64,000 bases of DNA from contig NZ_OCMS01000002.1 in NCBI RefSeq assembly GCF_900215325.1, positions 744,001 through 808,000 of the forward strand, in the 5' to 3' direction. The notes beneath the pieces were generated by a model that saw only the letters and a list, made by a program, of their open reading frames with translations, had not been told where the DNA came from and searched no databases. This DNA comes from Fibrobacter sp. UWB16. Its GTDB lineage: Bacteria > Fibrobacterota > Fibrobacteria > Fibrobacterales > Fibrobacteraceae. How positions within the stretch are numbered: the first letter of the stretch is position 1; the number at the start of each line of letters is the position of its first letter. Positions 1-64,000 of this stretch are shown piece by piece. A program made the position numbers and the translations under genes.

Positions 1-93
1 AGCAATCGATAAAACTGCTGAAAAACTAACTTACAAAAATGTAAGAAATTGAAGATTTTTACTCCTTTTTCACTTTTTGGGAGCACCCTTTAC

Positions 94-101
94 TATCTTT
101 A
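94..101 (+). promoter_or_regulatory. gdhA promoter -7 element
   Basis: TATCTTTA matches the TAnnTTT(A/G) element seen before many genes here. It lies about 47 nt before the gdhA start, and a good ribosome binding site (CGGAGAT, 136-142) follows in the leader. Assignment is by pattern only. Confidence 0.4.
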
Positions 102-145
102 CAACCGTTAAAACATTAACAATCTAATTCTCAACGGAGATATAA

Positions 146-1498
<1,353 letters not shown>

Positions 1499-1511
1499 TT
1501 GACGCGAAAGC

Positions 1512-1551
1512 GTCATCCTGAGCGACCGTAGGTCGTGAAGGATCCAGTTAC
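1512..1551 (+). repeat. short structured intergenic repeat (GTCATCCTGA...GATCCAGTTA)
   Basis: Copy of the dispersed family found throughout the window. ATCCT pairs with AGGAT around an inner hairpin GACC-gta-GGTC. It sits between the gdhA stop and its terminator, so it is probably transcribed in the 3' UTR. Confidence 0.8.
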
Positions 1552-1593
1552 ATTTCCAATGGCTAAAAGCCATATGCGAAAAGCATTAAAAAA

Positions 1594-1623
1594 GTCTCCG
1601 GTCAAAAGCCGGAGGCTTTTTTT
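1594..1623 (+). terminator. Rho-independent terminator of gdhA
   Basis: CTCCGG / CCGGAG stem (1596-1601 with 1609-1614) followed by a run of seven T. Confidence 0.85.
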
Positions 1624-2106
1624 GTTGCCTTAAATATTTACGGGTGTTTACATTACAGAAAACTGATATTTTACATACGGAAGTTGGGGTGGGGCGAAAC
1701 TTCGTAAATTTTTGGACGAAATTTTTTGAGAAAATGGTGGCTGAGGAGGCTGCTTTTTTGATTTTTTCGGAACAATTTGGACCGTTTTGCAATATGAAGA
1801 AGTGTGATATTTCTCACAAATCCTTGTATTTATTGGTGTTAAGAAATAGTTGAGATTAATTTGTTTGAATGTTAAAATTTATTTTATATTAAATGGACTT
1901 TTTTAGTATTTTAAGCCTATATTCAATTATAGAGAATGTGGATACTTGCAAATTTTGACCTGTAGGTATCCATGCCAATTAACACAATTAATATTCCAAG
2001 TTGGAATACTAGAAGTTGGAGTAAATATATCATTACAAAATTCTTTCGGGGTGTTCTATTTTGAAATATTCTGCTTATTTTAGGTGTAAAATAGGATTGG
2101 GTTGAC
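1624..2106. other. AT-rich intergenic region without supported gene
   Basis: About 480 bp of AT-rich sequence between gdhA and the GGDEF/EAL gene. Open frames of about 60-69 codons exist on both strands but lack ribosome binding sites and recognisable protein character. The last 60 bp presumably holds the promoter for the downstream gene. No other structure was seen. Confidence 0.6.
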
Positions 2107-4110
2107 ATGAGACTTTTCGATGAACATGTAGTCTTGCGCTTTGCGCTATTGTTAGCGTGTTTTCTGTTTGCAGAATCTATACCGGATATTCTGAATTTTA
2201 CGGAGCACGTCTATAATTTTATACCATATTTTTTGGCGATAGTTTTTTTGGCGTATGTCGCCCTATTCTATAAATTCCCGATGGACGGTCGGAAAATTCG
2301 CAATGATGTGGAAATCCCTGAACCGAAGGTGGTTGAGCCGATTCGTGATCTCCGTAAGGATCTTTTAGAAAAAGATGAAATGTTCCAGATGATGATTGAT
2401 GTTTCGTCGGATGGTTTCTGGACGTTTGATGTCGCATCAGGGAAGGTTTATTGGTCGAATCGGATTGCCAAGTTGCTTGATGCCGAAAGCGCAAACCTTG
2501 AAGATTCTTTTGAACCCTTGAAAAAGCGTGTTATCGAAAGTGATTGGAATGCTTTCCGTGAACAGCTCAATTCCGCTTTACAGACCTCTGGTACATTCTC
2601 TTGCTCTTTGACTTTACTTGATGCTTCCAAGAAAAACGCAAAACTTGTGATTAGCGGTCGCGTTCAGAGCAATAATCTGGGTCGCCCGATTCGCGTGATT
2701 GGTTCCTTGACAGAAGCTCTTGACCGCAAGTCTGTTGAACGCGAACATTACAACTATGTTTATCAAGATGCGCTCACGGGCATTTATAACCGCAAGTACT
2801 TCCTCGAAAAATTGAAAAATGATGTGGATATTGCGGCAAAGCGTCCTGGCTATGTTTTTGCAGTTGCGCTTTTGGATGTCGATAGCTTTGGTGCTATCAA
2901 TGCTTCTTATTCCATTAACATCGGTGATAATGTTCTCCGTACGATTGCAGACCGTTTAAAATCTGTTGCCCGTCCGGATGACTGCGTGGCTCGTATTGGA
3001 CCTGATGTGTTCGCTGTTATCTTGCATAACATCCAGAGCCGTGACCCGAATGACGATTTGATTCCGCTTGTCCGTAACATCCATAACAAGGTTAAGTCTC
3101 CGATTGCGCTGGAAGGCAAGGACCTCTACATCAGCGTTTCGATGTCGATTGTCGTGAACCAGGATGTCGATTGCGTCGAAGATATTCTCGCCAATGCAAA
3201 TGCTAGCCTTCGCGATATGAAGAAGGGCATTAACCATGGCGGTATCCAGTTCTTTAGCGGTGGCATTCGCGAAAAGGCGATGAAACTTTACAAGCTTGAA
3301 TTCGAAATCCGCCGTGCAATACAGGCGCAAGAATTCGTGCTGATGTACCAGCCGATTGTCGATATTCAGGCGGGCAACAAGATTGTGGGCTTTGAAGCTC
3401 TTGTGCGCTGGAACCAGTCGGAACGCGGCATTATTTCGCCGGCTGAATTTATCCCGATTGCCGAAGAAACGGGCCTTATTGTGCCGATGGGTGCGCTCAT
3501 TTTGCGCATGGCATGCAAGCAGACCAAGCAATGGGTGGACATGGGCTACAAGGATATCCAAGTGGCGGTGAACTTCTCTGCTAAGCAGTTTTCGATGGAT
3601 TCCATGGTTGACGATGTGCGCCGTGTGCTGGCCGAGACAAATTTGAATCCGCGTAACTTGAAACTTGAAATTACCGAATACACGGCTATGTGCGAAGCGG
3701 ACAAGACGATTGAAATCATGCGAGCGCTTTCGAATATGGGCATCCAGATTTCGATTGATGACTTTGGAACGGGTTACAGTTCACTTTCGTACTTGAAGCG
3801 TTACCCGGTGCATACGCTCAAGATGGACAAGTACTTTGTGGATCACGTGGCTGATAACGAAGAAGATGCTTCGTTTGCCCGCATGGTGATTGGCATTGCG
3901 AGGTCCTTGAACTTGGACCTCATCGCCGAAGGCGTTGAAACGAAGGAACAACTCGACTTCTTGTATCGCGAAGGTTGCCACTTGATTCAGGGCTTCTACT
4001 TTAGCAGGCCTCTCAATACGGATATGGCGCTAGAGTACATGAAGGAACATTATAACGTTCCGACGCAGGGCTCGACCTTTGAGACTGAACAGAACGTTGT
4101 TAAAGCTTAG
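2107..4110 (+). CDS. membrane PAS-GGDEF(degenerate)-EAL protein, probable c-di-GMP phosphodiesterase
   Basis: 667 residues. Two hydrophobic segments (about 8-28 and 36-56) anchor it in the inner membrane. A PAS-like region (about 90-205) is followed by a GGDEF domain starting at the DALTGIYNRK motif (221-230), and an EAL domain (about 395-645). The GGDEF signature is replaced by GPDVF (298-302), so diguanylate cyclase activity is unlikely. The EAL domain keeps EALVRW (E430), DDFGTGYSSL and the late EGVE motif, so it probably hydrolyses cyclic di-GMP, with the GGDEF domain possibly as a GTP sensor. Its stop overlaps that of the convergent TatD gene by a few bases. Confidence 0.9.
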   Translation: MRLFDEHVVLRFALLLACFLFAESIPDILNFTEHVYNFIPYFLAIVFLAYVALFYKFPMDGRKIRNDVEIPEPKVVEPIRDLRKDLLEKDEMFQMMIDVSSDGFWTFDVASGKVYWSNRIAKLLDAESANLEDSFEPLKKRVIESDWNAFREQLNSALQTSGTFSCSLTLLDASKKNAKLVISGRVQSNNLGRPIRVIGSLTEALDRKSVEREHYNYVYQDALTGIYNRKYFLEKLKNDVDIAAKRPGYVFAVALLDVDSFGAINASYSINIGDNVLRTIADRLKSVARPDDCVARIGPDVFAVILHNIQSRDPNDDLIPLVRNIHNKVKSPIALEGKDLYISVSMSIVVNQDVDCVEDILANANASLRDMKKGINHGGIQFFSGGIREKAMKLYKLEFEIRRAIQAQEFVLMYQPIVDIQAGNKIVGFEALVRWNQSERGIISPAEFIPIAEETGLIVPMGALILRMACKQTKQWVDMGYKDIQVAVNFSAKQFSMDSMVDDVRRVLAETNLNPRNLKLEITEYTAMCEADKTIEIMRALSNMGIQISIDDFGTGYSSLSYLKRYPVHTLKMDKYFVDHVADNEEDASFARMVIGIARSLNLDLIAEGVETKEQLDFLYREGCHLIQGFYFSRPLNTDMALEYMKEHYNVPTQGSTFETEQNVVKA

Positions 4111-4940
4111 ATTCCGTAGCATTTTTTCGTGTTTTCACGACAGTGATGGTAGAGTTCTTCTACCGTCACGTTTTTTATTTCGGCGAGTTTGTCGGCGATA
4201 AACGGGATGTAGCCGGAGTGGCAGGGCTTGCCGCGGAAGGGGACGGGCGCCATGTAAGGGGCGTCGGTCTCCAAAAGCATTTGGTTGAGCGGTACAAGCG
4301 CTGCTGCGTCTCGGACGTTTTGTGCGTTGTTGAACGTGACGATTCCCGTGAATCCGACGAAGATGTTTGCGTCTAGCTGAAGGAGCTGCTCGACGAATTC
4401 AGGCGTGCCCGTAAAGCAGTGTACATGAACGTTGCGGTCGTGCAAGTTTGCTGCGCGCAGGACGGCGAGGGCGTCGTCATCGGCTTCGCGGAGGTGGAGC
4501 ACGAGGGGCTTGCCGCTTTCGATGCCGAGCTGCAAATGGCGTTCGAAGAGCTTGACTTGTGCAGCCTTAGTCTCGGCTCCGTAATGGTAATCGAGGCCGA
4601 ATTCACCGCAGGCGACGCACTTGGGGTGCTTCAAAAATTCCATCATCCGGGCTTCGTCTTCGGTTGTTTCTGTTTCGACGTACTCGGGATGGATGCCGTA
4701 AGCGGAGTAGACGAAGGGATACTTTTCGCTGAGTTCGCGAGCGCGGTCGAAGTCTGCCGGGTCGCAGGCCACATGGATGAATGCTTCTGGCTGTGCAATC
4801 TTGGAGGCTGCCGCTTTTTCTTTGGCGGAGCTGCGTTCGGTCGTGAAGTTGGCGGACTGAAAGCGCTCTAGGAGTGCATCAAAAGATTCGCCCGCATGGC
4901 GCTCGTAAGAATCAATGTGACAATGAGTATCGATGAACAT
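4107..4940 (-). CDS. tatD: TatD family metal-dependent hydrolase (DNase)
   Basis: 277 residues, beginning MFIDTHCHID, the metal-binding N-terminal motif of TatD amidohydrolase-fold nucleases. Further metal or active-site motifs are the histidine in HLREADDD, HCFTGTP and ETDAPY near the C-terminus. The start was placed at 4940. The frame stays open 47 codons upstream, but that extension is encoded partly by a dispersed repeat and has no similarity to the family. Family members are 3'-5' exonucleases or deoxyribonucleases, but the cellular substrate here is unknown. The gene converges on the GGDEF/EAL gene with overlapping stop codons. Confidence 0.9.
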   Translation of the reverse strand: MFIDTHCHIDSYERHAGESFDALLERFQSANFTTERSSAKEKAAASKIAQPEAFIHVACDPADFDRARELSEKYPFVYSAYGIHPEYVETETTEDEARMMEFLKHPKCVACGEFGLDYHYGAETKAAQVKLFERHLQLGIESGKPLVLHLREADDDALAVLRAANLHDRNVHVHCFTGTPEFVEQLLQLDANIFVGFTGIVTFNNAQNVRDAAALVPLNQMLLETDAPYMAPVPFRGKPCHSGYIPFIADKLAEIKNVTVEELYHHCRENTKKCYGI

Positions 4941-4979
4941 TTGTTGAATTATGAACGTCATCCAGACGACTTTGAACAT

Positions 4980-5090
4980 GTCATCCTGACGACCGTAGGG
5001 AGGAAGACAACTCAGAAGGCGAGTGTTGCGACCATGCTTGCATGGGCATAACCGAGCCAAAGAGTTGGGGCGTAGCCCCATCTAGTTAAG
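4980..5090 (+). repeat. long modular intergenic repeat, copy A
   Basis: Starts GTCATCCTGAC and ends CATCTAGTTAAG, the same ends as the short repeats. The 89 bp from 5002 to 5090 are identical to 25184-25272. Internal hairpins include CCATGC-tt-GCATGG and TGGGGC-gta-GCCCCA. Confidence 0.85.
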
Positions 5091-5095
5091 TATTG

Positions 5096-5129
5096 TTACT
5101 GGATCCTTCACTTGCGTTCAGGATGACGA
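5096..5129 (-). repeat. short structured intergenic repeat, inverted copy
   Basis: Reverse complement reads GTCATCCTGA...AAGGATCCAGTAAC. It lies 5 bp from copy A in the opposite orientation, between the greB-like gene end and tatD. Confidence 0.8.
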
Positions 5130-5141
5130 AGTGAAGTGGCT

Positions 5142-5609
5142 TTAATAAGTTACTTCCAGAATCTCGTACGTAATCTTTCCGCGGGGGGCTTGGACTTCGA
5201 CGGTGTCGCCAGCTTTTTTGCCTTGCAAGGCTTCACCGATGGGGGATTTCATGCTGATGCGGCCCTGGAGCGGGTCGATTTCCTTGTCGCCGACGATGCT
5301 GTAGACCTTTTCGCGCTTAGTCTTCTTGTCGATCATCTTGACGGTGGCGCCAAAGCGGATGGAACCATCCTTGGTGGCGGCGTTTTCGACAATTTGAGCG
5401 CCATCCAAAATGCGGTCGAGTTCACGCAAGCGGCGGTCAATTTCGCGCACGCGCATACGCCCGTAAGTGTAGGCGGCGTTTTCGCTGCGGTCGCCTTCGG
5501 CAGCGGCGGCTTGCACCTGGTTGATCATTGCCGGGCGTTCGACGTATTTGAGATGTTCCCATTCTGCCTTGAATTTTTCAAAGCCTTCTTTCGAAATCAA
5601 GTGTTTCAT
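5142..5609 (-). CDS. greB: transcript cleavage factor, GreA/GreB family (GreB-like)
   Basis: 155 residues. An N-terminal coiled coil (about 1-75) carries GDRSENA at the tip, with the two acidic residues that activate RNA polymerase cleavage of backtracked RNA. The FKBP-like C-terminal domain (about 80-155) follows. The ERPAM...GDRSENA...REIDRRL pattern is closer to GreB than GreA, though the family call is safer than the subtype. The start has no Shine-Dalgarno sequence: the nearest upstream purine-rich run is on the wrong strand. A TAAATTTC element ends 5 nt before ATG, so a leaderless message is possible. Confidence 0.88.
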   Translation of the reverse strand: MKHLISKEGFEKFKAEWEHLKYVERPAMINQVQAAAAEGDRSENAAYTYGRMRVREIDRRLRELDRILDGAQIVENAATKDGSIRFGATVKMIDKKTKREKVYSIVGDKEIDPLQGRISMKSPIGEALQGKKAGDTVEVQAPRGKITYEILEVTY

Positions 5610-5614
5610 GGGAG

Positions 5615-5622
5615 GAAATTTA
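5615..5622 (-). promoter_or_regulatory. putative -7 element 5 nt before the greB-like start
   Basis: On the minus strand TAAATTTC (TAnnTTTN) is separated from ATG by five bases, CCTCC-type sequence that is not a ribosome binding site. The geometry predicts a transcript starting at or next to the start codon. Confidence 0.4.
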
Positions 5623-5653
5623 GAAATTTAACGGATTGATGGTTGATGGAATT

Positions 5654-5685
5654 GTCATTCTGAGCGTAGCGAAGAATCCAGTTAC
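5654..5685 (+). repeat. short structured intergenic repeat
   Basis: GTCATTCTGAGCG...GAAGAATCCAGTTAC. The outer stem is ATTCT/AGAAT instead of ATCCT/AGGAT, a compensatory change. It abuts the FISUMP remnant. Confidence 0.8.
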
Positions 5686-5700
5686 TTTTTTCATCCTCAA

Positions 5701-5841
5701 CTTGCCCTCTTTTGGAGTGCCTCGCAGCTCGATGACAAAGAAGCCTACATAATGAAGTTGAACTTCTGTGATAACAAGCGTGCGTACCTGGACGGCATTG
5801 GCAAGGATGAAGGGCTTTCAGTTCGTTGCCTGAAGGATTAG
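5701..5841 (+). pseudogene. C-terminal remnant of a FISUMP-domain gene
   Basis: In frame 5701-5841 the sequence encodes LALFWSA...YIMKLNF...GLSVRCLKD-stop. This matches the end of each domain in the downstream lipoprotein (FWSATE...SVRCLKD). No start codon or upstream domain remains; a short dispersed repeat lies immediately upstream. It is best read as the tail of a deleted FISUMP gene. Confidence 0.8.
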
Positions 5842-6018
5842 TGGTGAGGCGAATGCCGTGCAGGGCAGAACGAAGTCTGCCCACGGCTGCGATGAACAAT
5901 CAAAAGGACCAGCGAAAGTCGGTCCGATTTTTTTAAGTAAATTGTTATGTCGAGCAAGACTACTCTAATAGAATCAAATAAAGTATATTTGATAAAAAAA
6001 TTTATATAAGAGAGTCTT

Positions 6019-7812
6019 ATGTTGTTGATGAAATCTTGGTGTAGAATGATGTCCTTGCGTGTGGGCATGGCATCTGCGACTGTTTTTGGTTTGCTTTTGC
6101 TTGCGGCTTGTGGCGGCGACAGCGGTACTAGTGCTCCAAGTGACAATGGAACTTCTAGTTCTGAAGGAATTCAGAGTTCTTCTAGTAGCTCCAAAGTTGA
6201 ATCGTCGTCCAGTGTCATTCTGAGTGGTGATAGCCACGAAGAATCGAGTAGCAGTTCATCTGTTGAATTGAATTGTTCGGCGCTTTTAGAGGGGGCGACT
6301 GACTGGAATTGGAATGTCCCTAAAGAATGTCGCTTCAATTCTGGTATTGCCTATGATTCAATGACGGATCCCCGCGATGGTCAAATTTACAAGACTGTGA
6401 AAATCGGTGACCAAGTGTGGATGGCCGAAAACTTGAACTATGCCGATAGTGTCAAAACTCCGAGCCTGTTGAAACGCAGTTGGTGCTATAACAACAAGGC
6501 TGAAAATTGTGCAGTGGCTGGACGCCTTTACACCTGGTTAGCTGCGATTGACTCGCTGAAGCTCGCGACGGATGCCGCCAATCCGCAGGACTGCGGTTTG
6601 CTCAAAAGCTGTACTCTGCCTGATACCGTTCAAGGCATATGTCCGCCGGGCTGGCATTTGCCAACGGACACCGAATGGATCATTTTGTTTACCGAAGTGG
6701 GCGGAGAATCGACAGCTGGCAAGGCTCTCAAGTCGCAGACGGGTTGGAACGAAAGTGGCAATGGTTCGGATGCGTATGGATTCTCTGCGCTTCCTGCAGG
6801 CCTCAGGTATAGCGGTGGCGCCTTCGGCCTCGGCGGCTACTACGCCTACTTCTGGAGTGCAACTGAGACCTATAGCAACCCCCGCTACAGCTATCACGGC
6901 GACGCTGACGATATGTACTTGTTCAGCAGCTACGAGGAGACCGGTCTGTACCACCACGACAAGGGCAGCGCCATTTCAGTTCGTTGCCTGAAGGATGGAA
7001 TGTCTTCTAGTGGTGAAAAGGCAAAATCATCGTCTAGCAATAAGGACGAGGCGGTGTCATCTTCTAGTAATCAGAGTTCTTCATCGAACGAAGATAATGA
7101 AATTGATGGGGACAGGTGCTGGGATATGCCGAAGGAAGCTTATTTGAATCCTGAAATAGACTACGGTTCAATGACGGATTCCCGCGATGGTCAGATTTAC
7201 AAGACTGTGAAAATCGGTGATCAGGTATGGATGGCCGAAAATTTGAACTATGCCGATAGTGTCAAGACTCCGAGCTTGAAGGGGAAGAGCTGGTGCTACA
7301 AAAACAAAACTGAAAACTGTGCTGTGGCCGGTCGCCTTTATACTTGGGCGGCTGCGATAGACTCGGTGAAGTTCGCAACCGATGCCGACAACCCGCAGGA
7401 CTGCGGTTACGGCAAAACCTGTACGCTCCCGGCAAAGGTGCAGGGCATTTGTCCCGATGGTTGGCACTTGCCGACGAAAACAGAATGGGAAACCCTGTTT
7501 ATCGAAGTGGGTGGAAAATCAACTGCTGAAAAAAATCTTAAGTCGCAGAATGGTTGGGATATTAGCAACGGTACGGATGCGTTCGGCTTCTCTGCGATCC
7601 CTGCTGGTCTCGGGCGTACCTGGATTCCGGAGGGGTTTTATTTCTTCTATAAAGGCGACTACGCCTTCTTCTGGAGTGCCACTGAGTCCATTGAGTACAT
7701 TGGCAACATCCGGGCTTACAGCATGGAATTGGACTACAACTACGAAACTGAAAACTTGGACGGCTCCTACAAGGAGTTCGCTTACTCAGTTCGTTGTCTG
7801 AAGGACTTGTAG
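6019..7812 (+). CDS. lipoprotein with two FISUMP domains
   Basis: 597 residues. The N-terminus has a signal peptide with lipobox LLAAC, so it is a predicted lipoprotein. Poly-Ser tracts follow the cysteine and separate two domains of about 210 residues (about 110-325 and 380-597). Each has DGQIYKTVKIGDQVWMAENL, GRLYTW, CP.GWHLPT..EW, FWSATE and the ending SVRCLKD. This is the Fibrobacter succinogenes major paralogous domain, a secreted module of unknown function. Domain starts at about 6358 and 7168 are nearly identical at DNA level over about 108 bp, pointing to recent duplication or gene conversion. AAGAGAG precedes the start. In-frame ATGs at 6028 and 6046-6051 are alternatives. Confidence 0.88.
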   Translation: MLLMKSWCRMMSLRVGMASATVFGLLLLAACGGDSGTSAPSDNGTSSSEGIQSSSSSSKVESSSSVILSGDSHEESSSSSSVELNCSALLEGATDWNWNVPKECRFNSGIAYDSMTDPRDGQIYKTVKIGDQVWMAENLNYADSVKTPSLLKRSWCYNNKAENCAVAGRLYTWLAAIDSLKLATDAANPQDCGLLKSCTLPDTVQGICPPGWHLPTDTEWIILFTEVGGESTAGKALKSQTGWNESGNGSDAYGFSALPAGLRYSGGAFGLGGYYAYFWSATETYSNPRYSYHGDADDMYLFSSYEETGLYHHDKGSAISVRCLKDGMSSSGEKAKSSSSNKDEAVSSSSNQSSSSNEDNEIDGDRCWDMPKEAYLNPEIDYGSMTDSRDGQIYKTVKIGDQVWMAENLNYADSVKTPSLKGKSWCYKNKTENCAVAGRLYTWAAAIDSVKFATDADNPQDCGYGKTCTLPAKVQGICPDGWHLPTKTEWETLFIEVGGKSTAEKNLKSQNGWDISNGTDAFGFSAIPAGLGRTWIPEGFYFFYKGDYAFFWSATESIEYIGNIRAYSMELDYNYETENLDGSYKEFAYSVRCLKDL

Positions 7813-7881
7813 CCGGGGCGTTACGGGGCTGGCGATTGAAGCCCCGTTTGAGGGGGTGATGGAAGACTTGCCCTAAAAGGA

Positions 7882-7908
7882 GGTGCCCGCTCGGAGGCGG
7901 GCATGACA
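7882..7908 (-). repeat. short palindromic intergenic repeat (GTCATGCCCGC type)
   Basis: Reverse complement reads GTCATGCCCGC-ctccga-GCGGGCACCTCC, the second class of intergenic repeats in this window (compare 17587, 19503 and 22601). Confidence 0.6.
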
Positions 7909-7928
7909 ATAGGGCTAGGCTGCAATCA

Positions 7929-7948
7929 GGGGGAGGCTTCCCCCTTTT
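7929..7948 (+). terminator. probable terminator after the FISUMP lipoprotein
   Basis: GGGGGA-GGCT-TCCCCC stem followed by TTTT, about 120 bp after the stop codon and upstream of the next promoter element. Confidence 0.55.
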
Positions 7949-7968
7949 ATGGTCTTTGGTCTTTCCTC

Positions 7969-7976
7969 TATATTTA
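7969..7976 (+). promoter_or_regulatory. -7 element for the DUF2062-DUF1015 gene
   Basis: TATATTTA, about 31 nt before the ATG at 8008, which has AAGAGGTG as ribosome binding site. Confidence 0.4.
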
Positions 7977-8007
7977 CTATCTTTGGCTCGGTTATTTAAG
8001 AGGTGAT

Positions 8008-9834
8008 ATGGTTAAATTGAGAAGGAACGAATCGAAGTATAAGCGCTTAAGCCGTATTTATTACAATAGGATGTTTCCGAGGCGTCAGGATGCCATGCGT
8101 GTGGCGTGGTCTGTGGCGGCGGGCGTCTTTATTGGCATTTGGCCGACGATTGGTGTTGCCATTATTTTGACGGTTGCGTTTTGTGCCTTGTTCCGTCTTC
8201 CGAAGGTTCCGGGGATTGTCTCGTCGTTTGTGGCAAACCCGCTGACTCAGTTCGGCTTTTTCTACCCGACGGGTTATATGCTCGGGTGTAAGATTGTCCA
8301 TCCGGAGGCGATTAAGTTTGACTTTTTGGAAGAATTCCAGGGGCTTTCGTTCAAGAATTTCACGACGGTGATTGGGCATTTGTGGAATGATGCTGCAGAC
8401 CACCTGTTGGCGTTCATGATTGGCATTACAATTGTTGCGGCTATTGGCGGCATCATCTTCTTTTTTCTAGCTTATTTCATCGTAAGTTACAGGAAGAAAA
8501 AATGGATTGCGGCAAAGACGGGTTATATCCATAACCTGATTGCCGAAGACGAAGTTTTAATCAAAGAAGCACACAAAGGAAAGAAACCTATGATGCACAT
8601 CTATCCGTTCAAGGCTTTGCGTCCGGTGAACCCGGCTGAAGCTGAGACTATCTCTGCGCTCCCTTACGACGTGATGAATCGCGCCGAAGCCAAGGCTATG
8701 GCTGAGGGCCTTCCGCACTCCTACTTGCGCGTGACGCGTGCCGAACTCGAACTTCCGGATTCTGTCGACGCTTACGATCCGAAGGTTTATGCCCACGCTC
8801 GTGAAAATCTCGACAAGATGATCGAAGACGGCGTGATCGCTTTCGACCCGAAGCCGTGCCTCTACGTTTATCGCCAGACGATGAACGGTCGCGAACAGTA
8901 CGGTCTTGTGTGCTGCGTTCCGGCTGCCGACTACTTCAACGGCACCATCAAGAAGCACGAACTTACCCGCGCTGACAAGGAAGAAGACCGTTTGCGCCAT
9001 GTGCTCGCTACGAACGCCAATACGGGTCCGGTGTTCCTCACTTACCGCGACAACGGCCAGTTCGATATCTTCGGTGCCGTGACCAAGCGCAAGCCTGTTT
9101 ACGACTTCGTGAGCAAGGGCGACGGCTTTGGCCACACGGTTTGGGTCATCGACGATGATGCTGAAATCGAAGCTATCCGCAAGTCCTTCGAAGAAATTCC
9201 GGTAAGCTACATCGCTGACGGTCACCACCGCAGTGCTGCTGGTGCTCGCGCTGCCAGCTACCGCGCCGAACAGAATCCGAAGAACACGGGCAACGAAGAA
9301 TACAACCGTTACCTCGCTATTCTTTTCCCGAGCACCCAGCTCAAGATTTTGGACTACAACCGCGTGCTTAAGGACTTGAACGGCCGCACGCCGGAACAGC
9401 TCATGGAAGAAATGAAGCTTGTGTTCGACATCGAAGAATTGCCGAGCATGCAGAGCCCGGCTAAGCAGAATCAGGTGAACTTCTACATGGGCGGCAAGTG
9501 GTATGCTTGCACGTTCAAGGACAAGTTCCTCAAGAACTTGGGTCCGGTCGACAGCCTCGACGTGGCTCTCCTCCAGAAGCTTATCTTGAAGCCGCTCTTC
9601 GACATTGACGATCCGCGTACTTCCAAGCGCATCGACTTTGTCGGTGGCATCCGTGGTCTTGGCGAACTTGTGAAGCGCGTCGATAGCGGTGAATGCGCTT
9701 GCGCCTTTGCAATGTATCCGACCACGCTTGATCAGCTCATGAGCATTGCCGACGCTGGCGAAATCATGCCGCCGAAGAGCACTTGGTTTGAACCGAAGCT
9801 CCGCGACGGTCTCTTGGTCCACACGCTCGACTAA
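8008..9834 (+). CDS. DUF2062-DUF1015 fusion protein
   Basis: 608 residues in one open frame. Residues about 1-190 form a DUF2062-type membrane domain with hydrophobic segments and motifs GVFIGIWPTIG and FVANPLTQ. From residue 195 (MMHIYPFKALRPVNP) the protein matches DUF1015, a cytoplasmic family of unknown function, with YIADGHHRSAA near the middle. The start at 8008 was chosen for AAGAGGTGAT just upstream; the frame is open 35 codons further back without support. At 8590 an internal ATGATG is preceded by AAAGGAAAG, so DUF1015 might also be translated separately. Codon bias rises sharply at that point, which fits two expression levels. Neither function is known. Confidence 0.8.
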   Translation: MVKLRRNESKYKRLSRIYYNRMFPRRQDAMRVAWSVAAGVFIGIWPTIGVAIILTVAFCALFRLPKVPGIVSSFVANPLTQFGFFYPTGYMLGCKIVHPEAIKFDFLEEFQGLSFKNFTTVIGHLWNDAADHLLAFMIGITIVAAIGGIIFFFLAYFIVSYRKKKWIAAKTGYIHNLIAEDEVLIKEAHKGKKPMMHIYPFKALRPVNPAEAETISALPYDVMNRAEAKAMAEGLPHSYLRVTRAELELPDSVDAYDPKVYAHARENLDKMIEDGVIAFDPKPCLYVYRQTMNGREQYGLVCCVPAADYFNGTIKKHELTRADKEEDRLRHVLATNANTGPVFLTYRDNGQFDIFGAVTKRKPVYDFVSKGDGFGHTVWVIDDDAEIEAIRKSFEEIPVSYIADGHHRSAAGARAASYRAEQNPKNTGNEEYNRYLAILFPSTQLKILDYNRVLKDLNGRTPEQLMEEMKLVFDIEELPSMQSPAKQNQVNFYMGGKWYACTFKDKFLKNLGPVDSLDVALLQKLILKPLFDIDDPRTSKRIDFVGGIRGLGELVKRVDSGECACAFAMYPTTLDQLMSIADAGEIMPPKSTWFEPKLRDGLLVHTLD

Positions 9835-9845
9835 TTGTTTGTAGG

Positions 9846-9875
9846 CCGCGCGAACCTCTCGTACGAGAGGCGCGG
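9846..9875. other. perfect nested hairpin after the DUF1015 region
   Basis: CCTCTCGTACGAGAGG (9855-9870) is a perfect palindrome inside an outer CCGCG/CGCGG stem. It has no T-run and precedes the actual terminator at 9899. Confidence 0.6.
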
Positions 9876-9898
9876 ACTTCTATAGTGAAAATTGCAGA

Positions 9899-9924
9899 AC
9901 GCACCCGGCCAGGGTGCGTTTTTG
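9899..9924 (+). terminator. Rho-independent terminator
   Basis: ACGCACCC-ggcca-GGGTGCGT stem followed by TTTTTGC. Ends the DUF2062-DUF1015 transcript. The 200 bp up to 10125 contain no supported gene; an 87-codon open frame there lacks a start signal. Confidence 0.85.
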
Positions 9925-10125
9925 CTTTTGATACGCAATGCTTTTATTTTTGCGTTCCTGCAAACGGTTGTTTGCAAAATGAAACCCTAATCTGTTTTTT
10001 GAGTGTCCGTATTCTACATTTCCCGCTGGTGATGTTTAAAATGGTGTATGGGAAAATGCGTTTAAAACAAAAGAATAAATTCTCCCGGTTTCTTGTTTCG
10101 CTACGCTTGCTGATTGCGTGGAAAT

Positions 10126-11124
10126 TTAAGAATCTTTGGTTTTGGTAGCTCGCTTAGGAGGCTGAGTCTTTTTCTTTTCTTTTTTGTCGGACTTGGATTT
10201 GTCCTTTCTTTTGCTTTTGGCGATGAGATTCTTGACGAATTCTTTAGCCTGAAAAATTCGGTTATCAACCTTTTTTTGAATGTTGTTTGCAACTTTATTG
10301 GCGCTGCCTACAAAATTCTTTTGGGTAAAGTAGCCAATTTCCCTTGAATCTGCGCAGTGGTTTGATTTTTCGCAGATGAGATAATAACAGTCTTCAGGAA
10401 CAACGTAAAAAGAAATCTTTGAAGAATCCTTGGCGCTATATAATTCTCGTTTGATGTGTATGGGCGTGTTTCCTGGTTCTGCAAGGAAAATCTGGAGTTC
10501 TACAAGGTAGCGGTCTTGCCATGGCATGTAGTCGATTTCTTGCAAGCTGACAAGGCGGTTCCCAAGCTTGGTGGATCCTATGCGTTCAAGGGGCATTTGC
10601 CTTTTCCCTTGCCAAAGGCTTGATTTGACATAGAACTTTTCGTTCTGCTCGTGCATGAGAGAAATAAGGTAATCTTGTTCTACGTCGTTTAGCTTGTCAA
10701 AAACGAGTGTGTCGCCTTTACGCGGAATGTGGATTTTGCGAGTTTCAATGAAGGCGTCTTCGCCTTTCCATTTGAAATTTTTATGAGGAGTATAGACTTT
10801 ACTGTTGTTTGTAATTGTGATGGAGTCGCCAGGAATACCAAGAACTTTTCGCACCATGTTGTCCTGGTTGCGGAGAACGCCCCAGACATAATCCCCATAT
10901 CCAACATTTTGGGTGCAACTTGGAAGCTTGCACATCCACATGATGCTGTTCTTCTTGTATTTTGGAAACAGGGAATTGTCTTGCAGGCGGACTGGTTCAA
11001 AAATATAGTGGCGCACGCCGATCATGGCGGCAAGAACAACACTGAGAATAAAGACAAGTACAAACACGTGCGTCTTGGAATGACGTCGTTGTAAAAATTT
11101 GACTTTACGATCGAGTGCTGACAT
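10126..11124 (-). CDS. signal peptidase I-like protein with altered catalytic motif
   Basis: 332 residues. One N-terminal transmembrane segment (about 20-41) is followed by a signal peptidase I-like region: DNSLFP (S51) fits the catalytic-serine box S-M-x-P, and VRKVLGIPGD (91-100) fits the catalytic-lysine box. In typical enzymes that box reads K-R-V; here it reads R-K-V, so the general base may be shifted by one residue or lost. The C-terminal 45 residues are very rich in Lys. The gene lies 18 nt after lepA, the classic lepA-lepB order, which supports family membership. It could be a divergent active peptidase or an inactive paralog. Confidence 0.75.
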   Translation of the reverse strand: MSALDRKVKFLQRRHSKTHVFVLVFILSVVLAAMIGVRHYIFEPVRLQDNSLFPKYKKNSIMWMCKLPSCTQNVGYGDYVWGVLRNQDNMVRKVLGIPGDSITITNNSKVYTPHKNFKWKGEDAFIETRKIHIPRKGDTLVFDKLNDVEQDYLISLMHEQNEKFYVKSSLWQGKRQMPLERIGSTKLGNRLVSLQEIDYMPWQDRYLVELQIFLAEPGNTPIHIKRELYSAKDSSKISFYVVPEDCYYLICEKSNHCADSREIGYFTQKNFVGSANKVANNIQKKVDNRIFQAKEFVKNLIAKSKRKDKSKSDKKEKKKTQPPKRATKTKDS

Positions 11125-11142
11125 AGCCTTTACAAACTACAA

Positions 11143-12963
11143 TTAATCGTTGCCGCCGGTAGAGTCGTCGCTGAGCGAGAGGACTGCGAGGAACGCCTTT
11201 TGCGGTACTTCCACGGAGCCGATGCTCTTCATGCGCTTCTTACCTTCCTTCTGCTTTTCGAGGAGCTTGCGTTTACGGGTGATGTCACCGCCGTAGCACT
11301 TGGCAAGCACGTCCTTGCGGACTGCCTTCACGGTCGAACGGCTGATAATCTTGCCACCGATGGCGCCCTGGATGGCCACATCGAACTGCTGGCGTGGAAT
11401 GAGGTCCTTGAGTTTTACGCAGATGGCGTTAGCGTAGGTGTTGGCCTTGTCGCGGTGGATAATCACGGAGAAGGCGTCGACCGGGTCACCGTTCAAGAGA
11501 ATGTCGAGCTTGACGAGGTTGTTGCGCTTGTATTCGCTCGGCGTGTAGTCAAGGCCTGCGTAACCACGGCTCAGAGATTTGAGACGGTCGTAGAAGTCGA
11601 ACATGATTTCGGCTAGCGGAAGGTCGTACTTGAGGATGACCTTCGTTTCGTCGATGTATTCCATCGTTTCGAACGTGCCGCGCTTTTCTTCGCAAAGCGT
11701 CATCATGGCGCCCACGTATTCCTTCGGCGTAAAGATCTGGGCCTTCACGTACGGCTCTTCGATGTAGTCATAGCGGCTAGCGTCGGGGAGCTTGGACGGG
11801 CTTTCGATTTTCACCATGGAGCCGTCGCTCATGTAAACGTGGTATTCCACGTTCGGCACGGTCGTGATGATGTCCACATTGAATTCTCGGTCCAAACGTT
11901 CCTGCACAATTTCCATGTGCAAAAGTCCGAGGAAGCCCGTGCGAAAACCAAAGCCGAGCGCTTCGGATGTTTCCGGTTCCCAGCAAAGGGCGGAGTCGTT
12001 GAGGCGGAGCTTTTCGAGGGCTTCGCGCAAATCCTTGTAGTCTTCCGGGTCGATGGGGTAGATACCCGAGTAAATCATCGGGAGCACGTCCTTGTAGCCC
12101 GGGAGCGGTTCTTCGGCCGGGTTCGCTGCATCCGTAAGCGTGTCACCGATTTTCACGTCGCTAATCGTCTTGACGTTTGCAAGCACGTAACCGACCATGC
12201 CTTCGGTCAGTTCCGGACGCGGGTCGCGGCGCATGCTGAATGTACCGACTTCGGTCACCACATATTCGCCACCCGTCTTCATCATGCGAATCTTCATGCC
12301 CGCCTTGAGCGTGCCTTCGACAATGCGAATGTAGTTGATCACGCCGCGGTAGGAATCGTAAACGGAGTCGAAAATGAGAGCCTTGAGCGGCTTGCCTGCA
12401 TCACCCTTCGGGGCCGGGATTTCATCGACGATCTTGTCGAGCACCTGTTCCACGTTGAGGCCGGTTTTGGCGGAAATGCGCGGAATCTTGTCCGGATCGT
12501 AACCGAGCAAGTCACCGACGAGCTGTGCCACGTGATCGGGCTGGGCGCCCGGAAGGTCTACTTTGTTCAAAACCGGGATGATGGTTAGGTCGTTTTCAAT
12601 CGCAAGGTAGAGGTTAGAAAGCGTCTGGGCTTCGATGCCTTGGCTTGCATCCACGACGAGGATGGCGCCTTCGCAAGCTGCGAGGGATCGGCTGACTTCG
12701 TAGGTGAAGTCCACGTGCCCCGGCGTATCGATCATGTTCAAAATGTATTCTTCGCCATCTTTTTCGTAGACCATGCGGATGGCATGAGCCTTGATCGTAA
12801 TGCCGCGTTCGCGTTCCAGGTCCATGTCGTCCAGGAGCTGGTTCATCATTTCGTTCTTGGAAACGGTCTTGGTCAGTTCAATCATTCTGTCGGCCAAGGT
12901 GGATTTGCCGTGATCGATGTGGGCGATAATGCTAAAATTGCGGATATTGTTGTTTTGCGGCAT
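11143..12963 (-). CDS. lepA: elongation factor 4 (LepA), ribosome back-translocating GTPase
   Basis: 606 residues, the usual size. The G-domain motifs are [14 protein letters not shown] (P-loop), DTPGHVDF and NKVDLP. The LepA-specific C-terminus includes the ARGTFE-like and [22 protein letters not shown] regions and ends with a Lys/Arg-rich [13 protein letters not shown] segment. LepA acts on stalled or mistranslocated ribosomes. It is the first gene of a two-gene unit with the signal-peptidase-like gene. A TATATTTA element at 12989-12996 on the same strand may be its promoter. Confidence 0.97.
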
Positions 12964-12988
12964 ATTAAGATGTTGAAGAGTTTTTGCG

Positions 12989-12996
12989 TAAATATA
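12989..12996 (-). promoter_or_regulatory. putative lepA -7 element
   Basis: TATATTTA on the minus strand, 25 nt before the lepA ATG. Confidence 0.35.
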
Positions 12997-13105
12997 GAAA
13001 TCTTGTGCCTGTTTATTGGTATTCGCTGTGAACCCTTTAAAAAAAAACTATATTCTACTGGTACAATCTGTTCTATCTGAACGATATAACTACGGAAGTT
13101 ACGTT

Positions 13106-13630
13106 TTGTTTAAAAAGCTCATTATTTGCAGTGCCTTGTGTCTTGCCGCAAATTCTTTTGCCGCAGGTAAAGTTTTCAACAAGGATTACACGGGTGTTTC
13201 CCAAATTCTTGCCGAGATTACGACTCATGAGGGTAAAATCGTTGTGGACTTGAACTTCAAGGCTGCTCCGAATACCGTAGCGAACTTTGTAGATCTCGCC
13301 AGCTCGGGCTTCTACGATGGTCTTGTGTTCCATCGTGTTATTAACGGTTTCATGATTCAGGGTGGTGACCCGAAGGGTGATGGAACAGGCGATCCTGGTT
13401 ATACCATTGATGATGAAAAGAATGATCTCAAGCATGAGGCCGGTGTGATTTCTATGGCTAATAAAGGCCCGAATACCGGTGGATCGCAGTTCTTTATTAC
13501 GCAGCTCCCGCAGCCGCATTTAGACGGTCATCATACTGTGTTTGGTAAGGTCATTGAAGGCCAAGACATCGTCTGCCGCATTGACCCGTACGATCCGATT
13601 TTGAACATTAAAATTGTGGAAAAGAAGTAA
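13106..13630 (+). CDS. secreted cyclophilin-type peptidyl-prolyl isomerase
   Basis: 174 residues from a TTG start at 13106. The codon follows GGAAG at 7 nt, and translation from it gives a clean signal peptide ([18 protein letters not shown]). The frame is open back to 13016 but that extension is not signal-like. The mature domain has cyclophilin motifs [27 protein letters not shown] and HTVFGKVI. It probably catalyses proline isomerisation during folding of exported proteins in the periplasm. It is followed after 2 nt by the zinc-protein gene, so the two are likely co-transcribed. Confidence 0.88.
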
Positions 13631-13632
13631 AT

Positions 13633-14700
13633 ATGAGTTCCAAAAAAGCGACATCTAAGGCGCCTGCAAAGGCGAGTGCTTCTGAAAAGAAATCTGCAAA
13701 GTCGGCTCCAGCAAAGAAGCCTGTAGCCAAGGCCGCTCCGGCACCGGCAAAGAAAGCTGCTCCTGCAAAGGCTGCTACTAAGCCCGCCCCTGCAAAGAAG
13801 CCTGCTGCCAAGGCTGCTCCGGCACCGGCAAAGAAAGCCGCTCCTGCAAAGGCTGCTGCTAAGCCTGCTCCAGTTGCCAAGAAGCCTGTCGCCAAAAAGG
13901 AAGCTCCTGCTAAGAAGGAACCTGCCAAGGCTGTAAAGGCTGCTCCGGTGAAGGCTCCTGCAGCAAAGCCCGCCAAGGCTGAAGTTTCCAAGCCCGCGCC
14001 TGCTAAAAAGGTTGAACCGGCAGTCGTGGCCAAGGCTCCGGCAGCTCCGAAGGCTGTTGAAAAAGTTGAAGAAACTGAAGTAAAAGTTTCTGAAAAGAGT
14101 GTTGTCAAGGAACCCGTTAAGGAAGTTTCTGAAAAGGCTCCTGAAAAAGTTGAAGTTGCCGAAAAGGCAGAACCGAAAAAGTCTACCGTGAAGTCTGATT
14201 ATCCGTATGCTGTTTTGCTTGAAGGTGGTAAGAAGCCTTGCAAGTTCATTATGTTTGTTGAAATTGATGAACAGGAAGAGCGCGCTAACAAGAAGAAGGT
14301 GTCTTCTGAAATGAAGAACCTCGAAAAGAAGCCGACTTCCGCTATCCGTCACAAGATTTCTCTTGCTGAAGAAACTCAGGAAGAACTGACGGAACGCATC
14401 TTGAAGGAACTCGAAGAACAGAACGCTGCTTTCACGCGCGAAGCTGCAACGCAGATTTGCACGCGTTGCAACAAGAATCTTGTTTCTCCGGAATTCTGGG
14501 TCGACAAGCATCTCGGCTACTGCGAAGAATGCGCCGCTATTTTGCACTTGGGTCAGTCCAAGGAAGCCCGCAAGGTGGAATACCAGCTGGGCGCCATGGG
14601 TGGAGACTCTTTGGATGAAGTGGAGGACGACGATATCGAAGGACCGGACGCAGCAGACCTTAAGGAAGCTGAAGAAGAACTCGCCGATTTCGACGATTAA
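13633..14700 (+). CDS. zinc-ribbon protein with histone-H1-like Lys/Ala/Pro tail
   Basis: 355 residues. Residues 1-185 are almost only Lys, Ala, Pro, Ser, Val and Glu, with PAKKA-type repeats; a 27-residue unit (about 33-59 and 60-86) is duplicated. The tail is basic at first and more acidic after about 140. The folded part (about 188-330) contains CTRC and CEEC pairs (about 275-305) that could bind one zinc ion in a way that recalls TraR/DksA zinc fingers. The end is acidic (DDDIEGPDAADL to EELADFDD). The tail resembles bacterial histone-H1-like proteins, so DNA or nucleoid binding is plausible. Function is not known. It shares an operon with the cyclophilin. Confidence 0.72.
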   Translation: MSSKKATSKAPAKASASEKKSAKSAPAKKPVAKAAPAPAKKAAPAKAATKPAPAKKPAAKAAPAPAKKAAPAKAAAKPAPVAKKPVAKKEAPAKKEPAKAVKAAPVKAPAAKPAKAEVSKPAPAKKVEPAVVAKAPAAPKAVEKVEETEVKVSEKSVVKEPVKEVSEKAPEKVEVAEKAEPKKSTVKSDYPYAVLLEGGKKPCKFIMFVEIDEQEERANKKKVSSEMKNLEKKPTSAIRHKISLAEETQEELTERILKELEEQNAAFTREAATQICTRCNKNLVSPEFWVDKHLGYCEECAAILHLGQSKEARKVEYQLGAMGGDSLDEVEDDDIEGPDAADLKEAEEELADFDD

Positions 14701-14759
14701 TACGTCAACCTCGAACGAAGGTTGGGGCTTGCCCCATTCATTAAATTGTATAAAAAAAG

Positions 14760-14784
14760 CCGAGGCGTTGAACCTCGGTTTTTT
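14760..14784 (+). terminator. Rho-independent terminator of the cyclophilin/zinc-protein operon
   Basis: CCGAGG-cgttgaa-CCTCGG stem followed by TTTTTT. A second weak hairpin (CAACCT/AGGTTG, 14705-14723) lies just after the stop codon. Confidence 0.9.
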
Positions 14785-14811
14785 GTTTGAAAAAAAAATA
14801 TTGAAGATAAA

Positions 14812-15465
14812 TTAATTAACCTTTCTCATCACGCCGATGACGCGGCCTGCAATAGAGAAGTCTTTCTTGTTGTTCACGATGATGGGCTTGTACTTCGGGT
14901 TGGCCGGGCGGAGTTCGACGTGGTCGGCGCTCGGATGATAGTACTTGACTGTTGCTTCGTTATCGATTTGTGCAACGACAATTTCGCCAAGGTCGGCGGT
15001 CTTTTGCTGACGAGCGAAAATCAAGTCACCATCGAAGATGCCTGCGTTAATCATGGAATCGCCCTTGACGCGGAGAGCAAACACGTCGCTACGGCAAGCG
15101 AGGAAGTCTCGATCTATAGTAACGGTTCCTTCGAGGTTTTGAACGGCGAGAATCGGAGTACCTGCAGCAACACGCCCGACAATAGGAATTTCGATTGTGT
15201 TGTTGACGACTTCCTTGCCGGATTCCTTTTCGTCATTTAAGATTTCGATGCCGCGGCTGAGACGCGGAGAGCGGTTGATATAGCCTTTCTTGATGAGGGC
15301 TGCGAGAATGGAACGCACTCCGTTCGTCGAAGAAATGTCGAAATGGTTGCCGATTTCGCGAACTGTTGGCGGCATGTGATTTTCTTTAGAATACTTCTTG
15401 ATGTATTCGTAAATCTCTTCTTGTCTTGCCGTCATTTCTTTGCGTTTTTCGTTTGTATTTTCCAT
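14812..15465 (-). CDS. lexA: LexA repressor, SOS regulator
   Basis: 217 residues. The N-terminal winged helix (about 10-75) has [21 protein letters not shown]. The cleavage and protease domain includes VAAGTP (Ala-Gly cleavage site), GDSM (nucleophile Ser) and the Lys-containing TVKYYH region. The start at 15465 was chosen for GAGAGG 6 nt upstream; the frame is open 22 codons further but those codons lie in the promoter. LexA represses DNA-damage genes and cleaves itself when RecA is activated. An operator in its own promoter implies autoregulation. Confidence 0.96.
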
Positions 15466-15507
15466 TGTTAGCCTCTCGTCGTAAAGGAATCTGGAATTTC
15501 TATGTAT

Positions 15508-15538
15508 AAAATATAATGCACAACTGGGCAAATGTCAA
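15508..15538 (-). promoter_or_regulatory. lexA promoter with LexA box in the spacer
   Basis: On the minus strand: -35 TTGACA (15533-15538), 17-bp spacer, -10 TATATT (15510-15515). The spacer contains TGCCC-AGTT-GTGCA (15517-15530), which fits the TGCNC-N4-GTGCA LexA box known for Fibrobacter succinogenes. The box ends 51 bp before the start codon. Confidence 0.88.
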
Positions 15539-15630
15539 TATTTTCACTGCACAAAAGTAAAGTTTTTTGTAAAAAAATGATTTTGTTGAAAAAAAATAAT
15601 CATGATATTCAAAAATAGGGCTTTTTTTGT

Positions 15631-15638
15631 TATATTTG
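15631..15638 (+). promoter_or_regulatory. -7 element of tRNA-Pro
   Basis: TATATTTG, eight bases before the mature tRNA 5' end. Confidence 0.5.
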
Positions 15639-15646
15639 GAGCACTT

Positions 15647-15720
15647 CGGGGTGTAGCTCAGCCTGGTAGAGCGTCTGCTTTGGGAGCAGAATGTCGTCAG
15701 TTCGAATCTGGCTACCCCGA
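15647..15720 (+). tRNA. tRNA-Pro (anticodon UGG)
   Basis: 74-nt cloverleaf. The acceptor CGGGGTG pairs with TACCCCG, with A as discriminator. The anticodon stem TCTGC/GCAGA encloses loop TTTGGGA, so the anticodon is TGG. The T-arm GTCAG-TTCGAAT-CTGGC is intact. The 3' CCA is not encoded. Confidence 0.95.
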
Positions 15721-15757
15721 TACGAAAAAGGCCCCCTCGTGGGGCCTTTTTTCGTAT
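15721..15757 (+). terminator. terminator of tRNA-Pro
   Basis: GGCCCC-ctcgt-GGGGCC stem extended by TACGAAAAA/TTTTTTCGTA, nearly perfect and therefore possibly bidirectional. Confidence 0.9.
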
Positions 15758-15759
15758 CA

Positions 15760-15953
15760 TAGGTAGCCAGATCAGCTTCACCGAAGGTGAAGCCCGAAGG
15801 GCAAGCTGGGAAGTGAGCGAAGCGAAACCGAAGCCAGCGCAGCCAATCTGGCTACCCCGCGATGCGTAAGCATCGGCGAAGCCGAATAGGGGCGAGAACA
15901 ATCTGGCAACCCCAATACGAAAAAGGACCCCTTGAGGGCCCTTTTTTCGTTTT
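15760..15953 (+). repeat. repeat-rich region with copies of the tRNA-Pro 3' end
   Basis: AATCTGGCTACCCC of the tRNA recurs at 15845-15858, and with one change (AATCTGGCAACCCC) at 15900-15913, where it is followed by a second terminator-like copy (AATACGAAAAAGG..., 15914-15950). An inverted GGTAGCCAGAT lies at 15762-15772. Between them are small hairpins such as CTTCACC-gaa-GGTGAAG and GATGC-gtaa-GCATC. No intact second tRNA is present. Confidence 0.75.
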
Positions 15954-16009
15954 TGTTCAATTTTTTTAGGTTGAAACTCATTTTTATATATATTCCGTCA
16001 TAAAAATGA

Positions 16010-16017
16010 TATATTTG
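16010..16017 (+). promoter_or_regulatory. -7 element for the 16052 lipoprotein gene
   Basis: TATATTTG, 34 nt before ATG; GGGAG serves as ribosome binding site. Confidence 0.45.
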
Positions 16018-16051
16018 ATTGTAAATTAATTTTTCCCAACGGGAGTGTCTT

Positions 16052-17527
16052 ATGAGAAAGTTCACAATATGGAAATTGGCCACAACATTGGCATTTCTTG
16101 TTTCAATGAACGCCTGTTCGAATTCCTCTTCGCCGGATGATTCGGATGACTACACCGATTCTACATCCTCGAAAAATTCGGATGATGGTAAAAATTCCAA
16201 CAGCTCTTCAAATACTTGTGATGTTCTCAAGAAGCTTGAACTTGGTGCTCCGACAAATTTCACCGTAACCAAGGAATCCGATTCTCTGTGGCTCCTTTCT
16301 TGGGATTATACCCGCAATGAATCGCGTGCCGAAACTAATTTTGAAATTGAATCGTTGAATATGGACGATAAGTCCCCTAAGTGGGAAAGCGAAGGCACGA
16401 CTAATGCCGACGTTACCATTTACATGCTGAAGGGGGCTAAAAAGGCCGGTAAGTATTACCGTGTTGTTGCTATTGATAAATGCGGTAGGTCTAAAGAAAG
16501 CAATCGTCAGCAAATCAAGGCCGACGGAAATGCAACTGAAGATTCTACGACGACTACCGTGACAAGCGATATGCCGACGGATCTTGCTTTGACGCGAATT
16601 GCTCCGAGCATTTGGGAACTCAGCTGGAAATACAGTAACTTAAGTGATGATCCGAACAGGTCCTTTGTTATCCAGACTTCCAAGCTCAAGGATTTCAAGT
16701 GGAAGAGCATTAAATCCAAGATCGAAGGTAATGTCCGTAACTATTACATTCAGGGACGTGACCAAATTGAAACGTATTATCGCATTGCTGTAGTCAATAG
16801 TGGTGATACCTCTGCCTTTACTGAAGCTGTCCAGTTGACTCCGGATGTTGCATACCGTGATTACATGGCTCTCAATACTCCGACGCCGTCGACTAAGTTT
16901 ACTTTGTATTATAACACGGGTATTGAGGCGGATAAGGATACTTCTTCGGAAGATAAAGTGTACACAGGCGCTGTAGCGACTTATACAATTACGGAAAACC
17001 TCATTAGCAAGTATATCGTTGAATCCGAGTACACGGATACCGTTTATTACGAAGCCCGTTGGTTCACCTCTTTGGAAAATTACAACTACTATAAGGGCAA
17101 TTGCGAAGGTATGAAGAAGTCCAATAAGTGCGATAGTTGCTATTGGACTGAAACATTCCCGTATCAGGAACCGTCTATTTCGAAGCGCTTTAGTGTCTAT
17201 GACGATTATGCTGATGCCGAAAAGAAAACGAAAGTCTTTAATGACTGTGCATCCAAATATAAATATACGGCTGAAAACCATGCTAAACTTTATGATCCTG
17301 ATACAGATCCGGCAGAATGGAAAGCCATTGCTGCAAATGAAGCGAATATGGCGCTATGCCTTGAATCCTATGTCCGTGGAATTTGCGGATACTATGTACA
17401 AATTCGTGCTGTCTGGAAGGATAATGCGAATGGTAAGGGCAAGGGCGAAACGGACTGGAGCGAATGGACTCAGCCGTTCAATCTCAGTGACATCAGTGGC
17501 GCAGACGACCTCTGCAATACCAAATAA
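16052..17527 (+). CDS. lipoprotein with two fibronectin-III-like domains
   Basis: 491 residues. Signal peptide with lipobox MNAC, then an Asp/Ser/Asn-rich linker (about 23-55). Two domains of about 95 residues (about 65-160 and 172-265) share the pattern P.(N/D)L.(V/L)T....(S)LW.LSW.Y and YYR(V/I)A(V/I), as in fibronectin type III-like folds. The C-terminal half (about 270-491) has many Tyr and paired Cys (CDSCYW, CLESYVRGICGYY) and is unrecognised. It is probably a surface lipoprotein. Start supported by GGGAG at 8 nt. Monocistronic with a terminator downstream. Confidence 0.75.
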   Translation: MRKFTIWKLATTLAFLVSMNACSNSSSPDDSDDYTDSTSSKNSDDGKNSNSSSNTCDVLKKLELGAPTNFTVTKESDSLWLLSWDYTRNESRAETNFEIESLNMDDKSPKWESEGTTNADVTIYMLKGAKKAGKYYRVVAIDKCGRSKESNRQQIKADGNATEDSTTTTVTSDMPTDLALTRIAPSIWELSWKYSNLSDDPNRSFVIQTSKLKDFKWKSIKSKIEGNVRNYYIQGRDQIETYYRIAVVNSGDTSAFTEAVQLTPDVAYRDYMALNTPTPSTKFTLYYNTGIEADKDTSSEDKVYTGAVATYTITENLISKYIVESEYTDTVYYEARWFTSLENYNYYKGNCEGMKKSNKCDSCYWTETFPYQEPSISKRFSVYDDYADAEKKTKVFNDCASKYKYTAENHAKLYDPDTDPAEWKAIAANEANMALCLESYVRGICGYYVQIRAVWKDNANGKGKGETDWSEWTQPFNLSDISGADDLCNTK

Positions 17528-17550
17528 AGTCTAACGATTATTGCAAAAAA

Positions 17551-17584
17551 AGTCCGACATCGTTGTGATGTGCGGACTTTTTTC
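17551..17584 (+). terminator. terminator after the 16052 lipoprotein gene
   Basis: AGTCCGACATC pairs with GATGTGCGGACT (one bulge), followed by TTTTT. Confidence 0.8.
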
Positions 17585-17586
17585 AT

Positions 17587-17634
17587 GTCATGCCCACCTG
17601 TCATCCCGGACCCCGTTCCGGGAGGGCATCTCCT
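17587..17634 (+). repeat. palindromic intergenic repeat (GTCATGCCC...GGCATCTCC)
   Basis: GTCATGCCCACC followed by the hairpin TCCCGGA-ccccg-TTCCGGGA and GGCATCTCC. It looks like one copy nested within another: the outer TGCCC pairs with GGGCA. Confidence 0.7.
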
Positions 17635-17640
17635 AATAAT

Positions 17641-18012
17641 TTATTTCAAAAATGCAAAGAAAACGGCGGCGATGATGAACAAGAATGCAACGATGTGATT
17701 CCATTGGAGCGTTTCCGTGTGGAACACCGTCACGGCAATCGTTGTGAACACCGTAAGTGAAATGGCTTCTTGAATGATCTTCAATTGCATCAGGCTGAAC
17801 GGACCGCCATTGATGCGGCTGCCGATGCTGTTTGCGGGAATCATAAAGCAGTATTCAAGGAAGGCTAGGCCCCACGAAGCGAGAATCACAAGAATCAGCG
17901 GCCAGTCGGTGCTGATGTGCATTTCTTTGAGTTTGAGGTTGCCGTACCAAGCGAACGTCATAAAGATGTTGGAACAGCAGAGGAGGAGAATTGTAAAAAT
18001 ACCAGCTTTCAT
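17641..18012 (-). CDS. DUF486/DMT-like small membrane protein
   Basis: 123 residues with four predicted transmembrane segments. SNIFMTFAWYGNLK near the N-terminus, WGLAFLEYCFMIPANSIG in the middle and QLKIIQEAISLTVF match the DUF486 family, small relatives of drug/metabolite transporters. Substrate unknown. Full length for the family. The ATG at 18012 lacks a clear Shine-Dalgarno sequence. Confidence 0.88.
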   Translation of the reverse strand: MKAGIFTILLLCCSNIFMTFAWYGNLKLKEMHISTDWPLILVILASWGLAFLEYCFMIPANSIGSRINGGPFSLMQLKIIQEAISLTVFTTIAVTVFHTETLQWNHIVAFLFIIAAVFFAFLK

Positions 18013-18077
18013 AATTTAGTCATTAGCCAATGGTTATTAGTTGTTAGTGTTTTGTCATTGGGGCTTGCCCCATCCAG

Positions 18078-18644
18078 TTACTTCTGGGTCCGCAATCTAT
18101 ATGGTCTTCCTGTAGAATGTTGGTAGGCGAGGCGTTTGCGTACTTCTTCGAGATACTTGATGTAATTCTCGCTTTGGTAGTCGCGGTACGTCCAGTCAAA
18201 AGCGTGAAAATGTCCGTCCTGAAAATAAAGCGTCGGCTCCACGAAAATCCCGCGTTGCATATAAACGCGCTGGCGCTGGTCCTTGGTCGTTGCCAAAAAG
18301 AACTGCCCAAGCGTCATGTAGCCCGGATCGAGATTTACAGGGCGCAGTCCCGGAGTTCCGTTTGCTTTTGCAATTTCAAGTTCAATGTCGTTTGTCCAAA
18401 GCTTGATATCGACAATTGTTTCGCGGTCCACGAGCTGTTCGTAGCTAAAGAATGCTCGCACCGGAGCCATGCCGATTTCTTCTTTGTAGTAGTTGGTGAA
18501 TGTGAACGGGAACGGTTCCAAGTTCAGGTCTTCTTCGCCGAAACGCGACTTGAGCACTCCGCGGACCGCTTCTACGGATTCGGCATCTTTTGCGAGAATG
18601 CCAACGATGATTTTCACTTTGGCAGGAGTTCTGATTTCACCCAT
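18078..18644 (-). CDS. DUF4416 family protein
   Basis: 188 residues, matching the conserved pattern of DUF4416: KIIVGILAKD near the start, LEPFPFTFTNYYKEEIG, IKLWTNDIELE, PVNLDPGYM, LATTKD, GIFVEPTLYF and FDWTYRDYQ. Function unknown. It is soluble with no signal peptide. Only 26 bp separate its ATG from that of the divergent glutaminyl cyclase gene, and TAAATTTG (18650-18657) ends 5 nt before its start, so the message is probably leaderless. Confidence 0.88.
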   Translation of the reverse strand: MGEIRTPAKVKIIVGILAKDAESVEAVRGVLKSRFGEEDLNLEPFPFTFTNYYKEEIGMAPVRAFFSYEQLVDRETIVDIKLWTNDIELEIAKANGTPGLRPVNLDPGYMTLGQFFLATTKDQRQRVYMQRGIFVEPTLYFQDGHFHAFDWTYRDYQSENYIKYLEEVRKRLAYQHSTGRPYRLRTQK

Positions 18645-18649
18645 GCGCG

Positions 18650-18666
18650 CAAATTTAGTAATTTTA
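18650..18666. promoter_or_regulatory. back-to-back promoter elements of a divergent gene pair
   Basis: TAAATTTG on the minus strand (18650-18657) and TAATTTTA on the plus strand (18659-18666). Each ends 4-5 nt before its start codon (18644 and 18671). Confidence 0.5.
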
Positions 18667-18670
18667 CGAT

Positions 18671-19414
18671 ATGTTTAGAAGTTTATCTTTTTGTGCTTTT
18701 CTCGTCTTTGCTCTCTCGTCTGCCTATGCCGAGGCTCCGCGTGTCGTGCCGACAATTCTTGATTCTATTCCGCACGAAAAGTCTCACTTTACGCAGGGGC
18801 TCTCGTTTGATGGCAAGGACTTGATTGAAACCACGGGCCAGTATGGGAAATCGGGGCTGTATCGTCGTACGCTCGACGGAAAAATTCTTGATTCCGCACG
18901 CATTGAAGATCGTTATTTTGGTGAAGGTTCCGTTGTGCTTGGTGACGAGATTTACTACCTCACGTGGAAATCGCACAAGGCTTTTATTTATTCTCGCAAG
19001 CCTTTCAAAAAGAAAGGGGAGTTTCGCATCCCGACCGAAGGCTGGGGACTTACGCTTTGGCGTGACCAGCTTTTGATGAGCAATGGCTCCGATGAACTTT
19101 TGCAAATTGCACCGGGTGGCTTTGCTGTGTCGGGGATTATTAAGGTAACCGACGGTCGTTATTCAATTAAGCTTTTGAATGAACTTGAAGTCGTCGGAAA
19201 TCTTTTGTACGCAAACATCTGGCAAACGGACTTTATTGCTGAAATTGAACTTCCGAGCGGGAAGGTTCTCCGCTACATCGATTTCTCGAAAAAAGCGGGG
19301 GAGATTCGCGAAAAATTCCCTGGCGTAGATGTCTTGAACGGCATTGCCTACGACGGCAAGGATTTTTGGATTACCGGCAAGCTCTGGCCGCAAATCTATA
19401 AAGTCAAGTTTTAG
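18671..19414 (+). CDS. secreted glutaminyl-peptide cyclotransferase (plant-type glutamine cyclase)
   Basis: 247 residues: signal peptide (about 1-20, ending SSAYA) and a beta-propeller-type glutamine cyclotransferase domain. Family motifs are FTQGLSFDG, TTGQYGKSGL, FGEGSV, LTWK, EGWGLT, LLMSNGSDEL, LNELEVV, ANIWQTD, VLNGIAYDGKDFWITGKLWP. The enzyme converts N-terminal glutamine of exported proteins to pyroglutamate, probably in the periplasm. In organisms with type IX secretion this modification is common on exported proteins, but that link is inference here. It has no Shine-Dalgarno sequence. Confidence 0.9.
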   Translation: MFRSLSFCAFLVFALSSAYAEAPRVVPTILDSIPHEKSHFTQGLSFDGKDLIETTGQYGKSGLYRRTLDGKILDSARIEDRYFGEGSVVLGDEIYYLTWKSHKAFIYSRKPFKKKGEFRIPTEGWGLTLWRDQLLMSNGSDELLQIAPGGFAVSGIIKVTDGRYSIKLLNELEVVGNLLYANIWQTDFIAEIELPSGKVLRYIDFSKKAGEIREKFPGVDVLNGIAYDGKDFWITGKLWPQIYKVKF

Positions 19415-19420
19415 ATGAAT

Positions 19421-19542
19421 CTTGTCATTCCCCTAACGGGGCTTGACTTGTTCGCCTCGGATATAGAAACATGCAAGCATGTTTCTGCATCGCTCGGCTC
19501 CGTTGTCATTCCCGGACTCCGTTCCGGGAGGAAATCTCCATC
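19421..19542 (+). repeat. long modular intergenic repeat, copy B1
   Basis: CTTGTCATTCCCC-taac-GGGG followed by a module ending CTCGGCTCC, about 81 bp, one mismatch from 22517-22597. The central hairpin is AGAAACATGC-aa-GCATGTTTCT. It continues into a GTCATTCCCGGA...TTCCGGGAGGAAATCTCC element. Confidence 0.85.
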
Positions 19543-19574
19543 TCGAATCACTTTCCAAGTGCGATCGATTTTTG

Positions 19575-19582
19575 TATATTTG
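19575..19582 (+). promoter_or_regulatory. putative ssrA -7 element
   Basis: TATATTTG. It is nine bases before a degenerate copy of the tmRNA 5' end at 19592, the same spacing as for tRNA-Pro, but 160 bp before the real tmRNA start at 19743. Confidence 0.5.
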
Positions 19583-19591
19583 CGTTGAATC

Positions 19592-19757
19592 GGGGGTACT
19601 CTGGTTTGCTTCGAATAACGCTACTCGCGTTATTCTCACCCTTCGGGCTTTTCGAACGCACGGCGTTCTCAAAGGCTTAAACGCTCCTTAAAGTCGCGTT
19701 TAATCGACGGGTCTCAACCAGAGCACCCCCGGTGCAAGCACCGGGGGTGCTCTGGTT
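19592..19757 (+). repeat. duplicated and inverted tmRNA 5' end with hairpin array
   Basis: 19592-19607 (GGGGGTACTCTGGTTT) is a near copy of the tmRNA start. Then come hairpins at 19613-19635 (GAATAACGC/GCGTTATTC), 19654-19668 (GAACGC/GCGTTC) and 19678-19702 (TAAACGC/GCGTTTA). A perfect 20-bp inverted repeat (19716-19735 with 19738-19757) has the true tmRNA 5' end as its right arm. Confidence 0.85.
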
Positions 19758-20100
19758 TCGACAGGGTTACCGAAGTGTTAGTTGCAAGTCGAGGTCTCAG
19801 ACGAGGGCAACTCGTTAAAAAGTCTGAAAAAAAATAAGTGCTGACGAAAACTACGCACTCGCTGCCTAATTAACGGCAACGCCGGGCCTCATTCCGCTCC
19901 CATCGGGGTGTACGTCCGGACGCAATATGGGATAGGGAAGTGTCATGCCTGGGGGCATCTCCCGAGATTTACTAGGCTGGTCAAACTCCGCGCCGACCTT
20001 CTTGGGCGTGGATAAGACGAGATCTTAAATACGAAGGGAACACTTGTAGGAACGTACATGGACGTGATTTTGGACAGGGGTTCGACTCCCCTCACCTCCA
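19743..20100 (+). ncRNA. ssrA: transfer-messenger RNA
   Basis: 358 nt. The 5' GGGGGTG pairs with 3' CACCTCC (one G-U), with A as discriminator, and the T-arm AGGGG-TTCGACT-CCCCT gives the tRNA-Ala-like domain. The early TCTGGTTTCGACAGGG is typical of tmRNA. The tag reading frame at 19840-19869 encodes ADENYALAA and a stop. It rescues stalled ribosomes and tags nascent proteins for proteolysis. The 3' CCA is not encoded. The promoter appears to lie upstream of a 151-bp duplication, so the 5' end is probably made by RNase P. Confidence 0.97.
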
Positions 20101-20102
20101 GA

Positions 20103-20137
20103 AAAGAAAAGGGCTCTCCATGAGAGCCCTTTTCTTT
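20103..20137 (+). terminator. terminator of ssrA
   Basis: GGGCTCTC-cat-GAGAGCCC stem extended by AAAA/TTTT, then TCTTTTCT. Confidence 0.92.
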
Positions 20138-20151
20138 TCTGTTTTATAAGA

Positions 20152-20241
20152 ACCGCTCGGCTCTTGTGCAATTGGAAAAATCCATCTTCGCCTCGCTTTC
20201 GCGAACACGACCCGTTAATACGGGTCGCTTATCGCTCACAG
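20152..20241 (+). repeat. modular intergenic repeat (CCGCTCGGCTC type)
   Basis: ACCGCTCGGCTCTTGTGC, a small hairpin (ATTGGA-aaaa-TCCAT), CTTCGCCTCGCT, then CGACCCGT-taat-ACGGGTCG and GCTCAC. The same order with different stems occurs at 35223-35316. Confidence 0.75.
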
Positions 20242-20289
20242 AAGTAAATTTCAAAAAATCTTTCTAAATTAAATTCAAAAGGAGGTTGT

Positions 20290-20703
20290 ATGGATTGCAG
20301 AATCTTAGTTCGCTTTATTGGAGTTCAAGAGGATCTTGATGCTTTGTGGTCCGAATTCATGGAGCATTTCCCAGAGGCCGAACTGCCGAGTGTCGATTCC
20401 GGAGAATGGTATTCTGTCGAAGACTACATGACTGATGAATACGAATGCCGTTTCGAAGAACTCCCTGAGTCCGAACTGTATGCGGTCGATGGAACCTTCC
20501 TTGTCGAAAACGAACCTCCTGAGGATGTCCTGACTGAAATCCTGGAACGCTTCGAGCGCGTGTATGCCGTGTTCAAGTGGTCTACGATGGATGTTGGCGT
20601 GGGCTGCGGAACGAGCGAAGGTTGGGGTGAATTCAATGCAGACCGCGCCGATGACGGTTCTGACGAAGCAAATGAAATCTCCGAAGCCGTGCTAGGTTTC
20701 TAA
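20290..20703 (+). CDS. small acidic hypothetical protein
   Basis: 137 residues, strongly acidic (many Asp and Glu), no signal peptide or membrane segment. It starts MDCRILVRFIG and ends with an Asp/Glu-rich tail. An excellent AAAGGAGGT precedes the start by 5 nt, and codon use is like that of neighbouring genes, so it is a real gene. No family was recognised. It stands alone between the tmRNA and GH8 genes. Confidence 0.75.
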   Translation: MDCRILVRFIGVQEDLDALWSEFMEHFPEAELPSVDSGEWYSVEDYMTDEYECRFEELPESELYAVDGTFLVENEPPEDVLTEILERFERVYAVFKWSTMDVGVGCGTSEGWGEFNADRADDGSDEANEISEAVLGF

Positions 20704-20778
20704 ATATTTTTCGAATTGCTTTGTTTTTAAGCTCTTTTCTTGTCTAAAATTTTTCTTGCAATTTCAACATAAAACTTC

Positions 20779-20786
20779 TAAATTTG
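20779..20786 (+). promoter_or_regulatory. -7 element of the GH8 gene
   Basis: TAAATTTG, with CTTG 20 bp upstream (20755-20758), resembling a TTTG-N20-TAnnTTTG promoter. The start codon is 32 nt downstream. Confidence 0.45.
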
Positions 20787-20817
20787 GTTTGGGTTGGATT
20801 AGGTGTGTGGAGGTTTT

Positions 20818-22398
20818 ATGTTATTTTCTCGTATTTTGCCGCTTTGCATTGCAACGGCTTTCACCACGTCACTTGCTGTTTTGGACTTGCCGAACGCACA
20901 GCCTAAAGTCGATGCCGCCTATTGGAACAAGGCTCTTGATAGTACGTGGCAGGGCTTAGTTCGTCGAAATATCCAGCCGTATAGTGCTGGTGCTGGATTG
21001 ATTCACCGTCCAAAGAGCGAAACCCCGGGCGATGCCGTGAGTGAAGGCGTTGGCTATGGAATGCTTGTCTCGCTTTATGCCAATGATCAGGCTTCGTTCA
21101 ATAAAATGTGGGAACAAGCAAATACATTGATGTGGAGCAGCTGCTATTACAACTGGCAGATGGGCCCCGATGGAAAAATTACGGGCTTGGGTGCTGCTTC
21201 TGATGCCGAGGAAGATGTCGCTTTGGCTTTGATTTTTGCCGACAAGCTTGTGTCTGCGGGTAAGTGGCAGCCGTACACTTCGGCAAAGCTTGGTTCCGAT
21301 TATAAGGCGCATGCGCAGAAAATTCTCGATTGCATGTGGAGCTCCAAGCAAATTACAAGTAATGGAATTTTGGCTCCGGGTGCAGGCTGGGGTGGTTATG
21401 AATTTGTCAATCCGGGGTATTTCTCTCCGGCTTGGTACAAGGTCTTTGCTAAGTTCGATTCCAATGGTGATCGTTGGAATACTGTGGTTGACAAGTCCTA
21501 CGAAATCATTGCTCTAAGCCCGGGTTACAGCATGGGCATGGTACCGGACTGGATGACTCCAGAAGGCGGCTGGGTTGGTTCTGCCGGTCTTGGCTATAAT
21601 GCTTATTTTGAAAGCCGCGCCTTTTTCAAGGATGCAATCCGCATTTTGTGGCGTGTCGCTATTGACGCTATCTGGTTTGACGAACAACGCGCAAAGACGT
21701 TCCTCAAGAATGCTTTGACGTTTATCAATTCGAAGGGTGGCGCTAAGGCTGCGAACTTCTACCAGATTGAAAATGCTGGCGAACTGTTGCCTGCTGAAGA
21801 TAAATGGTATGATTTCAACAATTCCAAGGATTCTACGACATGGCGTTACCGCAGTGAACACAGCCATTTGACGATTGGCATGTGGGCAACGGTTGCTATG
21901 GCTGTGGGCGAGAAGGCTGACCGAATTGCTTTCAGTGAAGAAATGGGCAAGTTCTATGAAGGTGGCGATTACTTTGGACTTGCAAAGAACGAAACGGACG
22001 CGCTCGAAGATACGCTCCATAACGAGATGTATTTTGACCAGTTCCTTGCCTGGTTCGGCACTTCCATGATGAGCGGTGCTTTTGTGAACGTTGTCGATGC
22101 CATTGACAATCCGAAGGCGGCAACAGTTGGGGATTCTTCTTCGCTTACGCCTTCGTTAAAGCTTGCGGAAAGACGTCTTGCCGGTATTGCCGGCATGAAG
22201 ATTAGCCATTTAGATGGCGCTGTGATGATGTCTGTTTCTGAACAGGCTCAATGGAAAATCTTTGACTTGAACGACCACGTTGTGGCGACTGCTTCTGGTA
22301 AAGATTTCCTTTGGAAGACGCGTGGTCAAAGCGGAATCTATATTGTGAAGGCCGTTGGCCGTAAACAAAGTTATTCTCGCAAGATTACAGTTCGCTAA
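20818..22398 (+). CDS. secreted glycoside hydrolase family 8 (endoglucanase/xylanase type)
   Basis: 526 residues. Signal peptide (about 1-22), GH8 catalytic domain (about 30-400), and an end of about 75 residues (IKVSH-like strands, then GIYIVKAVGRKQSYSRKITVR-like) that resembles type IX secretion type-A sorting domains. AVSEGVGYGM carries the conserved general-acid glutamate of GH8, and SDAEEDVALAL the conserved Asp region. GH8 enzymes invert beta-1,4 glucan, xylan or chitosan bonds; the substrate cannot be fixed from sequence. GGAGG lies 4 nt before the ATG at 20818, which was preferred to an upstream in-frame ATG at 20803. Fits a fibre-degrading organism. Confidence 0.88.
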   Translation: MLFSRILPLCIATAFTTSLAVLDLPNAQPKVDAAYWNKALDSTWQGLVRRNIQPYSAGAGLIHRPKSETPGDAVSEGVGYGMLVSLYANDQASFNKMWEQANTLMWSSCYYNWQMGPDGKITGLGAASDAEEDVALALIFADKLVSAGKWQPYTSAKLGSDYKAHAQKILDCMWSSKQITSNGILAPGAGWGGYEFVNPGYFSPAWYKVFAKFDSNGDRWNTVVDKSYEIIALSPGYSMGMVPDWMTPEGGWVGSAGLGYNAYFESRAFFKDAIRILWRVAIDAIWFDEQRAKTFLKNALTFINSKGGAKAANFYQIENAGELLPAEDKWYDFNNSKDSTTWRYRSEHSHLTIGMWATVAMAVGEKADRIAFSEEMGKFYEGGDYFGLAKNETDALEDTLHNEMYFDQFLAWFGTSMMSGAFVNVVDAIDNPKAATVGDSSSLTPSLKLAERRLAGIAGMKISHLDGAVMMSVSEQAQWKIFDLNDHVVATASGKDFLWKTRGQSGIYIVKAVGRKQSYSRKITVR

Positions 22399-22431
22399 AG
22401 GTGATGCCCCATCAAGTGGGGCATGACACGT

Positions 22432-22629
22432 TTGACTTTGTCATTCCACTTCGTGGCTTGACTGCTGTGGCTCGGCAATAAGAATGAGTATACTCATTCT
22501 TGCTGCGCTCGCCTTGCTTGTCATTCCCCTAACGGGGCTTGACTTGTTCGCCTCGGATATAGAAACATGCAAGCATGTTTCTGCATCACTCGGCTCCTTT
22601 GTCATTCCCGCCTCCGAGCGGGAATCTCC
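22432..22629 (+). repeat. two tandem modular intergenic repeats, including copy B2
   Basis: 22433-22515: GTCATTCCAC-ttc-GTGG CTTGACT ... CTCGG then the hairpin AAGAATGAGTA/TACTCATTCTT and GCTCGCC. 22517-22597: near-identical to copy B1 at 19421, but hairpin arms differ from the first module. A GTCATTCCCGC-ctccga-GCGGGAATCTCC element follows (22601-22628). Confidence 0.85.
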
Positions 22630-22637
22630 TTTCTATT

Positions 22638-23729
22638 CTACGCAGATATTTTTTCTAGCAATGTATCGCAGATTTCTGCGAGCATTCTCTCGTGCGTACA
22701 CACTTCGGGCGACACTCCTTCTATTGTCCCCGTCGTGTAGTAGCTCGTGCAGGCGCATTCATGTGCACAGCAGCGGTAGCGAATATCGCACCCCTCGCAT
22801 TCCTTTTTGTCGTTGTCCAAAAATTCTCGAATCTTGTCGCAAGCCGTCTCGTCAAAGCCGGTGAAAACGTTCCCCTGCACATAGTGGGTGTTTGGGTTTG
22901 AGGTGATGAACCGTGTGCAAGGGAACATATTTCCATTCGTGGCGACACCAATGGCTCCATTATATACATGGCACGAATAAAGCCTGTATCGTGAATTGAT
23001 AAGCGTTATTTTTATTTTGTCGTGAATTGTGCCGAGGAAGAACTTGTCGCCTTTTTCGCGACATGCCCTCCAATATTCTGCCATTTTCTGGTATTGCAAG
23101 GCGAGCTTGTCAAAATCTTCGCCTGTCCATTTGCCGTCAAAATCGACACTTGTGGTGAGACTTTGGAATCCCTGTTCGTGCAGCCATTTGACGCTCTCGA
23201 AAAGCGTGCTAACATGTGCACGCGTGACTGTGCTCAATGCTACAGCGCCGAGTTTCACGAATTGTGGAATGTGCTTTTCGATGGCCTTGAAACTACCCGT
23301 ATTGCTGACTGTGCGGCGGGCGATATCGTGATGGTATTCTGGCCCGTCGAGCGAAAGGTAAATGCGGAACTTTTCGCGCTCGCAAAAGTCAAAGAACTCG
23401 TCGTCAAAAAGCGTGCCGTTGGTGTTGACGGCAAATTGCAACCTAAAATTTTTAGAAATTTTGCCATTGTCCATCGCGTTATCGACAACCGCCTTTGCGA
23501 ATTCGACACCTTTATAAATTGCGTCTCTTTGCAAAAGCGGCTCCCCCCCAAAGAACGTGATGTTTAAGTACGACTGCCTAAAGAAAATCGTGCGGTCGAG
23601 CGCAATTTTAATCGCCTGCTCGAGAGTCGCATCGTCCATGACCGTTTTGCGGTCCGCTTGCGATTCCTTGTAATAGCAGTAGGTACAACGTAAATTACAT
23701 TGCTCTGTAAGGCAAAGAACTAAGTTCAT
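22638..23729 (-). CDS. radical SAM/SPASM peptide-maturase-like protein
   Basis: 363 residues. CNLRCTYC (C11, C15, C18) binds the radical SAM 4Fe-4S cluster, FFGGEP is the SAM-binding GGE motif, and LSLDGP fits a later strand. The C-terminal third has a SPASM pattern: C-x12-G-x4-C (CHVYNG...MFPC), then CEGC...RCC..EC.C and a last Cys, for two auxiliary clusters. Such enzymes modify peptides or proteins (sulfatase maturation, thioether or C-C crosslinks). The start overlaps the stop of the upstream lipoprotein gene (ATGA), so they are translationally coupled. No sulfatase is nearby. The two upstream lipoproteins are the obvious substrate candidates, by inference. Confidence 0.85.
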   Translation of the reverse strand: MNLVLCLTEQCNLRCTYCYYKESQADRKTVMDDATLEQAIKIALDRTIFFRQSYLNITFFGGEPLLQRDAIYKGVEFAKAVVDNAMDNGKISKNFRLQFAVNTNGTLFDDEFFDFCEREKFRIYLSLDGPEYHHDIARRTVSNTGSFKAIEKHIPQFVKLGAVALSTVTRAHVSTLFESVKWLHEQGFQSLTTSVDFDGKWTGEDFDKLALQYQKMAEYWRACREKGDKFFLGTIHDKIKITLINSRYRLYSCHVYNGAIGVATNGNMFPCTRFITSNPNTHYVQGNVFTGFDETACDKIREFLDNDKKECEGCDIRYRCCAHECACTSYYTTGTIEGVSPEVCTHERMLAEICDTLLEKISA

Positions 23730-24385
23730 GCTTGAATGTCATCTTGTTCGAACGTGGTCACCATGCTGACCATCTGGCATCTCGGGTCTTTAGGGTCGTC
23801 GCACATGTAAATTTGCGGGCAGAGCGGGTCGTTGTGTTGGCAACGCCAATCATCAATACATTTTTGATCGTCTGGAGCGCAATCACCGTAGGGAGTCTGT
23901 TCCGAAGAACTGCTAGATTCGTTTGCGGACGATGTCGGCGTGGTGTCGGAAGAACTGCTGCTTACATCCAGATCTTCTTCGTACGGCGGGAGAATGCCCG
24001 CTTCTATAATTGGCTCGTAAGACGAACTGCTAGGTTTTTCGACGGACGATGACGAATAAGTGTGAGGGATGCCTGCTGAGATTATTGAAGAACTGCTTTT
24101 GGGCAGTTTTGCAGAAGAAAGCGCTTCAATGGCTTCGCTGCTGAGGTGTTCGCCGCTTGAAGAAATGTCGGTATAGCTGGAACTGCTGAATTGTTCTCCG
24201 CATGCAGTTTCACCGCATGTCGGTTCAGGCTCTTGTTTTTTGTTGTCGTCGCCTGTTGCAGACATGCTGTCATCGCAGGCTGTTGTGCCGATGGATGCTG
24301 CAATTCCGAGTGCGGCCGCGACTGCACTTTTGGTAAATTTGCTCAATTTTGAGCTTTTGACGACTTTTTTCTTCTCAATTTTCAT
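23726..24385 (-). CDS. Ser-rich lipoprotein, candidate substrate 1 of the radical SAM protein
   Basis: 219 residues from ATG 24385 (AGGGGA at 5-6 nt). The N-terminus MKIEKKKVV...KLSKFTK is Lys-rich and is followed by a hydrophobic stretch and lipobox TTAC. Multiple poly-Ser tracts follow, with the block EHLSSEAIEALSS. Toward the end is a Cys/Asp-rich segment (CAPDDQKC, CQHNDPLC, CDDPKDPRC), then QMVSMVTTFEQDD. The N-terminal region, SSEAIEALSS block and terminal SMVTTFE-type motif are shared with the next upstream gene, so the two are paralogs. It overlaps the maturase gene by four bases. Function unknown; probably displayed on the cell surface. Confidence 0.8.
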   Translation of the reverse strand: MKIEKKKVVKSSKLSKFTKSAVAAALGIAASIGTTACDDSMSATGDDNKKQEPEPTCGETACGEQFSSSSYTDISSSGEHLSSEAIEALSSAKLPKSSSSIISAGIPHTYSSSSVEKPSSSSYEPIIEAGILPPYEEDLDVSSSSSDTTPTSSANESSSSSEQTPYGDCAPDDQKCIDDWRCQHNDPLCPQIYMCDDPKDPRCQMVSMVTTFEQDDIQA

Positions 24386-24409
24386 GTTTTCCCCTAACAC
24401 TTGCAGATC

Positions 24410-24985
24410 TTATACATTGTCAAGCATTTCGTATGTGGACACCATGCTGGCAATCATGCCTCGATCGTCGTCATGGCACATGATGACATGAATTCCTGTG
24501 GAATCTACAGTTTCGCACATTCTAGGATATGGAGGGACTACAGTATCACTTGAAGAACTGCGGGATTCTTCTTTGATGCTCGACGAGCTGCGAACATGTT
24601 CTACAAATGTGCTGCTGGAGCTTTCAGATGAACTGCTTACAACTTCTTCCGAAGAACTGCTGGGCGTTTCTGAAGAAGAACTGGCGAGATTTTCTGAAGA
24701 ACTGCTCGGCGATTGTACAGATGAAGAAGAAAGCGCTTCGATGGCTTCGCTGCTGAGGCGTTCGTGGCTTAGCGGAATATCTGCTACAGAGGAGCTGGAC
24801 GTGTTTTCTGGACTTTTTGGGGTGTTGTTGTCTGGTTCGATTGGGCCTGCAACTGGACTGCTTTCGGCATCGTCTAAACAACCGCTCATCAAAATGGCGG
24901 ACATGCCAAGCAACGAGGCTACCCCTGCCTTAGTGGCTTTGGATAAACGTGAATTTCCGATAACTTTCTTCTTCTCGATTTTCAT
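24410..24985 (-). CDS. Ser-rich lipoprotein, candidate substrate 2 of the radical SAM protein
   Basis: 191 residues from ATG 24985, preceded by AAGGAGAT. MKIEKKKVI...RLSKATK, a hydrophobic stretch and lipobox MSGC match its neighbour, as do ERLSSEAIEALSS and the ending MIASMVSTYEMLDNV. The middle is dominated by SSSS runs separated by short acidic pieces. It has two Cys (CETVDSTG, MCHDD) near the end instead of the richer Cys segment of paralog 1. It is the first gene of the three-gene unit, 24 nt before the second. TATATT at about 25018-25023 on the same strand may be the promoter. Confidence 0.8.
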   Translation of the reverse strand: MKIEKKKVIGNSRLSKATKAGVASLLGMSAILMSGCLDDAESSPVAGPIEPDNNTPKSPENTSSSSVADIPLSHERLSSEAIEALSSSSVQSPSSSSENLASSSSETPSSSSEEVVSSSSESSSSTFVEHVRSSSSIKEESRSSSSDTVVPPYPRMCETVDSTGIHVIMCHDDDRGMIASMVSTYEMLDNV

Positions 24986-25163
24986 AAAAATCTCCTTCAA
25001 CCATAACACTCTATCTTAATATAGTTTGTTTTGGAATATAAAATGCAATTTTGGGCTGTTTTTATGAATAGCGTTGAACGATTTTGTTGCATCCGTTGCA
25101 TATAGAGGGGGCAAAAGAAAAAACGCCCGGTTTCCCGAGCGTCTTTATCGTAATTGTCAATTC

Positions 25164-25272
25164 GTCATCCTGACACCGAAGGTGGAAGACAACTCAGAAG
25201 GCGAGTGTTGCGACCATGCTTGCATGGGCATAACCGAGCCAAAGAGTTGGGGCGTAGCCCCATCTAGTTAAG
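25164..25272 (+). repeat. long modular intergenic repeat, copy of the 4980 element
   Basis: 25184-25272 is identical over 89 bp to 5002-5090. The 5' part differs: CACC-gaa-GGTG here, GACC-gta-GG there. Confidence 0.9.
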
Positions 25273-25288
25273 TTTTATTACAAGATAT

Positions 25289-25396
25289 AACTGGATTGAC
25301 GCTTCGCGTCCGAGGCTTCGGCTCAGAAATAGGTTTGCGAGCAACCTGCTTCATTCGCCTCGCTCTCGTTTCTTCGGGCTTCGCCCTCAGAATGAC
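25289..25396 (-). repeat. modular intergenic repeat, inverted, with three internal hairpins
   Basis: Bounded by AACTGGAT and GAATGAC, the reverse complements of the family ends ATCCAGTT and GTCATTC. Inside are GACGC-ttc-GCGTC, AGGTTTGCGAGCAACCT and GGGC-ttc-GCCC, with GGCTTCGGCTC and TCGCCTCGCTCTCG between them. It fills the gap before the ilvN stop together with the 25164 copy; no gene lies in 24986-25406. Confidence 0.8.
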
Positions 25397-25406
25397 GTGT
25401 TAAGTG

Positions 25407-25901
25407 TTACGTCTTGTCTTCACCGCGGAGCATGATGACCTTGCCCGTGCGGATGTATTCCACGATTTCGAACTTCTGCAACAAGCTCTTGAGGGTATCG
25501 ACCTTCGTGCTGTTGCCCGTAATCTGGATAATCATGGAAGTCATCGTCATATCCACCGTGTTGGCGTGGAAATGGTCGCAAAGCTGCAAGATTTCGGTAC
25601 GCTGTTCTGCAGTGCAACGAACCTTGATGAGGGCGAGTTCCTTTTCCACAGCGTCCGTACCGGTATGGTCCTTGGCCTGAACCACGTCCACGAGCTTTTC
25701 GAGCTGCTTGATGATCTGCATCAAGATTTCGGGATTGCCGTGAGCGATGATGTTCATGCGGCTGAAGTTCGGGTCGAGCGTGGGGGAGACGACGAGAGAA
25801 TCGATGTTGTAGCCACGGCGGGAGAACACGAGTGCAATACGCACGAGCACGCCCGGGCGGTTTGCCACTAACAAGCTAATAGAATGTGCAATATCTTTCA
25901 T
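25407..25901 (-). CDS. ilvN: acetolactate synthase small (regulatory) subunit
   Basis: 164 residues. The N-terminal ACT domain (about 4-78) has SLLVANRPGVLVRIALVFSRRGYNIDSL, typical of IlvH/IlvN, and the C-terminal half completes the regulatory subunit. It binds branched-chain amino acids and controls the catalytic subunit. The start follows ilvB by 15 nt with AGGAGAAT as ribosome binding site, so the two are co-transcribed. Confidence 0.95.
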   Translation of the reverse strand: MKDIAHSISLLVANRPGVLVRIALVFSRRGYNIDSLVVSPTLDPNFSRMNIIAHGNPEILMQIIKQLEKLVDVVQAKDHTGTDAVEKELALIKVRCTAEQRTEILQLCDHFHANTVDMTMTSMIIQITGNSTKVDTLKSLLQKFEIVEYIRTGKVIMLRGEDKT

Positions 25902-25916
25902 TTTCTAATTCTCCTA

Positions 25917-27635
25917 TTACGTCGATCCGGTGGGTTTTTCGAGCTGCGTCTTCGGCTGTTCGGTGATCATGCTTGTGATCGGAGCGCCTGCCGGAATCAT
26001 CGGGAACACGTTGTCTTCCTTTTCGCATTCGCAGTGGATGAGAATCGGGCCGTCGTTGTAGTCCAAAGCCTTCTGAATCACGCGTTCGGCGTCTGCCGGG
26101 CGCTTGATACGGAGACCCGGGATGCCGTAAGCTTCAGCGAGCTTCACGAAGTCCGGGTTGCCTCTCATGTCCACGCTGGAGTAGCGGTGGTCATAGAAGA
26201 GTTCCTGCCACTGACGCACCATGCCGAGGTACTTGTTGTCCATCACGAAAATCTTGATGGGGAGCTTGTGGATGGCGGCCGTTGCAAGTTCTGCTTCGGT
26301 CATCTGGAAACCACCGTCACCGCTGAAGCTGCAAACCGGCCAACCGGTTTCGTTGCCGAATGCGGCACCGATAGCAGCCGGGAAGCCAAAGCCCATCGTG
26401 CCTGCGCCACCGCTGGAGTGGAGCTGACGCGGATAGTTGATGTGGAAGAACTGTGCAACCCACATCTGGTGCTGGCCCACGTCCGTAGTAACAATGGCCT
26501 TGCCCTGCGTAAGTTCGCTCACGGTAGCAACGATGTGCTGCATACGGAGACCGCCCTGCTTGGCGTAGGTAAGCGGGTAGCGCTTCTTCCAGGTCTGGCA
26601 AGTCTTGATCCAGTCGGCGGTATCGAGCTTGTTTACCATCGGGAGGAGCTGTTCCAAGACGAGCTTGGCGTCACCGCACATGAACACATCCGGCTGCAAC
26701 ACCTTGCCTTCTTCGGCAGGGTCAATGTCGATGTGCATCTTCACTGCGTTCTTGCAGAATTCGCTGAGCTTACCGGTAATGCGGTCGTCCCAACGGCTAC
26801 CGATCGAAAGGATCAAGTCGCATTCGAGAACAGCCTTGTTGGCGTAAATTGTACCGTGCATGCCGAGCATGCCGAGAGAAAGTTCGTGGTCGGTCGGGAA
26901 TGCACCGAGGCCAAGCATTGTGCAGCAAACCGGAGCGCCGAGCTTTTCAGCGAGTTCCTTCACCTGGCGGTGTGCACCAGAAATCATAGCGCCGTGGCCA
27001 ACGAGGAGGAGCGGCTTCTTGGAATTCTTGAGGTATTCCGCGGCCTTTTCTACGCTTTCAGTAGAAGCGTAGGTCGGAATCTTGTAACCCGGAAGGTCCA
27101 TCTGGTCTGTGAACGGAGCGGTGCAGGGGCCTGCAGTCACGTCCTTCGGGAGGTCGATAAGCACCGGGCCCGGACGGCCAGAACGTGCAATGTGGAAAGC
27201 TTCCTTCATCACGCGCGGGAGGTCGTTCGTGTCCTTCACCAAGTAAGAATGCTTCACGGTTGCAAAAGTCATACCGCTAGTATCGCATTCCTGGAAGGCG
27301 TCCTTGCCCAAGTTCGGAGTTGTCGTCTGTGCCGTGAGCACGACGATCGGGCTAGAATCCATGAGAGCTGTATAAATACCTGTAAACGTGTTCGTTGCAC
27401 CCGGACCGCTAGTGACAAGAGCTACACCGACCTTACCGGTCTGGCGGGCATAACCGTCAGCCATGTGGGTTGCGCCCTGTTCATGACGGCTGAGCACAAC
27501 TTTGATGCTGGAGTCGAGGATGGCATCGAACATCGGAATGGCCGATCCACCGGGATAGCCGAAAATTGTATCAACGCCTTCACGCTTGAGGCATTCGATA
27601 ATCACTTCGGCACCACTTAAGGTCTTATTTGCCAT
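25917..27635 (-). CDS. ilvB: acetolactate synthase large (catalytic) subunit
   Basis: 572 residues. The thiamine-diphosphate enzyme makes 2-acetolactate or 2-aceto-2-hydroxybutyrate, the first shared step of valine, leucine and isoleucine synthesis. Visible are the N-terminal FGYPGGSAIPMFDA with LSRHEQGATHMADGYAR (catalytic Glu region), TSGPGATN, the central FAD/Rossmann part, and the ThDP-binding GDGGFQM...NN-type motif (GDGGFQMTEAELATAAIHKLPI..MDNKYLG). AGGAT lies before the start. TATATTTC (27681-27688, minus strand) is a possible promoter. No leader peptide or T-box was found. Confidence 0.96.
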   Translation of the reverse strand: MANKTLSGAEVIIECLKREGVDTIFGYPGGSAIPMFDAILDSSIKVVLSRHEQGATHMADGYARQTGKVGVALVTSGPGATNTFTGIYTALMDSSPIVVLTAQTTTPNLGKDAFQECDTSGMTFATVKHSYLVKDTNDLPRVMKEAFHIARSGRPGPVLIDLPKDVTAGPCTAPFTDQMDLPGYKIPTYASTESVEKAAEYLKNSKKPLLLVGHGAMISGAHRQVKELAEKLGAPVCCTMLGLGAFPTDHELSLGMLGMHGTIYANKAVLECDLILSIGSRWDDRITGKLSEFCKNAVKMHIDIDPAEEGKVLQPDVFMCGDAKLVLEQLLPMVNKLDTADWIKTCQTWKKRYPLTYAKQGGLRMQHIVATVSELTQGKAIVTTDVGQHQMWVAQFFHINYPRQLHSSGGAGTMGFGFPAAIGAAFGNETGWPVCSFSGDGGFQMTEAELATAAIHKLPIKIFVMDNKYLGMVRQWQELFYDHRYSSVDMRGNPDFVKLAEAYGIPGLRIKRPADAERVIQKALDYNDGPILIHCECEKEDNVFPMIPAGAPITSMITEQPKTQLEKPTGST

Positions 27636-28077
27636 AATTTATCCTGTCTTTTAAAGAATAGATGAAAATTTAGATGGATTGAAATATAGGAGTATTTTAA
27701 TGTGGCGGCAAGAGGTAAAAACCGTATTTTGTGAAAATTTTTGCAATTTTTGGTAAAATTTTTAATTTTTGAAGTTTAAAAAATGAAAAAAATTGAAGAT
27801 TTTTGTGAAAGTTTTGCGAAAATTGAATTGAAGTAAAGTAAAAATTGAAGATTTTTGAGCTAAAATTTGTTGTTTGGTCCATTTTGTGTCCAAAATAATG
27901 TGAAAATTTTTGCGAGTATGCGAAAAATATATCCGAGAACGGATTTGCCCCCGCAAATGTCCTCTGTGCTTGTTTGCCTTGTCATTCCCGCCCCGGATCG
28001 AAGTCCGGGATAAACTCCAGCGTAAATCACCCTCTTATTATATGGGCGTCGCCCCTAAAATTTTCTAATTTGTAATT
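27636..28077. other. AT-rich intergenic region
   Basis: About 440 bp. 27700-27930 is extremely A/T-rich with phased A and T tracts and short open frames with no coding character. A GTCATTCCCG...CCGGGATAAACTCC palindromic repeat lies at about 27979-28018. The region holds the divergent promoters of ilvB and the 28078 gene. Confidence 0.6.
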
Positions 28078-28479
28078 ATGATTAAAAAGATTTTTCTCTC
28101 GCTGATTCTTGCGGCTGCATTCGTGTTTGCCGCTGACCCGATCACCATTGAAGGGCGTTTGACCGAAATTCCGGGAAAAATGCCGAGCAATGACTTATAT
28201 AGCTATGTCTATGTATTTAAGTACAAGGTCTCGAAGGTGGTTTCGGGCAAGCTCGATGCTAAGGACGTTCTCGTGGGCGTCTATAACCCGCTCATCGCCC
28301 GTGGCAAGGTCAAGGACAAGATGGCGGACAAGTCCAAGGGCAATGTTGGTGAATTCAAGGCCAAGGCAAAACATACGCTCAAGCTCATCCCGCTTGAAGG
28401 CAACTGGGACGGTGCTGTCGAAGATGAATACTTTGACGATGAATCCCCGCGCTACCTCGCAATTGAAGTGAATGAGTAA
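28078..28479 (+). CDS. secreted hypothetical protein
   Basis: 133 residues with a signal peptide ending AFVFAAD (cleavage about residue 20). The mature part is a small beta-rich, Lys/Asp-rich domain (IEGRLTEIPGKMP..., YKVSKVVSGK) with no recognised family. It lies 3 nt before the MBOAT acyltransferase gene, so a linked role in envelope acylation is plausible. No Shine-Dalgarno sequence is evident. Confidence 0.72.
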   Translation: MIKKIFLSLILAAAFVFAADPITIEGRLTEIPGKMPSNDLYSYVYVFKYKVSKVVSGKLDAKDVLVGVYNPLIARGKVKDKMADKSKGNVGEFKAKAKHTLKLIPLEGNWDGAVEDEYFDDESPRYLAIEVNE

Positions 28480-28482
28480 TTA

Positions 28483-29901
28483 ATGGTCTTCTCTTCCCAG
28501 ATTTTCCTTTTCTACTTCTTGCCGACGTTTTTGGTTGGCTACTTTGTTCTCTTCAAGCTCGGGGCTAAGCATTCGTTCCTGAACTTGTTCATTACCATCT
28601 TCAGTTACGTTTTTTACGGCTGGCTCGAACCGTGGCTCGTGTTCCTCATGTTCGGCTGTACGCTTGTCGTGTACGTAGCTGGGCGGTTCATCTCGGCGCC
28701 GAATGCAAGTTCTTTGCAGCGTAAGGTTGCCCTGTGGACTGCAATTGCGGTGAATCTCGGGGCGCTCGGGTTCTTCAAGTATTACATGTTCGGCATGGGG
28801 ATCGTGAACGATTTTGCGACCATGCTCGGCTGTGAGCCATTCTCGATTATGACGGTTCTTTTGCCGGTGGGCATTTCGTTCTACTCGTTCCAGTCCATGA
28901 GTTATGCGATTGACGTTTATCGCGGTTCCGCTCCTCCGGTCAAGAACTTTGCGACATTCGCATGCTACGTGGCGCTTTTCCCGCAGCTTGTGGCAGGCCC
29001 GATTGTGCGCTACAATACGGTCGCCGAAGAACTTGAAACCCGCACGCATACGCTTGAAAATTTTGTGCGTGGTATCCTGTTTTTCTGCTTTGGCTTTACC
29101 GAAAAAATCTTCCTTGCAAATCAGGTGGGCATTATCGCAGACCGCGTTTTTGCGGCTGATGCTCCGGGCGTCATCAATAGTTGGTGGGGCTCGCTTGCCT
29201 ACATGTTCCAGATTTACTTTGACTTCTCGGCGTATTCTAATATGGCGATTGGTCTTGGACTTATGCTCGGGTTTCATTTTCCGCGCAACTTCAATGGCCC
29301 GTACCGCTCTGTTAGCATTACGGACTTCTGGAAGCGCTGGCATATCTCGCTCACGAGTTGGTTCCGCGATTACCTGTACATTCCGCTGGGTGGCAACCGC
29401 GTGCCGACGGGTCGCATGTACTTCAACCTTTTCCTCGTGATGTTCGTGAGTGGCGTTTGGCATGGTGCGAACTGGACGTTCGTGTGCTGGGGCCTTTATC
29501 ACGCCTTCTTCATGATTGTGGAACGTGCAAACAACAAGAACGCTTGGTACTACAAGGCTCCTCGCGTGGTGCAAATCCTTTTGACGCAGGTGATTGTGCT
29601 CTTTGGCTGGGTGCTGTTCCGTGCGGATTCTATTGGCGATGCTGTCCGCATGTGGAAGAATATGATTGGGCTTGGCGCAACGGCTGCTTCCGACGTGATT
29701 TTATCTGCTGAAATTTTCACGCCGACATGCGTTGTGTTCATGTTGCTGGCGGGTTTACTTTCGTTCTGGAAGTTCCGCAGTTACGATTGGTGCATTGACG
29801 TTTCTTTCAAAAAGTCGCTCATTGCGCTTGGCTTGTTTATTTTGGCAACGCTTGCGCTCTTTACCCAGAGTTACAACCCGTTCCTTTATTTCCAGTTCTA
29901 G
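28483..29901 (+). CDS. MBOAT family membrane O-acyltransferase (AlgI-like)
   Basis: 472 residues with about ten transmembrane segments. MBOAT features are FVSGVWHGANWTFVCWGLYH with the conserved active-site histidine, and YIPLGGNR, LPVGISFYSFQ and DFSAYSNMAIGLG. Members related to AlgI and DltB move acetyl or other acyl groups across the membrane to polysaccharides or other acceptors. A partner SGNH-type acetyltransferase (AlgJ/AlgX) is absent nearby, and the adjacent genes encode exported proteins of unknown function. Operon spacing is 3 nt upstream and 2 nt downstream. Confidence 0.93.
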   Translation: MVFSSQIFLFYFLPTFLVGYFVLFKLGAKHSFLNLFITIFSYVFYGWLEPWLVFLMFGCTLVVYVAGRFISAPNASSLQRKVALWTAIAVNLGALGFFKYYMFGMGIVNDFATMLGCEPFSIMTVLLPVGISFYSFQSMSYAIDVYRGSAPPVKNFATFACYVALFPQLVAGPIVRYNTVAEELETRTHTLENFVRGILFFCFGFTEKIFLANQVGIIADRVFAADAPGVINSWWGSLAYMFQIYFDFSAYSNMAIGLGLMLGFHFPRNFNGPYRSVSITDFWKRWHISLTSWFRDYLYIPLGGNRVPTGRMYFNLFLVMFVSGVWHGANWTFVCWGLYHAFFMIVERANNKNAWYYKAPRVVQILLTQVIVLFGWVLFRADSIGDAVRMWKNMIGLGATAASDVILSAEIFTPTCVVFMLLAGLLSFWKFRSYDWCIDVSFKKSLIALGLFILATLALFTQSYNPFLYFQF

Positions 29902-29903
29902 TT

Positions 29904-31127
29904 ATGAAAATAAAAAAAGTCTTTCTCTTGCTTTCTATGGCGGCTGGAGTTGCCTTTGCTGATCCGATTCCAACAGAAGCTTTAACTCAGGGCGGTCTCC
30001 AGATGCGTGACCGCCAACTCCGTGATATCGGCCTTGTGATGCGCGGTGGGCGAGGTGGCTTTGTCGATATCGGCTACACTTATACGCCTTCGTCTGAACA
30101 GTTGCAGTTGCAAAGCAAGTACGGCGTCCACGATGGTTTTGCCTTCAGGCACCATTATGGTATTTTCGGTAGCTGGGTCCTGGACTCCATTTCTCATTTG
30201 GGATTCCTCACATGGTTTGACCGAGCTGGTTGGGACACTCAGGACTTTTTCTTCATTCCGCACAATGGCGAACCGGCGCACATTTCATCGGCGTTGACAT
30301 GGGGCTTTTCTTACACGAATACGGCGTATGATTTTACGGTTGCATTGGGTATGCAGCATCAGAATCTGGAACAGGCTTCGAGACGTTTTTACCCTGTGGA
30401 AAGCGATTCTATGCTCTTCTATTGGGGGCATGCTCGCTATAAGAATGTGAGCTTCCAGGGGAGTTTCTATCGCAATACGTTCCAGACGCTTCGCTTCTCT
30501 TTGGATTTGGAATCTCGAGAACTTTATGGCGGTGTAGGGAGTGGCTACAAAACTTATTTGCCTAACTTGAGTGCGACTGTTTATCGCCGTAAGAATAATG
30601 ATGATGACGATAACTTTGTCCGTTTGAACTGGGAACAGAACCTTTACAAACAAACTGTTTATGCGGATGTCGCTTATGACTTCCCGAAAGGCGGTTTCCA
30701 TTCGGCGACTTTGAAGTATTATCCGGACCCTTCGCGTTTGATGGGCTTTGAAGCGTCTTGCTTGCGCCGTAATGAAATTGGCGGCTCTAGGGAATTGCTT
30801 TGGGGTGGTGCCATTGATATATTTGTCCTTCGTCTTGCTTATAATTCTGCCTTTGACTACGACAACATGTTCCGTGCTAAGGGTACGTTTATTGCCGAAT
30901 TCCACATTGACTTGGGTGCTTTTGAAGGCAAGTTCTTTGGTCGCGGTGCTGCAAAGGCGGCTCCGATGGAAACATCACAAAAGAGCTATGACTTGAACAA
31001 GTTTATGAAGCTTCGGGCGGAACAGCAGAAAATGGTAAATCCGACGGTGGATGCCCAGGGCAATAAGGTGATTGAAGCGAAGGGAATTCGCTACGAAAAA
31101 GTGGATGCAACTCAGGGAGGTCACTAA
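29904..31127 (+). CDS. outer-membrane beta-barrel-like hypothetical protein
   Basis: 407 residues with signal peptide (ending GVAFAD, about 21). The rest shows alternating aromatic/polar beta strands (for example ALTWGFSYTNTAYDFTVALGMQH, ATVYRRK) and no hydrophobic helices, consistent with a beta-barrel. The C-terminal 60 residues are soluble and charged. Family not recognised. Its stop overlaps the next start by one base (TAATG). Confidence 0.68.
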   Translation: MKIKKVFLLLSMAAGVAFADPIPTEALTQGGLQMRDRQLRDIGLVMRGGRGGFVDIGYTYTPSSEQLQLQSKYGVHDGFAFRHHYGIFGSWVLDSISHLGFLTWFDRAGWDTQDFFFIPHNGEPAHISSALTWGFSYTNTAYDFTVALGMQHQNLEQASRRFYPVESDSMLFYWGHARYKNVSFQGSFYRNTFQTLRFSLDLESRELYGGVGSGYKTYLPNLSATVYRRKNNDDDDNFVRLNWEQNLYKQTVYADVAYDFPKGGFHSATLKYYPDPSRLMGFEASCLRRNEIGGSRELLWGGAIDIFVLRLAYNSAFDYDNMFRAKGTFIAEFHIDLGAFEGKFFGRGAAKAAPMETSQKSYDLNKFMKLRAEQQKMVNPTVDAQGNKVIEAKGIRYEKVDATQGGH

Positions 31128-31624
31128 TGAAGTATTTGCGTTTATTCCTTTGTCTGGTTGTATTTTCTTTGACGGCTTGCATGAGCCATGTGTTTATTGA
31201 TACGACGACCAGGCTCCAGGTCGAAAACAAGACGGATGTCACGATTTTGGGGGTCGATATTATTTCTGAAGACGGAACTTCTGTGAGCCCTTGGATTCGC
31301 GATGCGATTGAACCGGGTGAAAAGAGCAAGGTTGTCGAAGAAGATTGGGTCGGAACGTTTAAGGTCCGCGTTCGCTTTGACAAGTGGGATGGCAAGTCGC
31401 TTGCAAGTATAGGTAAGTTTTGTGCATATAGCTCGACCAGTAGAGTGTACGATGTTTTAGCCAAACAAGGCGAACCGAATGTTTTTGAAAAAGAAGTAAA
31501 AGGCTGCGGCGAAGAAGATGTTCACATGATCTATTCTGAAACAACGCTTGACTTCGAAGGCGGCAGCCTGCACCTCATTGTATCTCAAGACGAAGATGGA
31601 AACGTGGCATTTAAGTTGAAGTAG
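31127..31624 (+). CDS. small lipoprotein of unknown function
   Basis: 165 residues; signal peptide with lipobox LTAC. The mature part is beta-rich (TTTRLQVENKTDVTILGVDI, GTFKVRVRFD) with two Cys. The start overlaps the stop of the preceding barrel-like gene, and GGGAGG lies just upstream, so the two are coupled. Probably a partner of that outer-membrane protein; inference only. Confidence 0.7.
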   Translation: MKYLRLFLCLVVFSLTACMSHVFIDTTTRLQVENKTDVTILGVDIISEDGTSVSPWIRDAIEPGEKSKVVEEDWVGTFKVRVRFDKWDGKSLASIGKFCAYSSTSRVYDVLAKQGEPNVFEKEVKGCGEEDVHMIYSETTLDFEGGSLHLIVSQDEDGNVAFKLK

Positions 31625-31653
31625 GGCCTACCGCCTACTTCCTACTTTTTTAC

Positions 31654-31661
31654 TACATTTT
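31654..31661 (+). promoter_or_regulatory. putative smc -7 element 6 nt before the GTG start
   Basis: TACATTTT then GCTACA then GTG. No Shine-Dalgarno sequence is present. Confidence 0.4.
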
Positions 31662-31667
31662 GCTACA

Positions 31668-34600
31668 GTGCAGATAACTAAGTTAAAGATTTTTGGTTTT
31701 AAATCCTTCGCGCAGAGGACGGAAATTAACTTCCCGACGAAGGGTCTTACGGCTGTCGTTGGGCCGAACGGCTGTGGCAAGTCCAATATTACGGACGCCA
31801 TCCGCTGGGTGCTTGGCGAACAGAAAGCCGCCGCTTTGCGTATGGGTAAAATGCAAGACGTTATCTTTAGCGGTACCGAAGAACGTGCCGCCATGAGTCT
31901 TGCCGAAGTTTCTATCGTCATCGATAATAGCGATGGTACGCTTGCTTCTGATTATTCCGAAGTCATTGTGACGCGCCGTGTGCACCGCGATGGTTCGGGC
32001 GAATACCTCATCAATAACCAGGAATGCCGTCTGCGTGACGTTCACGCCTTGCTCTTTGACTCGGGTCTTGGTTCCAGTACGTATTCGCAGATGAACGCCG
32101 ACATGATCAAGGCTGTTCTTTCGGACAAGGCGGATGATCGCCGAGTGCTCTTTGAAGAAGCCGCAGGTGTGAGCAAGTATAAACAGCAGCGCAAGGAAAC
32201 GCGCCGCCAGCTCGAACGCGTGCAGATGGACATGGAACGTGTTGAAGACAACTTGCGCAGTGTGCGCCGTTCTGTCCGTCTTTATGAAACTCAGGCCGAA
32301 AAGGTCAATGCTTACAAGAAATTAAATACGCGCCTCCGCGAACTTGATTTGTCTGTCAGCTTGGACAAGTTTGAGGACTACAAGGAAGGTCTCGCTACGC
32401 TTGATTCTACGACCAAGCGCATGAACCATGAAGTGGAATCTTCCAAGACGCAGGCGACGGAATTGCAAGCTAAGATTGAAGAAAAGAAGCTTGCAATTAG
32501 CGAAGACGAAAATACTTATCGCGATTTGGAACGCAATGTCCAGGCGGCGACGATTGCCTTAAACGACCTGAACAACAACATCATGCGTTTGCGCGATTCC
32601 ATGGCCGCCCTTGAATCTTCGAACGAAAAGGCTCAGGGCGAAATCGAACGCAGCGAACAGAAGTCGCAGGAACTCTCCGAAGAAAAAGCTCGCCTCGAAG
32701 AAGAAATTGCCGTTCTCGGTAGCGAAAACGACATGGACGAGCTGAATGCGCTTTTGGAACGTGAACGAGAAACGTTGCAGGTCATGCGCGACAAGGTCGA
32801 TGACTTGCGTACGCAGTCCCGTGAACTTTCGAACGAACGTTTGCAGGCCACAAACCGTGTGAACTCCCTCCGCGGACGCTTCGAACGCATGGACGCCGAA
32901 GTCAACATGCTCCAGTCGAACATCGCGAAGTGGCAGACCGAAATTGAAGGTCTCGACAAGCAAAAGTCCGATGCCGAAGCGAACATCGCCGAAATCCAGG
33001 CGGGCATCGAGGATACGAATCGCGAAATCGAAAATCTCGAAGAACAGCGCGCCACGCGCGAAGAACGTTTGGAAACTGAACGTGCCGAACTCACCGAAGC
33101 GCAACAGAAATTGCAGGGCTTGAAGAACGAAGAAGCCCGCTTGCAGTCGAGAATCGATGTGCTCCAGAGCGTGATGAACGAAGGCTCGGATGCCAACCGT
33201 TACCTCAAGGAAAATAAGGCGAACCTCATTGGCGGTCTTGTTTCGGAACGTATCGAGGCGACACCGGAATACGCATCGAGCGTCGAAGCTGCTCTCGGTG
33301 AAATCCTTGATTCTGTTGTCGTGAATGGCGACAGTGCCGTGAACGAAATTGTGGATGCACTCAAGAGCGAAAACGTGGGCAAGGTGCTCATGTCGCTTGT
33401 TTCGAGTGCGGCTCCTGCTTACGACAAGCCGGTGAACAATCCGGGCGTTGTCGGTTCGCTTAAAGATTTTGTCAAGACGGATGATGAAGTTTCTCCGTGG
33501 CTCTCGGGAATCCTCTCTCGCTATTTTGTTGTAGATTCTTTGCAGACTGCGCTCAACTTGGCGAAGGAATACCGTGGCGAAAACTTGAATTTTGTCACCG
33601 CTGATACGATTGTGCGTACAAGCGGCCTTGTGTCGTTTGGCGTTTCGACGTCGGGGGCACTCTCCCGCAAGAACGAAATTGCTGATGCCGAAGCGCTTTT
33701 GGAAAAAGTGCAAGGCGATATTTCTGCCGGCGAAGAAAATGTGGACCGCTTGCGTGAACTGACTGAAGAAGACGCTCAAATGCTCTCGTCCTTGGTCGAT
33801 GAAATCCGTGAAAAGCGCGATTCTCTGCGTGGTGGCGATGCTTCTATCCGCATTCACCGAAATACGGTTGAAAACTGCACCCGTCGCTTGAACCAGTTGA
33901 ATGGCGAAGTGACGAACGCGCAGAACAGAATTGATGCGGCGGCGCAGTCCAAGAACAGCGATGCGGAACTTGCCGAAGCCGAAACTGAAGTCGAAAAGGT
34001 CGAAGAACGTTACCAGACGATTTCGGACCAACTCGGCGAAAACGAGACGATGCTCCGCGAAAAAGAAGAAGATGTCCGCGAACTTGAACGCAGCGCGCAA
34101 GACAAGACTTCTCGCTTAAAGCAGAACCAGAACCGTGTGGTCGCCATTGCCGATCAGATGGAATTCTTGGACAATACGATTCGCAATCGCCGTGAAGAAA
34201 TCGAAAAGAACACGGTTTCTATTGAAAAGTTTGAGACGGATTGCAACAAGCTCTCCGACGAAGCGCAAGTGAAAGATAACGCGCTCCGCGAACTTGAACG
34301 CAACCGCGACCTCGCTCGTGAACGCTACGACCTCGTGAGCGGCGATCTTGAAGGATGGCGTGACGAAGTCAACCGCCTCCGCGATGACATGATTGAAAAG
34401 ATGAAGGAACTGAATGACGTCGGCCGTCGTCAGGAATCCCTTCAGAACAATCTCGACCGCCTCCGCGAACGCATCACGAACGAATGGACTGTCGATTTGG
34501 ACAATCCCGAGAACGTTGAACGCGTGGAATACACGCAGCCAGAAGCGGATCGTGAGATTCGTGAACTCCGCGGCAAAATCAAGGAACTGGGCCCGATTAA

Positions 34601-35222
34601 CATCAACGTGATGGAAGATTACGAAGATGAAAAGAAGCGCCTCGAAGAAGTTGAAAAACAGTTCGACGACCTCGATCGCGCCCGTGCATCGCTCGACCGC
34701 ACCATTACAAAGCTTGACGACATTGCCCGCCAGCGCTACCTGGATACGTTTGCACGCATCCAGAAGAACTTCCAGTTCGTGTTCAGTAAGCTGTTCCTCA
34801 ATGGCGAAACGAAGATGAACCTCGTGGAACGCGTGGACGAAATGGGCAAGCCGATGGACATTCTCGATGCCGACATCGAAATCAACGTCCGCCCGACCGG
34901 TAAGAAAATGCGCGGTATTAAGGCGCTTTCCGGTGGTGAACACGCACTTACTGCAACGGCGCTCCTGTTCGCTATTTACATGGAAAAGCCGTCTCCGTAT
35001 TGCGTGCTGGACGAAGTCGATGGTCCGCTTGATGACGCTAACGTCGGTCGCTTTATGGCGCTCCTCCGTGAATTCAGTAAGCAGACCTTGTTCATCGTCG
35101 TGACGCATAACAAGCGTACCATGGCCGAAGCCGATATGCTCTACGGTGTGACCCAGGAAATCAAGGGTATTTCCCGCATCGCTAGCGTGCAGCTCGCCGA
35201 CGCAACTAAGTTTGCTATATAG
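31668..35222 (+). CDS. smc: chromosome partition ATPase SMC
   Basis: 1184 residues, the usual length. The N-terminal ATPase half has GPNGCGKSNITDAIRW (Walker A), followed by a long coiled coil, a hinge domain (about 510-640, beginning GLVSERIEA), a returning coiled coil, and the C-terminal half with LSGGE signature and Walker B YCVLDEVDGPLDD. It forms ring-shaped dimers that organise and segregate the chromosome. The start is GTG at 31668; the protein begins MQITKLKIFGFKSF, matching the family. Partner genes scpA/scpB are not nearby. Highly charged coiled-coil codons give long antisense open frames, which are not genes. Confidence 0.97.
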   Translation: MQITKLKIFGFKSFAQRTEINFPTKGLTAVVGPNGCGKSNITDAIRWVLGEQKAAALRMGKMQDVIFSGTEERAAMSLAEVSIVIDNSDGTLASDYSEVIVTRRVHRDGSGEYLINNQECRLRDVHALLFDSGLGSSTYSQMNADMIKAVLSDKADDRRVLFEEAAGVSKYKQQRKETRRQLERVQMDMERVEDNLRSVRRSVRLYETQAEKVNAYKKLNTRLRELDLSVSLDKFEDYKEGLATLDSTTKRMNHEVESSKTQATELQAKIEEKKLAISEDENTYRDLERNVQAATIALNDLNNNIMRLRDSMAALESSNEKAQGEIERSEQKSQELSEEKARLEEEIAVLGSENDMDELNALLERERETLQVMRDKVDDLRTQSRELSNERLQATNRVNSLRGRFERMDAEVNMLQSNIAKWQTEIEGLDKQKSDAEANIAEIQAGIEDTNREIENLEEQRATREERLETERAELTEAQQKLQGLKNEEARLQSRIDVLQSVMNEGSDANRYLKENKANLIGGLVSERIEATPEYASSVEAALGEILDSVVVNGDSAVNEIVDALKSENVGKVLMSLVSSAAPAYDKPVNNPGVVGSLKDFVKTDDEVSPWLSGILSRYFVVDSLQTALNLAKEYRGENLNFVTADTIVRTSGLVSFGVSTSGALSRKNEIADAEALLEKVQGDISAGEENVDRLRELTEEDAQMLSSLVDEIREKRDSLRGGDASIRIHRNTVENCTRRLNQLNGEVTNAQNRIDAAAQSKNSDAELAEAETEVEKVEERYQTISDQLGENETMLREKEEDVRELERSAQDKTSRLKQNQNRVVAIADQMEFLDNTIRNRREEIEKNTVSIEKFETDCNKLSDEAQVKDNALRELERNRDLARERYDLVSGDLEGWRDEVNRLRDDMIEKMKELNDVGRRQESLQNNLDRLRERITNEWTVDLDNPENVERVEYTQPEADREIRELRGKIKELGPININVMEDYEDEKKRLEEVEKQFDDLDRARASLDRTITKLDDIARQRYLDTFARIQKNFQFVFSKLFLNGETKMNLVERVDEMGKPMDILDADIEINVRPTGKKMRGIKALSGGEHALTATALLFAIYMEKPSPYCVLDEVDGPLDDANVGRFMALLREFSKQTLFIVVTHNKRTMAEADMLYGVTQEIKGISRIASVQLADATKFAI

Positions 35223-35316
35223 ACCGCTCGGCTCTATCGCAGATGGAAAAATTCCTTCTTCGCCTCGCTCTCGCCACCACGGCACGTTTGCTCAGTGCCG
35301 CTTGTGGCTCACGATG
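35223..35316 (+). repeat. modular intergenic repeat (CCGCTCGGCTC type), second copy
   Basis: ACCGCTCGGCTC...CTTCGCCTCGCTCTCGCC, then GGCAC...GTGCC hairpin and GCTCACGATG. Same order as 20152-20241 with different stem sequence. Confidence 0.75.
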
Positions 35317-35321
35317 GCAGT

Positions 35322-35371
35322 GTCATCCTGAGCGAAGATGCGTAGCATCGTAGTCGAAGGATCCAGTAAAG
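35322..35371 (+). repeat. short structured intergenic repeat
   Basis: GTCATCCTGAGCGAAGATGC-gta-GCATCGTAGTCGAAGGATCCAGTAAAG. It ends three bases before the EamA start codon, so it probably forms the mRNA leader of that gene. Confidence 0.8.
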
Positions 35372-35374
35372 TTT

Positions 35375-36268
35375 ATGCTCCTCTCGTCTTTCGTCTCTCG
35401 TCTGCCTTCTCTGAAAGGTTTCGCTCTCGCGGCTGCGTCCGCCATTTGCTATGGCACCAATCCGCTGGGCGCTTTGCATTTGTACGCCCAGAATTACTCG
35501 CCGGAGACGGTCCTCTTTTACCGTTTTTTCACGGCGGCGATTCTCCTTTTGACTGTGATTCTCGCGAAGGGCTCGCATTTTAAAATCTCGTTTCGCGAGT
35601 TCCTTGCGCTTGTCGCGTTTGGCTTTTTGTTTGCCGCAAGTTCCCTCACGTATTACGCTTCGTTCAAGTACATGGATGCGGGGCTTGCTTCAACGCTATT
35701 GTTCCTGTACCCGCTCGAAGTCTCGGTGCTTATGGCGATTTTCTTCAAGGAACGTATAAAGGCTTGGACAATCGCTTCTATCGCGGTCTCAATGGCGGGC
35801 GTGGCGCTCTTGTATCGCGGCGGCGATGGCTCGACGCTAAGCTCAGTGGGGTGCCTGCTGGTGTTCTTGTCATCTATAAGCTATGCGATTTACATGGTGA
35901 TGGCAAACCGCATCAACCTACAGATGGGCTCCGTGAAAATGACTTTTTACGCCATTTGCTTTTGCTTGTGTTTTTTGTTGCTTTACTCTGTGACACTTGG
36001 CGCTGGCCTCCCGCCAATTTTTACGCAGGCAAATTCGTGGGGCTGGGGCTTTATGCTTGGCTTTGTGCCGACGGTGCTCTCGCTCATATTCATGGTGAAG
36101 GCCGTGAAAATCATCGGCTCCACGCCCACGGCAATTCTCGGGGCGCTTGAACCCGTGACCGCCGTGACCATTGGCGTGACTGTATTCGGCGAAACGCTAA
36201 CGACTCGCATTATTGCGGGTATCGCCTTGATTCTCGGTTCTACCATGCTGGTGGCTGTGAAAAAGTAG
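35375..36268 (+). CDS. EamA/DMT family transporter
   Basis: 297 residues with ten transmembrane segments in two EamA repeats (about 12-140 and 150-295). YGTNPLGALHL near the first helix and EPVTAVTIGVTVFGETLT in the ninth are typical. These are metabolite exporters or uptake proteins; substrate unknown. The start has no ribosome binding site and directly follows a structured repeat. A later in-frame start is not obvious, so the N-terminus is less sure. Confidence 0.88.
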   Translation: MLLSSFVSRLPSLKGFALAAASAICYGTNPLGALHLYAQNYSPETVLFYRFFTAAILLLTVILAKGSHFKISFREFLALVAFGFLFAASSLTYYASFKYMDAGLASTLLFLYPLEVSVLMAIFFKERIKAWTIASIAVSMAGVALLYRGGDGSTLSSVGCLLVFLSSISYAIYMVMANRINLQMGSVKMTFYAICFCLCFLLLYSVTLGAGLPPIFTQANSWGWGFMLGFVPTVLSLIFMVKAVKIIGSTPTAILGALEPVTAVTIGVTVFGETLTTRIIAGIALILGSTMLVAVKK

Positions 36269-36305
36269 AATAGTCGCACCGTAGGTGCCAAACTAAAATC
36301 TACTG

Positions 36306-36325
36306 ACTAATGACTATTGACTAGT
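36306..36325 (+). repeat. 20-bp direct repeat, copy 1
   Basis: Identical 20 bp with 57521-57540: an internally repetitive TGACTA/TTGACTA unit. It occurs in intergenic sequence in both places. Confidence 0.7.
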
Positions 36326-36456
36326 GACCTATTATAAACAACTAAGTTCTATATAATACATTCTGACTTTTTTTGGTGTAGTTTTCCACGTCTACTCCCG
36401 TTTTTCCTGCATTTTTGCTCTCGTTTTTCTGTAAACAGATTTATAGTTTTATTTAC

Positions 36457-37503
36457 ATGAAAAATTTAGTCCAAACTCTTTTGCTTTCTTCGGTGGCGGC
36501 GTTGTTCGCATCGTGCAATAGCTCAACATCTGGCCCGGAATCATTTCGGGAACCGATAAGTTACACTCCAGATGGCAAATGTACGATTGATATGTTAAAG
36601 TACAAAACTCAGGAACAGTTGGACTCGTTGCGTACTTTTTGTGATACCATTTTTGTTCGTAGTGTCGTGAATATTTATAAGGACACTGTTTACGATGATA
36701 CCGTAATTACAGACAATAAAAAGTACACCAGTTTTATTTACTTTGACCGTTATACGGAAAAATCCGATACACTAACCCAAATTACAGCTGAAAAAAGCGG
36801 TGATTCAGGTCCGTGCGGTAGCATACCTATTTATTGTAATCTTGATTCTTCTGATGTAGAAAAGACGTTTAATTGCTCGCAGGCTGGCATTTGTTACATG
36901 TATAATCTAGCTGATGATATTGCAACGAGTTCTGCCGAGGTTGCTGTTGTTCGATTAATAACGAATGAGCCACTGTGCTCTGAACCGGGGTATCGCTGTG
37001 TGCGTGATACTGTTTTCCATGATGCTTTCCATACGACATATCGAACCATTGCCCGTGATACAACGTTTCTGAATTATGGTCCAACTGCATGGACGGATTA
37101 TGTTCCTGCCATCAATGCGCCTGCTTTTGATACGGCTACATTCCGCAAAGCGTTGGACACTCTTGATACGCAAAAGCCAATCTTCGGAATAGATACTTTG
37201 TTCTCAGGATATACCATTACGGTGGATGGGTTGCCGGACTGGGCATCGAATAATACTAAATGTACGACAGTAGATTCTTCACGTATCTGTATTTATCAAG
37301 ATATTCATCGTCCAATATTAATGCTTACGACTTATCCAACGCTTTACAACAAAAAGCCATTCTATCTTTGGAATAATCTTGAATCGCCTTTGGAAAAAGA
37401 CACTTTGATTACATGGAAATTGAGATATAGATATTCCGGTGGTCATAATTTTGAAGGAAATCGCGACTCGTTAGAAATAACTACGCTCTTTAAGGGAATT
37501 TAG
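36457..37503 (+). CDS. lipoprotein of unknown function
   Basis: 348 residues from ATG 36457; signal peptide MKNLVQTLLLSSVAALFASC with lipobox FASC. The frame is open 14 codons earlier but the signal peptide fixes the start. The mature part is rich in Thr, Asp and Tyr, with paired Cys (CGSIPIYCN, CSQAGICYM, CSEPGYRCV) suggesting disulfides. Family not recognised. Predicted surface or periplasmic lipoprotein. Codon use is less biased than core genes, suggesting low expression or a variable accessory role. Confidence 0.72.
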   Translation: MKNLVQTLLLSSVAALFASCNSSTSGPESFREPISYTPDGKCTIDMLKYKTQEQLDSLRTFCDTIFVRSVVNIYKDTVYDDTVITDNKKYTSFIYFDRYTEKSDTLTQITAEKSGDSGPCGSIPIYCNLDSSDVEKTFNCSQAGICYMYNLADDIATSSAEVAVVRLITNEPLCSEPGYRCVRDTVFHDAFHTTYRTIARDTTFLNYGPTAWTDYVPAINAPAFDTATFRKALDTLDTQKPIFGIDTLFSGYTITVDGLPDWASNNTKCTTVDSSRICIYQDIHRPILMLTTYPTLYNKKPFYLWNNLESPLEKDTLITWKLRYRYSGGHNFEGNRDSLEITTLFKGI

Positions 37504-37520
37504 ATTGTTATATTAGCAGC

Positions 37521-37787
37521 ATGCTAAGTACATGTTCAATTTGCAAAAAGGAATTTAATGACAAGGTGGGAATGTCCCCGATGGAAAGTAACCTTGCCAT
37601 CCGTTATCGCAATAAAATCGGCAATATCTGCCCCGATTGTCAGGCCGAAATCCGCAAGACTAAGCAGGGATGGTGGCGGCTTTTCTTCTGGAATATGAAA
37701 GTCGCTCTTTATTGCTTGCGATTCCTTGCGCTTTTTGCGCTCCCGTTTATTGCACTAGTTGTTGTTCTTGCGCTTTACGTGCTGTAG
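37521..37787 (+). CDS. small zinc-ribbon membrane protein
   Basis: 88 residues. CSIC near the start and CPDC at about 38-41 form a probable zinc ribbon; residues about 60-88 make a hydrophobic helix (LRFLALFALPFIALVVVLALYVL). So it has a cytosolic zinc knuckle tethered to the membrane. TATATTAG is 4 nt before ATG and no Shine-Dalgarno sequence exists, so a leaderless message is likely. Function unknown. Confidence 0.68.
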   Translation: MLSTCSICKKEFNDKVGMSPMESNLAIRYRNKIGNICPDCQAEIRKTKQGWWRLFFWNMKVALYCLRFLALFALPFIALVVVLALYVL

Positions 37788-37810
37788 CTCCTGTATATTT
37801 ATGTAACAAA

Positions 37811-37852
37811 ATCCCGCGGAAATCTCAATTTTTGCGGGCGTTTTTTGTATAT
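37811..37852 (+). terminator. probable terminator after the zinc-ribbon gene
   Basis: CCCGC and GCGGG flank a 17-nt loop, followed by CGTTTTTTG. Confidence 0.55.
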
Positions 37853-37915
37853 ATTATTTTAAAAGTTTTTCTACCGCAATGTATTATCCCCGCTTGACGG
37901 GCATCATGAGGTCTC

Positions 37916-39664
37916 ATGTTCCTAGAAAAAATCAAGTCCCCAGCCGACGTGAAAGCGTTGGACATCAAGAGTCTCGAACAGCTTGCCGCCGAAATGCGCA
38001 CAGCACTCCTTAAAAAGCTTTCTAAGCGTGGCGGTCACGTGGCGCCGAACCTCGGCTTTGTTGAAGGGACGATTGCGCTCCACTACGTTTTCGATTCTCC
38101 AAAGGACAAGATTGTCTATGACGTGAGCCACCAGAGCTACAGCCACAAAATGCTCACGGGCCGCGCCCAGGCGTTCTTGGAAGAAGCGCATTACGGCGAT
38201 GTGACGGGCTATAGCGAACCGACTGAAAGTGAACACGATTTCTTTATGGTGGGGCATACCTCTACGTCGGTGAGCCTTGCGCTTGGCCTTGCGACCGCTC
38301 GCGATGTGCTGCGTGAATCTGGCAATGTGATTGCTGTAATTGGTGACGGTTCCTTGAGCGGTGGCGAAGCGTTTGAAGGTCTCGATAACGTAGGCGAATA
38401 CGCTACGAATTTTATCGTTGTGGTGAACGATAACGAAATGTCCATTGCCGAAAACCACGGCGGGCTTTACAAGTCCTTGGCAGAACTCCGGGCGACTGCG
38501 GGCAAGTCCGAAAACAATTACTTCAAGTCTCTAGGCTTTGATTACAAGTATCTTGAACAAGGTAACGATATCGCTTCGCTCATTGAAATTTTCAAGTCCG
38601 TGAAAAATTCGACGCGCCCGGTCGTGGTGCATCTGCATACGCAAAAGGGCCGCGGCTATTCTTATGCCGAACAGAATCGCGAAGGCTGGCATTGGGCGGC
38701 TCCGTTCAACATCGAAACGGGCGAAATCAACTGGGGCAGTGGCGAAAATTACGGTGAAATTCTCGGCCTTTATCTGATGGCAAAAATCAAGAGTGACCCG
38801 AAGGTTGTCGTGATTCATTCGGCTGTTCCGGCGGGAATTGGATTCCATGCGGCTCGCCGTAAGGAGGCGGGTAAGCAGTATATTGACGTGGGCATTGCCG
38901 AAGAGCATGCGGTAGCACTTGCATCCGGGCTTGCAAAGGGTGGCGCAAAGCCGATTTACAGTACCCATGGCACGTTTATCCAACGCACCTACGACCAGCT
39001 TTCGCAGGACTTGTGCGTGAACAATAATCCCGCTACGATTCTTGTGACGATGTCTGGTGCCGATGGCATGAACGATACGACGCACCTCTGCATCTTTGAT
39101 ATCCCGATGCTTTCGAACATCCCGAATTTGGTTTATCTTTGCCCGACATGCGTCGAAGAATTCAAGACGATGGCGGATTGGGCGATTGACCAGACGGAAC
39201 ATCCGGTGGCGATTCGCGTGCCGAACGCTGTACATCACCGCAGCGATATTTTCGAGAAGGATTACTCCAGACTCAACAAGTTTAAGGTTGTGCATCGTGG
39301 CGAGCGTGTGGCATTGATCGGTCTTGGCGATTTCTACCAGCGTGCCGCAGCTGTGGCGCTTGAACTGCGTCGCGAAGGCATTGATGCAACGCTTGTGAAC
39401 CCGCGATATGCAAGCGGTGTGGATAAGGACTTGCTTTTGGAACTTGCAAAGACTCACGATGTGTTTGTCACGCTCGAAAATGGCGTGATCGAGGGTGGTT
39501 TTGGCCAAAAGGTCGCGACCTCTCTTGGCGATACAAGTGCGAAGGTGCTTGTGCGCGGGCTTTCTAAAGAGTTCTATGACAAGGTGAGCTTTGCGGATCT
39601 CTGTGAGAAAAATCACTTGAATCCGTCGCAGGTCGCAAAAGACGTGATGCAACTCCTATCGTAA
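37916..39664 (+). CDS. dxs: 1-deoxy-D-xylulose-5-phosphate synthase-type enzyme (short form)
   Basis: 582 residues, shorter than the usual ~620 but like the compact DXS group. The N-terminal half has LGFVEGTIALHYVFDSPKDKIVYDVSHQSY and GDGSLSGGEAFEGLDN (ThDP-binding GDG motif). The middle has the pyrimidine domain (IDVGIAEEHAVALASGLA, FIQRTYDQLSQD), and the C-terminal transketolase domain has LENGVIEGGFG. It condenses pyruvate and glyceraldehyde-3-phosphate for isoprenoid, thiamine and pyridoxal synthesis. GAGG lies before the start. A non-DXS transketolase-like role is a smaller possibility. Confidence 0.8.
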   Translation: MFLEKIKSPADVKALDIKSLEQLAAEMRTALLKKLSKRGGHVAPNLGFVEGTIALHYVFDSPKDKIVYDVSHQSYSHKMLTGRAQAFLEEAHYGDVTGYSEPTESEHDFFMVGHTSTSVSLALGLATARDVLRESGNVIAVIGDGSLSGGEAFEGLDNVGEYATNFIVVVNDNEMSIAENHGGLYKSLAELRATAGKSENNYFKSLGFDYKYLEQGNDIASLIEIFKSVKNSTRPVVVHLHTQKGRGYSYAEQNREGWHWAAPFNIETGEINWGSGENYGEILGLYLMAKIKSDPKVVVIHSAVPAGIGFHAARRKEAGKQYIDVGIAEEHAVALASGLAKGGAKPIYSTHGTFIQRTYDQLSQDLCVNNNPATILVTMSGADGMNDTTHLCIFDIPMLSNIPNLVYLCPTCVEEFKTMADWAIDQTEHPVAIRVPNAVHHRSDIFEKDYSRLNKFKVVHRGERVALIGLGDFYQRAAAVALELRREGIDATLVNPRYASGVDKDLLLELAKTHDVFVTLENGVIEGGFGQKVATSLGDTSAKVLVRGLSKEFYDKVSFADLCEKNHLNPSQVAKDVMQLLS

Positions 39665-39699
39665 TGACCGAGCGTCGCTAATTTTAGTATTATGTAGCT

Positions 39700-40869
39700 A
39701 TGAAAAAAGTTAAAATAATCGTCATGATTATTCCGCTGGTGCTTTTCTTTATCGCATCGGCGGTTTATGTGTATTTTGCGAATGCCGAAGCGTTGCACGA
39801 TGTGATATTGGATAGTACGTCAAAAATTGATGTGGATCCCGATATTATTGAAAAGTCCCTGTCTAAAGTGCAGGTGGACATGGAACTCGGCGAGCCTTTT
39901 AAAGTTTACCCGATTAAAACGAGTCCCGATAGCGAGGAAGTTTTCCGCTCGACGTTGATTGAGTATCCATTTGGGAGTTCTCCGCGTGCGGATTCGCAGA
40001 ATAACGTGAGCTTGCGTGGTATCATCTTGTACGTGCATGGCTACAACGATTACTTCTTCCAGAAGGAACTAGCCGAAAAGGCGGATTCTGCGGGCTTTGC
40101 ATTCTTTGCGATTGATTTGCACTATTGCGGACGTTCGTATGTGGATGGCGAACCGCGTGGTGACATGCGTAATATCAAGGAGTTTTATGCCGAACTGGAT
40201 GTCGCTGTAGAACTCAGCAAGAAAATTGCAGTGGACGATTACGAAGAGGCGGAACGCGTTCCGTTTGTGATTGTGGCGCATTCCCAGGGTGGTTTGATTT
40301 CGTCGTTGTACGTGAATGACCGCAGTGATGAACATTTTGCAGCGCTTGTACTCAATAGCCCGTTCCTGGACATGAATTTCAACTGGTTCCTGCGTAAGAT
40401 CGGCCTTCCGATTCTTGCGGATTTGTCGATATTCCTGCCGGATTTTTCCGTCGGTTCTACGGGAAATCCCAATTACGCCTACTCCCTTCTGAAACATGAA
40501 AAGGGTGAATGGGAATACAACGAAAATTTAAAAAGTGAATCTCGCCCGGAACAATTTTTGGGCTGGCTCCGTGCGATTATGAATGGTCAAAAGCGTGTTC
40601 ATTCCAAGCTTGATATTAAGTCTCCGGTGCTTGTGATGCATGGCGATTGCACTGCAGATGGCGACGAATGGACTGACGATTATATGCATTGCGATGGCGT
40701 ATTGAACGTGGAACATATTCAGGAATGGGCTCCGAATTTGGGCGAAAAGGTGACGACGCGTACAATCCCCGACGGTTTGCACGATTTATTCCTCTCTCGC
40801 AAAGATGTTCGCGATAAGGCGTATCAGGAAACGTTTGGCTTTATCGATGCCCATGTAAAGAAGGATTAA
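39700..40869 (+). CDS. alpha/beta hydrolase (monoacylglycerol lipase-like)
   Basis: 389 residues. One N-terminal membrane anchor (about 4-26), then an alpha/beta-hydrolase domain: ILYVHGYND (oxyanion-hole region), nucleophile elbow AHSQGG, and LHDLF with the probable catalytic His near the end, with an Asp in VLVMHGDCTADGDEW. It resembles serine aminopeptidase/monoacylglycerol lipase (Hydrolase_4) proteins. Substrate unknown; probably acts at the outer face of the inner membrane. Starts 35 nt after the DXS stop and may be co-transcribed. Confidence 0.82.
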   Translation: MKKVKIIVMIIPLVLFFIASAVYVYFANAEALHDVILDSTSKIDVDPDIIEKSLSKVQVDMELGEPFKVYPIKTSPDSEEVFRSTLIEYPFGSSPRADSQNNVSLRGIILYVHGYNDYFFQKELAEKADSAGFAFFAIDLHYCGRSYVDGEPRGDMRNIKEFYAELDVAVELSKKIAVDDYEEAERVPFVIVAHSQGGLISSLYVNDRSDEHFAALVLNSPFLDMNFNWFLRKIGLPILADLSIFLPDFSVGSTGNPNYAYSLLKHEKGEWEYNENLKSESRPEQFLGWLRAIMNGQKRVHSKLDIKSPVLVMHGDCTADGDEWTDDYMHCDGVLNVEHIQEWAPNLGEKVTTRTIPDGLHDLFLSRKDVRDKAYQETFGFIDAHVKKD

Positions 40870-40876
40870 ATATTAT

Positions 40877-40939
40877 GTCATTCTGAACATTAAAGAATGC
40901 TACGTCATTCTGAACCCCAAAGGGGTGAAGAATCCAGTG
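40877..40939 (+). repeat. two nested or tandem structured intergenic repeats
   Basis: GTCATTCTGAACATTAAAGAATG (partial) then GTCATTCTGAA-CCCC-aaa-GGGG-TGAAGAATCCAGTGC. The outer stem is ATTCT/AGAAT. Confidence 0.75.
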
Positions 40940-41002
40940 CATATTTTATTTGATCTTAAAAAAACAGTTATCTTTTACTTTGTATTTTTAAGGAGTACGT
41001 AA

Positions 41003-41443
41003 ATGAATAAATTTTTGGCTATTTCTTTCTGTGCCATGTTGCTCACAACGGCTTGCAATTCTTCTGAAGAACCGAAGCCGCAGGCTGTTGCAAAAAAGGT
41101 CGAGGCTGTCCAGCCGGCCGCAGCTGTTGTTGAACAGAAAGTAGCTCCGATTACAACGGTGGATTGGCAAAAGGCTTTTGAAATGCATAAGGCTGGAGCT
41201 GTCCTTATTGACGTGCGTACCCCGGCCGAAGTGGCAAAGGGTATGGCCGCTGCAACTGCAATCAACATTCCGCTTCAGGAAATGCCGCAGCGCTTGAGCG
41301 AATTCCCGAAGGATAAGGATTTGCTGATTTACTGCCGCAGTGGCAAGCGTAGCATGGCCGCTTCCAAGTTCCTCGTTGAAAACGGTTATACCCGTGTGTT
41401 CAACGTCGAAGGTGGCATCCTCGCTCTCCCGCCGCAGAATTAA
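41003..41443 (+). CDS. rhodanese-domain lipoprotein
   Basis: 146 residues; signal peptide with lipobox TTAC, an Ala/Val/Lys linker, and a single rhodanese domain (about 50-143) with IDVRTPAE and active-site CRSGKRS (Cys in the loop). Single-domain rhodaneses bind persulfide sulfur and act in sulfur transfer or detoxification. AAGGAG is 8 nt upstream. It lies 9 nt before ribD and may be part of that transcript. Confidence 0.9.
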   Translation: MNKFLAISFCAMLLTTACNSSEEPKPQAVAKKVEAVQPAAAVVEQKVAPITTVDWQKAFEMHKAGAVLIDVRTPAEVAKGMAAATAINIPLQEMPQRLSEFPKDKDLLIYCRSGKRSMAASKFLVENGYTRVFNVEGGILALPPQN

Positions 41444-41452
41444 TTTTTTTGA

Positions 41453-42724
41453 ATGACTCCAGAAATCACAAACTTCATGCAGTTTGCCTTAGAGCAAGCT
41501 TTCTTTGCGATTGGCGAGAGCCGCCCGAATCCGGCGGTCGGTGCCGTAGTCGTCAAAGATGGAATTGTCGTGGGAAAGGGGCGCACGCAGCGTCCTGGGA
41601 GTGCTCATGCCGAAGTCATGGCATTACGCGATGCGGGTGAACTCGCTCGCGGAGCCTCTATTTTTGTGACTCTGGAACCGTGTTGCCATTATGGTCGCAC
41701 GCCGCCTTGCACCAAGGCGATTATTGAAGCGGGAATCCAGAAAGTCTATTTTGCACATTCCGACCCGAATCCTGTGGTGCATGGAAAATCCCGCAAGATT
41801 CTGGAAGACGCGGGGATTGAAGTTCACGAAGGCGTGGAAGCTTGCATTCTCGCTTGCGTTGAGGATTGCTCGAATGGTGAATCTTGTACGGAATGCCGCG
41901 TCTTTGAATTTACGAGCTCGTCGCCGTTGGATAAAGCTTCTCGTGAAGCTGAAGGTCGAGCGGTCTTTGCCGAAGTCGAACGCTATTTTGAAGCGTATGA
42001 TTATTTTGTACGCACCAAGCGTACCTTTGTCGAAGTCAAGTCTGCTATTTCGCAAGACGGATTTATGGGCAGCGTTGATGCTTCTGACAAGCGTTTGCCG
42101 TTAGCAATTACAAAGCAAGGCGCAAACTGTTGGAATCATGAACTCCGTGCGATGAGCGATGGTATTCTCGTTGGTGCGGGCACGCTCCTTGCCGATAACC
42201 CGGGTCTTGACGTGCGTTATGCCGCAGGCAACAATCCTGTGAAAATCGTCTGGGCGGGGCATCACGAATTTACTGCTGATGAAATTTCGCGTTTGAAAAT
42301 TTTCAGTGCTAGCGATGTTAAGCCAATCGTATTTTCGTGCGTGGCGCAACCGAAATTGCTGAATGTTGCGGAATGCGTTATACTCTTAAACGATTCTTTT
42401 GCCGAAAACTGGCGTGCGATGGTTGACGATTTGTCTGCTCGCGGAATGCACCGCCTGATGGTGGAACCGGGTGCACGCCTTGCCCGCGAACTGTTCAACG
42501 GCGAATCTCGCAATCTCTCGCAAACGCAAAATGCGCAGCCCCTTTGGAATCGCCTTGATCTTTGGCGCTCCACCGATTCTTCTGTTGATATTGCCCTTGA
42601 AAATCTCATCGAGTCTGGCGCCGTCAAGGCTGGCCTTGAATACCCCGAATTGCCCGCTAACATCGTCGCCAAAGAATCTGCCGTCATTGGCCCTGATGTG
42701 CTGACAGTGTATTATCCGGGGTAG
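41453..42724 (+). CDS. ribD: bifunctional riboflavin deaminase/reductase RibD
   Basis: 423 residues, longer than the usual ~370. The deaminase domain (about 1-130) has SRPNPAVGAVVV, HAE and PCCHYGRTPPC, the zinc motif; the reductase domain (about 185-423) has SAISQDG, MSDGILVGAGTLLADNP and the C-terminal HRLMVEPGA. It performs the second and third steps from the GTP-derived pyrimidine. Between the domains is an insertion of about 45 residues with extra Cys (ACVEDCSNGESCTEC), absent from standard RibD. No Shine-Dalgarno sequence is clear; coupling to the rhodanese gene 9 nt upstream is possible. Confidence 0.92.
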   Translation: MTPEITNFMQFALEQAFFAIGESRPNPAVGAVVVKDGIVVGKGRTQRPGSAHAEVMALRDAGELARGASIFVTLEPCCHYGRTPPCTKAIIEAGIQKVYFAHSDPNPVVHGKSRKILEDAGIEVHEGVEACILACVEDCSNGESCTECRVFEFTSSSPLDKASREAEGRAVFAEVERYFEAYDYFVRTKRTFVEVKSAISQDGFMGSVDASDKRLPLAITKQGANCWNHELRAMSDGILVGAGTLLADNPGLDVRYAAGNNPVKIVWAGHHEFTADEISRLKIFSASDVKPIVFSCVAQPKLLNVAECVILLNDSFAENWRAMVDDLSARGMHRLMVEPGARLARELFNGESRNLSQTQNAQPLWNRLDLWRSTDSSVDIALENLIESGAVKAGLEYPELPANIVAKESAVIGPDVLTVYYPG

Positions 42725-42727
42725 TGT

Positions 42728-43633
42728 ATGAAGTTTCTCGCAGCCCTAATTTTATTCCTTGTGGCTTGCGCATTTTCTGATAATACGCAATACGAATGGA
42801 CTGATGAAAATGGCTGTTCGTATTGCCTTTATGGACGTATAGAAAATGGGAAATGCGTACATCCCGCAAAGGAAAGTTGGGGTGGTTTTTCTTCCTTTTT
42901 TTATTTATTGAAAACTAGAAAAATAGAAAATAATTTTTTCGTGGTTGATTATCCTTTCAGTCCGAAGTTCCACGTCTATTGTGAAAATGAAGCCGATTAT
43001 TGCAAGACGATAAACGATTCTATGGCTAAAAAGTTGATGCCGTCTTTGAAGGATCGAAAATCCTTGTGTAACGAACAAAGTAAAAAGACTGAAAATACGG
43101 GCATGTTTTACGATATGCCTATACCTCGTGAAGATGTAGAGTTCTGCTGTGATTTTGTGAAGTTTAATAATAAAAAATCATTCCTTGAAGTTTTGGATAC
43201 TGGAAGTTGTCCGGTACGTGCGAATGCTGGCTTTATGGGGGTTCAGCGTACAAAGACTTTTTTATGGGGTAATTTTAATGTGGTAAAGAGAAAGGGAGAG
43301 TTTTGGATAGATGAAGAAGAAGCCTTTCTTCAATCAATTGGTCATCAACAGCGCCCAATCAAAAAATATTTTACGAGAAATTTTTTCACACTTGGCGAAT
43401 GTTCCCATTCAAATTGCGAAATTCTGAATTACGTTGGAGAACAACCTCAGGATTTCGATATCAAATGCAACTTTATTAAAAAGAAGGATAGCGAGGGGAA
43501 TGTGACAGTCCTTGCAGAGGGCGTATGTCCTATAGAAATCTTGGATAAGGATGGCAAAAAACAGGTATATCGCGTGCGCTCCGTTAAAGACGGTGACTCC
43601 TATAAACTGATAATGACCAATAAGCAAAAATAA
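42728..43633 (+). CDS. exported protein of unknown function within the rib cluster
   Basis: 301 residues, 3 nt after ribD. The N-terminus MKFLAALILFLVACAFS is a signal peptide with a possible lipobox LVAC. About 14 Cys occur in pairs (CSYCLYG, CENEADYC, CCDFVKF, CSHSNCE), so disulfides are likely. It resembles no riboflavin enzyme. Codon use is A/T-richer than the rib genes around it, suggesting an inserted or fast-evolving gene. Function unknown. Confidence 0.7.
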   Translation: MKFLAALILFLVACAFSDNTQYEWTDENGCSYCLYGRIENGKCVHPAKESWGGFSSFFYLLKTRKIENNFFVVDYPFSPKFHVYCENEADYCKTINDSMAKKLMPSLKDRKSLCNEQSKKTENTGMFYDMPIPREDVEFCCDFVKFNNKKSFLEVLDTGSCPVRANAGFMGVQRTKTFLWGNFNVVKRKGEFWIDEEEAFLQSIGHQQRPIKKYFTRNFFTLGECSHSNCEILNYVGEQPQDFDIKCNFIKKKDSEGNVTVLAEGVCPIEILDKDGKKQVYRVRSVKDGDSYKLIMTNKQK

Positions 43634-43852
43634 TCCGCCTTAAATAGCAGTACTCTCTAGTCTCTAGTCTTTGGACTTTGCACATGTGCTAAATGCTAGG
43701 CTCAATTATGTCAAAAAACAAGTTTTTTGCCGCAATATTCGCCTTACGCATTTATCGCTTCGCTCAAGTCCCAAATGCTCGCTTCGGTCATGTCCAAATG
43801 AATTTGGCCGCGACTCTCAGCTTATGCATTTGTCGTCTCTCGTCTAAAATTT

Positions 43853-43860
43853 TATATTTG
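43853..43860 (+). promoter_or_regulatory. ribE promoter, TTTG-N20-TATATTTG
   Basis: TATATTTG at 43853-43860 with TTTG at 43829-43832 (20-bp spacer) fits the Bacteroidota-type promoter. The start codon follows after six bases, so the message is probably leaderless. No FMN riboswitch was seen in 43634-43866. Confidence 0.6.
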
Positions 43861-43866
43861 TCGCGT

Positions 43867-44466
43867 ATGTTTACGGGTATAATTCAAGCAACCGGCGAAA
43901 TCATTTCCCTCGAAAACAGGGGAGACGCGCTTACCATGCGCATGAAGTCGCCGGGATTCTTCAAAAACAGCAAACTGGGCGACAGCATTGCCAATAACGG
44001 CGTATGCCTCTCCGTTGAAAACTGTACCGATGACGAAGCAACGTTCTGTCTCATGCACCAGACCGTCGTGAATACGTCCTTCCAGCAGGCTAAAGTCGGG
44101 GATCTCGTGAATCTCGAGTATCCTTGCCGCGCCGATAGCTTTATGGGCGGTCACTTTGTGATGGGGCATGTGGACTGCACCACGGAAGTCTTGCGCGTCA
44201 CTCCGCGCGAAACGGGCGTGGAAGTCGATTTGGCTCTGCCAGCTGACTTGCGCCGCTATGTCATTCGTCGTGGATCCATCACCTTGAACGGCATTAGCCT
44301 TACGGTGGCCGAAAAAGGGGCGGATTACATCCGCGTCTGCATTATCCCCGAGACCTTAGCCCGCACGAATCTCAGGAACTGGGTGCCTGGCACCGTGGTG
44401 AATGTGGAAGTCGATATGCTCGGCAAATATATTGAAAACTATCTAAAGGAACGTGACCTTGCTTAA
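43867..44466 (+). CDS. ribE: riboflavin synthase alpha subunit
   Basis: 199 residues from ATG 43867 ([12 protein letters not shown], the family start). Two lumazine-binding repeats (about 1-97 and 98-195) show [23 protein letters not shown] and [12 protein letters not shown]. It dismutates two 6,7-dimethyl-8-ribityllumazine into riboflavin. The frame is open 58 codons upstream, but that sequence is intergenic in character. It overlaps ribBA by up to 14 bases. Confidence 0.95.
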
Positions 44467-45700
44467 TACGATTGAAGAGGCCATTGAAGATTTCAAGAAC
44501 GGCAAGTTCTTGGTCGTGGTTGATGACGAAGACCGTGAAAATGAGGGCGATTTCATTATCGCCGCCGAAAAGATTACACCGGAAAAGGTGAACTTCATGC
44601 TCCACGAGGGGCGTGGCGTGCTTTGCTGCCCGCTTCCGATTTCTCGCTGCCGCGAATTGAATCTCACGCGTCAGACTGCCGAAAACACCTCCATGCTCGG
44701 CACTCCGTTCACCGTCATGGTCGATAAGCTCGAAGGCTGCACTACGGGTGTTTCTGCCCACGACCGTGCAGCGACCATCCAGGCTCTCGCCGATCCGAAT
44801 TCCAAGCCCTCGGACTTTGGCCGTCCGGGTCACATTTCTCCGCTTTACGCCCAGGAAGAAGGCGTTTTGCGCCGTGCAGGCCACACCGAAGCCGCAGTGG
44901 ACCTCGCCAAGCTTGCCGGTCTCCGCCCGGCAGCCGCTCTCATCGAAATCATGAACGAAGACGGCACGATGGCTCGTATGCCGCAGCTCCAGGAAGTTGC
45001 AAAGAAGTTCGACCTCAAGATTATCTCCATCCGCGACTTGATTGACTACCGCCTGAAAACGGAAAAGCTTGTGCAGCGCGTGGCCGCTCCGCACGTTTCG
45101 ACCAAGTACGGCGATTTCACGGCTTATGCTTACCGCAGCAAGACCGATGGCGTCGAACATGTGGCCTGGGTTGCCGGTAATCCGGACTTCAGTAAGCCGG
45201 TTTATGTGCGCGTCCACAGCGAATGCCTCACGGGCGATATCTTTGGTAGCCTCCGTTGCGATTGCGGTGACCAGCTTGCCGCAGCTATGAAGTTCATTGG
45301 CGAACATGGCGGTGTGTTCCTCTACATGCGCGGTCAGGAAGGCCGTGGCATTGGTCTTTGCAATAAGCTCCGCGCTTATGAATTGCAAGAAAAGGGTATG
45401 GACACGGTCGAGGCGAACCTCCACCTTGGGTTCAAGTCCGACTTGCGCCAGTATGGTACGGGTGCCCAAATTTTGGCAGACCTCGGCGTGAAGGAAATGC
45501 GACTCCTCACGAACAATCCGAGCAAGATTTCTGGCATTTCCGCTTACGGTCTCAAAATCGTGGAACGCGTGCCTATCGAAATCAAGCCCAACAACATCAA
45601 CCGTTTTTATCTGCGCACCAAGAAGGAAAAGATGGGCCACGAGCTCCATCTCGACAATGCGGATCATGGCGCAGCCGAAGTTTTAGATGAAGGAAAATAA
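44459..45700 (+). CDS. ribBA: bifunctional DHBP synthase / GTP cyclohydrolase II
   Basis: About 413 residues. The N-terminal DHBP-synthase domain (about 1-205) has [16 protein letters not shown] and [14 protein letters not shown]. The C-terminal GTP cyclohydrolase II domain (about 208-400) has the zinc motif [18 protein letters not shown] and [10 protein letters not shown]. It makes both the four-carbon and the pyrimidine precursors of riboflavin. The TTG at 44459 is 8 nt after AAAGGA and is preferred; a GTG at 44453 is closer to that box than usual. It overlaps the ribE end, so translation is probably coupled. Confidence 0.93.
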
Positions 45701-45701
45701 G

Positions 45702-46169
45702 ATGAAAGAATTCAAAAATTCCCTCAATGGTTCTGGTTTGAAGGTCGCGATTGCCGTTGCCCGCTTCAATGAAGTGGTGACCGACCGCCTCCTCGAAGGC
45801 GCTGTCCGCGAACTCGAAACACTCGGTGTCGATAGCGATAATATCGCTGTGGCTCATGTGCCGGGTGCTTTTGAACTGCCGGGCCTCTGCCGCAGATTTG
45901 TGGATTCTGGCAAGTACGATGCCGTGATTGCTCTCGGCGCCGTTATCCGTGGCGAAACGGGACACTACGACGTTGTCGTGAACAATTCTACGGGCGGAAT
46001 CGCATCGCTCGCTGCCGAAGGCAAAGTTCCAGTGATTCTCGGAATCTTAACGACTGACACGGTCGACCAGGCGATGAACCGCGCTGGCCTCAAGGCCGGA
46101 AACCTCGGCTGCAATTGGGCAAGAACTGCCGTTGAAATGGTAAATCTTTACAAGCAGATTGGAAAATAA
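45702..46169 (+). CDS. ribH: 6,7-dimethyl-8-ribityllumazine synthase
   Basis: 155 residues. AVARFNEVVTDRLLEGA, HVPGAFELP, GAVIRGETGHYD (catalytic His) and the late NLGCNWARTAVEM define the family. It makes the lumazine substrate of ribE. ATG 45702 is supported by AAGGA 7 nt upstream; an earlier in-frame ATG (45687) overlaps the end of ribBA without such a site. One nt separates it from the ribBA stop. Confidence 0.95.
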   Translation: MKEFKNSLNGSGLKVAIAVARFNEVVTDRLLEGAVRELETLGVDSDNIAVAHVPGAFELPGLCRRFVDSGKYDAVIALGAVIRGETGHYDVVVNNSTGGIASLAAEGKVPVILGILTTDTVDQAMNRAGLKAGNLGCNWARTAVEMVNLYKQIGK

Positions 46170-46171
46170 TT

Positions 46172-46612
46172 ATGGCACAAGTAAGTTTTAGACCTGCTCG
46201 CGTCTTTGCGATGCAGTTGCTTTACGCAATGGAAATTTCTGGCGGTACGGTTGCTGATGCACTCCCGGGCGTTTTGGAAGCCCAGCCGCTCCAGGACAAC
46301 ATGAAAAAGTACGGCATGAAGCTTGTCGACTTGGTCCTTGCTCACAAGGCCGAACTCGATTCCGAAATCGAAGCCTGCTCCGCTCATTGGGGAATTGAGC
46401 GCATGGCGACTCTCGACAGGATTGTGCTGCGCATCGCGATGGTCGAACTTTTGTATGTTCCTGAAATCCCGATGAAGGTGGTCATCTCTGAAGCTGTTCA
46501 GGTTGCTGCCAAGTTCAGCACGGATTCTTCGGGCACGTTCGTGAACGGACTCCTCGCCGGATTCTTGCAGAAGCGTGGCATGGTTGCAAACAATACTAAG
46601 AAGGATGCTTAA
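46172..46612 (+). CDS. nusB: transcription antitermination factor NusB
   Basis: 146 residues, all-helical. Pattern RVFAMQLLYAMEIS, ERMATLDRIVLRIAMVELLY and PMKVVISEAVQVAAKFSTDSSGTFVNGLL matches NusB. It binds boxA RNA with NusE during rRNA transcription. The ribH-nusB order is common in bacteria. Two nt separate it from ribH. Confidence 0.93.
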   Translation: MAQVSFRPARVFAMQLLYAMEISGGTVADALPGVLEAQPLQDNMKKYGMKLVDLVLAHKAELDSEIEACSAHWGIERMATLDRIVLRIAMVELLYVPEIPMKVVISEAVQVAAKFSTDSSGTFVNGLLAGFLQKRGMVANNTKKDA

Positions 46613-46617
46613 TTTTT

Positions 46618-49600
46618 ATGAAGATTAACGAGAAGTGGCATAAGCACATCTTTGCCGGTATCGCTGGCTTTATTGCTTTGATCGTTTACATGATGACGAT
46701 GGCCCCGACGGTCTCTTTCTGGGACTGCGGTGAATTCGTCGCTTGCGCTAACACGCTTGGCATTCCGCATCCTCCTGGAACGCCGTTCTTCGTGTTCTTT
46801 GCCCGTGCGGTCATTCTCCTTTTGCCGTTCGTGGGCGAAATCGCAAAGCGCGTGAACTACATCTCCGTGGTGAGTTCTGCCGCAACGGTCTATGTGACAG
46901 CCCTCTTTGCCTGGGAACTTTTGGCAACGGTCCTCAAGACGGACAGCCTTGCCGAAAAGATTTCTGAAAAGATGCGCACGTTTGTGCTTGGTACCGCCGC
47001 TCTCGTCGCTGGTTTCCTCCTTACGTTCTCCGATACGTTCTGGTTCAACGCGGTCGAAGCCGAAGTCTATGGCGTCGCTATGCTCATCTTGATGCTTGTC
47101 TCTTACCTCGGTCTCGTGTGGTACAACAAGCGTGAAGAATCGGGTAGCGATCGCATCCTCATCTTCATTTGCTATATCGCATTCCTCGGCGTGGGCGCTC
47201 ACCTTTATACGATGCTCACGGTTCCGGCCGTGTTCGTTTTGCTCCTCGTGGCTCAGCCGAAAAAGATTGTCGAACGCATTCCTATCTGGATTACGGGTAC
47301 GCTCCTCTGCTCCGTCATCTACATGGTCTCTGCTTTCATTGAAATTTCCCTGATTTGTGTTTTCGTTTTGGGCCTTGTCCTTCTGTTTAGCAAAAGGTTC
47401 CCGTTCCAGCAGACCGCTGTGGCCGGATTGTCGATTCTGGTTGCTGCCGCTTTGATGATGATTACGGATAGCTGGCCTATTACGATTATTGGTACTTTGA
47501 TTGTCGCTGGTTTGGGTTATGCAGGCATTAGCCAGGGTGTATTCAAGCCTAGAGAAGCTGGATTTAAGCGTAGCTTCGTTCTTTCCCTTGCTTTTGCATT
47601 CTTTGCTTTGGTCGGCTACAGCACGCACCTTTACATCCCGATCCGTTCGGAACTCAACCCGACGATTGATGAAAACGACCCGGAACTCAATATCCGTGAC
47701 GAACAGGGCAACCTCCAGCTCGGAAACCTCTTCGAATCGAAGAACTGGGATGCCTTCAATGCCTTTATTGAACGTAAGCAGTATGGTTCCGAAAGTATGA
47801 TTTCCCGTGCTTTCTACCGTCGTTCCCGCTTGGCTCACCAGGTGCTCTCCTTCCCGAGCATGAGCTATGGTGGTTACCAGATGGCCCAGTACTTGCCGTA
47901 TAAGGTGGGTGGGGTGAACTATGCTAACGGTGTCTATACATTTGACGCTTCTGAAAATGAACCGGTTGAACGCCTTGGCTTTAAGTTCCCGACGCAGATG
48001 ACGTTCATGGGCGATAATACCTTGATGCAGCTTTTCTTCTTCTTGCTGTTTAATGGCCTTATTATCGCTACTTGCGTGTATGTCTATAAGCGCAATAAGC
48101 ATGTGGGTGTCTTTGTATCGGCACTTTATGTCCTTTGCTCTCTCGGCCTTCTCTTCTATATCAACTTTGCTGATGGAACCCGCATGGAACAGCGCGACCG
48201 CGATTACTGGGTTAGCGCTATGACTCGTAACGTGGCGGACTTGAACAATGCCGGCGCTGGCATTACTGCCCTCCCGGACCCGAATGAACTCATCGATCTC
48301 CGTCAGACGATTGACTATTCCAAGCTTGCGATTGAACGTCTTCGCATGCGCAACGCTCCGGCTGCTCGTATCGCTGAATTCGAAAAGAAGGTTAGCGATG
48401 CCGAAAATACGGCTGCCTGGAGAAACTGGCAGAAGATTGAAGAAAGCTTTGCCCGTTTTGGCCAGCGTGCTCCGTTCCCGGAAGCCGTTCATATGGAAGT
48501 CCGTGAACGTGACTACTTCTACACGCCAGCATTTATTTTCATGAGCATGATTTACGGTATTGGTGCTGGTATTCTTGTGCTGATTGCAGCAACGACCGCA
48601 ACAACGGCTGCTTTTGCCTCTCCGATTGCTGCCGCACTCGTGCTTGTTTCGCTCCTTGTCCCGAGTATTTCTAACTACAAGGAACACGACCGTTCTGGCC
48701 TTTGGGTTCCTTGGGATTACGCATACAACCTCCTCAACAGCTGCCGCCCGAATGCTATTCTTTTCACGAATGGTGATAACGATACGTTCCCGTTGTGGTT
48801 TGCTCAGGAAGTTGCTGGTATCCGTAAGGACGTCCGCGTGGTGAACCTCTCCTTGGGCAACACGGACTGGTATATCAAGCAGATGCTTACCAATGAACCG
48901 ATTCTCAAGCTTTCTTACACCAAGGAAACAATCGATAGCGACATGGTCCTTGACAACGGCAGTGCAAACAACCCGAACCATCTCGTGTCTACGTGGGTTC
49001 GCCGCGCTGAAATGCTCAAGCCGAAGCTTTTGGAAAGAATCGACCAGATGCAAGCTAAGGGCTACCTCTCTGACGCTGATTCTGCAAAGCTCCTCCAGTT
49101 CAAGGTGAACTACCAGGTGTGGGATGCCTTTACGGATTGGGCTAAGAGAACCCGTTCGAGCATGATGCTCACGCAGCACAAGCTCGTGATTGATCTTGCT
49201 CTCCAGAACATGGACCGCCCGATTGAAATTTCGACGACCGTTGGTACGTCAAACTTCATGGGTCTCGAAAAGTACATGGTCCAGGAAGGCTTGGTCTATA
49301 ACCTTGTGAAGGGTGACCTCTCTCCGAAGCAGAATGCCTTTGACGCAGCAAAGACCGCTGCTCTCATCGACAGCGTCTATAAGTTCCGTGGTCTTGGTGA
49401 CGGTTCTGCATACATCAACTCCGAAACGGAACGCTTGCTCAGCAGCTATGTTTCGCTCTACTTGCAGATCTCGTTCGATGCTCGCGAAAAAATCGCAAAG
49501 CTCGTCTCTAAGAAGCCGTTCCGCGCAGCAGACAAGGCTGAAGTCGAAAGAATTGCTACCGATGCCGCCAAGTATCTTGAACTCGGCATTTACCAGTTCC

Positions 49601-49839
49601 CGAGAGAATGGCGCAATTACTGGGCTGCTTCTTATGTCTACGCATCTGCAGGCATGAAGAAAAAGGCTCTTGATGTCGTGGATCGCGGCCTCAAGAACAT
49701 TCCGTCTTACGATGCTCCGGGCCAGAGCCGCCTCACGATGAGCCGTCAGCAGATTGAAACGATTACGGACGAAACGCTCAAGGTCGATGAAGAACCTGCA
49801 GCAACGCCTGCCGCAGAAACAGCACCTGCAGTAAACTAG
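46618..49839 (+). CDS. DUF2723 (GT117/TMEM260-like) membrane protein, probable glycosyltransferase
   Basis: 1073 residues. The N-terminal half has many membrane helices and the family signature MTMAPTVSFWDCGEFVACANTLGIPHPPGTPFFV, and WFNAVEAEVYG, which carry the acidic residues (D, E) of GT-C-type active sites. A soluble region and further helices follow, then a C-terminal domain of about 350 residues with helical TPR-like repeats. DUF2723 proteins are thought to use lipid-linked sugars to glycosylate exported proteins; that role is inferred here. It starts 5 nt after nusB and is followed by two GT2 genes that could supply its donor. Confidence 0.9.
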   Translation: MKINEKWHKHIFAGIAGFIALIVYMMTMAPTVSFWDCGEFVACANTLGIPHPPGTPFFVFFARAVILLLPFVGEIAKRVNYISVVSSAATVYVTALFAWELLATVLKTDSLAEKISEKMRTFVLGTAALVAGFLLTFSDTFWFNAVEAEVYGVAMLILMLVSYLGLVWYNKREESGSDRILIFICYIAFLGVGAHLYTMLTVPAVFVLLLVAQPKKIVERIPIWITGTLLCSVIYMVSAFIEISLICVFVLGLVLLFSKRFPFQQTAVAGLSILVAAALMMITDSWPITIIGTLIVAGLGYAGISQGVFKPREAGFKRSFVLSLAFAFFALVGYSTHLYIPIRSELNPTIDENDPELNIRDEQGNLQLGNLFESKNWDAFNAFIERKQYGSESMISRAFYRRSRLAHQVLSFPSMSYGGYQMAQYLPYKVGGVNYANGVYTFDASENEPVERLGFKFPTQMTFMGDNTLMQLFFFLLFNGLIIATCVYVYKRNKHVGVFVSALYVLCSLGLLFYINFADGTRMEQRDRDYWVSAMTRNVADLNNAGAGITALPDPNELIDLRQTIDYSKLAIERLRMRNAPAARIAEFEKKVSDAENTAAWRNWQKIEESFARFGQRAPFPEAVHMEVRERDYFYTPAFIFMSMIYGIGAGILVLIAATTATTAAFASPIAAALVLVSLLVPSISNYKEHDRSGLWVPWDYAYNLLNSCRPNAILFTNGDNDTFPLWFAQEVAGIRKDVRVVNLSLGNTDWYIKQMLTNEPILKLSYTKETIDSDMVLDNGSANNPNHLVSTWVRRAEMLKPKLLERIDQMQAKGYLSDADSAKLLQFKVNYQVWDAFTDWAKRTRSSMMLTQHKLVIDLALQNMDRPIEISTTVGTSNFMGLEKYMVQEGLVYNLVKGDLSPKQNAFDAAKTAALIDSVYKFRGLGDGSAYINSETERLLSSYVSLYLQISFDAREKIAKLVSKKPFRAADKAEVERIATDAAKYLELGIYQFPREWRNYWAASYVYASAGMKKKALDVVDRGLKNIPSYDAPGQSRLTMSRQQIETITDETLKVDEEPAATPAAETAPAVN

Positions 49840-49854
49840 TCTTGAGGTATTGTC

Positions 49855-50793
49855 ATGGATTTGAGCTTGGTTATCCCTGTTAAGGAAGAAAGTGAAAATC
49901 TTCCTGAGTTGATGAAGGAAATTTGGGCCGCTATTGAGCCGACCGGTATGGAATTCGAGGTCATCATCATTGATGATGGTAGCCGCGACAATACCTGGGA
50001 AGTGGTAGAGGGGCTTGCAAAGGAATATGGTGTAAAGCCGAAATCATCGGTGAGCGCCTTCCGTTTCCAGTTCAACTGCGGCAAGGCTGCTGCACTCGCT
50101 CTTGGTTTCTCCAAGGCACGCGGCAAGTACGTCGCAACGCTCGATGGCGACTTGCAGGATGACCCGCTCGAAATCCCGAAGATGATCAAGATTCTCGAAT
50201 CCGGTTACGACCTCGTTTCCGGCTGGAAAATCCGCCGCTTGGATCCGTGGCACAAGACTATGCCTTCCAAGCTTTTCAACTTGACGGTATCGATGGTCTG
50301 TGGCAAGCGCTTGCACGATTTCAACTGCGGCATCAAGGCGTACCGCAGCTCCGTGGTGCGCTTTATCCAGCTTTACGGTGACTACCACCGCTTTATCCCG
50401 GTCATGGCCAAGTGGCAGGGCTTCCGCATTACTGAAATGCCGGTTGCCCACCGCGCCCGCGTTCACGGCGTCTCGAAGTACGGCGTTTCTCGACTGGTGA
50501 GCGGTTTTTTGGACTTGGTTTCCCTCATGTTCATGCGTAGCTTCTCGTCGAAACCGCTCCATTTCTTTGGTCTGATTGGGCTTGTCTTGATGCTTTTCGG
50601 CCTTGGCACTTGCGGTTATTTTGGCTATGAATGGTTTGAGACCGGTGCGATGCATGTTCGTCCGCTCTTGTTGGCAGGCGCCTTCTCGCTCGTCATGAGC
50701 GTTCAGTTTTTCTCGCTTGGACTTTTGGGCGAGATGATGAATGGCAATAAAAAACGGACATATCCGGTTTCTGATATTATTGGTGAATTGTAA
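49855..50793 (+). CDS. family 2 glycosyltransferase with two C-terminal membrane helices (GtrB/ArnC-like)
   Basis: 312 residues. N-terminal GT-A domain (about 1-225) with SLVIPVKEESENLPELM, IIDDGSRDNTWE and DGDLQDDP (D-x-D metal site); two transmembrane helices at about 235-300. The form matches enzymes that put a sugar on undecaprenyl or dolichyl phosphate. AGGT lies before the start. It is 15 nt after the DUF2723 gene, so a role in supplying lipid-linked sugar to it is plausible. Confidence 0.9.
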   Translation: MDLSLVIPVKEESENLPELMKEIWAAIEPTGMEFEVIIIDDGSRDNTWEVVEGLAKEYGVKPKSSVSAFRFQFNCGKAAALALGFSKARGKYVATLDGDLQDDPLEIPKMIKILESGYDLVSGWKIRRLDPWHKTMPSKLFNLTVSMVCGKRLHDFNCGIKAYRSSVVRFIQLYGDYHRFIPVMAKWQGFRITEMPVAHRARVHGVSKYGVSRLVSGFLDLVSLMFMRSFSSKPLHFFGLIGLVLMLFGLGTCGYFGYEWFETGAMHVRPLLLAGAFSLVMSVQFFSLGLLGEMMNGNKKRTYPVSDIIGEL

Positions 50794-50826
50794 TTTGTAT
50801 TAGATTTGTGTTTAGAGAGGTATTTA

Positions 50827-51540
50827 ATGGCGTTTCCTAAGAGTTTGGTGATTGTTCCGACTTACAATGAAAAGGAGAATATTCTCCTTATCATGTCTGC
50901 GATTCTGGAACAGAATGAATGTCTAGAAATTTTGGTGGTGGACGATGGCTCCCCGGATGGTACGGGGGATCTCGTGCAGGCCGAAGCGGATAAGAATCCG
51001 CGAATCCACTTGATCCGCCGTAAGGGCAAGATGGGTCTTGGCTCTGCCTACGTGATGGGTTTCAAGTGGGCTCTCGAACGCGATTACGTACGCGTTTTTG
51101 AAATGGACGCCGACTTTAGCCATAGCCCAACGGACTTGAACCGCTTCTTGGAAACTGCTGAAAATGCCGACCTTGTACTGGGTAGCCGCTACCAGGATCA
51201 CCGCATCAGCGTGGTGAACTGGGATTTGCGCCGCCTGATTTTGAGCTATGGGGCAAACGTTTACACCCGCATTGTGACGGGCCTCCCGATTAGCGATGCT
51301 ACAGGTGGTTTCAAGTGCTTCCGCCGTGAAGCTTTGCAGGCTTTGAATCTCGACAAGATGAAGAGTGACGGATACTGCTTCCAGATTGAGACGACTTTCA
51401 AGATTTGGAAGAAGGGGCTCCGCGTCAAGGAAATCCCCATCATCTTTACGGACCGCACCCGTGGTACCTCCAAGATGAGTGGCGGAATCATTTCCGAAGC
51501 ATTCTTCCTCGTGCTCAAGCTTCGTCTCGGACTCGCTTAG
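50827..51540 (+). CDS. polyprenol monophosphomannose synthase-like glycosyltransferase (DPM1 type)
   Basis: 237 residues, the soluble DPM1-type family 2 glycosyltransferase: LVIVPTYNEKENI, VDDGSPDGTGDLV, EMDADFSHSP and a late TGGFKCFRREAL. The enzyme transfers mannose, or a related hexose, from a nucleotide donor to polyprenyl phosphate. ATG 50827 is supported by GAGAGG. The neighbouring DUF2723 and GT2 genes suggest one protein- or glycan-mannosylation pathway. Confidence 0.9.
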   Translation: MAFPKSLVIVPTYNEKENILLIMSAILEQNECLEILVVDDGSPDGTGDLVQAEADKNPRIHLIRRKGKMGLGSAYVMGFKWALERDYVRVFEMDADFSHSPTDLNRFLETAENADLVLGSRYQDHRISVVNWDLRRLILSYGANVYTRIVTGLPISDATGGFKCFRREALQALNLDKMKSDGYCFQIETTFKIWKKGLRVKEIPIIFTDRTRGTSKMSGGIISEAFFLVLKLRLGLA

Positions 51541-51551
51541 TCCTGCATCTC

Positions 51552-51589
51552 GTCATCCTGAGCGCGTAAGCGTGAAGGATCTAGTTAAG
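51552..51589 (+). repeat. short structured intergenic repeat
   Basis: GTCATCCTGAGCGC-gtaa-GCGTGAAGGATCTAGTTAAG. Outer stem ATCCT/AGGAT; 16 bp before the next gene. Confidence 0.8.
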
Positions 51590-51605
51590 TTTGGAATTGT
51601 CTACT

Positions 51606-53240
51606 ATGCTTTCTTGTTCTGTCATTATCATTGCTTATAACTCTTGCGATTTCATTCCGGCATGCCTCAAGTCTGTTCGTGATGCATGCGAAGGGCTGGA
51701 TTCGCAGATTATCGTTTTGGACAACGGTTCCAATGAGCCGATTATTCCTGAAATCAAGAACTTCTTCCCGGAAGTGGAATGGATTGACTCTAAGGAAAAC
51801 CTGGGCTTTGGTAAGGGCTGTAATCTCGCTGAAAAGCATGCGACCAAGCCGTATCTGTTCTTTATCAACCCGGATACGATTATTTCGAAGAACGCTTTCC
51901 GCGAAATGCTCAAGTTCATGGAAGAGCACCCGGAAGCGGGCACGGTCGGTTGCCGAATTCTGAACGAAGACGGTACGCTCCAGTGGGCCTGCCGCCGTTC
52001 TTTCCCGACGATTGTGTCTGCCGTTTCCAAGACGATTGGCCTTGCGGCCCTCTTCCCCAAAAACAAGACGCTTGCAAGCTACAACATGTCGTATGCGGAT
52101 CCGGACGAGATGATTGAAGTCGATGCCATTAGCGGTTCGTTCTTCTGCATCCGTCGCGATGTCTATGAAAAACTGAACGGCTTTGACGAAGACTTTTTCA
52201 TGTACGGTGAAGACCTTGATCTTTGCTTCCGCACCAAGGAAATGGGGCTCCACAACTATTACACGCCGGTCACGAACATTCTGCATTTTAAGGGCCAGAG
52301 CTGCCGTACGCGCCGTTGGGGCTCGTATGTGGATTTCTACAAGGCGATGCTCATCTTTGTGAAAAAGCACAAGGACCTTTATTTTGTCCCGAATTTCCTT
52401 GTCTCGTTCGGTATTTTGTTTGCGGCGTTTGTGGGCATGTTCTCGCGCCTTATCCCGAAGTTCTGGAAGATGTTCCTCGACTTGGGCGTGGTGGCGATTT
52501 GGGCGTTCTTCATTCTTTGTTACGAAGCGGGTATGGTTTCCACGAGCGACAATGTTGTTATCCATAACGGTTTTGACGATTGGATTTTGGCAGTCTTAGT
52601 GGTTGTCCTGAACCTCGTGTTCCTTATGTTCCTTGGGGAATATACGGTTTCAAGTCTCAAGGGCGAAAAGTTCTTGCGTTATTTGATTCCGCTGAACTTG
52701 CTTATTGTCGGTGGGTATTCGGCTTTCCGCTACTTCACCCAGACTCCAGTCATCAATGATGCTGCAACGTATTTGCCATACGATTCCCATTGGATTACAC
52801 TTGCTGTTTGCTCTAGCCTCTTTATCCCGCTTGCGCTCCTTGCTTGGCGCCGTATTGCATTCTGGATAAACTATTTCTACCGCATCTTTGCGAAAAAGCG
52901 CCACCGCTCCATTTTGCTGGGTGGCCGCGAAGACTCCCTCAATAACTGGTTCGATAGCTACAACGTGATCCCGGGTATTGAAATTCTCGGTTGCGTGAGT
53001 TCTGAACCTGAAAATTTGAGCGAAGAAAACCGCAAGCATCTCCTTGGCCCGCTTTCGGACATGGAGTCCATTTGCAACCGCACGGGCTGTCGCGAGCTCT
53101 TGGTGGTCTCGAATTTCTCGGGTTATCGCGAAGAATTCAACATCAATTGGCTTGATAAATTGGGCATGTGCGTGTATTTGCTCATCGGAAATGGCAAAAA
53201 CGGCAATTTTGCCCTCGTAAACCTGAAATATCTTCGTTAA
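51606..53240 (+). CDS. GT2 glycosyltransferase fused to membrane helices and a nucleotide-binding-like domain
   Basis: 544 residues. The N-terminal GT2 domain (about 1-260) has SVIIIAYNSCDFIPACLKSV, VLDNGSNEP and an MYGEDLDLCFR acidic motif, as in rhamnosyl-type transferases. Five or six membrane helices (about 265-430) follow. The last 110 residues (SILLGGREDSLNNW... to ELLVVSNFSGY) look like the Rossmann-like domain that sits before the catalytic part in WbaP/WcaJ-type undecaprenyl-sugar phosphotransferases, but the catalytic domain is absent. So this may be a fused or truncated enzyme. ATG 51606 was chosen because the protein then begins MLSCSVIIIAYN. Confidence 0.72.
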   Translation: MLSCSVIIIAYNSCDFIPACLKSVRDACEGLDSQIIVLDNGSNEPIIPEIKNFFPEVEWIDSKENLGFGKGCNLAEKHATKPYLFFINPDTIISKNAFREMLKFMEEHPEAGTVGCRILNEDGTLQWACRRSFPTIVSAVSKTIGLAALFPKNKTLASYNMSYADPDEMIEVDAISGSFFCIRRDVYEKLNGFDEDFFMYGEDLDLCFRTKEMGLHNYYTPVTNILHFKGQSCRTRRWGSYVDFYKAMLIFVKKHKDLYFVPNFLVSFGILFAAFVGMFSRLIPKFWKMFLDLGVVAIWAFFILCYEAGMVSTSDNVVIHNGFDDWILAVLVVVLNLVFLMFLGEYTVSSLKGEKFLRYLIPLNLLIVGGYSAFRYFTQTPVINDAATYLPYDSHWITLAVCSSLFIPLALLAWRRIAFWINYFYRIFAKKRHRSILLGGREDSLNNWFDSYNVIPGIEILGCVSSEPENLSEENRKHLLGPLSDMESICNRTGCRELLVVSNFSGYREEFNINWLDKLGMCVYLLIGNGKNGNFALVNLKYLR

Positions 53241-53261
53241 AAATCGCCCTTTTTTGTAAAA

Positions 53262-53291
53262 ATGTGTTATTTTTTTAACGAAATAACACAT
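53262..53291. promoter_or_regulatory. perfect 11-bp inverted repeat upstream of the 53304 gene
   Basis: ATGTGTTATTT and AAATAACACAT, separated by 8 bp. It lies between two genes and 12 bp before ATG 53304, and may be an operator or a weak terminator for the gene before. Confidence 0.5.
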
Positions 53292-53303
53292 ATAAAAGGT
53301 TTT

Positions 53304-53561
53304 ATGCTCGATTCTAAATTGTTAAGTATTCTTTGCTGCCCGGAAACTCGTCAACCTCTTTCTCAGGCGGGCGAGGACTGCATCGCTCTTTTGAACAATG
53401 CAATTAAGGCTGGTACGCTCAAGAACGTTGCTGGCGAAGCTATTACTGAACCCCTGACCGAAGCGCTTACGACACCTGATGGTTCTCGTGTTTATCCGGT
53501 TCGCGAAGGCATTCCTGTACTTTTAGCGGATGAAGCTATTCTTCTTCCATTGGAGAAATGA
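53304..53561 (+). CDS. Trm112/UPF0434-like small protein
   Basis: 85 residues: LLSILCCPETRQPLSQ at the start, VYPVREGIPVLLADEA at the end. This is the Trm112-like fold found in UPF0434 (YcaR) proteins, often small accessory zinc-ribbon-like proteins; only one Cys pair (CC) is visible so a metal site is doubtful. An unusually long insertion lies between the two strands. ATG is preceded by AAAAGG. The stop overlaps the next start by ATGA, so they are coupled. Confidence 0.75.
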   Translation: MLDSKLLSILCCPETRQPLSQAGEDCIALLNNAIKAGTLKNVAGEAITEPLTEALTTPDGSRVYPVREGIPVLLADEAILLPLEK

Positions 53562-56377
53562 TGGCTGTAACGTTGGATTCTCTCAGAAAGGCTGTAAAAA
53601 AGAATAAGGGGCGTTCTCAGGCTTTGGCCTGGCTTGCTGACATGGAGCGTGCTTCGGGTGATTACGAAGCGGCTCTCAAGACTGTGGATGCCGCTCTTGC
53701 TGCATCTCCGTCCGATATTCCGGCAATGTTGGTCCGTGCCAAAATTTTAGCGGGCCAGCAGGATTTTGCGGGTAGCATCTCTGAATACAAGAAGGTGCTT
53801 GCCAAAGATCCGTTCTGCCTTTCTGCTCATAAGAGAATGGGGGAATCCTACGATAAGCTTGGCAAGGAAGCCGAGCGTAATGCCTGTTTCCGTCGTGTCC
53901 ACGATATGGACCCGCTGGATCCGTTCTGGAAGGATGAATACGATGTCCTGCCAGAAGAGGAACAGACGCTTGTTCCGCCGCCGATGGACGAAAGCTCGTT
54001 CACGATGGATGTCTCGGATGATTCTGAAAATGCGGAAAATGGCGAAGACAATATCTTTGCAAATCTTGCGGCGTCACTCCCGAATACAGACGAAGAAGAC
54101 AACGCTTCAATGGATGCTTTACGCAATTCCTTGAATTTTGCATCGGATGAAATTGCCAAGAATCCGGATGGAACAGAAATTCCGGACTTCGATGGCCATG
54201 TGCTGAATTCTTCTGAAGTGTCTTCTGCCATTTCTGGAATTTTGGGTGGCGATGACGATCTTGACTTGGGTGAATCTGCAGAAAAGAATGAACCTGCTGC
54301 AGAGGAATCCGCTACATCTTCGCTCTTCTCGCATTTCTCTGATGAAAGCGAAAAGGCTGAAACGGCTGAAGAACCGAAGCTCGATGATATTCCGGAAGAA
54401 CTTATTGACGAACCGCTTCCAGAAGCTACAGAAGAAAAGTCCGAAGACGCCGAATTTAGTCTTGACAGTTTGGACGAACCGCTGGATGCGGATGAAAAGG
54501 CGACGAATGTCGATGATGCCTTCTCTTCGCTTTTGGGCGATGATGAACTTCCAGAAGAAAAAGCAAATGAACCGGTTGAATCGGCTAGTGCAGAACCTGA
54601 AAAAACGGAAGAACTGACGGAACCGGCTGCTGAAAGCGCAATCCCTGCTACGCATATGGATTTTTCTGATGAAGAAAACGTTGGCGCTGCGGATTTGCTT
54701 AGCTTAGACGAAACTCCGAAGTCCGAAAAATCGGAAACGAATATTGATGATGCTTTCTCTTCGCTTTTGGGTGACGATGAACTCCCGGAAGAAAAAGCAA
54801 ATGAACCGGTAGAATCCGCTAGTTCTGAGCCTGAAAAAACGGAAGAATCTACTGAAGCTCCTGCTGAAGAAGAATCCTTTGGTAGCTTGTTCGAAAAGTC
54901 CGCAGATGCAGACTTTAGCTTGAGTGAAGACAATTCTGCTGATGCATCGATTGATTCAGCGACTGATGCAGAGAAAACTGCAGAAAAGCCCGCTGAAGTT
55001 GAATCCGAAGAAGTTGCATCTTCTGCTACAGAAGCTCCTGCTGAAGAAGAATCTTTTGGTAGCTTGTTCGAAAAATCCGCTGATGCAGACTTTAGCTTGA
55101 GTGACGAACCTGCTGAAAATCCGACTGAAGAAAATGCTGAAGTTTCGGATGCTGCGGAAACAGCTCTTGAAAAGGCTCCGGAATTTACTCCGACAGAATC
55201 CGCTGAAAATGTGGCTCCGGTTGAAGGCCTTGTTCCGACATCCCATATGGATTTCTCGGACGATGAAGATGCCTCGAAGTCTGATGATGATTTCATTTTC
55301 GATTTAGATGAGCACTCTCCGGAGGCCGAAAAGTCTGTTGAAGAACCTGCTGCCGAAGAAAAAGCTACTACTGAAGAAGAATCTGCAGCTGAAGAAGTGG
55401 ATGGCGCTTTTGACGCTCTCTTTGGCGATGATGACGACGTTCCTGCAGAAGAAACTTCTGCTGAAGAAGCTCCTGCTGAAGAACCTGTCGCGGAACAGCC
55501 GAAAGAAGAAAATTTGGCTGAAGAAATGGGTGGTGCTTTTGCCTCCATGTTCGGTGACAAGGATGATTCTGCACCTGCAGAATCTGCTCCTGCCGAAAAA
55601 TCGGCCGAAGAAACTCCTGTCGAAGAATCTTTGAGTCAGGAAGCGACGAGCGCAGAACTTGAAGAAAGTGCTGTCAAGGAAGACGTAGAAAAGAGCGTCG
55701 ATGAATCCTTTGATAGTATTTTCGGTTCTGATGCAGATGACCTTCCGGAAGAAAAATCCGAAGTTGCTGAAGCTCCTGCTGACGCTTCGACTAGCTCAGT
55801 GACCGAAAATATTGAAGAAACCACAGCTCCGGCCGAAGAATCAACAAGCGTGTTCTCTGCTCCGATTGATTCTCTTGAAGAACCGTCTGACGAGACTCTC
55901 GAAGAGCCTGCCGCAGAACAGCTTGAAAAACCTGTTGCTGAAACGGCTGAACCAGTCGCAGAAGAAGCTCCTGCTGAACAGGCTGTAGAAGAGACTGCTC
56001 CGTCTGCAGAACTCGATTCTATTGACTCCGAAGTTTCTAACGCATTCAAGGGCCTCTTTGATGAAGATGATTCCCTGCCGGAATCCGATGAACCGAACAA
56101 TAACGGTGTAGACTACCTGATGTCCGGTGATTCTGATGACGAAGTGGCTGCAAGCCTCGTAGAAAATGCGGATGCTCCGCTTTCACGTGGCGCTGTCGAT
56201 TTAGACGACAGTCTCAACACGCGTACGCTTGCGGATATTTATATGGAACAGGGCGTCTATTCCAAGGCTCTCGAAATATATTCGGACTTGGCAAAGAAGA
56301 ATCCGGATAATGCTGAAATAAAATCTCGTCTGGAAGAAGTCCAAAAACTCTGCCGCGAAAAGTTTGGAGAAGGCTAA
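53561..56377 (+). CDS. acidic TPR protein, FimV-like
   Basis: About 938 residues. N-terminal TPR repeats (about 1-110, with ALKTVDAALAASPSDI) are followed by a very acidic, low-complexity region (about 120-880) of Asp, Glu, Ala and Ser. This contains near-duplicate segments: DDAFSSLLGDDELPEEKAN twice and EEESFGSLFEKSADADFSLS twice. A C-terminal TPR-like motif (LNTRTLADIYMEQGVYSKALEIY) ends it, as in FimV-type proteins. No signal peptide is visible. ATG 53561 fits the GGAG spacing better than ATG 53558. It lies before pilT, suggesting a role in pilus or motility assembly, though the membrane anchor of FimV is absent. Confidence 0.72.
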   Translation: MAVTLDSLRKAVKKNKGRSQALAWLADMERASGDYEAALKTVDAALAASPSDIPAMLVRAKILAGQQDFAGSISEYKKVLAKDPFCLSAHKRMGESYDKLGKEAERNACFRRVHDMDPLDPFWKDEYDVLPEEEQTLVPPPMDESSFTMDVSDDSENAENGEDNIFANLAASLPNTDEEDNASMDALRNSLNFASDEIAKNPDGTEIPDFDGHVLNSSEVSSAISGILGGDDDLDLGESAEKNEPAAEESATSSLFSHFSDESEKAETAEEPKLDDIPEELIDEPLPEATEEKSEDAEFSLDSLDEPLDADEKATNVDDAFSSLLGDDELPEEKANEPVESASAEPEKTEELTEPAAESAIPATHMDFSDEENVGAADLLSLDETPKSEKSETNIDDAFSSLLGDDELPEEKANEPVESASSEPEKTEESTEAPAEEESFGSLFEKSADADFSLSEDNSADASIDSATDAEKTAEKPAEVESEEVASSATEAPAEEESFGSLFEKSADADFSLSDEPAENPTEENAEVSDAAETALEKAPEFTPTESAENVAPVEGLVPTSHMDFSDDEDASKSDDDFIFDLDEHSPEAEKSVEEPAAEEKATTEEESAAEEVDGAFDALFGDDDDVPAEETSAEEAPAEEPVAEQPKEENLAEEMGGAFASMFGDKDDSAPAESAPAEKSAEETPVEESLSQEATSAELEESAVKEDVEKSVDESFDSIFGSDADDLPEEKSEVAEAPADASTSSVTENIEETTAPAEESTSVFSAPIDSLEEPSDETLEEPAAEQLEKPVAETAEPVAEEAPAEQAVEETAPSAELDSIDSEVSNAFKGLFDEDDSLPESDEPNNNGVDYLMSGDSDDEVAASLVENADAPLSRGAVDLDDSLNTRTLADIYMEQGVYSKALEIYSDLAKKNPDNAEIKSRLEEVQKLCREKFGEG

Positions 56378-56378
56378 T

Positions 56379-57479
56379 ATGGCTGAACTTCGCATTGAAC
56401 AGCTCTTGCGTGAAATGGTAAACCGCAAGGCGTCTGACTTGCATTTGCGAGTTGGCGTTCCGCCTGTTTACCGTATCAATGGTGCTTTACAAAGGCTTTT
56501 TGATGTGCGCATCGATAGCGCCATGATGGATTCCTTCTTGGATGATATCATGAACCGTGACCAGAAGCAGCGTTTTGAAGCGAACAAGGAATGCGACTTT
56601 GCTGTGGGTGCCCGCGATATGGGACGTTTCCGTGTGAACGTGTTCCGCCAGCGCGGTACAATCGCAGTCGTGATCCGTCATATCAAGGCTGTGATTCCGC
56701 CGTTTGAAGAATTGCATTTGCCCGAAGTCATTCGCGATTTGGCCTTGACCAAGCGCGGTCTTGTGCTTGTTACGGGTACGACGGGTTCTGGTAAGTCGAC
56801 GACGCTTGCCTCGATGATTGACTACATCAACCACAAGGAATCCGTAAACGTCATTACCGTCGAAGACCCGATTGAATACCTTTATAAAGATAACGTAGCG
56901 ATTATCTCGCAGCGTGAAATCGGCGTGGATACGCTTTCGTATGCGAATGCACTCCGTGCGGCGCTCCGTCAGGACCCGGATGTGCTCCTCGTGGGCGAAA
57001 TCCGTGACCTTGAAACGATGCAGATTGCTTTGACGGCTGCTGATACGGGTCACATGGTCTTTGCAACTATCCATACGACAAATGCTGTGGAAACGATTCA
57101 CCGTGTGCTTTCGATGTATCCGCCGCACCAGCATGATGAAGTGCGTTTGTTGCTTGCAGAAGTCTTGGCGGGCATCATTTCGCTCCGTCTTTTGCCGACG
57201 AAGGATGGCAAGGGGCGAGTCCCGGCTGCCGAAATTCTCGTGAATACGGGCGCTATCAAGGAATACATCCAGGATAAGAACAAGATTGACATGGTAGAAC
57301 AGGCTGTTGCTGAAGGCCATATCCAATACCATAGCCAGACGTTTGACCAGGCGCTCTTGGAACTTTACCAGAACGAGCAGATTTCGCTTGAAACGGCTAT
57401 GAACGCTGCCACGAACCGCGATGACTTTGATCTTAAGATTCGTGGTATTTCTGGTACATCTGACCGCGGCTGGATGTAG
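56379..57479 (+). CDS. pilT: twitching motility ATPase PilT
   Basis: 366 residues. GTTGSGKSTTLASMIDYIN (Walker A), ITVEDPIEY, DPDVLLVGEIRDLETMQIALTAADTGHMVFATIHT (Asp and His boxes, Walker B) are diagnostic of the PilT retraction ATPase. It drives pilus retraction in the cytoplasm next to the membrane. ATG 56379 is preceded by GGAGAAGG. It follows the FimV-like gene by a single base after its stop. A terminator lies 10 nt after its stop. Confidence 0.95.
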   Translation: MAELRIEQLLREMVNRKASDLHLRVGVPPVYRINGALQRLFDVRIDSAMMDSFLDDIMNRDQKQRFEANKECDFAVGARDMGRFRVNVFRQRGTIAVVIRHIKAVIPPFEELHLPEVIRDLALTKRGLVLVTGTTGSGKSTTLASMIDYINHKESVNVITVEDPIEYLYKDNVAIISQREIGVDTLSYANALRAALRQDPDVLLVGEIRDLETMQIALTAADTGHMVFATIHTTNAVETIHRVLSMYPPHQHDEVRLLLAEVLAGIISLRLLPTKDGKGRVPAAEILVNTGAIKEYIQDKNKIDMVEQAVAEGHIQYHSQTFDQALLELYQNEQISLETAMNAATNRDDFDLKIRGISGTSDRGWM

Positions 57480-57489
57480 TTTAGACGAA

Positions 57490-57514
57490 AGGCGAGCAAT
57501 ATTGCTCGCCTTTC
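57490..57514 (+). terminator. terminator of the pilT operon
   Basis: AGGCGAGCAA-ta-TTGCTCGCCT perfect stem, then TTCT. The convergent gene 57558 may share it, as the stem is symmetric. Confidence 0.85.
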
Positions 57515-57520
57515 TAGTAA

Positions 57521-57540
57521 CTAATGACTATTGACTAGTA
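57521..57540 (+). repeat. 20-bp direct repeat, copy 2
   Basis: Same 20 bp as 36306-36325. Confidence 0.7.
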
Positions 57541-57557
57541 ACTGCGGCTATGCCGCA

Positions 57558-59672
57558 CTACTTCGTATAAACGCAGCGATCGGTGCTGTTTCCGAAGCAG
57601 GTCTTGGTCATACCGCTCACGCTGCTTACGACGCCCGGCTTACCTACGCTAGATACCATCTTGCTTCCAGAGAAGCTTGGCTTGAACGCGATATCCGATG
57701 TGCCATAATAGCTATTGGTGTCGAAATTAACGCTGTATTGTGTACCTTCTTCGGAATTGTTTGTGCCGAATCCGAGCAACTTGCCGCCTGTAATCGATGT
57801 CGTTCCGTCCGAATCGACCATGCCGCCCATACCGCCGTTCATGCGGCATTCCACGATGATGACGCCGCCGGTAATGCTGATGCCGCCATTGCTGTCGATA
57901 CCGTCTGTGTCGCCTGTGCCGACGTAGATGTAGTGGTAACCGCCTGTGACCTTGAGCGAACCTGTGCTACCGCCCATGCCGCCGAATCCACCGCCGCCAA
58001 ATCCGCCGCGACCCGTATTGCCACCGGTTGTGGTGCTTGTGCCGCCAGCTGCGTTCCAGCCATCGTCTGTAGTGATGACGCTTGTGATGCCGCCTTCAAA
58101 GTTCATGTCCGGAGATTCCATACCTTCGTAGGCGATGGTCACGCTCACGTTGGCGTTGTCCTTGACGTAGAGTGCTTTTTCGGCGTGAACACCGTCGTCG
58201 TCTGTAGCGATGGTCATTGTGCCGCCGCTGAGAGTAATCGTGCCACTGCTGTGGAGACCATCATCACGGCTGTTGATGTCGATAACGCCACCGCTGATGG
58301 TTATGCTTGAATCGCCCTTGATGCCCTTCATGCTTTCGCTCGGGGAGCAGGAGCTTCCGCCCATGCCGCCCGGGAATCCGCCACCGCCGAATCCGCCTCC
58401 ATTACCAGAGGAGGTGAGGCTGAGGCAGTTTTGGCCGCCGCCAGCTGTAACCTTGATGCTTGGGGCTGTTGATTCGCCATTGGCAACGACAACGGCGTTA
58501 GCTGCCGTGATGCCGTCAAATGCGGATGTGACGGTGATTGTGCCACCCGTGATTTCAATGGAACCCTTGCCGTTTGCCAAATCAGTTGCGTCTTCGGTAT
58601 CGCTCTTGATGCCGTCGCCTTCGGTCGTGGTGATATTGATTGTACCGCCGCTGATTTCAACGGAGCCTTTACCCTTGAGGCCGTTATTCTTGGCGTTCAC
58701 GGTGATGAGGCCGTTTTTCACTTTCAAGTCGTTGCTGGTATGGATACCGTTGTTGTAATTTGCCTTGACGATAAGCGTACCTTCGCCTTTGATGGTCAGG
58801 TCATCTTTGGCGTAAATGCAAGCGCCTGTCGTATCGGTCTTGGCTTCGCCGGAGTCATTGGTATAAGTGTAGTTCTTTGTTCTTGAAGAACCGTCCGTGA
58901 ATGTGTTGGTTGTGCCGTTCTTGGCGACAACAAAAGCCTTGCTTGCCTTTTGGATGTAAATTGGGGCGTCAGCAGTGTTCGTCAGTGTGAGCCCCTTCAT
59001 GTTCAGGTAAACGGAGGAGTCCGTTTTGGCGGTGTTCACGAGAATCTGGGCATCGCTACCGCTGTAAGAACCGCTAAAGTCGTATTCGCCACCGCATTTG
59101 ATAGTCACTGTACCGCCTGTAACGGAGACGCAGTTGCCTGCGTTTGTAGCTGTGGCGCCACTTGCGGCGTAAGTGATTACAGGGCGTTCCCCGGTGTTGC
59201 CGCTAACTTGTTCTGGTTGTGTGCTGGAAGAGCTTTGTGTGACCTGTGCGCTCGAAGAACTTTGCGCTGCGGGAGCACTTGAAGAGCTTTGTACGGTCTG
59301 GGTTGTAGAACTGCTCGAATTGATGGCCGGAACAATGCTGCTTGACGATGCGGTTACGGCGCTGCTCGTGCCATTGCTTGCACTACTTGTGCCGTTGTTC
59401 GCGCTACTTGTTGGCGTATTTGTGGAATTGCTAGATGTTGTAGAATTGCCGGAATTTGTAGCGCTGCTAGTTGCGCTATTGGAATAGTGACTTTCGCTAG
59501 AGGTGATGATTTCGATATCATCTAGAGCAGAAGAAGAACTGTCTCCATCGATTTCTGTAGCAGTGTCGTTTGCGCTGTATGGATTAACAGCCGAAGTCGA
59601 GTCTGAGCATCCGGCATACATTGCTAATGAAAGGCTCGAAATACAGCCCATGGTCAGAAATTTTTTATTCAT
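57558..59672 (-). CDS. Ser-rich lipoprotein with carbohydrate-binding (Cthe_2159-type) beta-helix domain
   Basis: 704 residues from ATG 59672 (GGGAG upstream). Lipobox YAGC, then a Ser/Thr/Asn-rich linker (about 28-165). From about 170 the protein is a beta-helix of repeated VEISGGTI-type turns with GDGI, DDGLH, DGVHAEKA and GGG-rich loops. The pattern fits the carbohydrate-binding domain family with Cthe_2159 (DUF4353), which binds pectin-like polymers. It probably sits on the surface and holds acidic polysaccharides; the binding specificity is not certain. The C-terminal 30 residues include a Cys pair. Divergent from the Wzi-like gene. Confidence 0.82.
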   Translation of the reverse strand: MNKKFLTMGCISSLSLAMYAGCSDSTSAVNPYSANDTATEIDGDSSSSALDDIEIITSSESHYSNSATSSATNSGNSTTSSNSTNTPTSSANNGTSSASNGTSSAVTASSSSIVPAINSSSSTTQTVQSSSSAPAAQSSSSAQVTQSSSSTQPEQVSGNTGERPVITYAASGATATNAGNCVSVTGGTVTIKCGGEYDFSGSYSGSDAQILVNTAKTDSSVYLNMKGLTLTNTADAPIYIQKASKAFVVAKNGTTNTFTDGSSRTKNYTYTNDSGEAKTDTTGACIYAKDDLTIKGEGTLIVKANYNNGIHTSNDLKVKNGLITVNAKNNGLKGKGSVEISGGTINITTTEGDGIKSDTEDATDLANGKGSIEITGGTITVTSAFDGITAANAVVVANGESTAPSIKVTAGGGQNCLSLTSSGNGGGFGGGGFPGGMGGSSCSPSESMKGIKGDSSITISGGVIDINSRDDGLHSSGTITLSGGTMTIATDDDGVHAEKALYVKDNANVSVTIAYEGMESPDMNFEGGITSVITTDDGWNAAGGTSTTTGGNTGRGGFGGGGFGGMGGSTGSLKVTGGYHYIYVGTGDTDGIDSNGGISITGGVIIVECRMNGGMGGMVDSDGTTSITGGKLLGFGTNNSEEGTQYSVNFDTNSYYGTSDIAFKPSFSGSKMVSSVGKPGVVSSVSGMTKTCFGNSTDRCVYTK

Positions 59673-59771
59673 AGAATATCTCCCATTCAACATTTTCTTA
59701 AAACTTATATTAGATGAAATCGCTTTTAAATGTGTGAATTGTTCTTTTTTACGGACATTGAATTTTTAAGC

Positions 59772-59795
59772 GGAACAAAAAGTTCCATATGGAAC
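59772..59795. promoter_or_regulatory. triple GGAAC/GTTCC half-site in a divergent promoter region
   Basis: GGAAC-aaaaa-GTTCC-atat-GGAAC. The last two half-sites form the perfect palindrome GTTCCATATGGAAC (59782-59795). It sits between the divergent 59672 and 59857 starts. Confidence 0.55.
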
Positions 59796-59844
59796 GAAAG
59801 GGCTCAAATTTTCCCGTTTAAGCTAATTTCATGATTGAAAATGC

Positions 59845-59852
59845 TAAATTTG
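59845..59852 (+). promoter_or_regulatory. putative -7 element 4 nt before the Wzi-like start
   Basis: TAAATTTG, then GAAA, then ATG. No separate ribosome binding site. Confidence 0.45.
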
Positions 59853-59856
59853 GAAA

Positions 59857-61479
59857 ATGCTTTTTAAGAAAATAATTCCCCTTTTATCTTGCGTTTTTCT
59901 TTTTGCGGGTGTGAGCAAATCTTTTGCTGCTTCGCCGGTGATTGAACCGGAACATTCTCGCAATTTGCGAAATCTTGAAACGGCGCCAATGCTGTTTGAG
60001 TATCATCGTCAGACAATTGGTAATGAGCGCCAGTACTTTACGTATCCGCGTAGGGACACGACTTTCCGCAAGAATTTCTTTAAGACCGAAGGAAACGCAC
60101 TCCTTTATTTTGATAATGTGCGAGGTCCTGGTATTCTGGGGAAGGGCTTTGGCCCGTCTGATACGGTAAATCCGCGTGTGGCAATTGCAGCAAGCATTGT
60201 TGGTGGAATTGATTATCGTGGCGGAGAATCTCTCGGTGATACGATTTTATCTGGACAAGATTATCGCATGAATCGAAAATCTGTTGGAGATACGATTTGG
60301 CCGGGTCTTGATGGCGGTATTTACTTGCGTGGCTTTGTCGATTCCGTCGACTTTGTGTTGGATGCCCGCATTTACAATGAAGGGCACTCGGCTAGATGCT
60401 TGCGCAACGGAAAATCGATATCGTGTCCGAAATCCTATGATGGTGAATTCCTGGAAGTCCAGAGAGAGGAAAACAATTCCGGCGTCGAATACACGAGCTA
60501 TGCTCGTTACCGCACGCACTTTGCTTTCAACTACGACTGGTTGCGCCTGGACTTTGGCCGTGACGTGATGCACTGGGGCCCGGGTTACTATAACAACTTG
60601 ACATTGAACCAGTTTGCGCTTCCGTACAACATGTTGAGCCTTGATTTGATGATCGGCCCTCTTCGCGTGATGAGCTTTTATGCGGATTTGCGAATCTTCA
60701 ATAACAGTATGAGTATGTCGAATAAGGATAACACGAGAAATCTTTTTGGCCATCGCTATGAACTTGCTGTTGGCAATGCAACGTTTGGTATTAGCGAACT
60801 CCAGATTCTCTATGACAACATGAAACCGTGGCTCTTTGTCCCGACGGCTCCTTTGTTTATGGAAAAGGGTAATTATTCTGAAAACAGCAATAATGGATCC
60901 CTTTCGTTTGATTTTAACTATCGCTTGTTCAACACGGTTCGCTTCTATACGGAATTCTTTTTGGATGATATGGAATCTCCGATCAGCTTGATCAGGAACG
61001 ACAATATCGAAGCCAAGTGGGCTTGGATGGCGGGTATCCAGGCAGGTCATGACTTTTATTACAAGGGCCATAAGATTGAGACGGGTACGATTTTTGAATA
61101 TGCCCGTGTAGAACCTTACGTCTATTCGCATTTTGACAGAAATACGGCTCAGGTTGCTCACTTAGGTTATCCCTTGGGAAATCAGGGTGGGCCGAACAGC
61201 AGAACGATTGACTGGAATTTGTTTGCTCGCTTGGACGGCCACATTTTCGCATCGGTTCGTCAGACCTGGTTCTGGAAGGGAACGGATTACGGTAGCGCCG
61301 TGAATGATACGACACCAGGTAATCACCTAAAACTTCCAAAGAAGTTCCTCAGTGGCGCAAAGCTCCAGTACATGCTTACGCCTGCGATTAGCTACGAAGG
61401 CCAGCGTTTTTCGTTTATGGGCGAGCTGACTTTAATTGATGATAAAAAAGCGTATATTCGCGCGGGATTTAAATTCTAA
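59857..61479 (+). CDS. Wzi-like outer-membrane protein (capsule assembly family)
   Basis: 540 residues. Signal peptide (about 1-24, ending SKSFAA), then beta strands through to a C-terminal aromatic residue (AGFKF), as in outer-membrane barrels. LRLDFGRDVMHWGPGYYNNLTLNQFALPYN resembles the GRD..WGPG motif of Wzi capsule-assembly proteins. The role is probably surface polysaccharide attachment, which is plausible but not proven. Its end is followed by a short structured repeat. Confidence 0.72.
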   Translation: MLFKKIIPLLSCVFLFAGVSKSFAASPVIEPEHSRNLRNLETAPMLFEYHRQTIGNERQYFTYPRRDTTFRKNFFKTEGNALLYFDNVRGPGILGKGFGPSDTVNPRVAIAASIVGGIDYRGGESLGDTILSGQDYRMNRKSVGDTIWPGLDGGIYLRGFVDSVDFVLDARIYNEGHSARCLRNGKSISCPKSYDGEFLEVQREENNSGVEYTSYARYRTHFAFNYDWLRLDFGRDVMHWGPGYYNNLTLNQFALPYNMLSLDLMIGPLRVMSFYADLRIFNNSMSMSNKDNTRNLFGHRYELAVGNATFGISELQILYDNMKPWLFVPTAPLFMEKGNYSENSNNGSLSFDFNYRLFNTVRFYTEFFLDDMESPISLIRNDNIEAKWAWMAGIQAGHDFYYKGHKIETGTIFEYARVEPYVYSHFDRNTAQVAHLGYPLGNQGGPNSRTIDWNLFARLDGHIFASVRQTWFWKGTDYGSAVNDTTPGNHLKLPKKFLSGAKLQYMLTPAISYEGQRFSFMGELTLIDDKKAYIRAGFKF

Positions 61480-61488
61480 ACCTGAATC

Positions 61489-61520
61489 GTCATTCTGAGT
61501 GCAACGAAGAATCCAGTTAA
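61489..61520 (+). repeat. short structured intergenic repeat
   Basis: GTCATTCTGAGTGCAACGAAGAATCCAGTTAA. Outer stem ATTCT/AGAAT. Confidence 0.8.
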
Positions 61521-61549
61521 TTCTTAACCTTTACAACTCGAATTAAAAA

Positions 61550-62839
61550 ATGAAAAAGCCTGAACTTTTAGCACCTGCGGGTGACCTTGTACGAATGAAG
61601 TATGCATTTGCCTATGGTGCAGATGCTGTTTATGCCGGACAGCCGGCGTTCTCGTTGCGCGCTCGCGAAAACGGTTTCAAGAATCTCGATGACCTTGCCG
61701 AAGGCATTACGTACGCCCACGAACATGGCAAGAAGTTTTACCTGACGAGTAACGTGATTCCGCGTAACGTGAAGGTGGAATCGTTCCAGAAGGCTTTGAA
61801 TGCCGCATTGGAACTCAAACCGGATGCCTTGATTGTCGCAGATCCGGGCTTTGTGGGCTGGCTTTTGAAAGAACATCCCGAAACTGAAGTTCACTTGTCT
61901 GTGCAAGCGAATACGACAAACTATCTTGCGGCCTCGTTCTGGAAGAACTTGGGCGTTCGCCGTATCATCTTGAGTCGTGAACTTCGCCTGTCTGAAATTT
62001 TAGAGATAAAGAAACAAGTTCCGGACCTTGAACTTGAAGTATTCGTCCATGGCGCTGTTTGCATGGCTATGTCTGGCCGCTGTATGCTTTCGAACTGGGT
62101 GACGCACCGTGATGCAAACCAGGGCGCTTGTGATAACAGCTGCCGCATGCCGTATCGCTTGTATGCGAACTCCGGTCCACAGGTCGAGGACTATCGCGAA
62201 CATGAAGGCTCTTTTGCGCTTCAGCGAACTGACCGTCCGGAACTTGATCCGATTGCCCTCGACGAAGATACGTGGGGCACCTACTTTATGAGTAGTCGTG
62301 ACCTCTGCGCCTTGGATGTGATTCCAGAACTCGTGGCGGGCGGGCTTGATTCCTTCAAAATCGAAGGTCGTACGCGTTCTGTGTATTACTTGAGCCAGGT
62401 CGTGCGTGCATACCGTATGGCCATTGACGCCGTTGCAGATGGAAAGCCCGTGCCCGAAGAAAGCCGTCGTGCGATTACCTTTGTCGATGGGCGAGGCTTT
62501 ATGCCGGGATTCTTGCGCGGACCGTTGCCGCAGAATTACGAGGCGACTCACGTGGATGCCGCTGGTGGCTGCGTGGCGGCCCAGATCAAGGACTATGACA
62601 ATGCTACGGGCGCATGCCTTGTGAATGTGAAAAATCCGTTCTCTATGGATGATTCCTTAGAGCTGATGACTCCCGATGGCATGCAGAAGTGCGAAGTCGA
62701 GGAAATGCTGGATTTCCGCGGTGCAGCTGCGGATCGGTTGAATCCGGGAACTGAAGGACGCGTTTTTTTGGGAAAAAATACCTTGAATAGCGAAAAAATC
62801 GCCAAATTTGGCTTTCTTGTGAAACGTGCAAATTCATAA
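61550..62839 (+). CDS. U32 family protein (collagenase-like; probable tRNA/rRNA hydroxylation)
   Basis: 429 residues. PELLAPAGDLVRMKYAFAYGADAVYAG, VEVFVHGAVCMAMSGRCMLSNW (with the metal-cluster Cys), CDNSCRMPYR and SFKIEGRTRSVYY are U32 motifs. Members related to TrhP and RlhA make hydroxylated uridine or cytidine in tRNA/rRNA; older annotations call them peptidases. The four conserved Cys suggest an Fe-S cluster. Function by family only. Confidence 0.9.
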   Translation: MKKPELLAPAGDLVRMKYAFAYGADAVYAGQPAFSLRARENGFKNLDDLAEGITYAHEHGKKFYLTSNVIPRNVKVESFQKALNAALELKPDALIVADPGFVGWLLKEHPETEVHLSVQANTTNYLAASFWKNLGVRRIILSRELRLSEILEIKKQVPDLELEVFVHGAVCMAMSGRCMLSNWVTHRDANQGACDNSCRMPYRLYANSGPQVEDYREHEGSFALQRTDRPELDPIALDEDTWGTYFMSSRDLCALDVIPELVAGGLDSFKIEGRTRSVYYLSQVVRAYRMAIDAVADGKPVPEESRRAITFVDGRGFMPGFLRGPLPQNYEATHVDAAGGCVAAQIKDYDNATGACLVNVKNPFSMDDSLELMTPDGMQKCEVEEMLDFRGAAADRLNPGTEGRVFLGKNTLNSEKIAKFGFLVKRANS

Positions 62840-62866
62840 TATACCATAAAAAAATAGATTTGGAAC

Positions 62867-63328
62867 ATGGCAGTCGATAAAGCGACAAAAGAACAGGATG
62901 AACTTGAACTTTATCAGATTGATGATAAAGCGATTGTGCCATTCTTCCAGAAACATCTGGAAGAGTTGCGGCAGTTCATTCACGATCATCAGTGCAATGA
63001 TCATCTTTGCTTATTGGTATTGCTAAAGCAGTTTATTCGTACTTACCGCATGCCGTTCAACATGCAGCGCTATATGGAAGTCCAGAGAACTTTCATCCAG
63101 CGTTCTTTGCATGACAAAATCCAGGACCGCCAGCAGGCCGTGAGCCACTGGATTCAGGAATTTGCCGGTCGCCATCGTAACCGTATGATCCAGCTGCAGT
63201 GCCTTTACCTTGATAGAGTCAAGGATCGCCTGCTACCTGAAATCGAAAAGCTGCTCGAAAACCGGATCGACCACCTGCAAGAAAAACTCGACGAAAACAA
63301 GAATCAGAATCAAAACCAGAATCAATAA
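62867..63328 (+). CDS. helical hypothetical protein
   Basis: 153 residues, almost entirely charged amphipathic helix with many Arg, Lys and Gln, no signal peptide. The end repeats NQNQNQ. No family was recognised. It starts 27 nt after the U32 gene and is followed by a good terminator, so it is probably the last gene of that transcript. Coding character is supported by codon bias. Confidence 0.68.
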   Translation: MAVDKATKEQDELELYQIDDKAIVPFFQKHLEELRQFIHDHQCNDHLCLLVLLKQFIRTYRMPFNMQRYMEVQRTFIQRSLHDKIQDRQQAVSHWIQEFAGRHRNRMIQLQCLYLDRVKDRLLPEIEKLLENRIDHLQEKLDENKNQNQNQNQ

Positions 63329-63350
63329 AGATTTGTTTGATTAAAAAATT

Positions 63351-63380
63351 AAGCCGCGCTTTTGAAAGGCGCGGCATTTC
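63351..63380. terminator. terminator between convergent genes
   Basis: GCCGCGC-ttttgaaag-GCGCGGC stem followed by ATTTCGTTT. It may end both the 62867 gene (plus) and the M23 gene (minus). Confidence 0.75.
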
Positions 63381-63420
63381 GTTTGATGAACTTCTGACCT
63401 TTGAAGGCTACTGGGGCTGC

Positions 63421-64000
63421 TTACGAGCAGCGGAGCACTTGGCCTGGGCGGATTTTTTCGGACTTGAGGTTGTTCAGGCGCTTGATGTGTTCGACAGATG
63501 TGCCATACTTGTGGGCAATCTTGCCAAGGCAATCGCCGCGGCGGACCTTGTAAAACTTGCTCTTGCCGATTTCCCTTTGGTAGGCGGCTTCGACTTCTTG
63601 AAGTTTATCTGTATCAAGCGTGACGGAAATATCTCTGAAAGTGCCTTCGGCAAAGTCGTAGACTGTTTCAGGATTGATGTACACGCCGTTGTAGCGCATT
63701 TCGAAGTGCAAGTGGGCGCCGAACGAGCGACCTGAGTTGCCTCCAACGCCAATCGTATCGCCGGCCTGGAGTTCATCGCCGACCTTGACCTTCCAGCGTT
63801 CAAGATGGGCGTAAAGCGTTGTAAGACCGTTGCCGTGGTCCAAGATCACGTAGCGGCCATAACCCTTGCGGCGGCCCTGGTTGCGGACTTTGACGACCTT
63901 GCCTGCAAAAGCGGCAACGATTGTGCGGTCTTCACCGTGGCAGAGACCGAGGTCTACACCGCGATGCATGCGGTGCTTGCGCGGACCGTAATGACCTGCA
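63421..64000 (-). CDS. M23 peptidase with LysM domain (5' end outside the window)
   Basis: Partial: the frame is open to the window edge, and codons before the first Met (GHYGPRKHR) continue the M23 start GPRKHRMHRGVD. Visible are HRGVDLGL (metal His), the H-x-H motif GAHLHFEMRYNG, and a C-terminal LysM domain (YKVRRGDCLGKIAHKYGTS...IRPGQVL). M23 proteins cleave or bind peptidoglycan and LysM binds it, so it acts in the periplasm. The His/Asp metal site is complete as far as seen. Confidence 0.9.
   Translation of the reverse strand, partial: AGHYGPRKHRMHRGVDLGLCHGEDRTIVAAFAGKVVKVRNQGRRKGYGRYVILDHGNGLTTLYAHLERWKVKVGDELQAGDTIGVGGNSGRSFGAHLHFEMRYNGVYINPETVYDFAEGTFRDISVTLDTDKLQEVEAAYQREIGKSKFYKVRRGDCLGKIAHKYGTSVEHIKRLNNLKSEKIRPGQVLRCS

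Follow-up and report, generated by a model that had tools for sequence, protein, structure and literature searches.

Intervening sequences and palindromic elements occur inside stable RNAs, as in the IVS of 23S rRNA, and integron attC sites consist of a single long imperfect stem with R and L boxes and a GTTRRRY core. The T-loop is said to be a known crossover sublocation of genomic islands, reportedly from work by Williams in 2002. For islands in tRNA and tmRNA genes, the available text of two papers describes a target that is split, an intact gene that is regenerated and a displaced fragment at the far end (PMC4383910; PMC9897764). REP and GTAG palindromic repeats are mobilized by RAYT transposases (PMC3733652). 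A literature search for Fibrobacter tmRNA leaders or tRNA-associated palindromes of the sort described here returned nothing, and the cassette family reported below is previously unnamed.

The window (the whole stretch analysed, 64,000 nt from Fibrobacter sp. UWB16) carries an ordinary one-piece tmRNA gene, like known members of RF00023. The covariance model matched over its full length (model 1–374, E = 1.2e-66, 168.1 bits) with model position 1 at 19743, and ARAGORN read the tag frame ADENYALAA. The locus is unlike an ordinary RF00023 tmRNA in that a 151-bp unit separates the promoter from the gene (Table 1). The tmRNA start, CGGGGGTRCTCTGGTTT, is present as a direct copy at 19591–19607 (A1) and again at 19742–19758 (A), an offset of 151 bp. 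An inverted copy, A′, faces A (19711–19735 against 19738–19762); the inner 20 bp (19716–19735 and 19738–19757) are perfect, with 2 nt between the arms. The unit at ssrA runs from the tmRNA 5′ end to GGTTT, through the cassette, CGACAGG, the inverted 5′ end and a short loop to the intact gene, and within the inverted 5′ end GTCGAAACC is changed to GTCTCAACC. The initial annotation of this DNA had described a tmRNA gene with a duplicated and inverted 5′ end and a perfect 20-bp inverted repeat ending in the true start, and both were reproduced at the positions given. Its count of three further hairpins in the insertion has to be revised to four conserved helices. REP-like palindromes (GATATAGAAACATGC/GCATGTTTCTGCATC and CCCGGACTCCGTTCCGGG) are found at 19440–19535, just 5′ of the ssrA promoter.

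Table 1. Features of the ssrA and tRNA-Pro loci in the window, with strand and basis of assignment
Feature	Position	Strand	Basis
tRNA-Pro(TGG), second target gene in the window	15646–15721	+	ARAGORN
Degenerate unit by tRNA-Pro, CGGGGTAGCCAGATT-hairpins-GATCTGGCTACC (antisense)	15761–15858	-	sequence; weak R2 match 15701–15858 (-), E 0.036
Further tRNA-Pro 3′-end copy (AATCTGGCAACCCC) with own terminator copy	15859–15955	+	sequence
TATATTTG, predicted promoter -7 box, now driving the displaced fragment	19575–19582	+	motif
A1, displaced tmRNA 5′ fragment GGGGGTACTCTGGTTT, left arm ending TT	19592–19607	+	direct repeat with 19743–19758
Cassette, 97 nt, four hairpins, between TT and CGA	19608–19704	+	R1, R2 matches; covariation
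Cassette hairpin 1 (GAATAACGC/GCGTTATTC)	19613–19635	+	7/9 pairs changed on both sides across relatives
Cassette hairpin 2 (CCC TTC GGG)	19639–19647	+	invariant in alignment
Cassette helix 3 with inner hairpin 19654–19668	19648–19674	+	7/10 pairs changed on both sides
Cassette helix 4 (TTAAACGC/GCGTTTAA)	19675–19705	+	6/9 pairs changed on both sides
Right arm CGACGGG, continuing the tmRNA D arm (gene: CGACAGG)	19705–19711	+	sequence
A′, inverted copy of tmRNA 5′ end, site GA read as TC	19711–19735	-	inverted repeat I1
tmRNA gene (ssrA), intact	19743–20100	+	ARAGORN; RF00023; tag ADENYALAA
ssrA intrinsic terminator	20099–20141	+	sequence

Promoters were called by motif. From 16344 to 20778 the + strand has no TAnnTTTG other than the predicted box of ssrA. 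It lies 17 nt from the displaced copy, and the same box at tRNA-Pro (15631) lies 15–16 nt ahead of its gene, in agreement with the near-equal spacing first noticed in the initial annotation; the box is now 168 bp from the tmRNA. The initial annotation also required that no promoter lie directly before 19743, and the motif scan of 19583–19742 found no TAnnTTTG or sigma-70-like site. Because no promoter is nearer than TATATTTG, transcription should start near 19588–19592 and give a precursor about 150 nt longer at its 5′ end. A long tmRNA precursor that requires 5′ trimming is likely, judged from the sequence. In the predicted lowest-energy fold of this precursor (-200.0 kcal/mol), an A′:A hairpin holds the mature 5′ end while A1 pairs with the acceptor strand at the 3′ end; a fold constrained to the true acceptor stem gave -188.0 kcal/mol, a cost of 12 kcal/mol, which fits the earlier suggestion that the precursor could trap the mature 5′ end. 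In the model, A1:A′ can form first during transcription, leaving A free. The ssrA leader fold has a predicted energy of -66.5 kcal/mol (z = -7.3), and none of 200 shuffles was as good. A long tmRNA isoform starting at A1 was considered and set aside: the fold allows it, but A1 is degenerate in several genomes.

Eighty Fibrobacter genomes, many of them metagenome assemblies, were searched with RF00023 and the ssrA regions read. Sixty-two tmRNA starts were readable, with element classes assigned by script and by eye. The box sits just 18–29 nt ahead of the tmRNA start, with no insertion, in 17 of the 62 genes, in support of the proposal that an ancestral start had been displaced by a structured insertion. 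A homologous cassette is present in 31 leaders, 26 of them assigned by script; in the other five (L034, L044, L060, L062 and L069) the script had scored TAATTTTG within the cassette as a promoter. Nine leaders have another hairpin insert, four genes have the cassette solely upstream of the promoter, and one (L008) retains a collapsed remnant. L059 has an empty site whose promoter and leader are the same as those at the filled sites of L040 and L063. DNA searches detected the type-1 cassette in 43 of the 80 genomes, always by ssrA where the locus was readable; where a matching contig had no annotated ssrA, the sequences that were fetched were inspected by eye. Because half the genus has the homologous cassette in common, a tandem duplication private to this ssrA was rejected. 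A genome-wide dispersed element like ordinary REPs was ruled out for type 1, for which matches in its own genome outside ssrA reach at most 18 bp.

A1 is homologous in 51 distinct elements, and several of its copies lack GGGGGTG. Compared with the true tmRNA start, A′ was the better match than A1 in 18 of 26 genomes, with 8 ties and none worse. Either selection for the hairpin or simple palindrome correction could account for this match; the latter is favored because half the species do without the unit.

Further variants were seen at these loci. At the tmRNA start of L018, L042, L033, L028, L066 and L070 there are hairpin inserts of other kinds, among them REP-like repeats that are dispersed in Fibrobacter (CGGCTCGGATATGC..., GGTTCGGCCATG...); in L018 a REP-like repeat is located at the same TT|CGA upstream of ssrA, and the type-2 inserts at ssrA contain a dispersed REP. 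In L072 (G070) and L073 (G063) the inverted copy is joined straight to the tmRNA body and the gene 5′ end is missing, a fusion that could be a real deletion or a collapsed assembly, and these two look collapsed. The tmRNA D-loop of L039 (G003) is GGCATCGAC, and the upstream inverted copy is altered likewise (GTCGCTGCC) despite the promoter between them. L067 (G014 contig 134) is a very different tmRNA with the tag ADSKKSVANNNYALAA, from a genome with 8% contamination, and is probably foreign. ARAGORN gives tmRNAs of about 505 nt in several of these genomes, in which annotation pipelines can thus mis-call tmRNA ends.

Two covariance models were built, R1 from ssrA cassettes and R2 from tRNA cassettes with no ssrA sequence. 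R1 matched the window cassette at 19602–19708 (115.4 bits), and the tRNA-trained R2 matched the same positions with E = 2.3e-7; E-values from shortened calibration are rough. No Rfam family matched the cassette at gathering score (best sub-threshold E = 0.19, other strand), which separates it from group I and group II introns and other described RNA families. Across 29 aligned cassettes, 96.5% of helix cells are standard pairs and 20 of the 31 pairs are changed on both sides. The covariation score was 0.447, compared with 0.154 for shuffled and at most 0.115 for slid controls; the shuffle control is inflated by related sequences, and the slid control and per-pair table agree with each other.

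A structure maintained as RNA normally uses more G-U pairs than were seen here. The ssrA cassettes have 860 Watson–Crick, 10 A-C and 6 G-U cells, so that G-U is no commoner than A-C, and the tRNA cassettes have 365, 5 and 10, respectively. Because G-U is almost absent, the cassette is read as a DNA palindrome, or as one kept perfect by hairpin-templated correction. The rarity of G-U and the opposite gene orientation at ssrA and at tRNAs point to a constraint at the DNA level. A new ncRNA gene had been considered on account of the covariation and was weakened by these same two features.

The ssrA-cassette model also finds weaker copies away from ssrA, adjoining tRNA genes, and R2 matches 76 of the 80 genomes. 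A tRNA gene lay alongside in 39 of 40 newly sampled loci, which were picked from model matches and not at random; it was always Pro-TGG, Pro-CGG, Ser-CGA or Gly-CCC, and the exception was a contig end. At most tRNA cassettes the left flank corresponds to the acceptor and T-stem strand of that tRNA read antisense and stops in the T-loop; the right flank starts CGAAC, continues the T stem and is followed by the inverted copy. The flanks are split at the same TT|CGA as at ssrA, and the orientation to the gene is opposite to that at ssrA. Of 61 tRNA elements, 56 have a left arm that fits its own neighbor best, as do 50 of 51 ssrA elements, and the window unit has the same properties: homology to R1 and R2, arms TT and CGA, and arms taken from the neighboring gene. 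The comparison of ssrA upstream regions proposed in the initial annotation showed the cassette in other leaders, and the element is not private to ssrA. Because the same family occurs at tRNA T-loops in opposite orientation, it is DNA that is targeted, and no role particular to tmRNA maturation has to be invoked.

Units repeat in tandem with a copy of the tRNA terminator, and they occur in other Fibrobacteraceae genera as well. In the window, 15722–15955 contains the tRNA-Pro(TGG) terminator and then two more units, each ending in a tRNA 3′-end copy. Across genera, the A′ arms of both tmRNA and tRNA units have TC in place of the target GA, possibly a footprint. Among the matches listed at E 1e-6, no genome of the phylum outside Fibrobacteraceae was found, and a cassette pattern run over one genome per species (84,980 species) matched Fibrobacter and Fibrobacterales records only. 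None of 2.9 million viral contigs in IMG/VR matched three cassette patterns, and a phage carrier was set aside on this result. Retro-insertion from mature RNA was likewise rejected, the tRNA left arms having no CCA complement by eye.

Whole genes interrupted by the cassette were also found. Two extra tmRNA genes in G011 and one in G030 are complete save for a 96-nt cassette between GGTTT and CGACAGG, the right arm running on into the full tmRNA body, and whole tRNA-Pro genes are split by the cassette in G065 and G037. When the flanks were joined, in silico only and to show the empty site, ARAGORN recognized full tmRNAs and tRNA-Pro genes; split tRNA copies with the cassette left in were not found by the program. 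At the loci of G011 (L042) and G030 (L047), tmRNA genes stand in tandem, two or three in number; the additional ones have the cassette in their D arm, and no recognizable TATATTTG promoter was seen with them. In a tree of 71 cassettes, those at ssrA group together in a single clade (100/100). Those at Pro-CGG occupy two or more supported positions, with Pro-TGG-like cassettes in one and Ser-like cassettes in another, and cassettes therefore appear to have switched tRNA gene and acquired new arms. A point against the explanation that follows is the single ssrA clade, by which ssrA may have been reached only once.

The probable explanation is that stable-RNA genes of Fibrobacteraceae are entered at TT|CGA by small non-coding hairpin DNA elements, after which the gene is restored beside a displaced fragment of itself; at ssrA the outcome would be a long tmRNA precursor. 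The site, the arms, the hairpins, the split genes and the distribution can be read directly from the sequences. A cassette of about 95–115 nt would enter TT|CGA in the tmRNA D-loop (TTTCGAC) or in the tRNA T-loop (TTCGAA, read antisense). In the end product, a displaced gene end with the cassette would be followed by the same end in inverted copy and, last, by the restored gene, and repetition would accumulate tandem units. At ssrA, displacement of the 5′ end would have left the promoter box at its present distance; the gene would be read as a long precursor and the structured leader removed at G19743, probably by RNase P. The cassette itself would move as a DNA palindrome through an enzyme acting on it. 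A Y1 transposase of the RAYT type was rejected as the mover, the own genome (G000) having no match to PF01797; its four tyrosine recombinases (PF00589) lie at C1:86766, C2:217891, C5:136199 and C2:117017 and do not adjoin the units. Further points count against the probable explanation. A′ fits no nameable insertion mechanism, although a template switch on the hairpin during insertion is one possibility, and compensation in palindromes can also come from hairpin-templated mutation.

A wider proposal is offered tentatively and falls short of probable: the hairpin cassettes, having no arms of their own, may make up a novel kind of mobile non-coding DNA. Such a cassette would enter stable-RNA genes at TT|CGA, borrow the arms of its stem, inverted copy included, from every gene newly entered, and leave that gene restored; a host or phage enzyme that works on folded single strands could carry it between tRNAs and on to tmRNA. 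On the probable explanation, a family of miniature elements would live on tRNA and tmRNA gene ends, with a sharp site, target-derived arms and split-gene intermediates, and the spread of non-coding palindromes without an enzyme of their own would become directly testable. The same explanation predicts a long tmRNA precursor in about half of Fibrobacter species, with a hairpin in the leader that can enclose the mature 5′ end, and that predicted hairpin (about 20 bp and more in this genome) would be a hard RNase P substrate.

Remnants of genomic islands targeted to tRNA and tmRNA genes are an unlikely source of the units. Tyrosine-integrase crossover in the T-loop would have left the gene ends, and the hairpins would be attachment-site DNA. 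A displaced fragment with a regenerated gene is an island signature according to the available text of PMC4383910, and the units do include copies of both the gene end and the terminator of the tRNA. Nevertheless, they measure only about 150–200 bp, contain no genes and have no adjoining integrase in the own genome; islands have no counterpart of the inverted copy A′, and the IMG/VR search with the three patterns gave no contig.

Alternatively, the leader could be a functional RNA, with a switch between A1:A′ and A′:A pairing that sets the timing of tmRNA maturation. The fold energies given above, an A′:A hairpin of -44.0 kcal/mol, the strong helix compensation and the tracking of the true tmRNA start by A′ in every informative genome all speak for such a switch. 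It is decidedly unlikely nonetheless: the cassette is absent from the leader in 31 of the 62 genomes, 17 of which have no insertion at all, GGGGGTG is lost in several A1 copies, and the same cassettes lie antisense beside tRNAs with G-U pairs hardly used.

We regard as quite improbable a replication accident alone, in which fold-back template switching at a palindrome made A-A′-A and no mobile element took part. The A′/A palindrome with its 2-nt spacer, the conversion of A′ to match A and the several genome assemblies that end at this palindrome would suit it. This explanation is already weakened, as it leaves unexplained why four tRNA species have a homologous cassette at this same TT|CGA, with arms specific to the tRNA, and why whole genes are split. 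An assembly artefact of palindromic DNA has next to no chance of being correct, for although some assemblies break here and L072 and L073 look collapsed, the same arrangement recurs in dozens of independent assemblies from several genera.

Insertion at TT|CGA can be compared with the described systems. Compared by eye only with attC sites, the cassette has four hairpins that are separate from one another, and no clear GTTRRRY was seen at its site. With the 23S rRNA IVS type it shares a hairpin insert in a stable-RNA gene, as in the split tmRNA and tRNA copies; in Fibrobacter, however, an intact copy is present beside the split ones, and the majority of units are fragments that lie outside the gene. 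The likeness to genomic islands lies in the regenerated target and displaced fragment, seen in the direct repeat at 19592 and 19743 and in tRNA units with neighbor-specific arms. In contrast to islands, the units are small and gene-free, only about 135 bp lie between the copies and hold no integrase (the PF00589 matches are elsewhere), the displaced end at ssrA is 5′ and not 3′, and an inverted target copy follows the cassette. REP/RAYT systems are alike in their small, lineage-specific, non-coding palindromic units, which form arrays and are possibly moved as hairpins. Besides having no cognate Y1 (RAYT) transposase in G000, the Fibrobacter elements differ from these in being confined to stable-RNA genes at TT|CGA, in their target-derived arms and in their four-hairpin cassette.

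Follow-up and report, generated by a model that had tools for sequence, protein, structure and literature searches.

A Fibrobacter radical SAM/SPASM enzyme and its predicted lipoprotein substrates with a conserved leader and C-terminal tail

In a stretch of 64,000 nucleotides from Fibrobacter sp. UWB16 (the window), a radical SAM/SPASM enzyme is encoded directly after two paralogous Ser-rich lipoproteins. Comparing genomes, the pairing of this enzyme with such lipoproteins is far stronger than mere proximity, and two patterns that the lipoproteins share, a leader and a C-terminal tail, are beyond chance in being almost confined to these loci. The enzyme is probably a cytosolic maturase that uses the N-terminus of the lipoproteins as a leader and modifies their tails, with ordinary lipoprotein export and anchoring to follow. 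A first-pass annotation of the window had already proposed that the enzyme acts on the lipoproteins, perhaps at the C-terminal motif, and linkage and conservation strongly support the action on the lipoproteins, with the motif as the likely site.

The three genes form one unit on the minus strand, as first described, and their coordinates were confirmed. In the order of transcription, they are lipoprotein B (24410..24985, 191 amino acids), lipoprotein A (23726..24385, 219 amino acids), and the radical SAM/SPASM gene (22638..23729, 363 amino acids). Both lipoproteins, the predicted substrates, have the leader MKIEKKKV, a lipobox (TTAC with Cys37 in A; MSGC with Cys36 in B), a Ser-rich linker, and the conserved tail. 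The reported ATGA overlap between the stop codon of lipoprotein A and the start codon of the enzyme gene (23726..23729, minus strand) is real. It recurs in 40 of 44 loci from clade A, the branch of the enzyme's family that carries these lipoproteins (counting loci whose last lipoprotein ends near the start of the enzyme gene). Each clade A enzyme is accompanied by one to five lipoproteins.

The upstream neighbor of the operon is ilvBN. A terminator-like hairpin lies between them (25119..25146, minus strand) and is consistent with separate transcription of the operon, as a pattern match only, from a scan whose total number of sites was about the mean for shuffled sequence. The operon is followed, on the plus strand, by a gene for a family 8 glycosyl hydrolase (20803-22398). 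The plus strand of the window also encodes a glutamine cyclotransferase (18671-19414) and a membrane-bound O-acyltransferase of the MBOAT type (28483-29901).

The DNA pattern for the tail, SMV[TS]T[FY]E, has 83 matches in 168 Fibrobacterota genomes. In the genus Fibrobacter, each of the 80 matches has a clade A enzyme on the same strand, no more than 3 kb downstream; the other three, from different genera, appear to be chance hits. The annotation had proposed checking whether lipoproteins with this tail always adjoin the enzyme. The exact pattern lies upstream of 47 of the 49 clade A enzymes, and the remaining two have one-residue variants there (SMATTFE and SMVSTYD). The MKIEK leader pattern is similarly linked, with 82 of its 83 matches in the 168 genomes upstream of clade A or clade B enzymes. 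The lone unlinked match comes from G083:C16, a small contig that carries phage-integrase-like genes and lacks such a lipoprotein.

The lipoproteins are conserved mainly at their two ends. Among 86 distinct clade A lipoproteins, the mean pairwise identity is 86% for the leader (residues 1-8) and 73% for the ten-residue tail. The remainder of the signal peptide reaches 45% and the linker 36%, a value that its Ser content inflates. The leader, which is at 24362..24385 in lipoprotein A and 24962..24985 in lipoprotein B (both minus strand), opens the signal peptide and is unusually conserved as MKIEK[KR][KI][VI]. The annotation was right that the two paralogs share an N-terminus. It also noted a shared block, LSSEAIEALSS, which is present in both paralogs but in just 30 of the 86 clade A lipoproteins. 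A simple lipobox pattern, [AGSTC]C, occurs at residue 36 or 37 in 83 of the 86 and at residue 27 in the remainder.

The tail is SMVTTFEQDD in lipoprotein A (23738..23767) and SMVSTYEMLD in lipoprotein B (24419..24448), again on the minus strand, and it is the predicted site of modification. Some form of it is present in all 86 clade A lipoproteins, and the 63 different DNA strings that encode it draw on all four codons for Val and all four for Thr, so the protein sequence is what is conserved. In the alignment, the Cys, S, M, and T columns are invariant and V, E, and D are nearly so: one upstream Cys followed by S-M-x-x-T-x-E-x-x-D is held while the Ser linker drifts. The motif as originally reported, M-x-SMV(S/T)T(F/Y)E, is real from SMV onward, but the M-x ahead of it is not conserved. 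The Cys-rich segment of lipoprotein A had been suggested as another possible site, and this did not hold up: just one Cys is conserved across clade A (codon 23801..23803 in lipoprotein A; the corresponding codon in lipoprotein B is 24482..24484; both minus strand). The spacing from this Cys to the SMV tail varies from about 7 to 16 residues. A structure model of the lipoprotein tail had low confidence (pLDDT 70, pTM 0.27) and is uninformative on structure.

These patterns suggest the following mechanism. The substrates of the enzyme would be the lipoproteins encoded just upstream. The enzyme would recognize MKIEK[KR][KI][VI], with the start of the signal peptide doubling as a leader, and it would modify the C-terminal tail, C...SMV[TS]T[FY]E..D, in the cytosol. 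The modified lipoprotein would then be exported by Sec, lipidated at Cys36 or Cys37, and anchored, and the Ser-rich linker would hold the modified tip off the membrane. That a modification occurs, its site, and the order of events are all inferred from comparative evidence; similarly, the lipobox and the linker suggest that the lipoproteins are displayed on the surface. Alternatively, the leader may be conserved because it serves an export route of its own. We did not see a dedicated transporter or protease with the enzyme and its predicted substrates.

To place the enzyme, we searched the 168 Fibrobacterota genomes and built a tree with 111 full-length relatives, which are 45-97% identical and form one family; below that family, identity falls to about 28%. 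Across 84,980 species, the matches listed, which were stronger than 49 further candidates, comprise 77 loci, all of them from Fibrobacteraceae by their record titles. The wider family occurs in several genera of Fibrobacteraceae and clade A was seen only in Fibrobacter, with the caveat that most of the genomes are metagenome-assembled, so that a missing gene or a short flank carries little weight.

Clade A (47 enzymes in the tree) is a single branch with support of 100, and its partners are the MKIEK lipoproteins with the SMV tail. The four enzymes of clade B are paired with MKIEK lipoproteins that end in SMxxx[VI]GH, and some of these tails lack a nearby Cys. In clade C (22 enzymes in Fibrobacter), the partners are M[DNE]I lipoproteins without the SMV tail, and four further enzymes from other genera have MNI lipoproteins as partners. 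For clade D (34 of 111), no Ser-rich lipoprotein was found in the searched flanks. Instead, a protein of 69-183 amino acids, mostly Lys/Ala-rich and without an evident signal peptide, is encoded about 30 bases downstream. (L118 and L121, each of which has the downstream protein, belong to clade D but were automatically labeled C_lipo when a weak upstream open reading frame got through the initial filter.) Partner type tracks the enzyme tree: the four labels require 4 changes, versus 52.4 in shuffles. Homologs without such lipoproteins had been named beforehand as evidence that would tell against the pairing, and half of that expectation was borne out: homologs at 45-60% identity have other partners, including the Lys-rich downstream proteins of 34 of the 111. 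Therefore, the lipoprotein pairing is specific to the clade and not to the enzyme family.

Several clade D loci have features of their own. The second copy of the family in the same genome as the window (L033, at G000:C4:42081-43166) is 54% identical to the window enzyme; it has a 102-amino-acid Lys/Ala-rich open reading frame about 30 bases downstream and no adjoining lipoprotein. At L122, L125, L126, L129, and L130, the proteins that follow the enzyme look like RiPP precursors, at 69-91 amino acids and with Gly/Pro-rich segments, and no export gene was noted at these five loci. Also, a second, distant radical SAM match adjoins two clade D loci (G116:C32:15498-15926, which is L118:3439-3867, and G134:C13:13489-13917). 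It is 36% identical over 159 amino acids and lies in an open frame of 689 amino acids on the opposite strand.

We considered whether the lipoproteins might be functional partners that are kept by co-expression, with the enzyme modifying something else. Genes that share an operon are not always an enzyme and its substrate, and in the open literature that we searched, we did not find any paper on this enzyme family or on modification of these lipoproteins. However, the arrays contain one to five divergent lipoproteins that are alike mainly in leader and tail, the leader and tail are almost confined to these loci, and the type of partner shifts with the enzyme clade. We therefore view non-substrate partners as improbable.

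Another explanation keeps the maturase and its substrates but moves the modified sites to G-[IVDEL]-[PIVL] segments in the linker, such as AGIP, AGIL, and AGDP; the SMV tail would then contribute to recognition as a second element or act as a tip that binds surfaces. These segments recur across otherwise unrelated partners: every one of the 26 C_lipo proteins has them (3.3-fold over shuffled sequence), as do 31 of the 32 downstream proteins from clade D (2.2-fold), although the motif class was set after we inspected the sequences. In clade A, the enrichment is just 1.9-fold, and 21 of the 86 lipoproteins do not contain any G-x-[PIVL] segment, while all 86 have the tail. So, these segments were rejected as a universal site for clade A, and it is quite unlikely that the linker, instead of the tail, is what the enzyme modifies.

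The enzyme itself has the expected features of the radical SAM superfamily. It matches PF04055 with 61.3 bits (the gathering cutoff is 29.5 bits), and the cluster motif CX3CX2C (C11, C15, and C18; 23676..23699, minus strand) is invariant in 29 aligned family members. The SPASM region (22698..22973, minus strand) has eight Cys (C253, C271, C311, C314, C320, C325, C327, and C344), with the pattern CX2CX5CX4CXC, and all eight are invariant in the 29 aligned relatives. We assign the enzyme to the SPASM subfamily by this multi-Cys pattern, whose spacing is slightly altered; Pfam's SPASM model gives 17.1 bits, below its cutoff of 21.5. An AlphaFold2 model of the enzyme, built from the 29-member alignment, has a pLDDT of 93. 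The nearest solved folds are CteB (TM 0.80), anSMEcpe (TM 0.75-0.79), ChlB, and TigE, all of which modify peptides or proteins. The radical SAM fold begins right at the N-terminus of the chain, which leaves the enzyme without an RRE or other separate domain to bind a leader, a point against the proposed mechanism.

The enzyme does not score above the cutoff of any NCBIfam family. Its best match is to the ranthipeptide maturase PapB (NF047865), with 209.8 bits (E = 5.8e-62) over 334 residues, versus a curated cutoff of 340 bits. PapB substrates have CX3[DE] repeats, whereas the predicted substrates of the window enzyme are exported lipoproteins with one conserved Cys, and the window enzyme lacks the N-terminal RRE domain. 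The closest structure, the SCIFF thioether enzyme CteB (5WGG/5WHY), also matches by profile (E = 5e-45), but CteB has about 95 extra N-terminal residues ahead of the aligned part and its SPASM spacing is CX2CX5CX3C.

These similarities raise the question of whether the modification of the tail might be a ranthipeptide-like thioether that links the conserved Cys to a Thr, Glu, or Asp residue in the SMV tail, in the Cys-Xn-Asp/Glu style of PapB. This would refine the chemistry of tail modification and is not exclusive of it. A thioether fits the clade A tails, in which one Cys is invariant; PapB is the best-scoring family, and a thioether enzyme is the nearest fold. Also, PapB accepts Cys-Xn-Asp with n = 0-6 (PMC9413430). 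However, the spacing of about 7-16 residues is larger and variable, the PapB cutoff is not reached, and a number of clade B tails have no Cys close by. Because of those clade B tails, a change that does not involve Cys is at least as likely, and we consider a thioether unlikely.

Similarly, the fold match to anSMEcpe might indicate an anaerobic sulfatase-type maturase, or another known SPASM enzyme, that acts on a remote substrate. However, the enzyme scores 91 bits against the sulfatase maturase family, whose cutoff is 349. In anSME, the residue that comes just behind the cluster Cys must be Asp (D277), and the family has Thr or Ser at that position. Furthermore, the operon partners are lipoproteins and no sulfatase gene was seen beside them. 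We give this explanation almost no credence.

A close parallel is found in the DAG-RiPPs, which are RiPP-lipoprotein hybrids made by MNIO enzymes (DybA/DybH and NedA; PMC12636315). In those systems, a metalloenzyme modifies a lipoprotein precursor, the signal peptide routes the precursor through the lipoprotein pathway, and DybH recognizes a conserved C-terminal motif (PMC12636315). The loci studied here likewise have a precursor with a lipoprotein signal, as judged by the simple [AGSTC]C pattern, beside a modifying enzyme. The enzymes differ: MNIO there and radical SAM in the window. The text of PMC12636315 does not mention radical SAM or Fibrobacter. It is possible, though we lean against it, that the family switched substrate class, from exported Ser-rich lipoproteins to downstream Lys-rich proteins without an evident signal peptide, and that its products include lipoproteins altered by radical SAM chemistry, which would parallel the DAG-RiPPs, by a Cys-independent modification that has not yet been described.

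If the tail is indeed modified, then RiPP-lipoprotein hybrids would extend from MNIO to radical SAM enzymes, and the system would be compact and testable, with one enzyme and one to five substrates. The sister clades form a natural series on how one enzyme family changes its substrate. Fibrobacter is one of the main degraders of cellulose in the guts of herbivores, and anchored proteins with such a modification could be important for its surface.

Finally, the first-pass annotation described the system as undescribed, which needs qualification. The pairing of a radical SAM enzyme with lipoproteins is already known as a kind: NCBIfam names TIGR04133 (rSAM_w_lipo), a hypothetical equivalog. True members of this family occur elsewhere in the same genome, with scores above 600 bits (625). 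Like the window enzyme, the radical SAM/SPASM protein at G000:C1:292997-294046 is encoded right after several Ser-rich lipoproteins. However, the window enzyme is not a member, being unrelated at the family level (22.2 bits versus a cutoff of 425), and the window locus has no match to TIGR04134 (lipo_with_rSAM), whose cutoff for lipoproteins is 39.8 bits. The window enzyme and its partners are a distinct version. Another named radical SAM maturase family, the FibroRumin maturase (TIGR04136), is matched weakly (36.9 bits versus a cutoff of 400). The TIGR04133 locus (G000:C1:291203-294061, which is L222:3204-6062) is a parallel radical SAM/lipoprotein system, in which three lipoproteins, Ser-rich or Cys-rich, immediately precede the enzyme. 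These lipoproteins start with MFYKHWKK or MNIRKHWKK and have repeated YG[VI] segments, in place of the MKIEK leader and the SMV tail.
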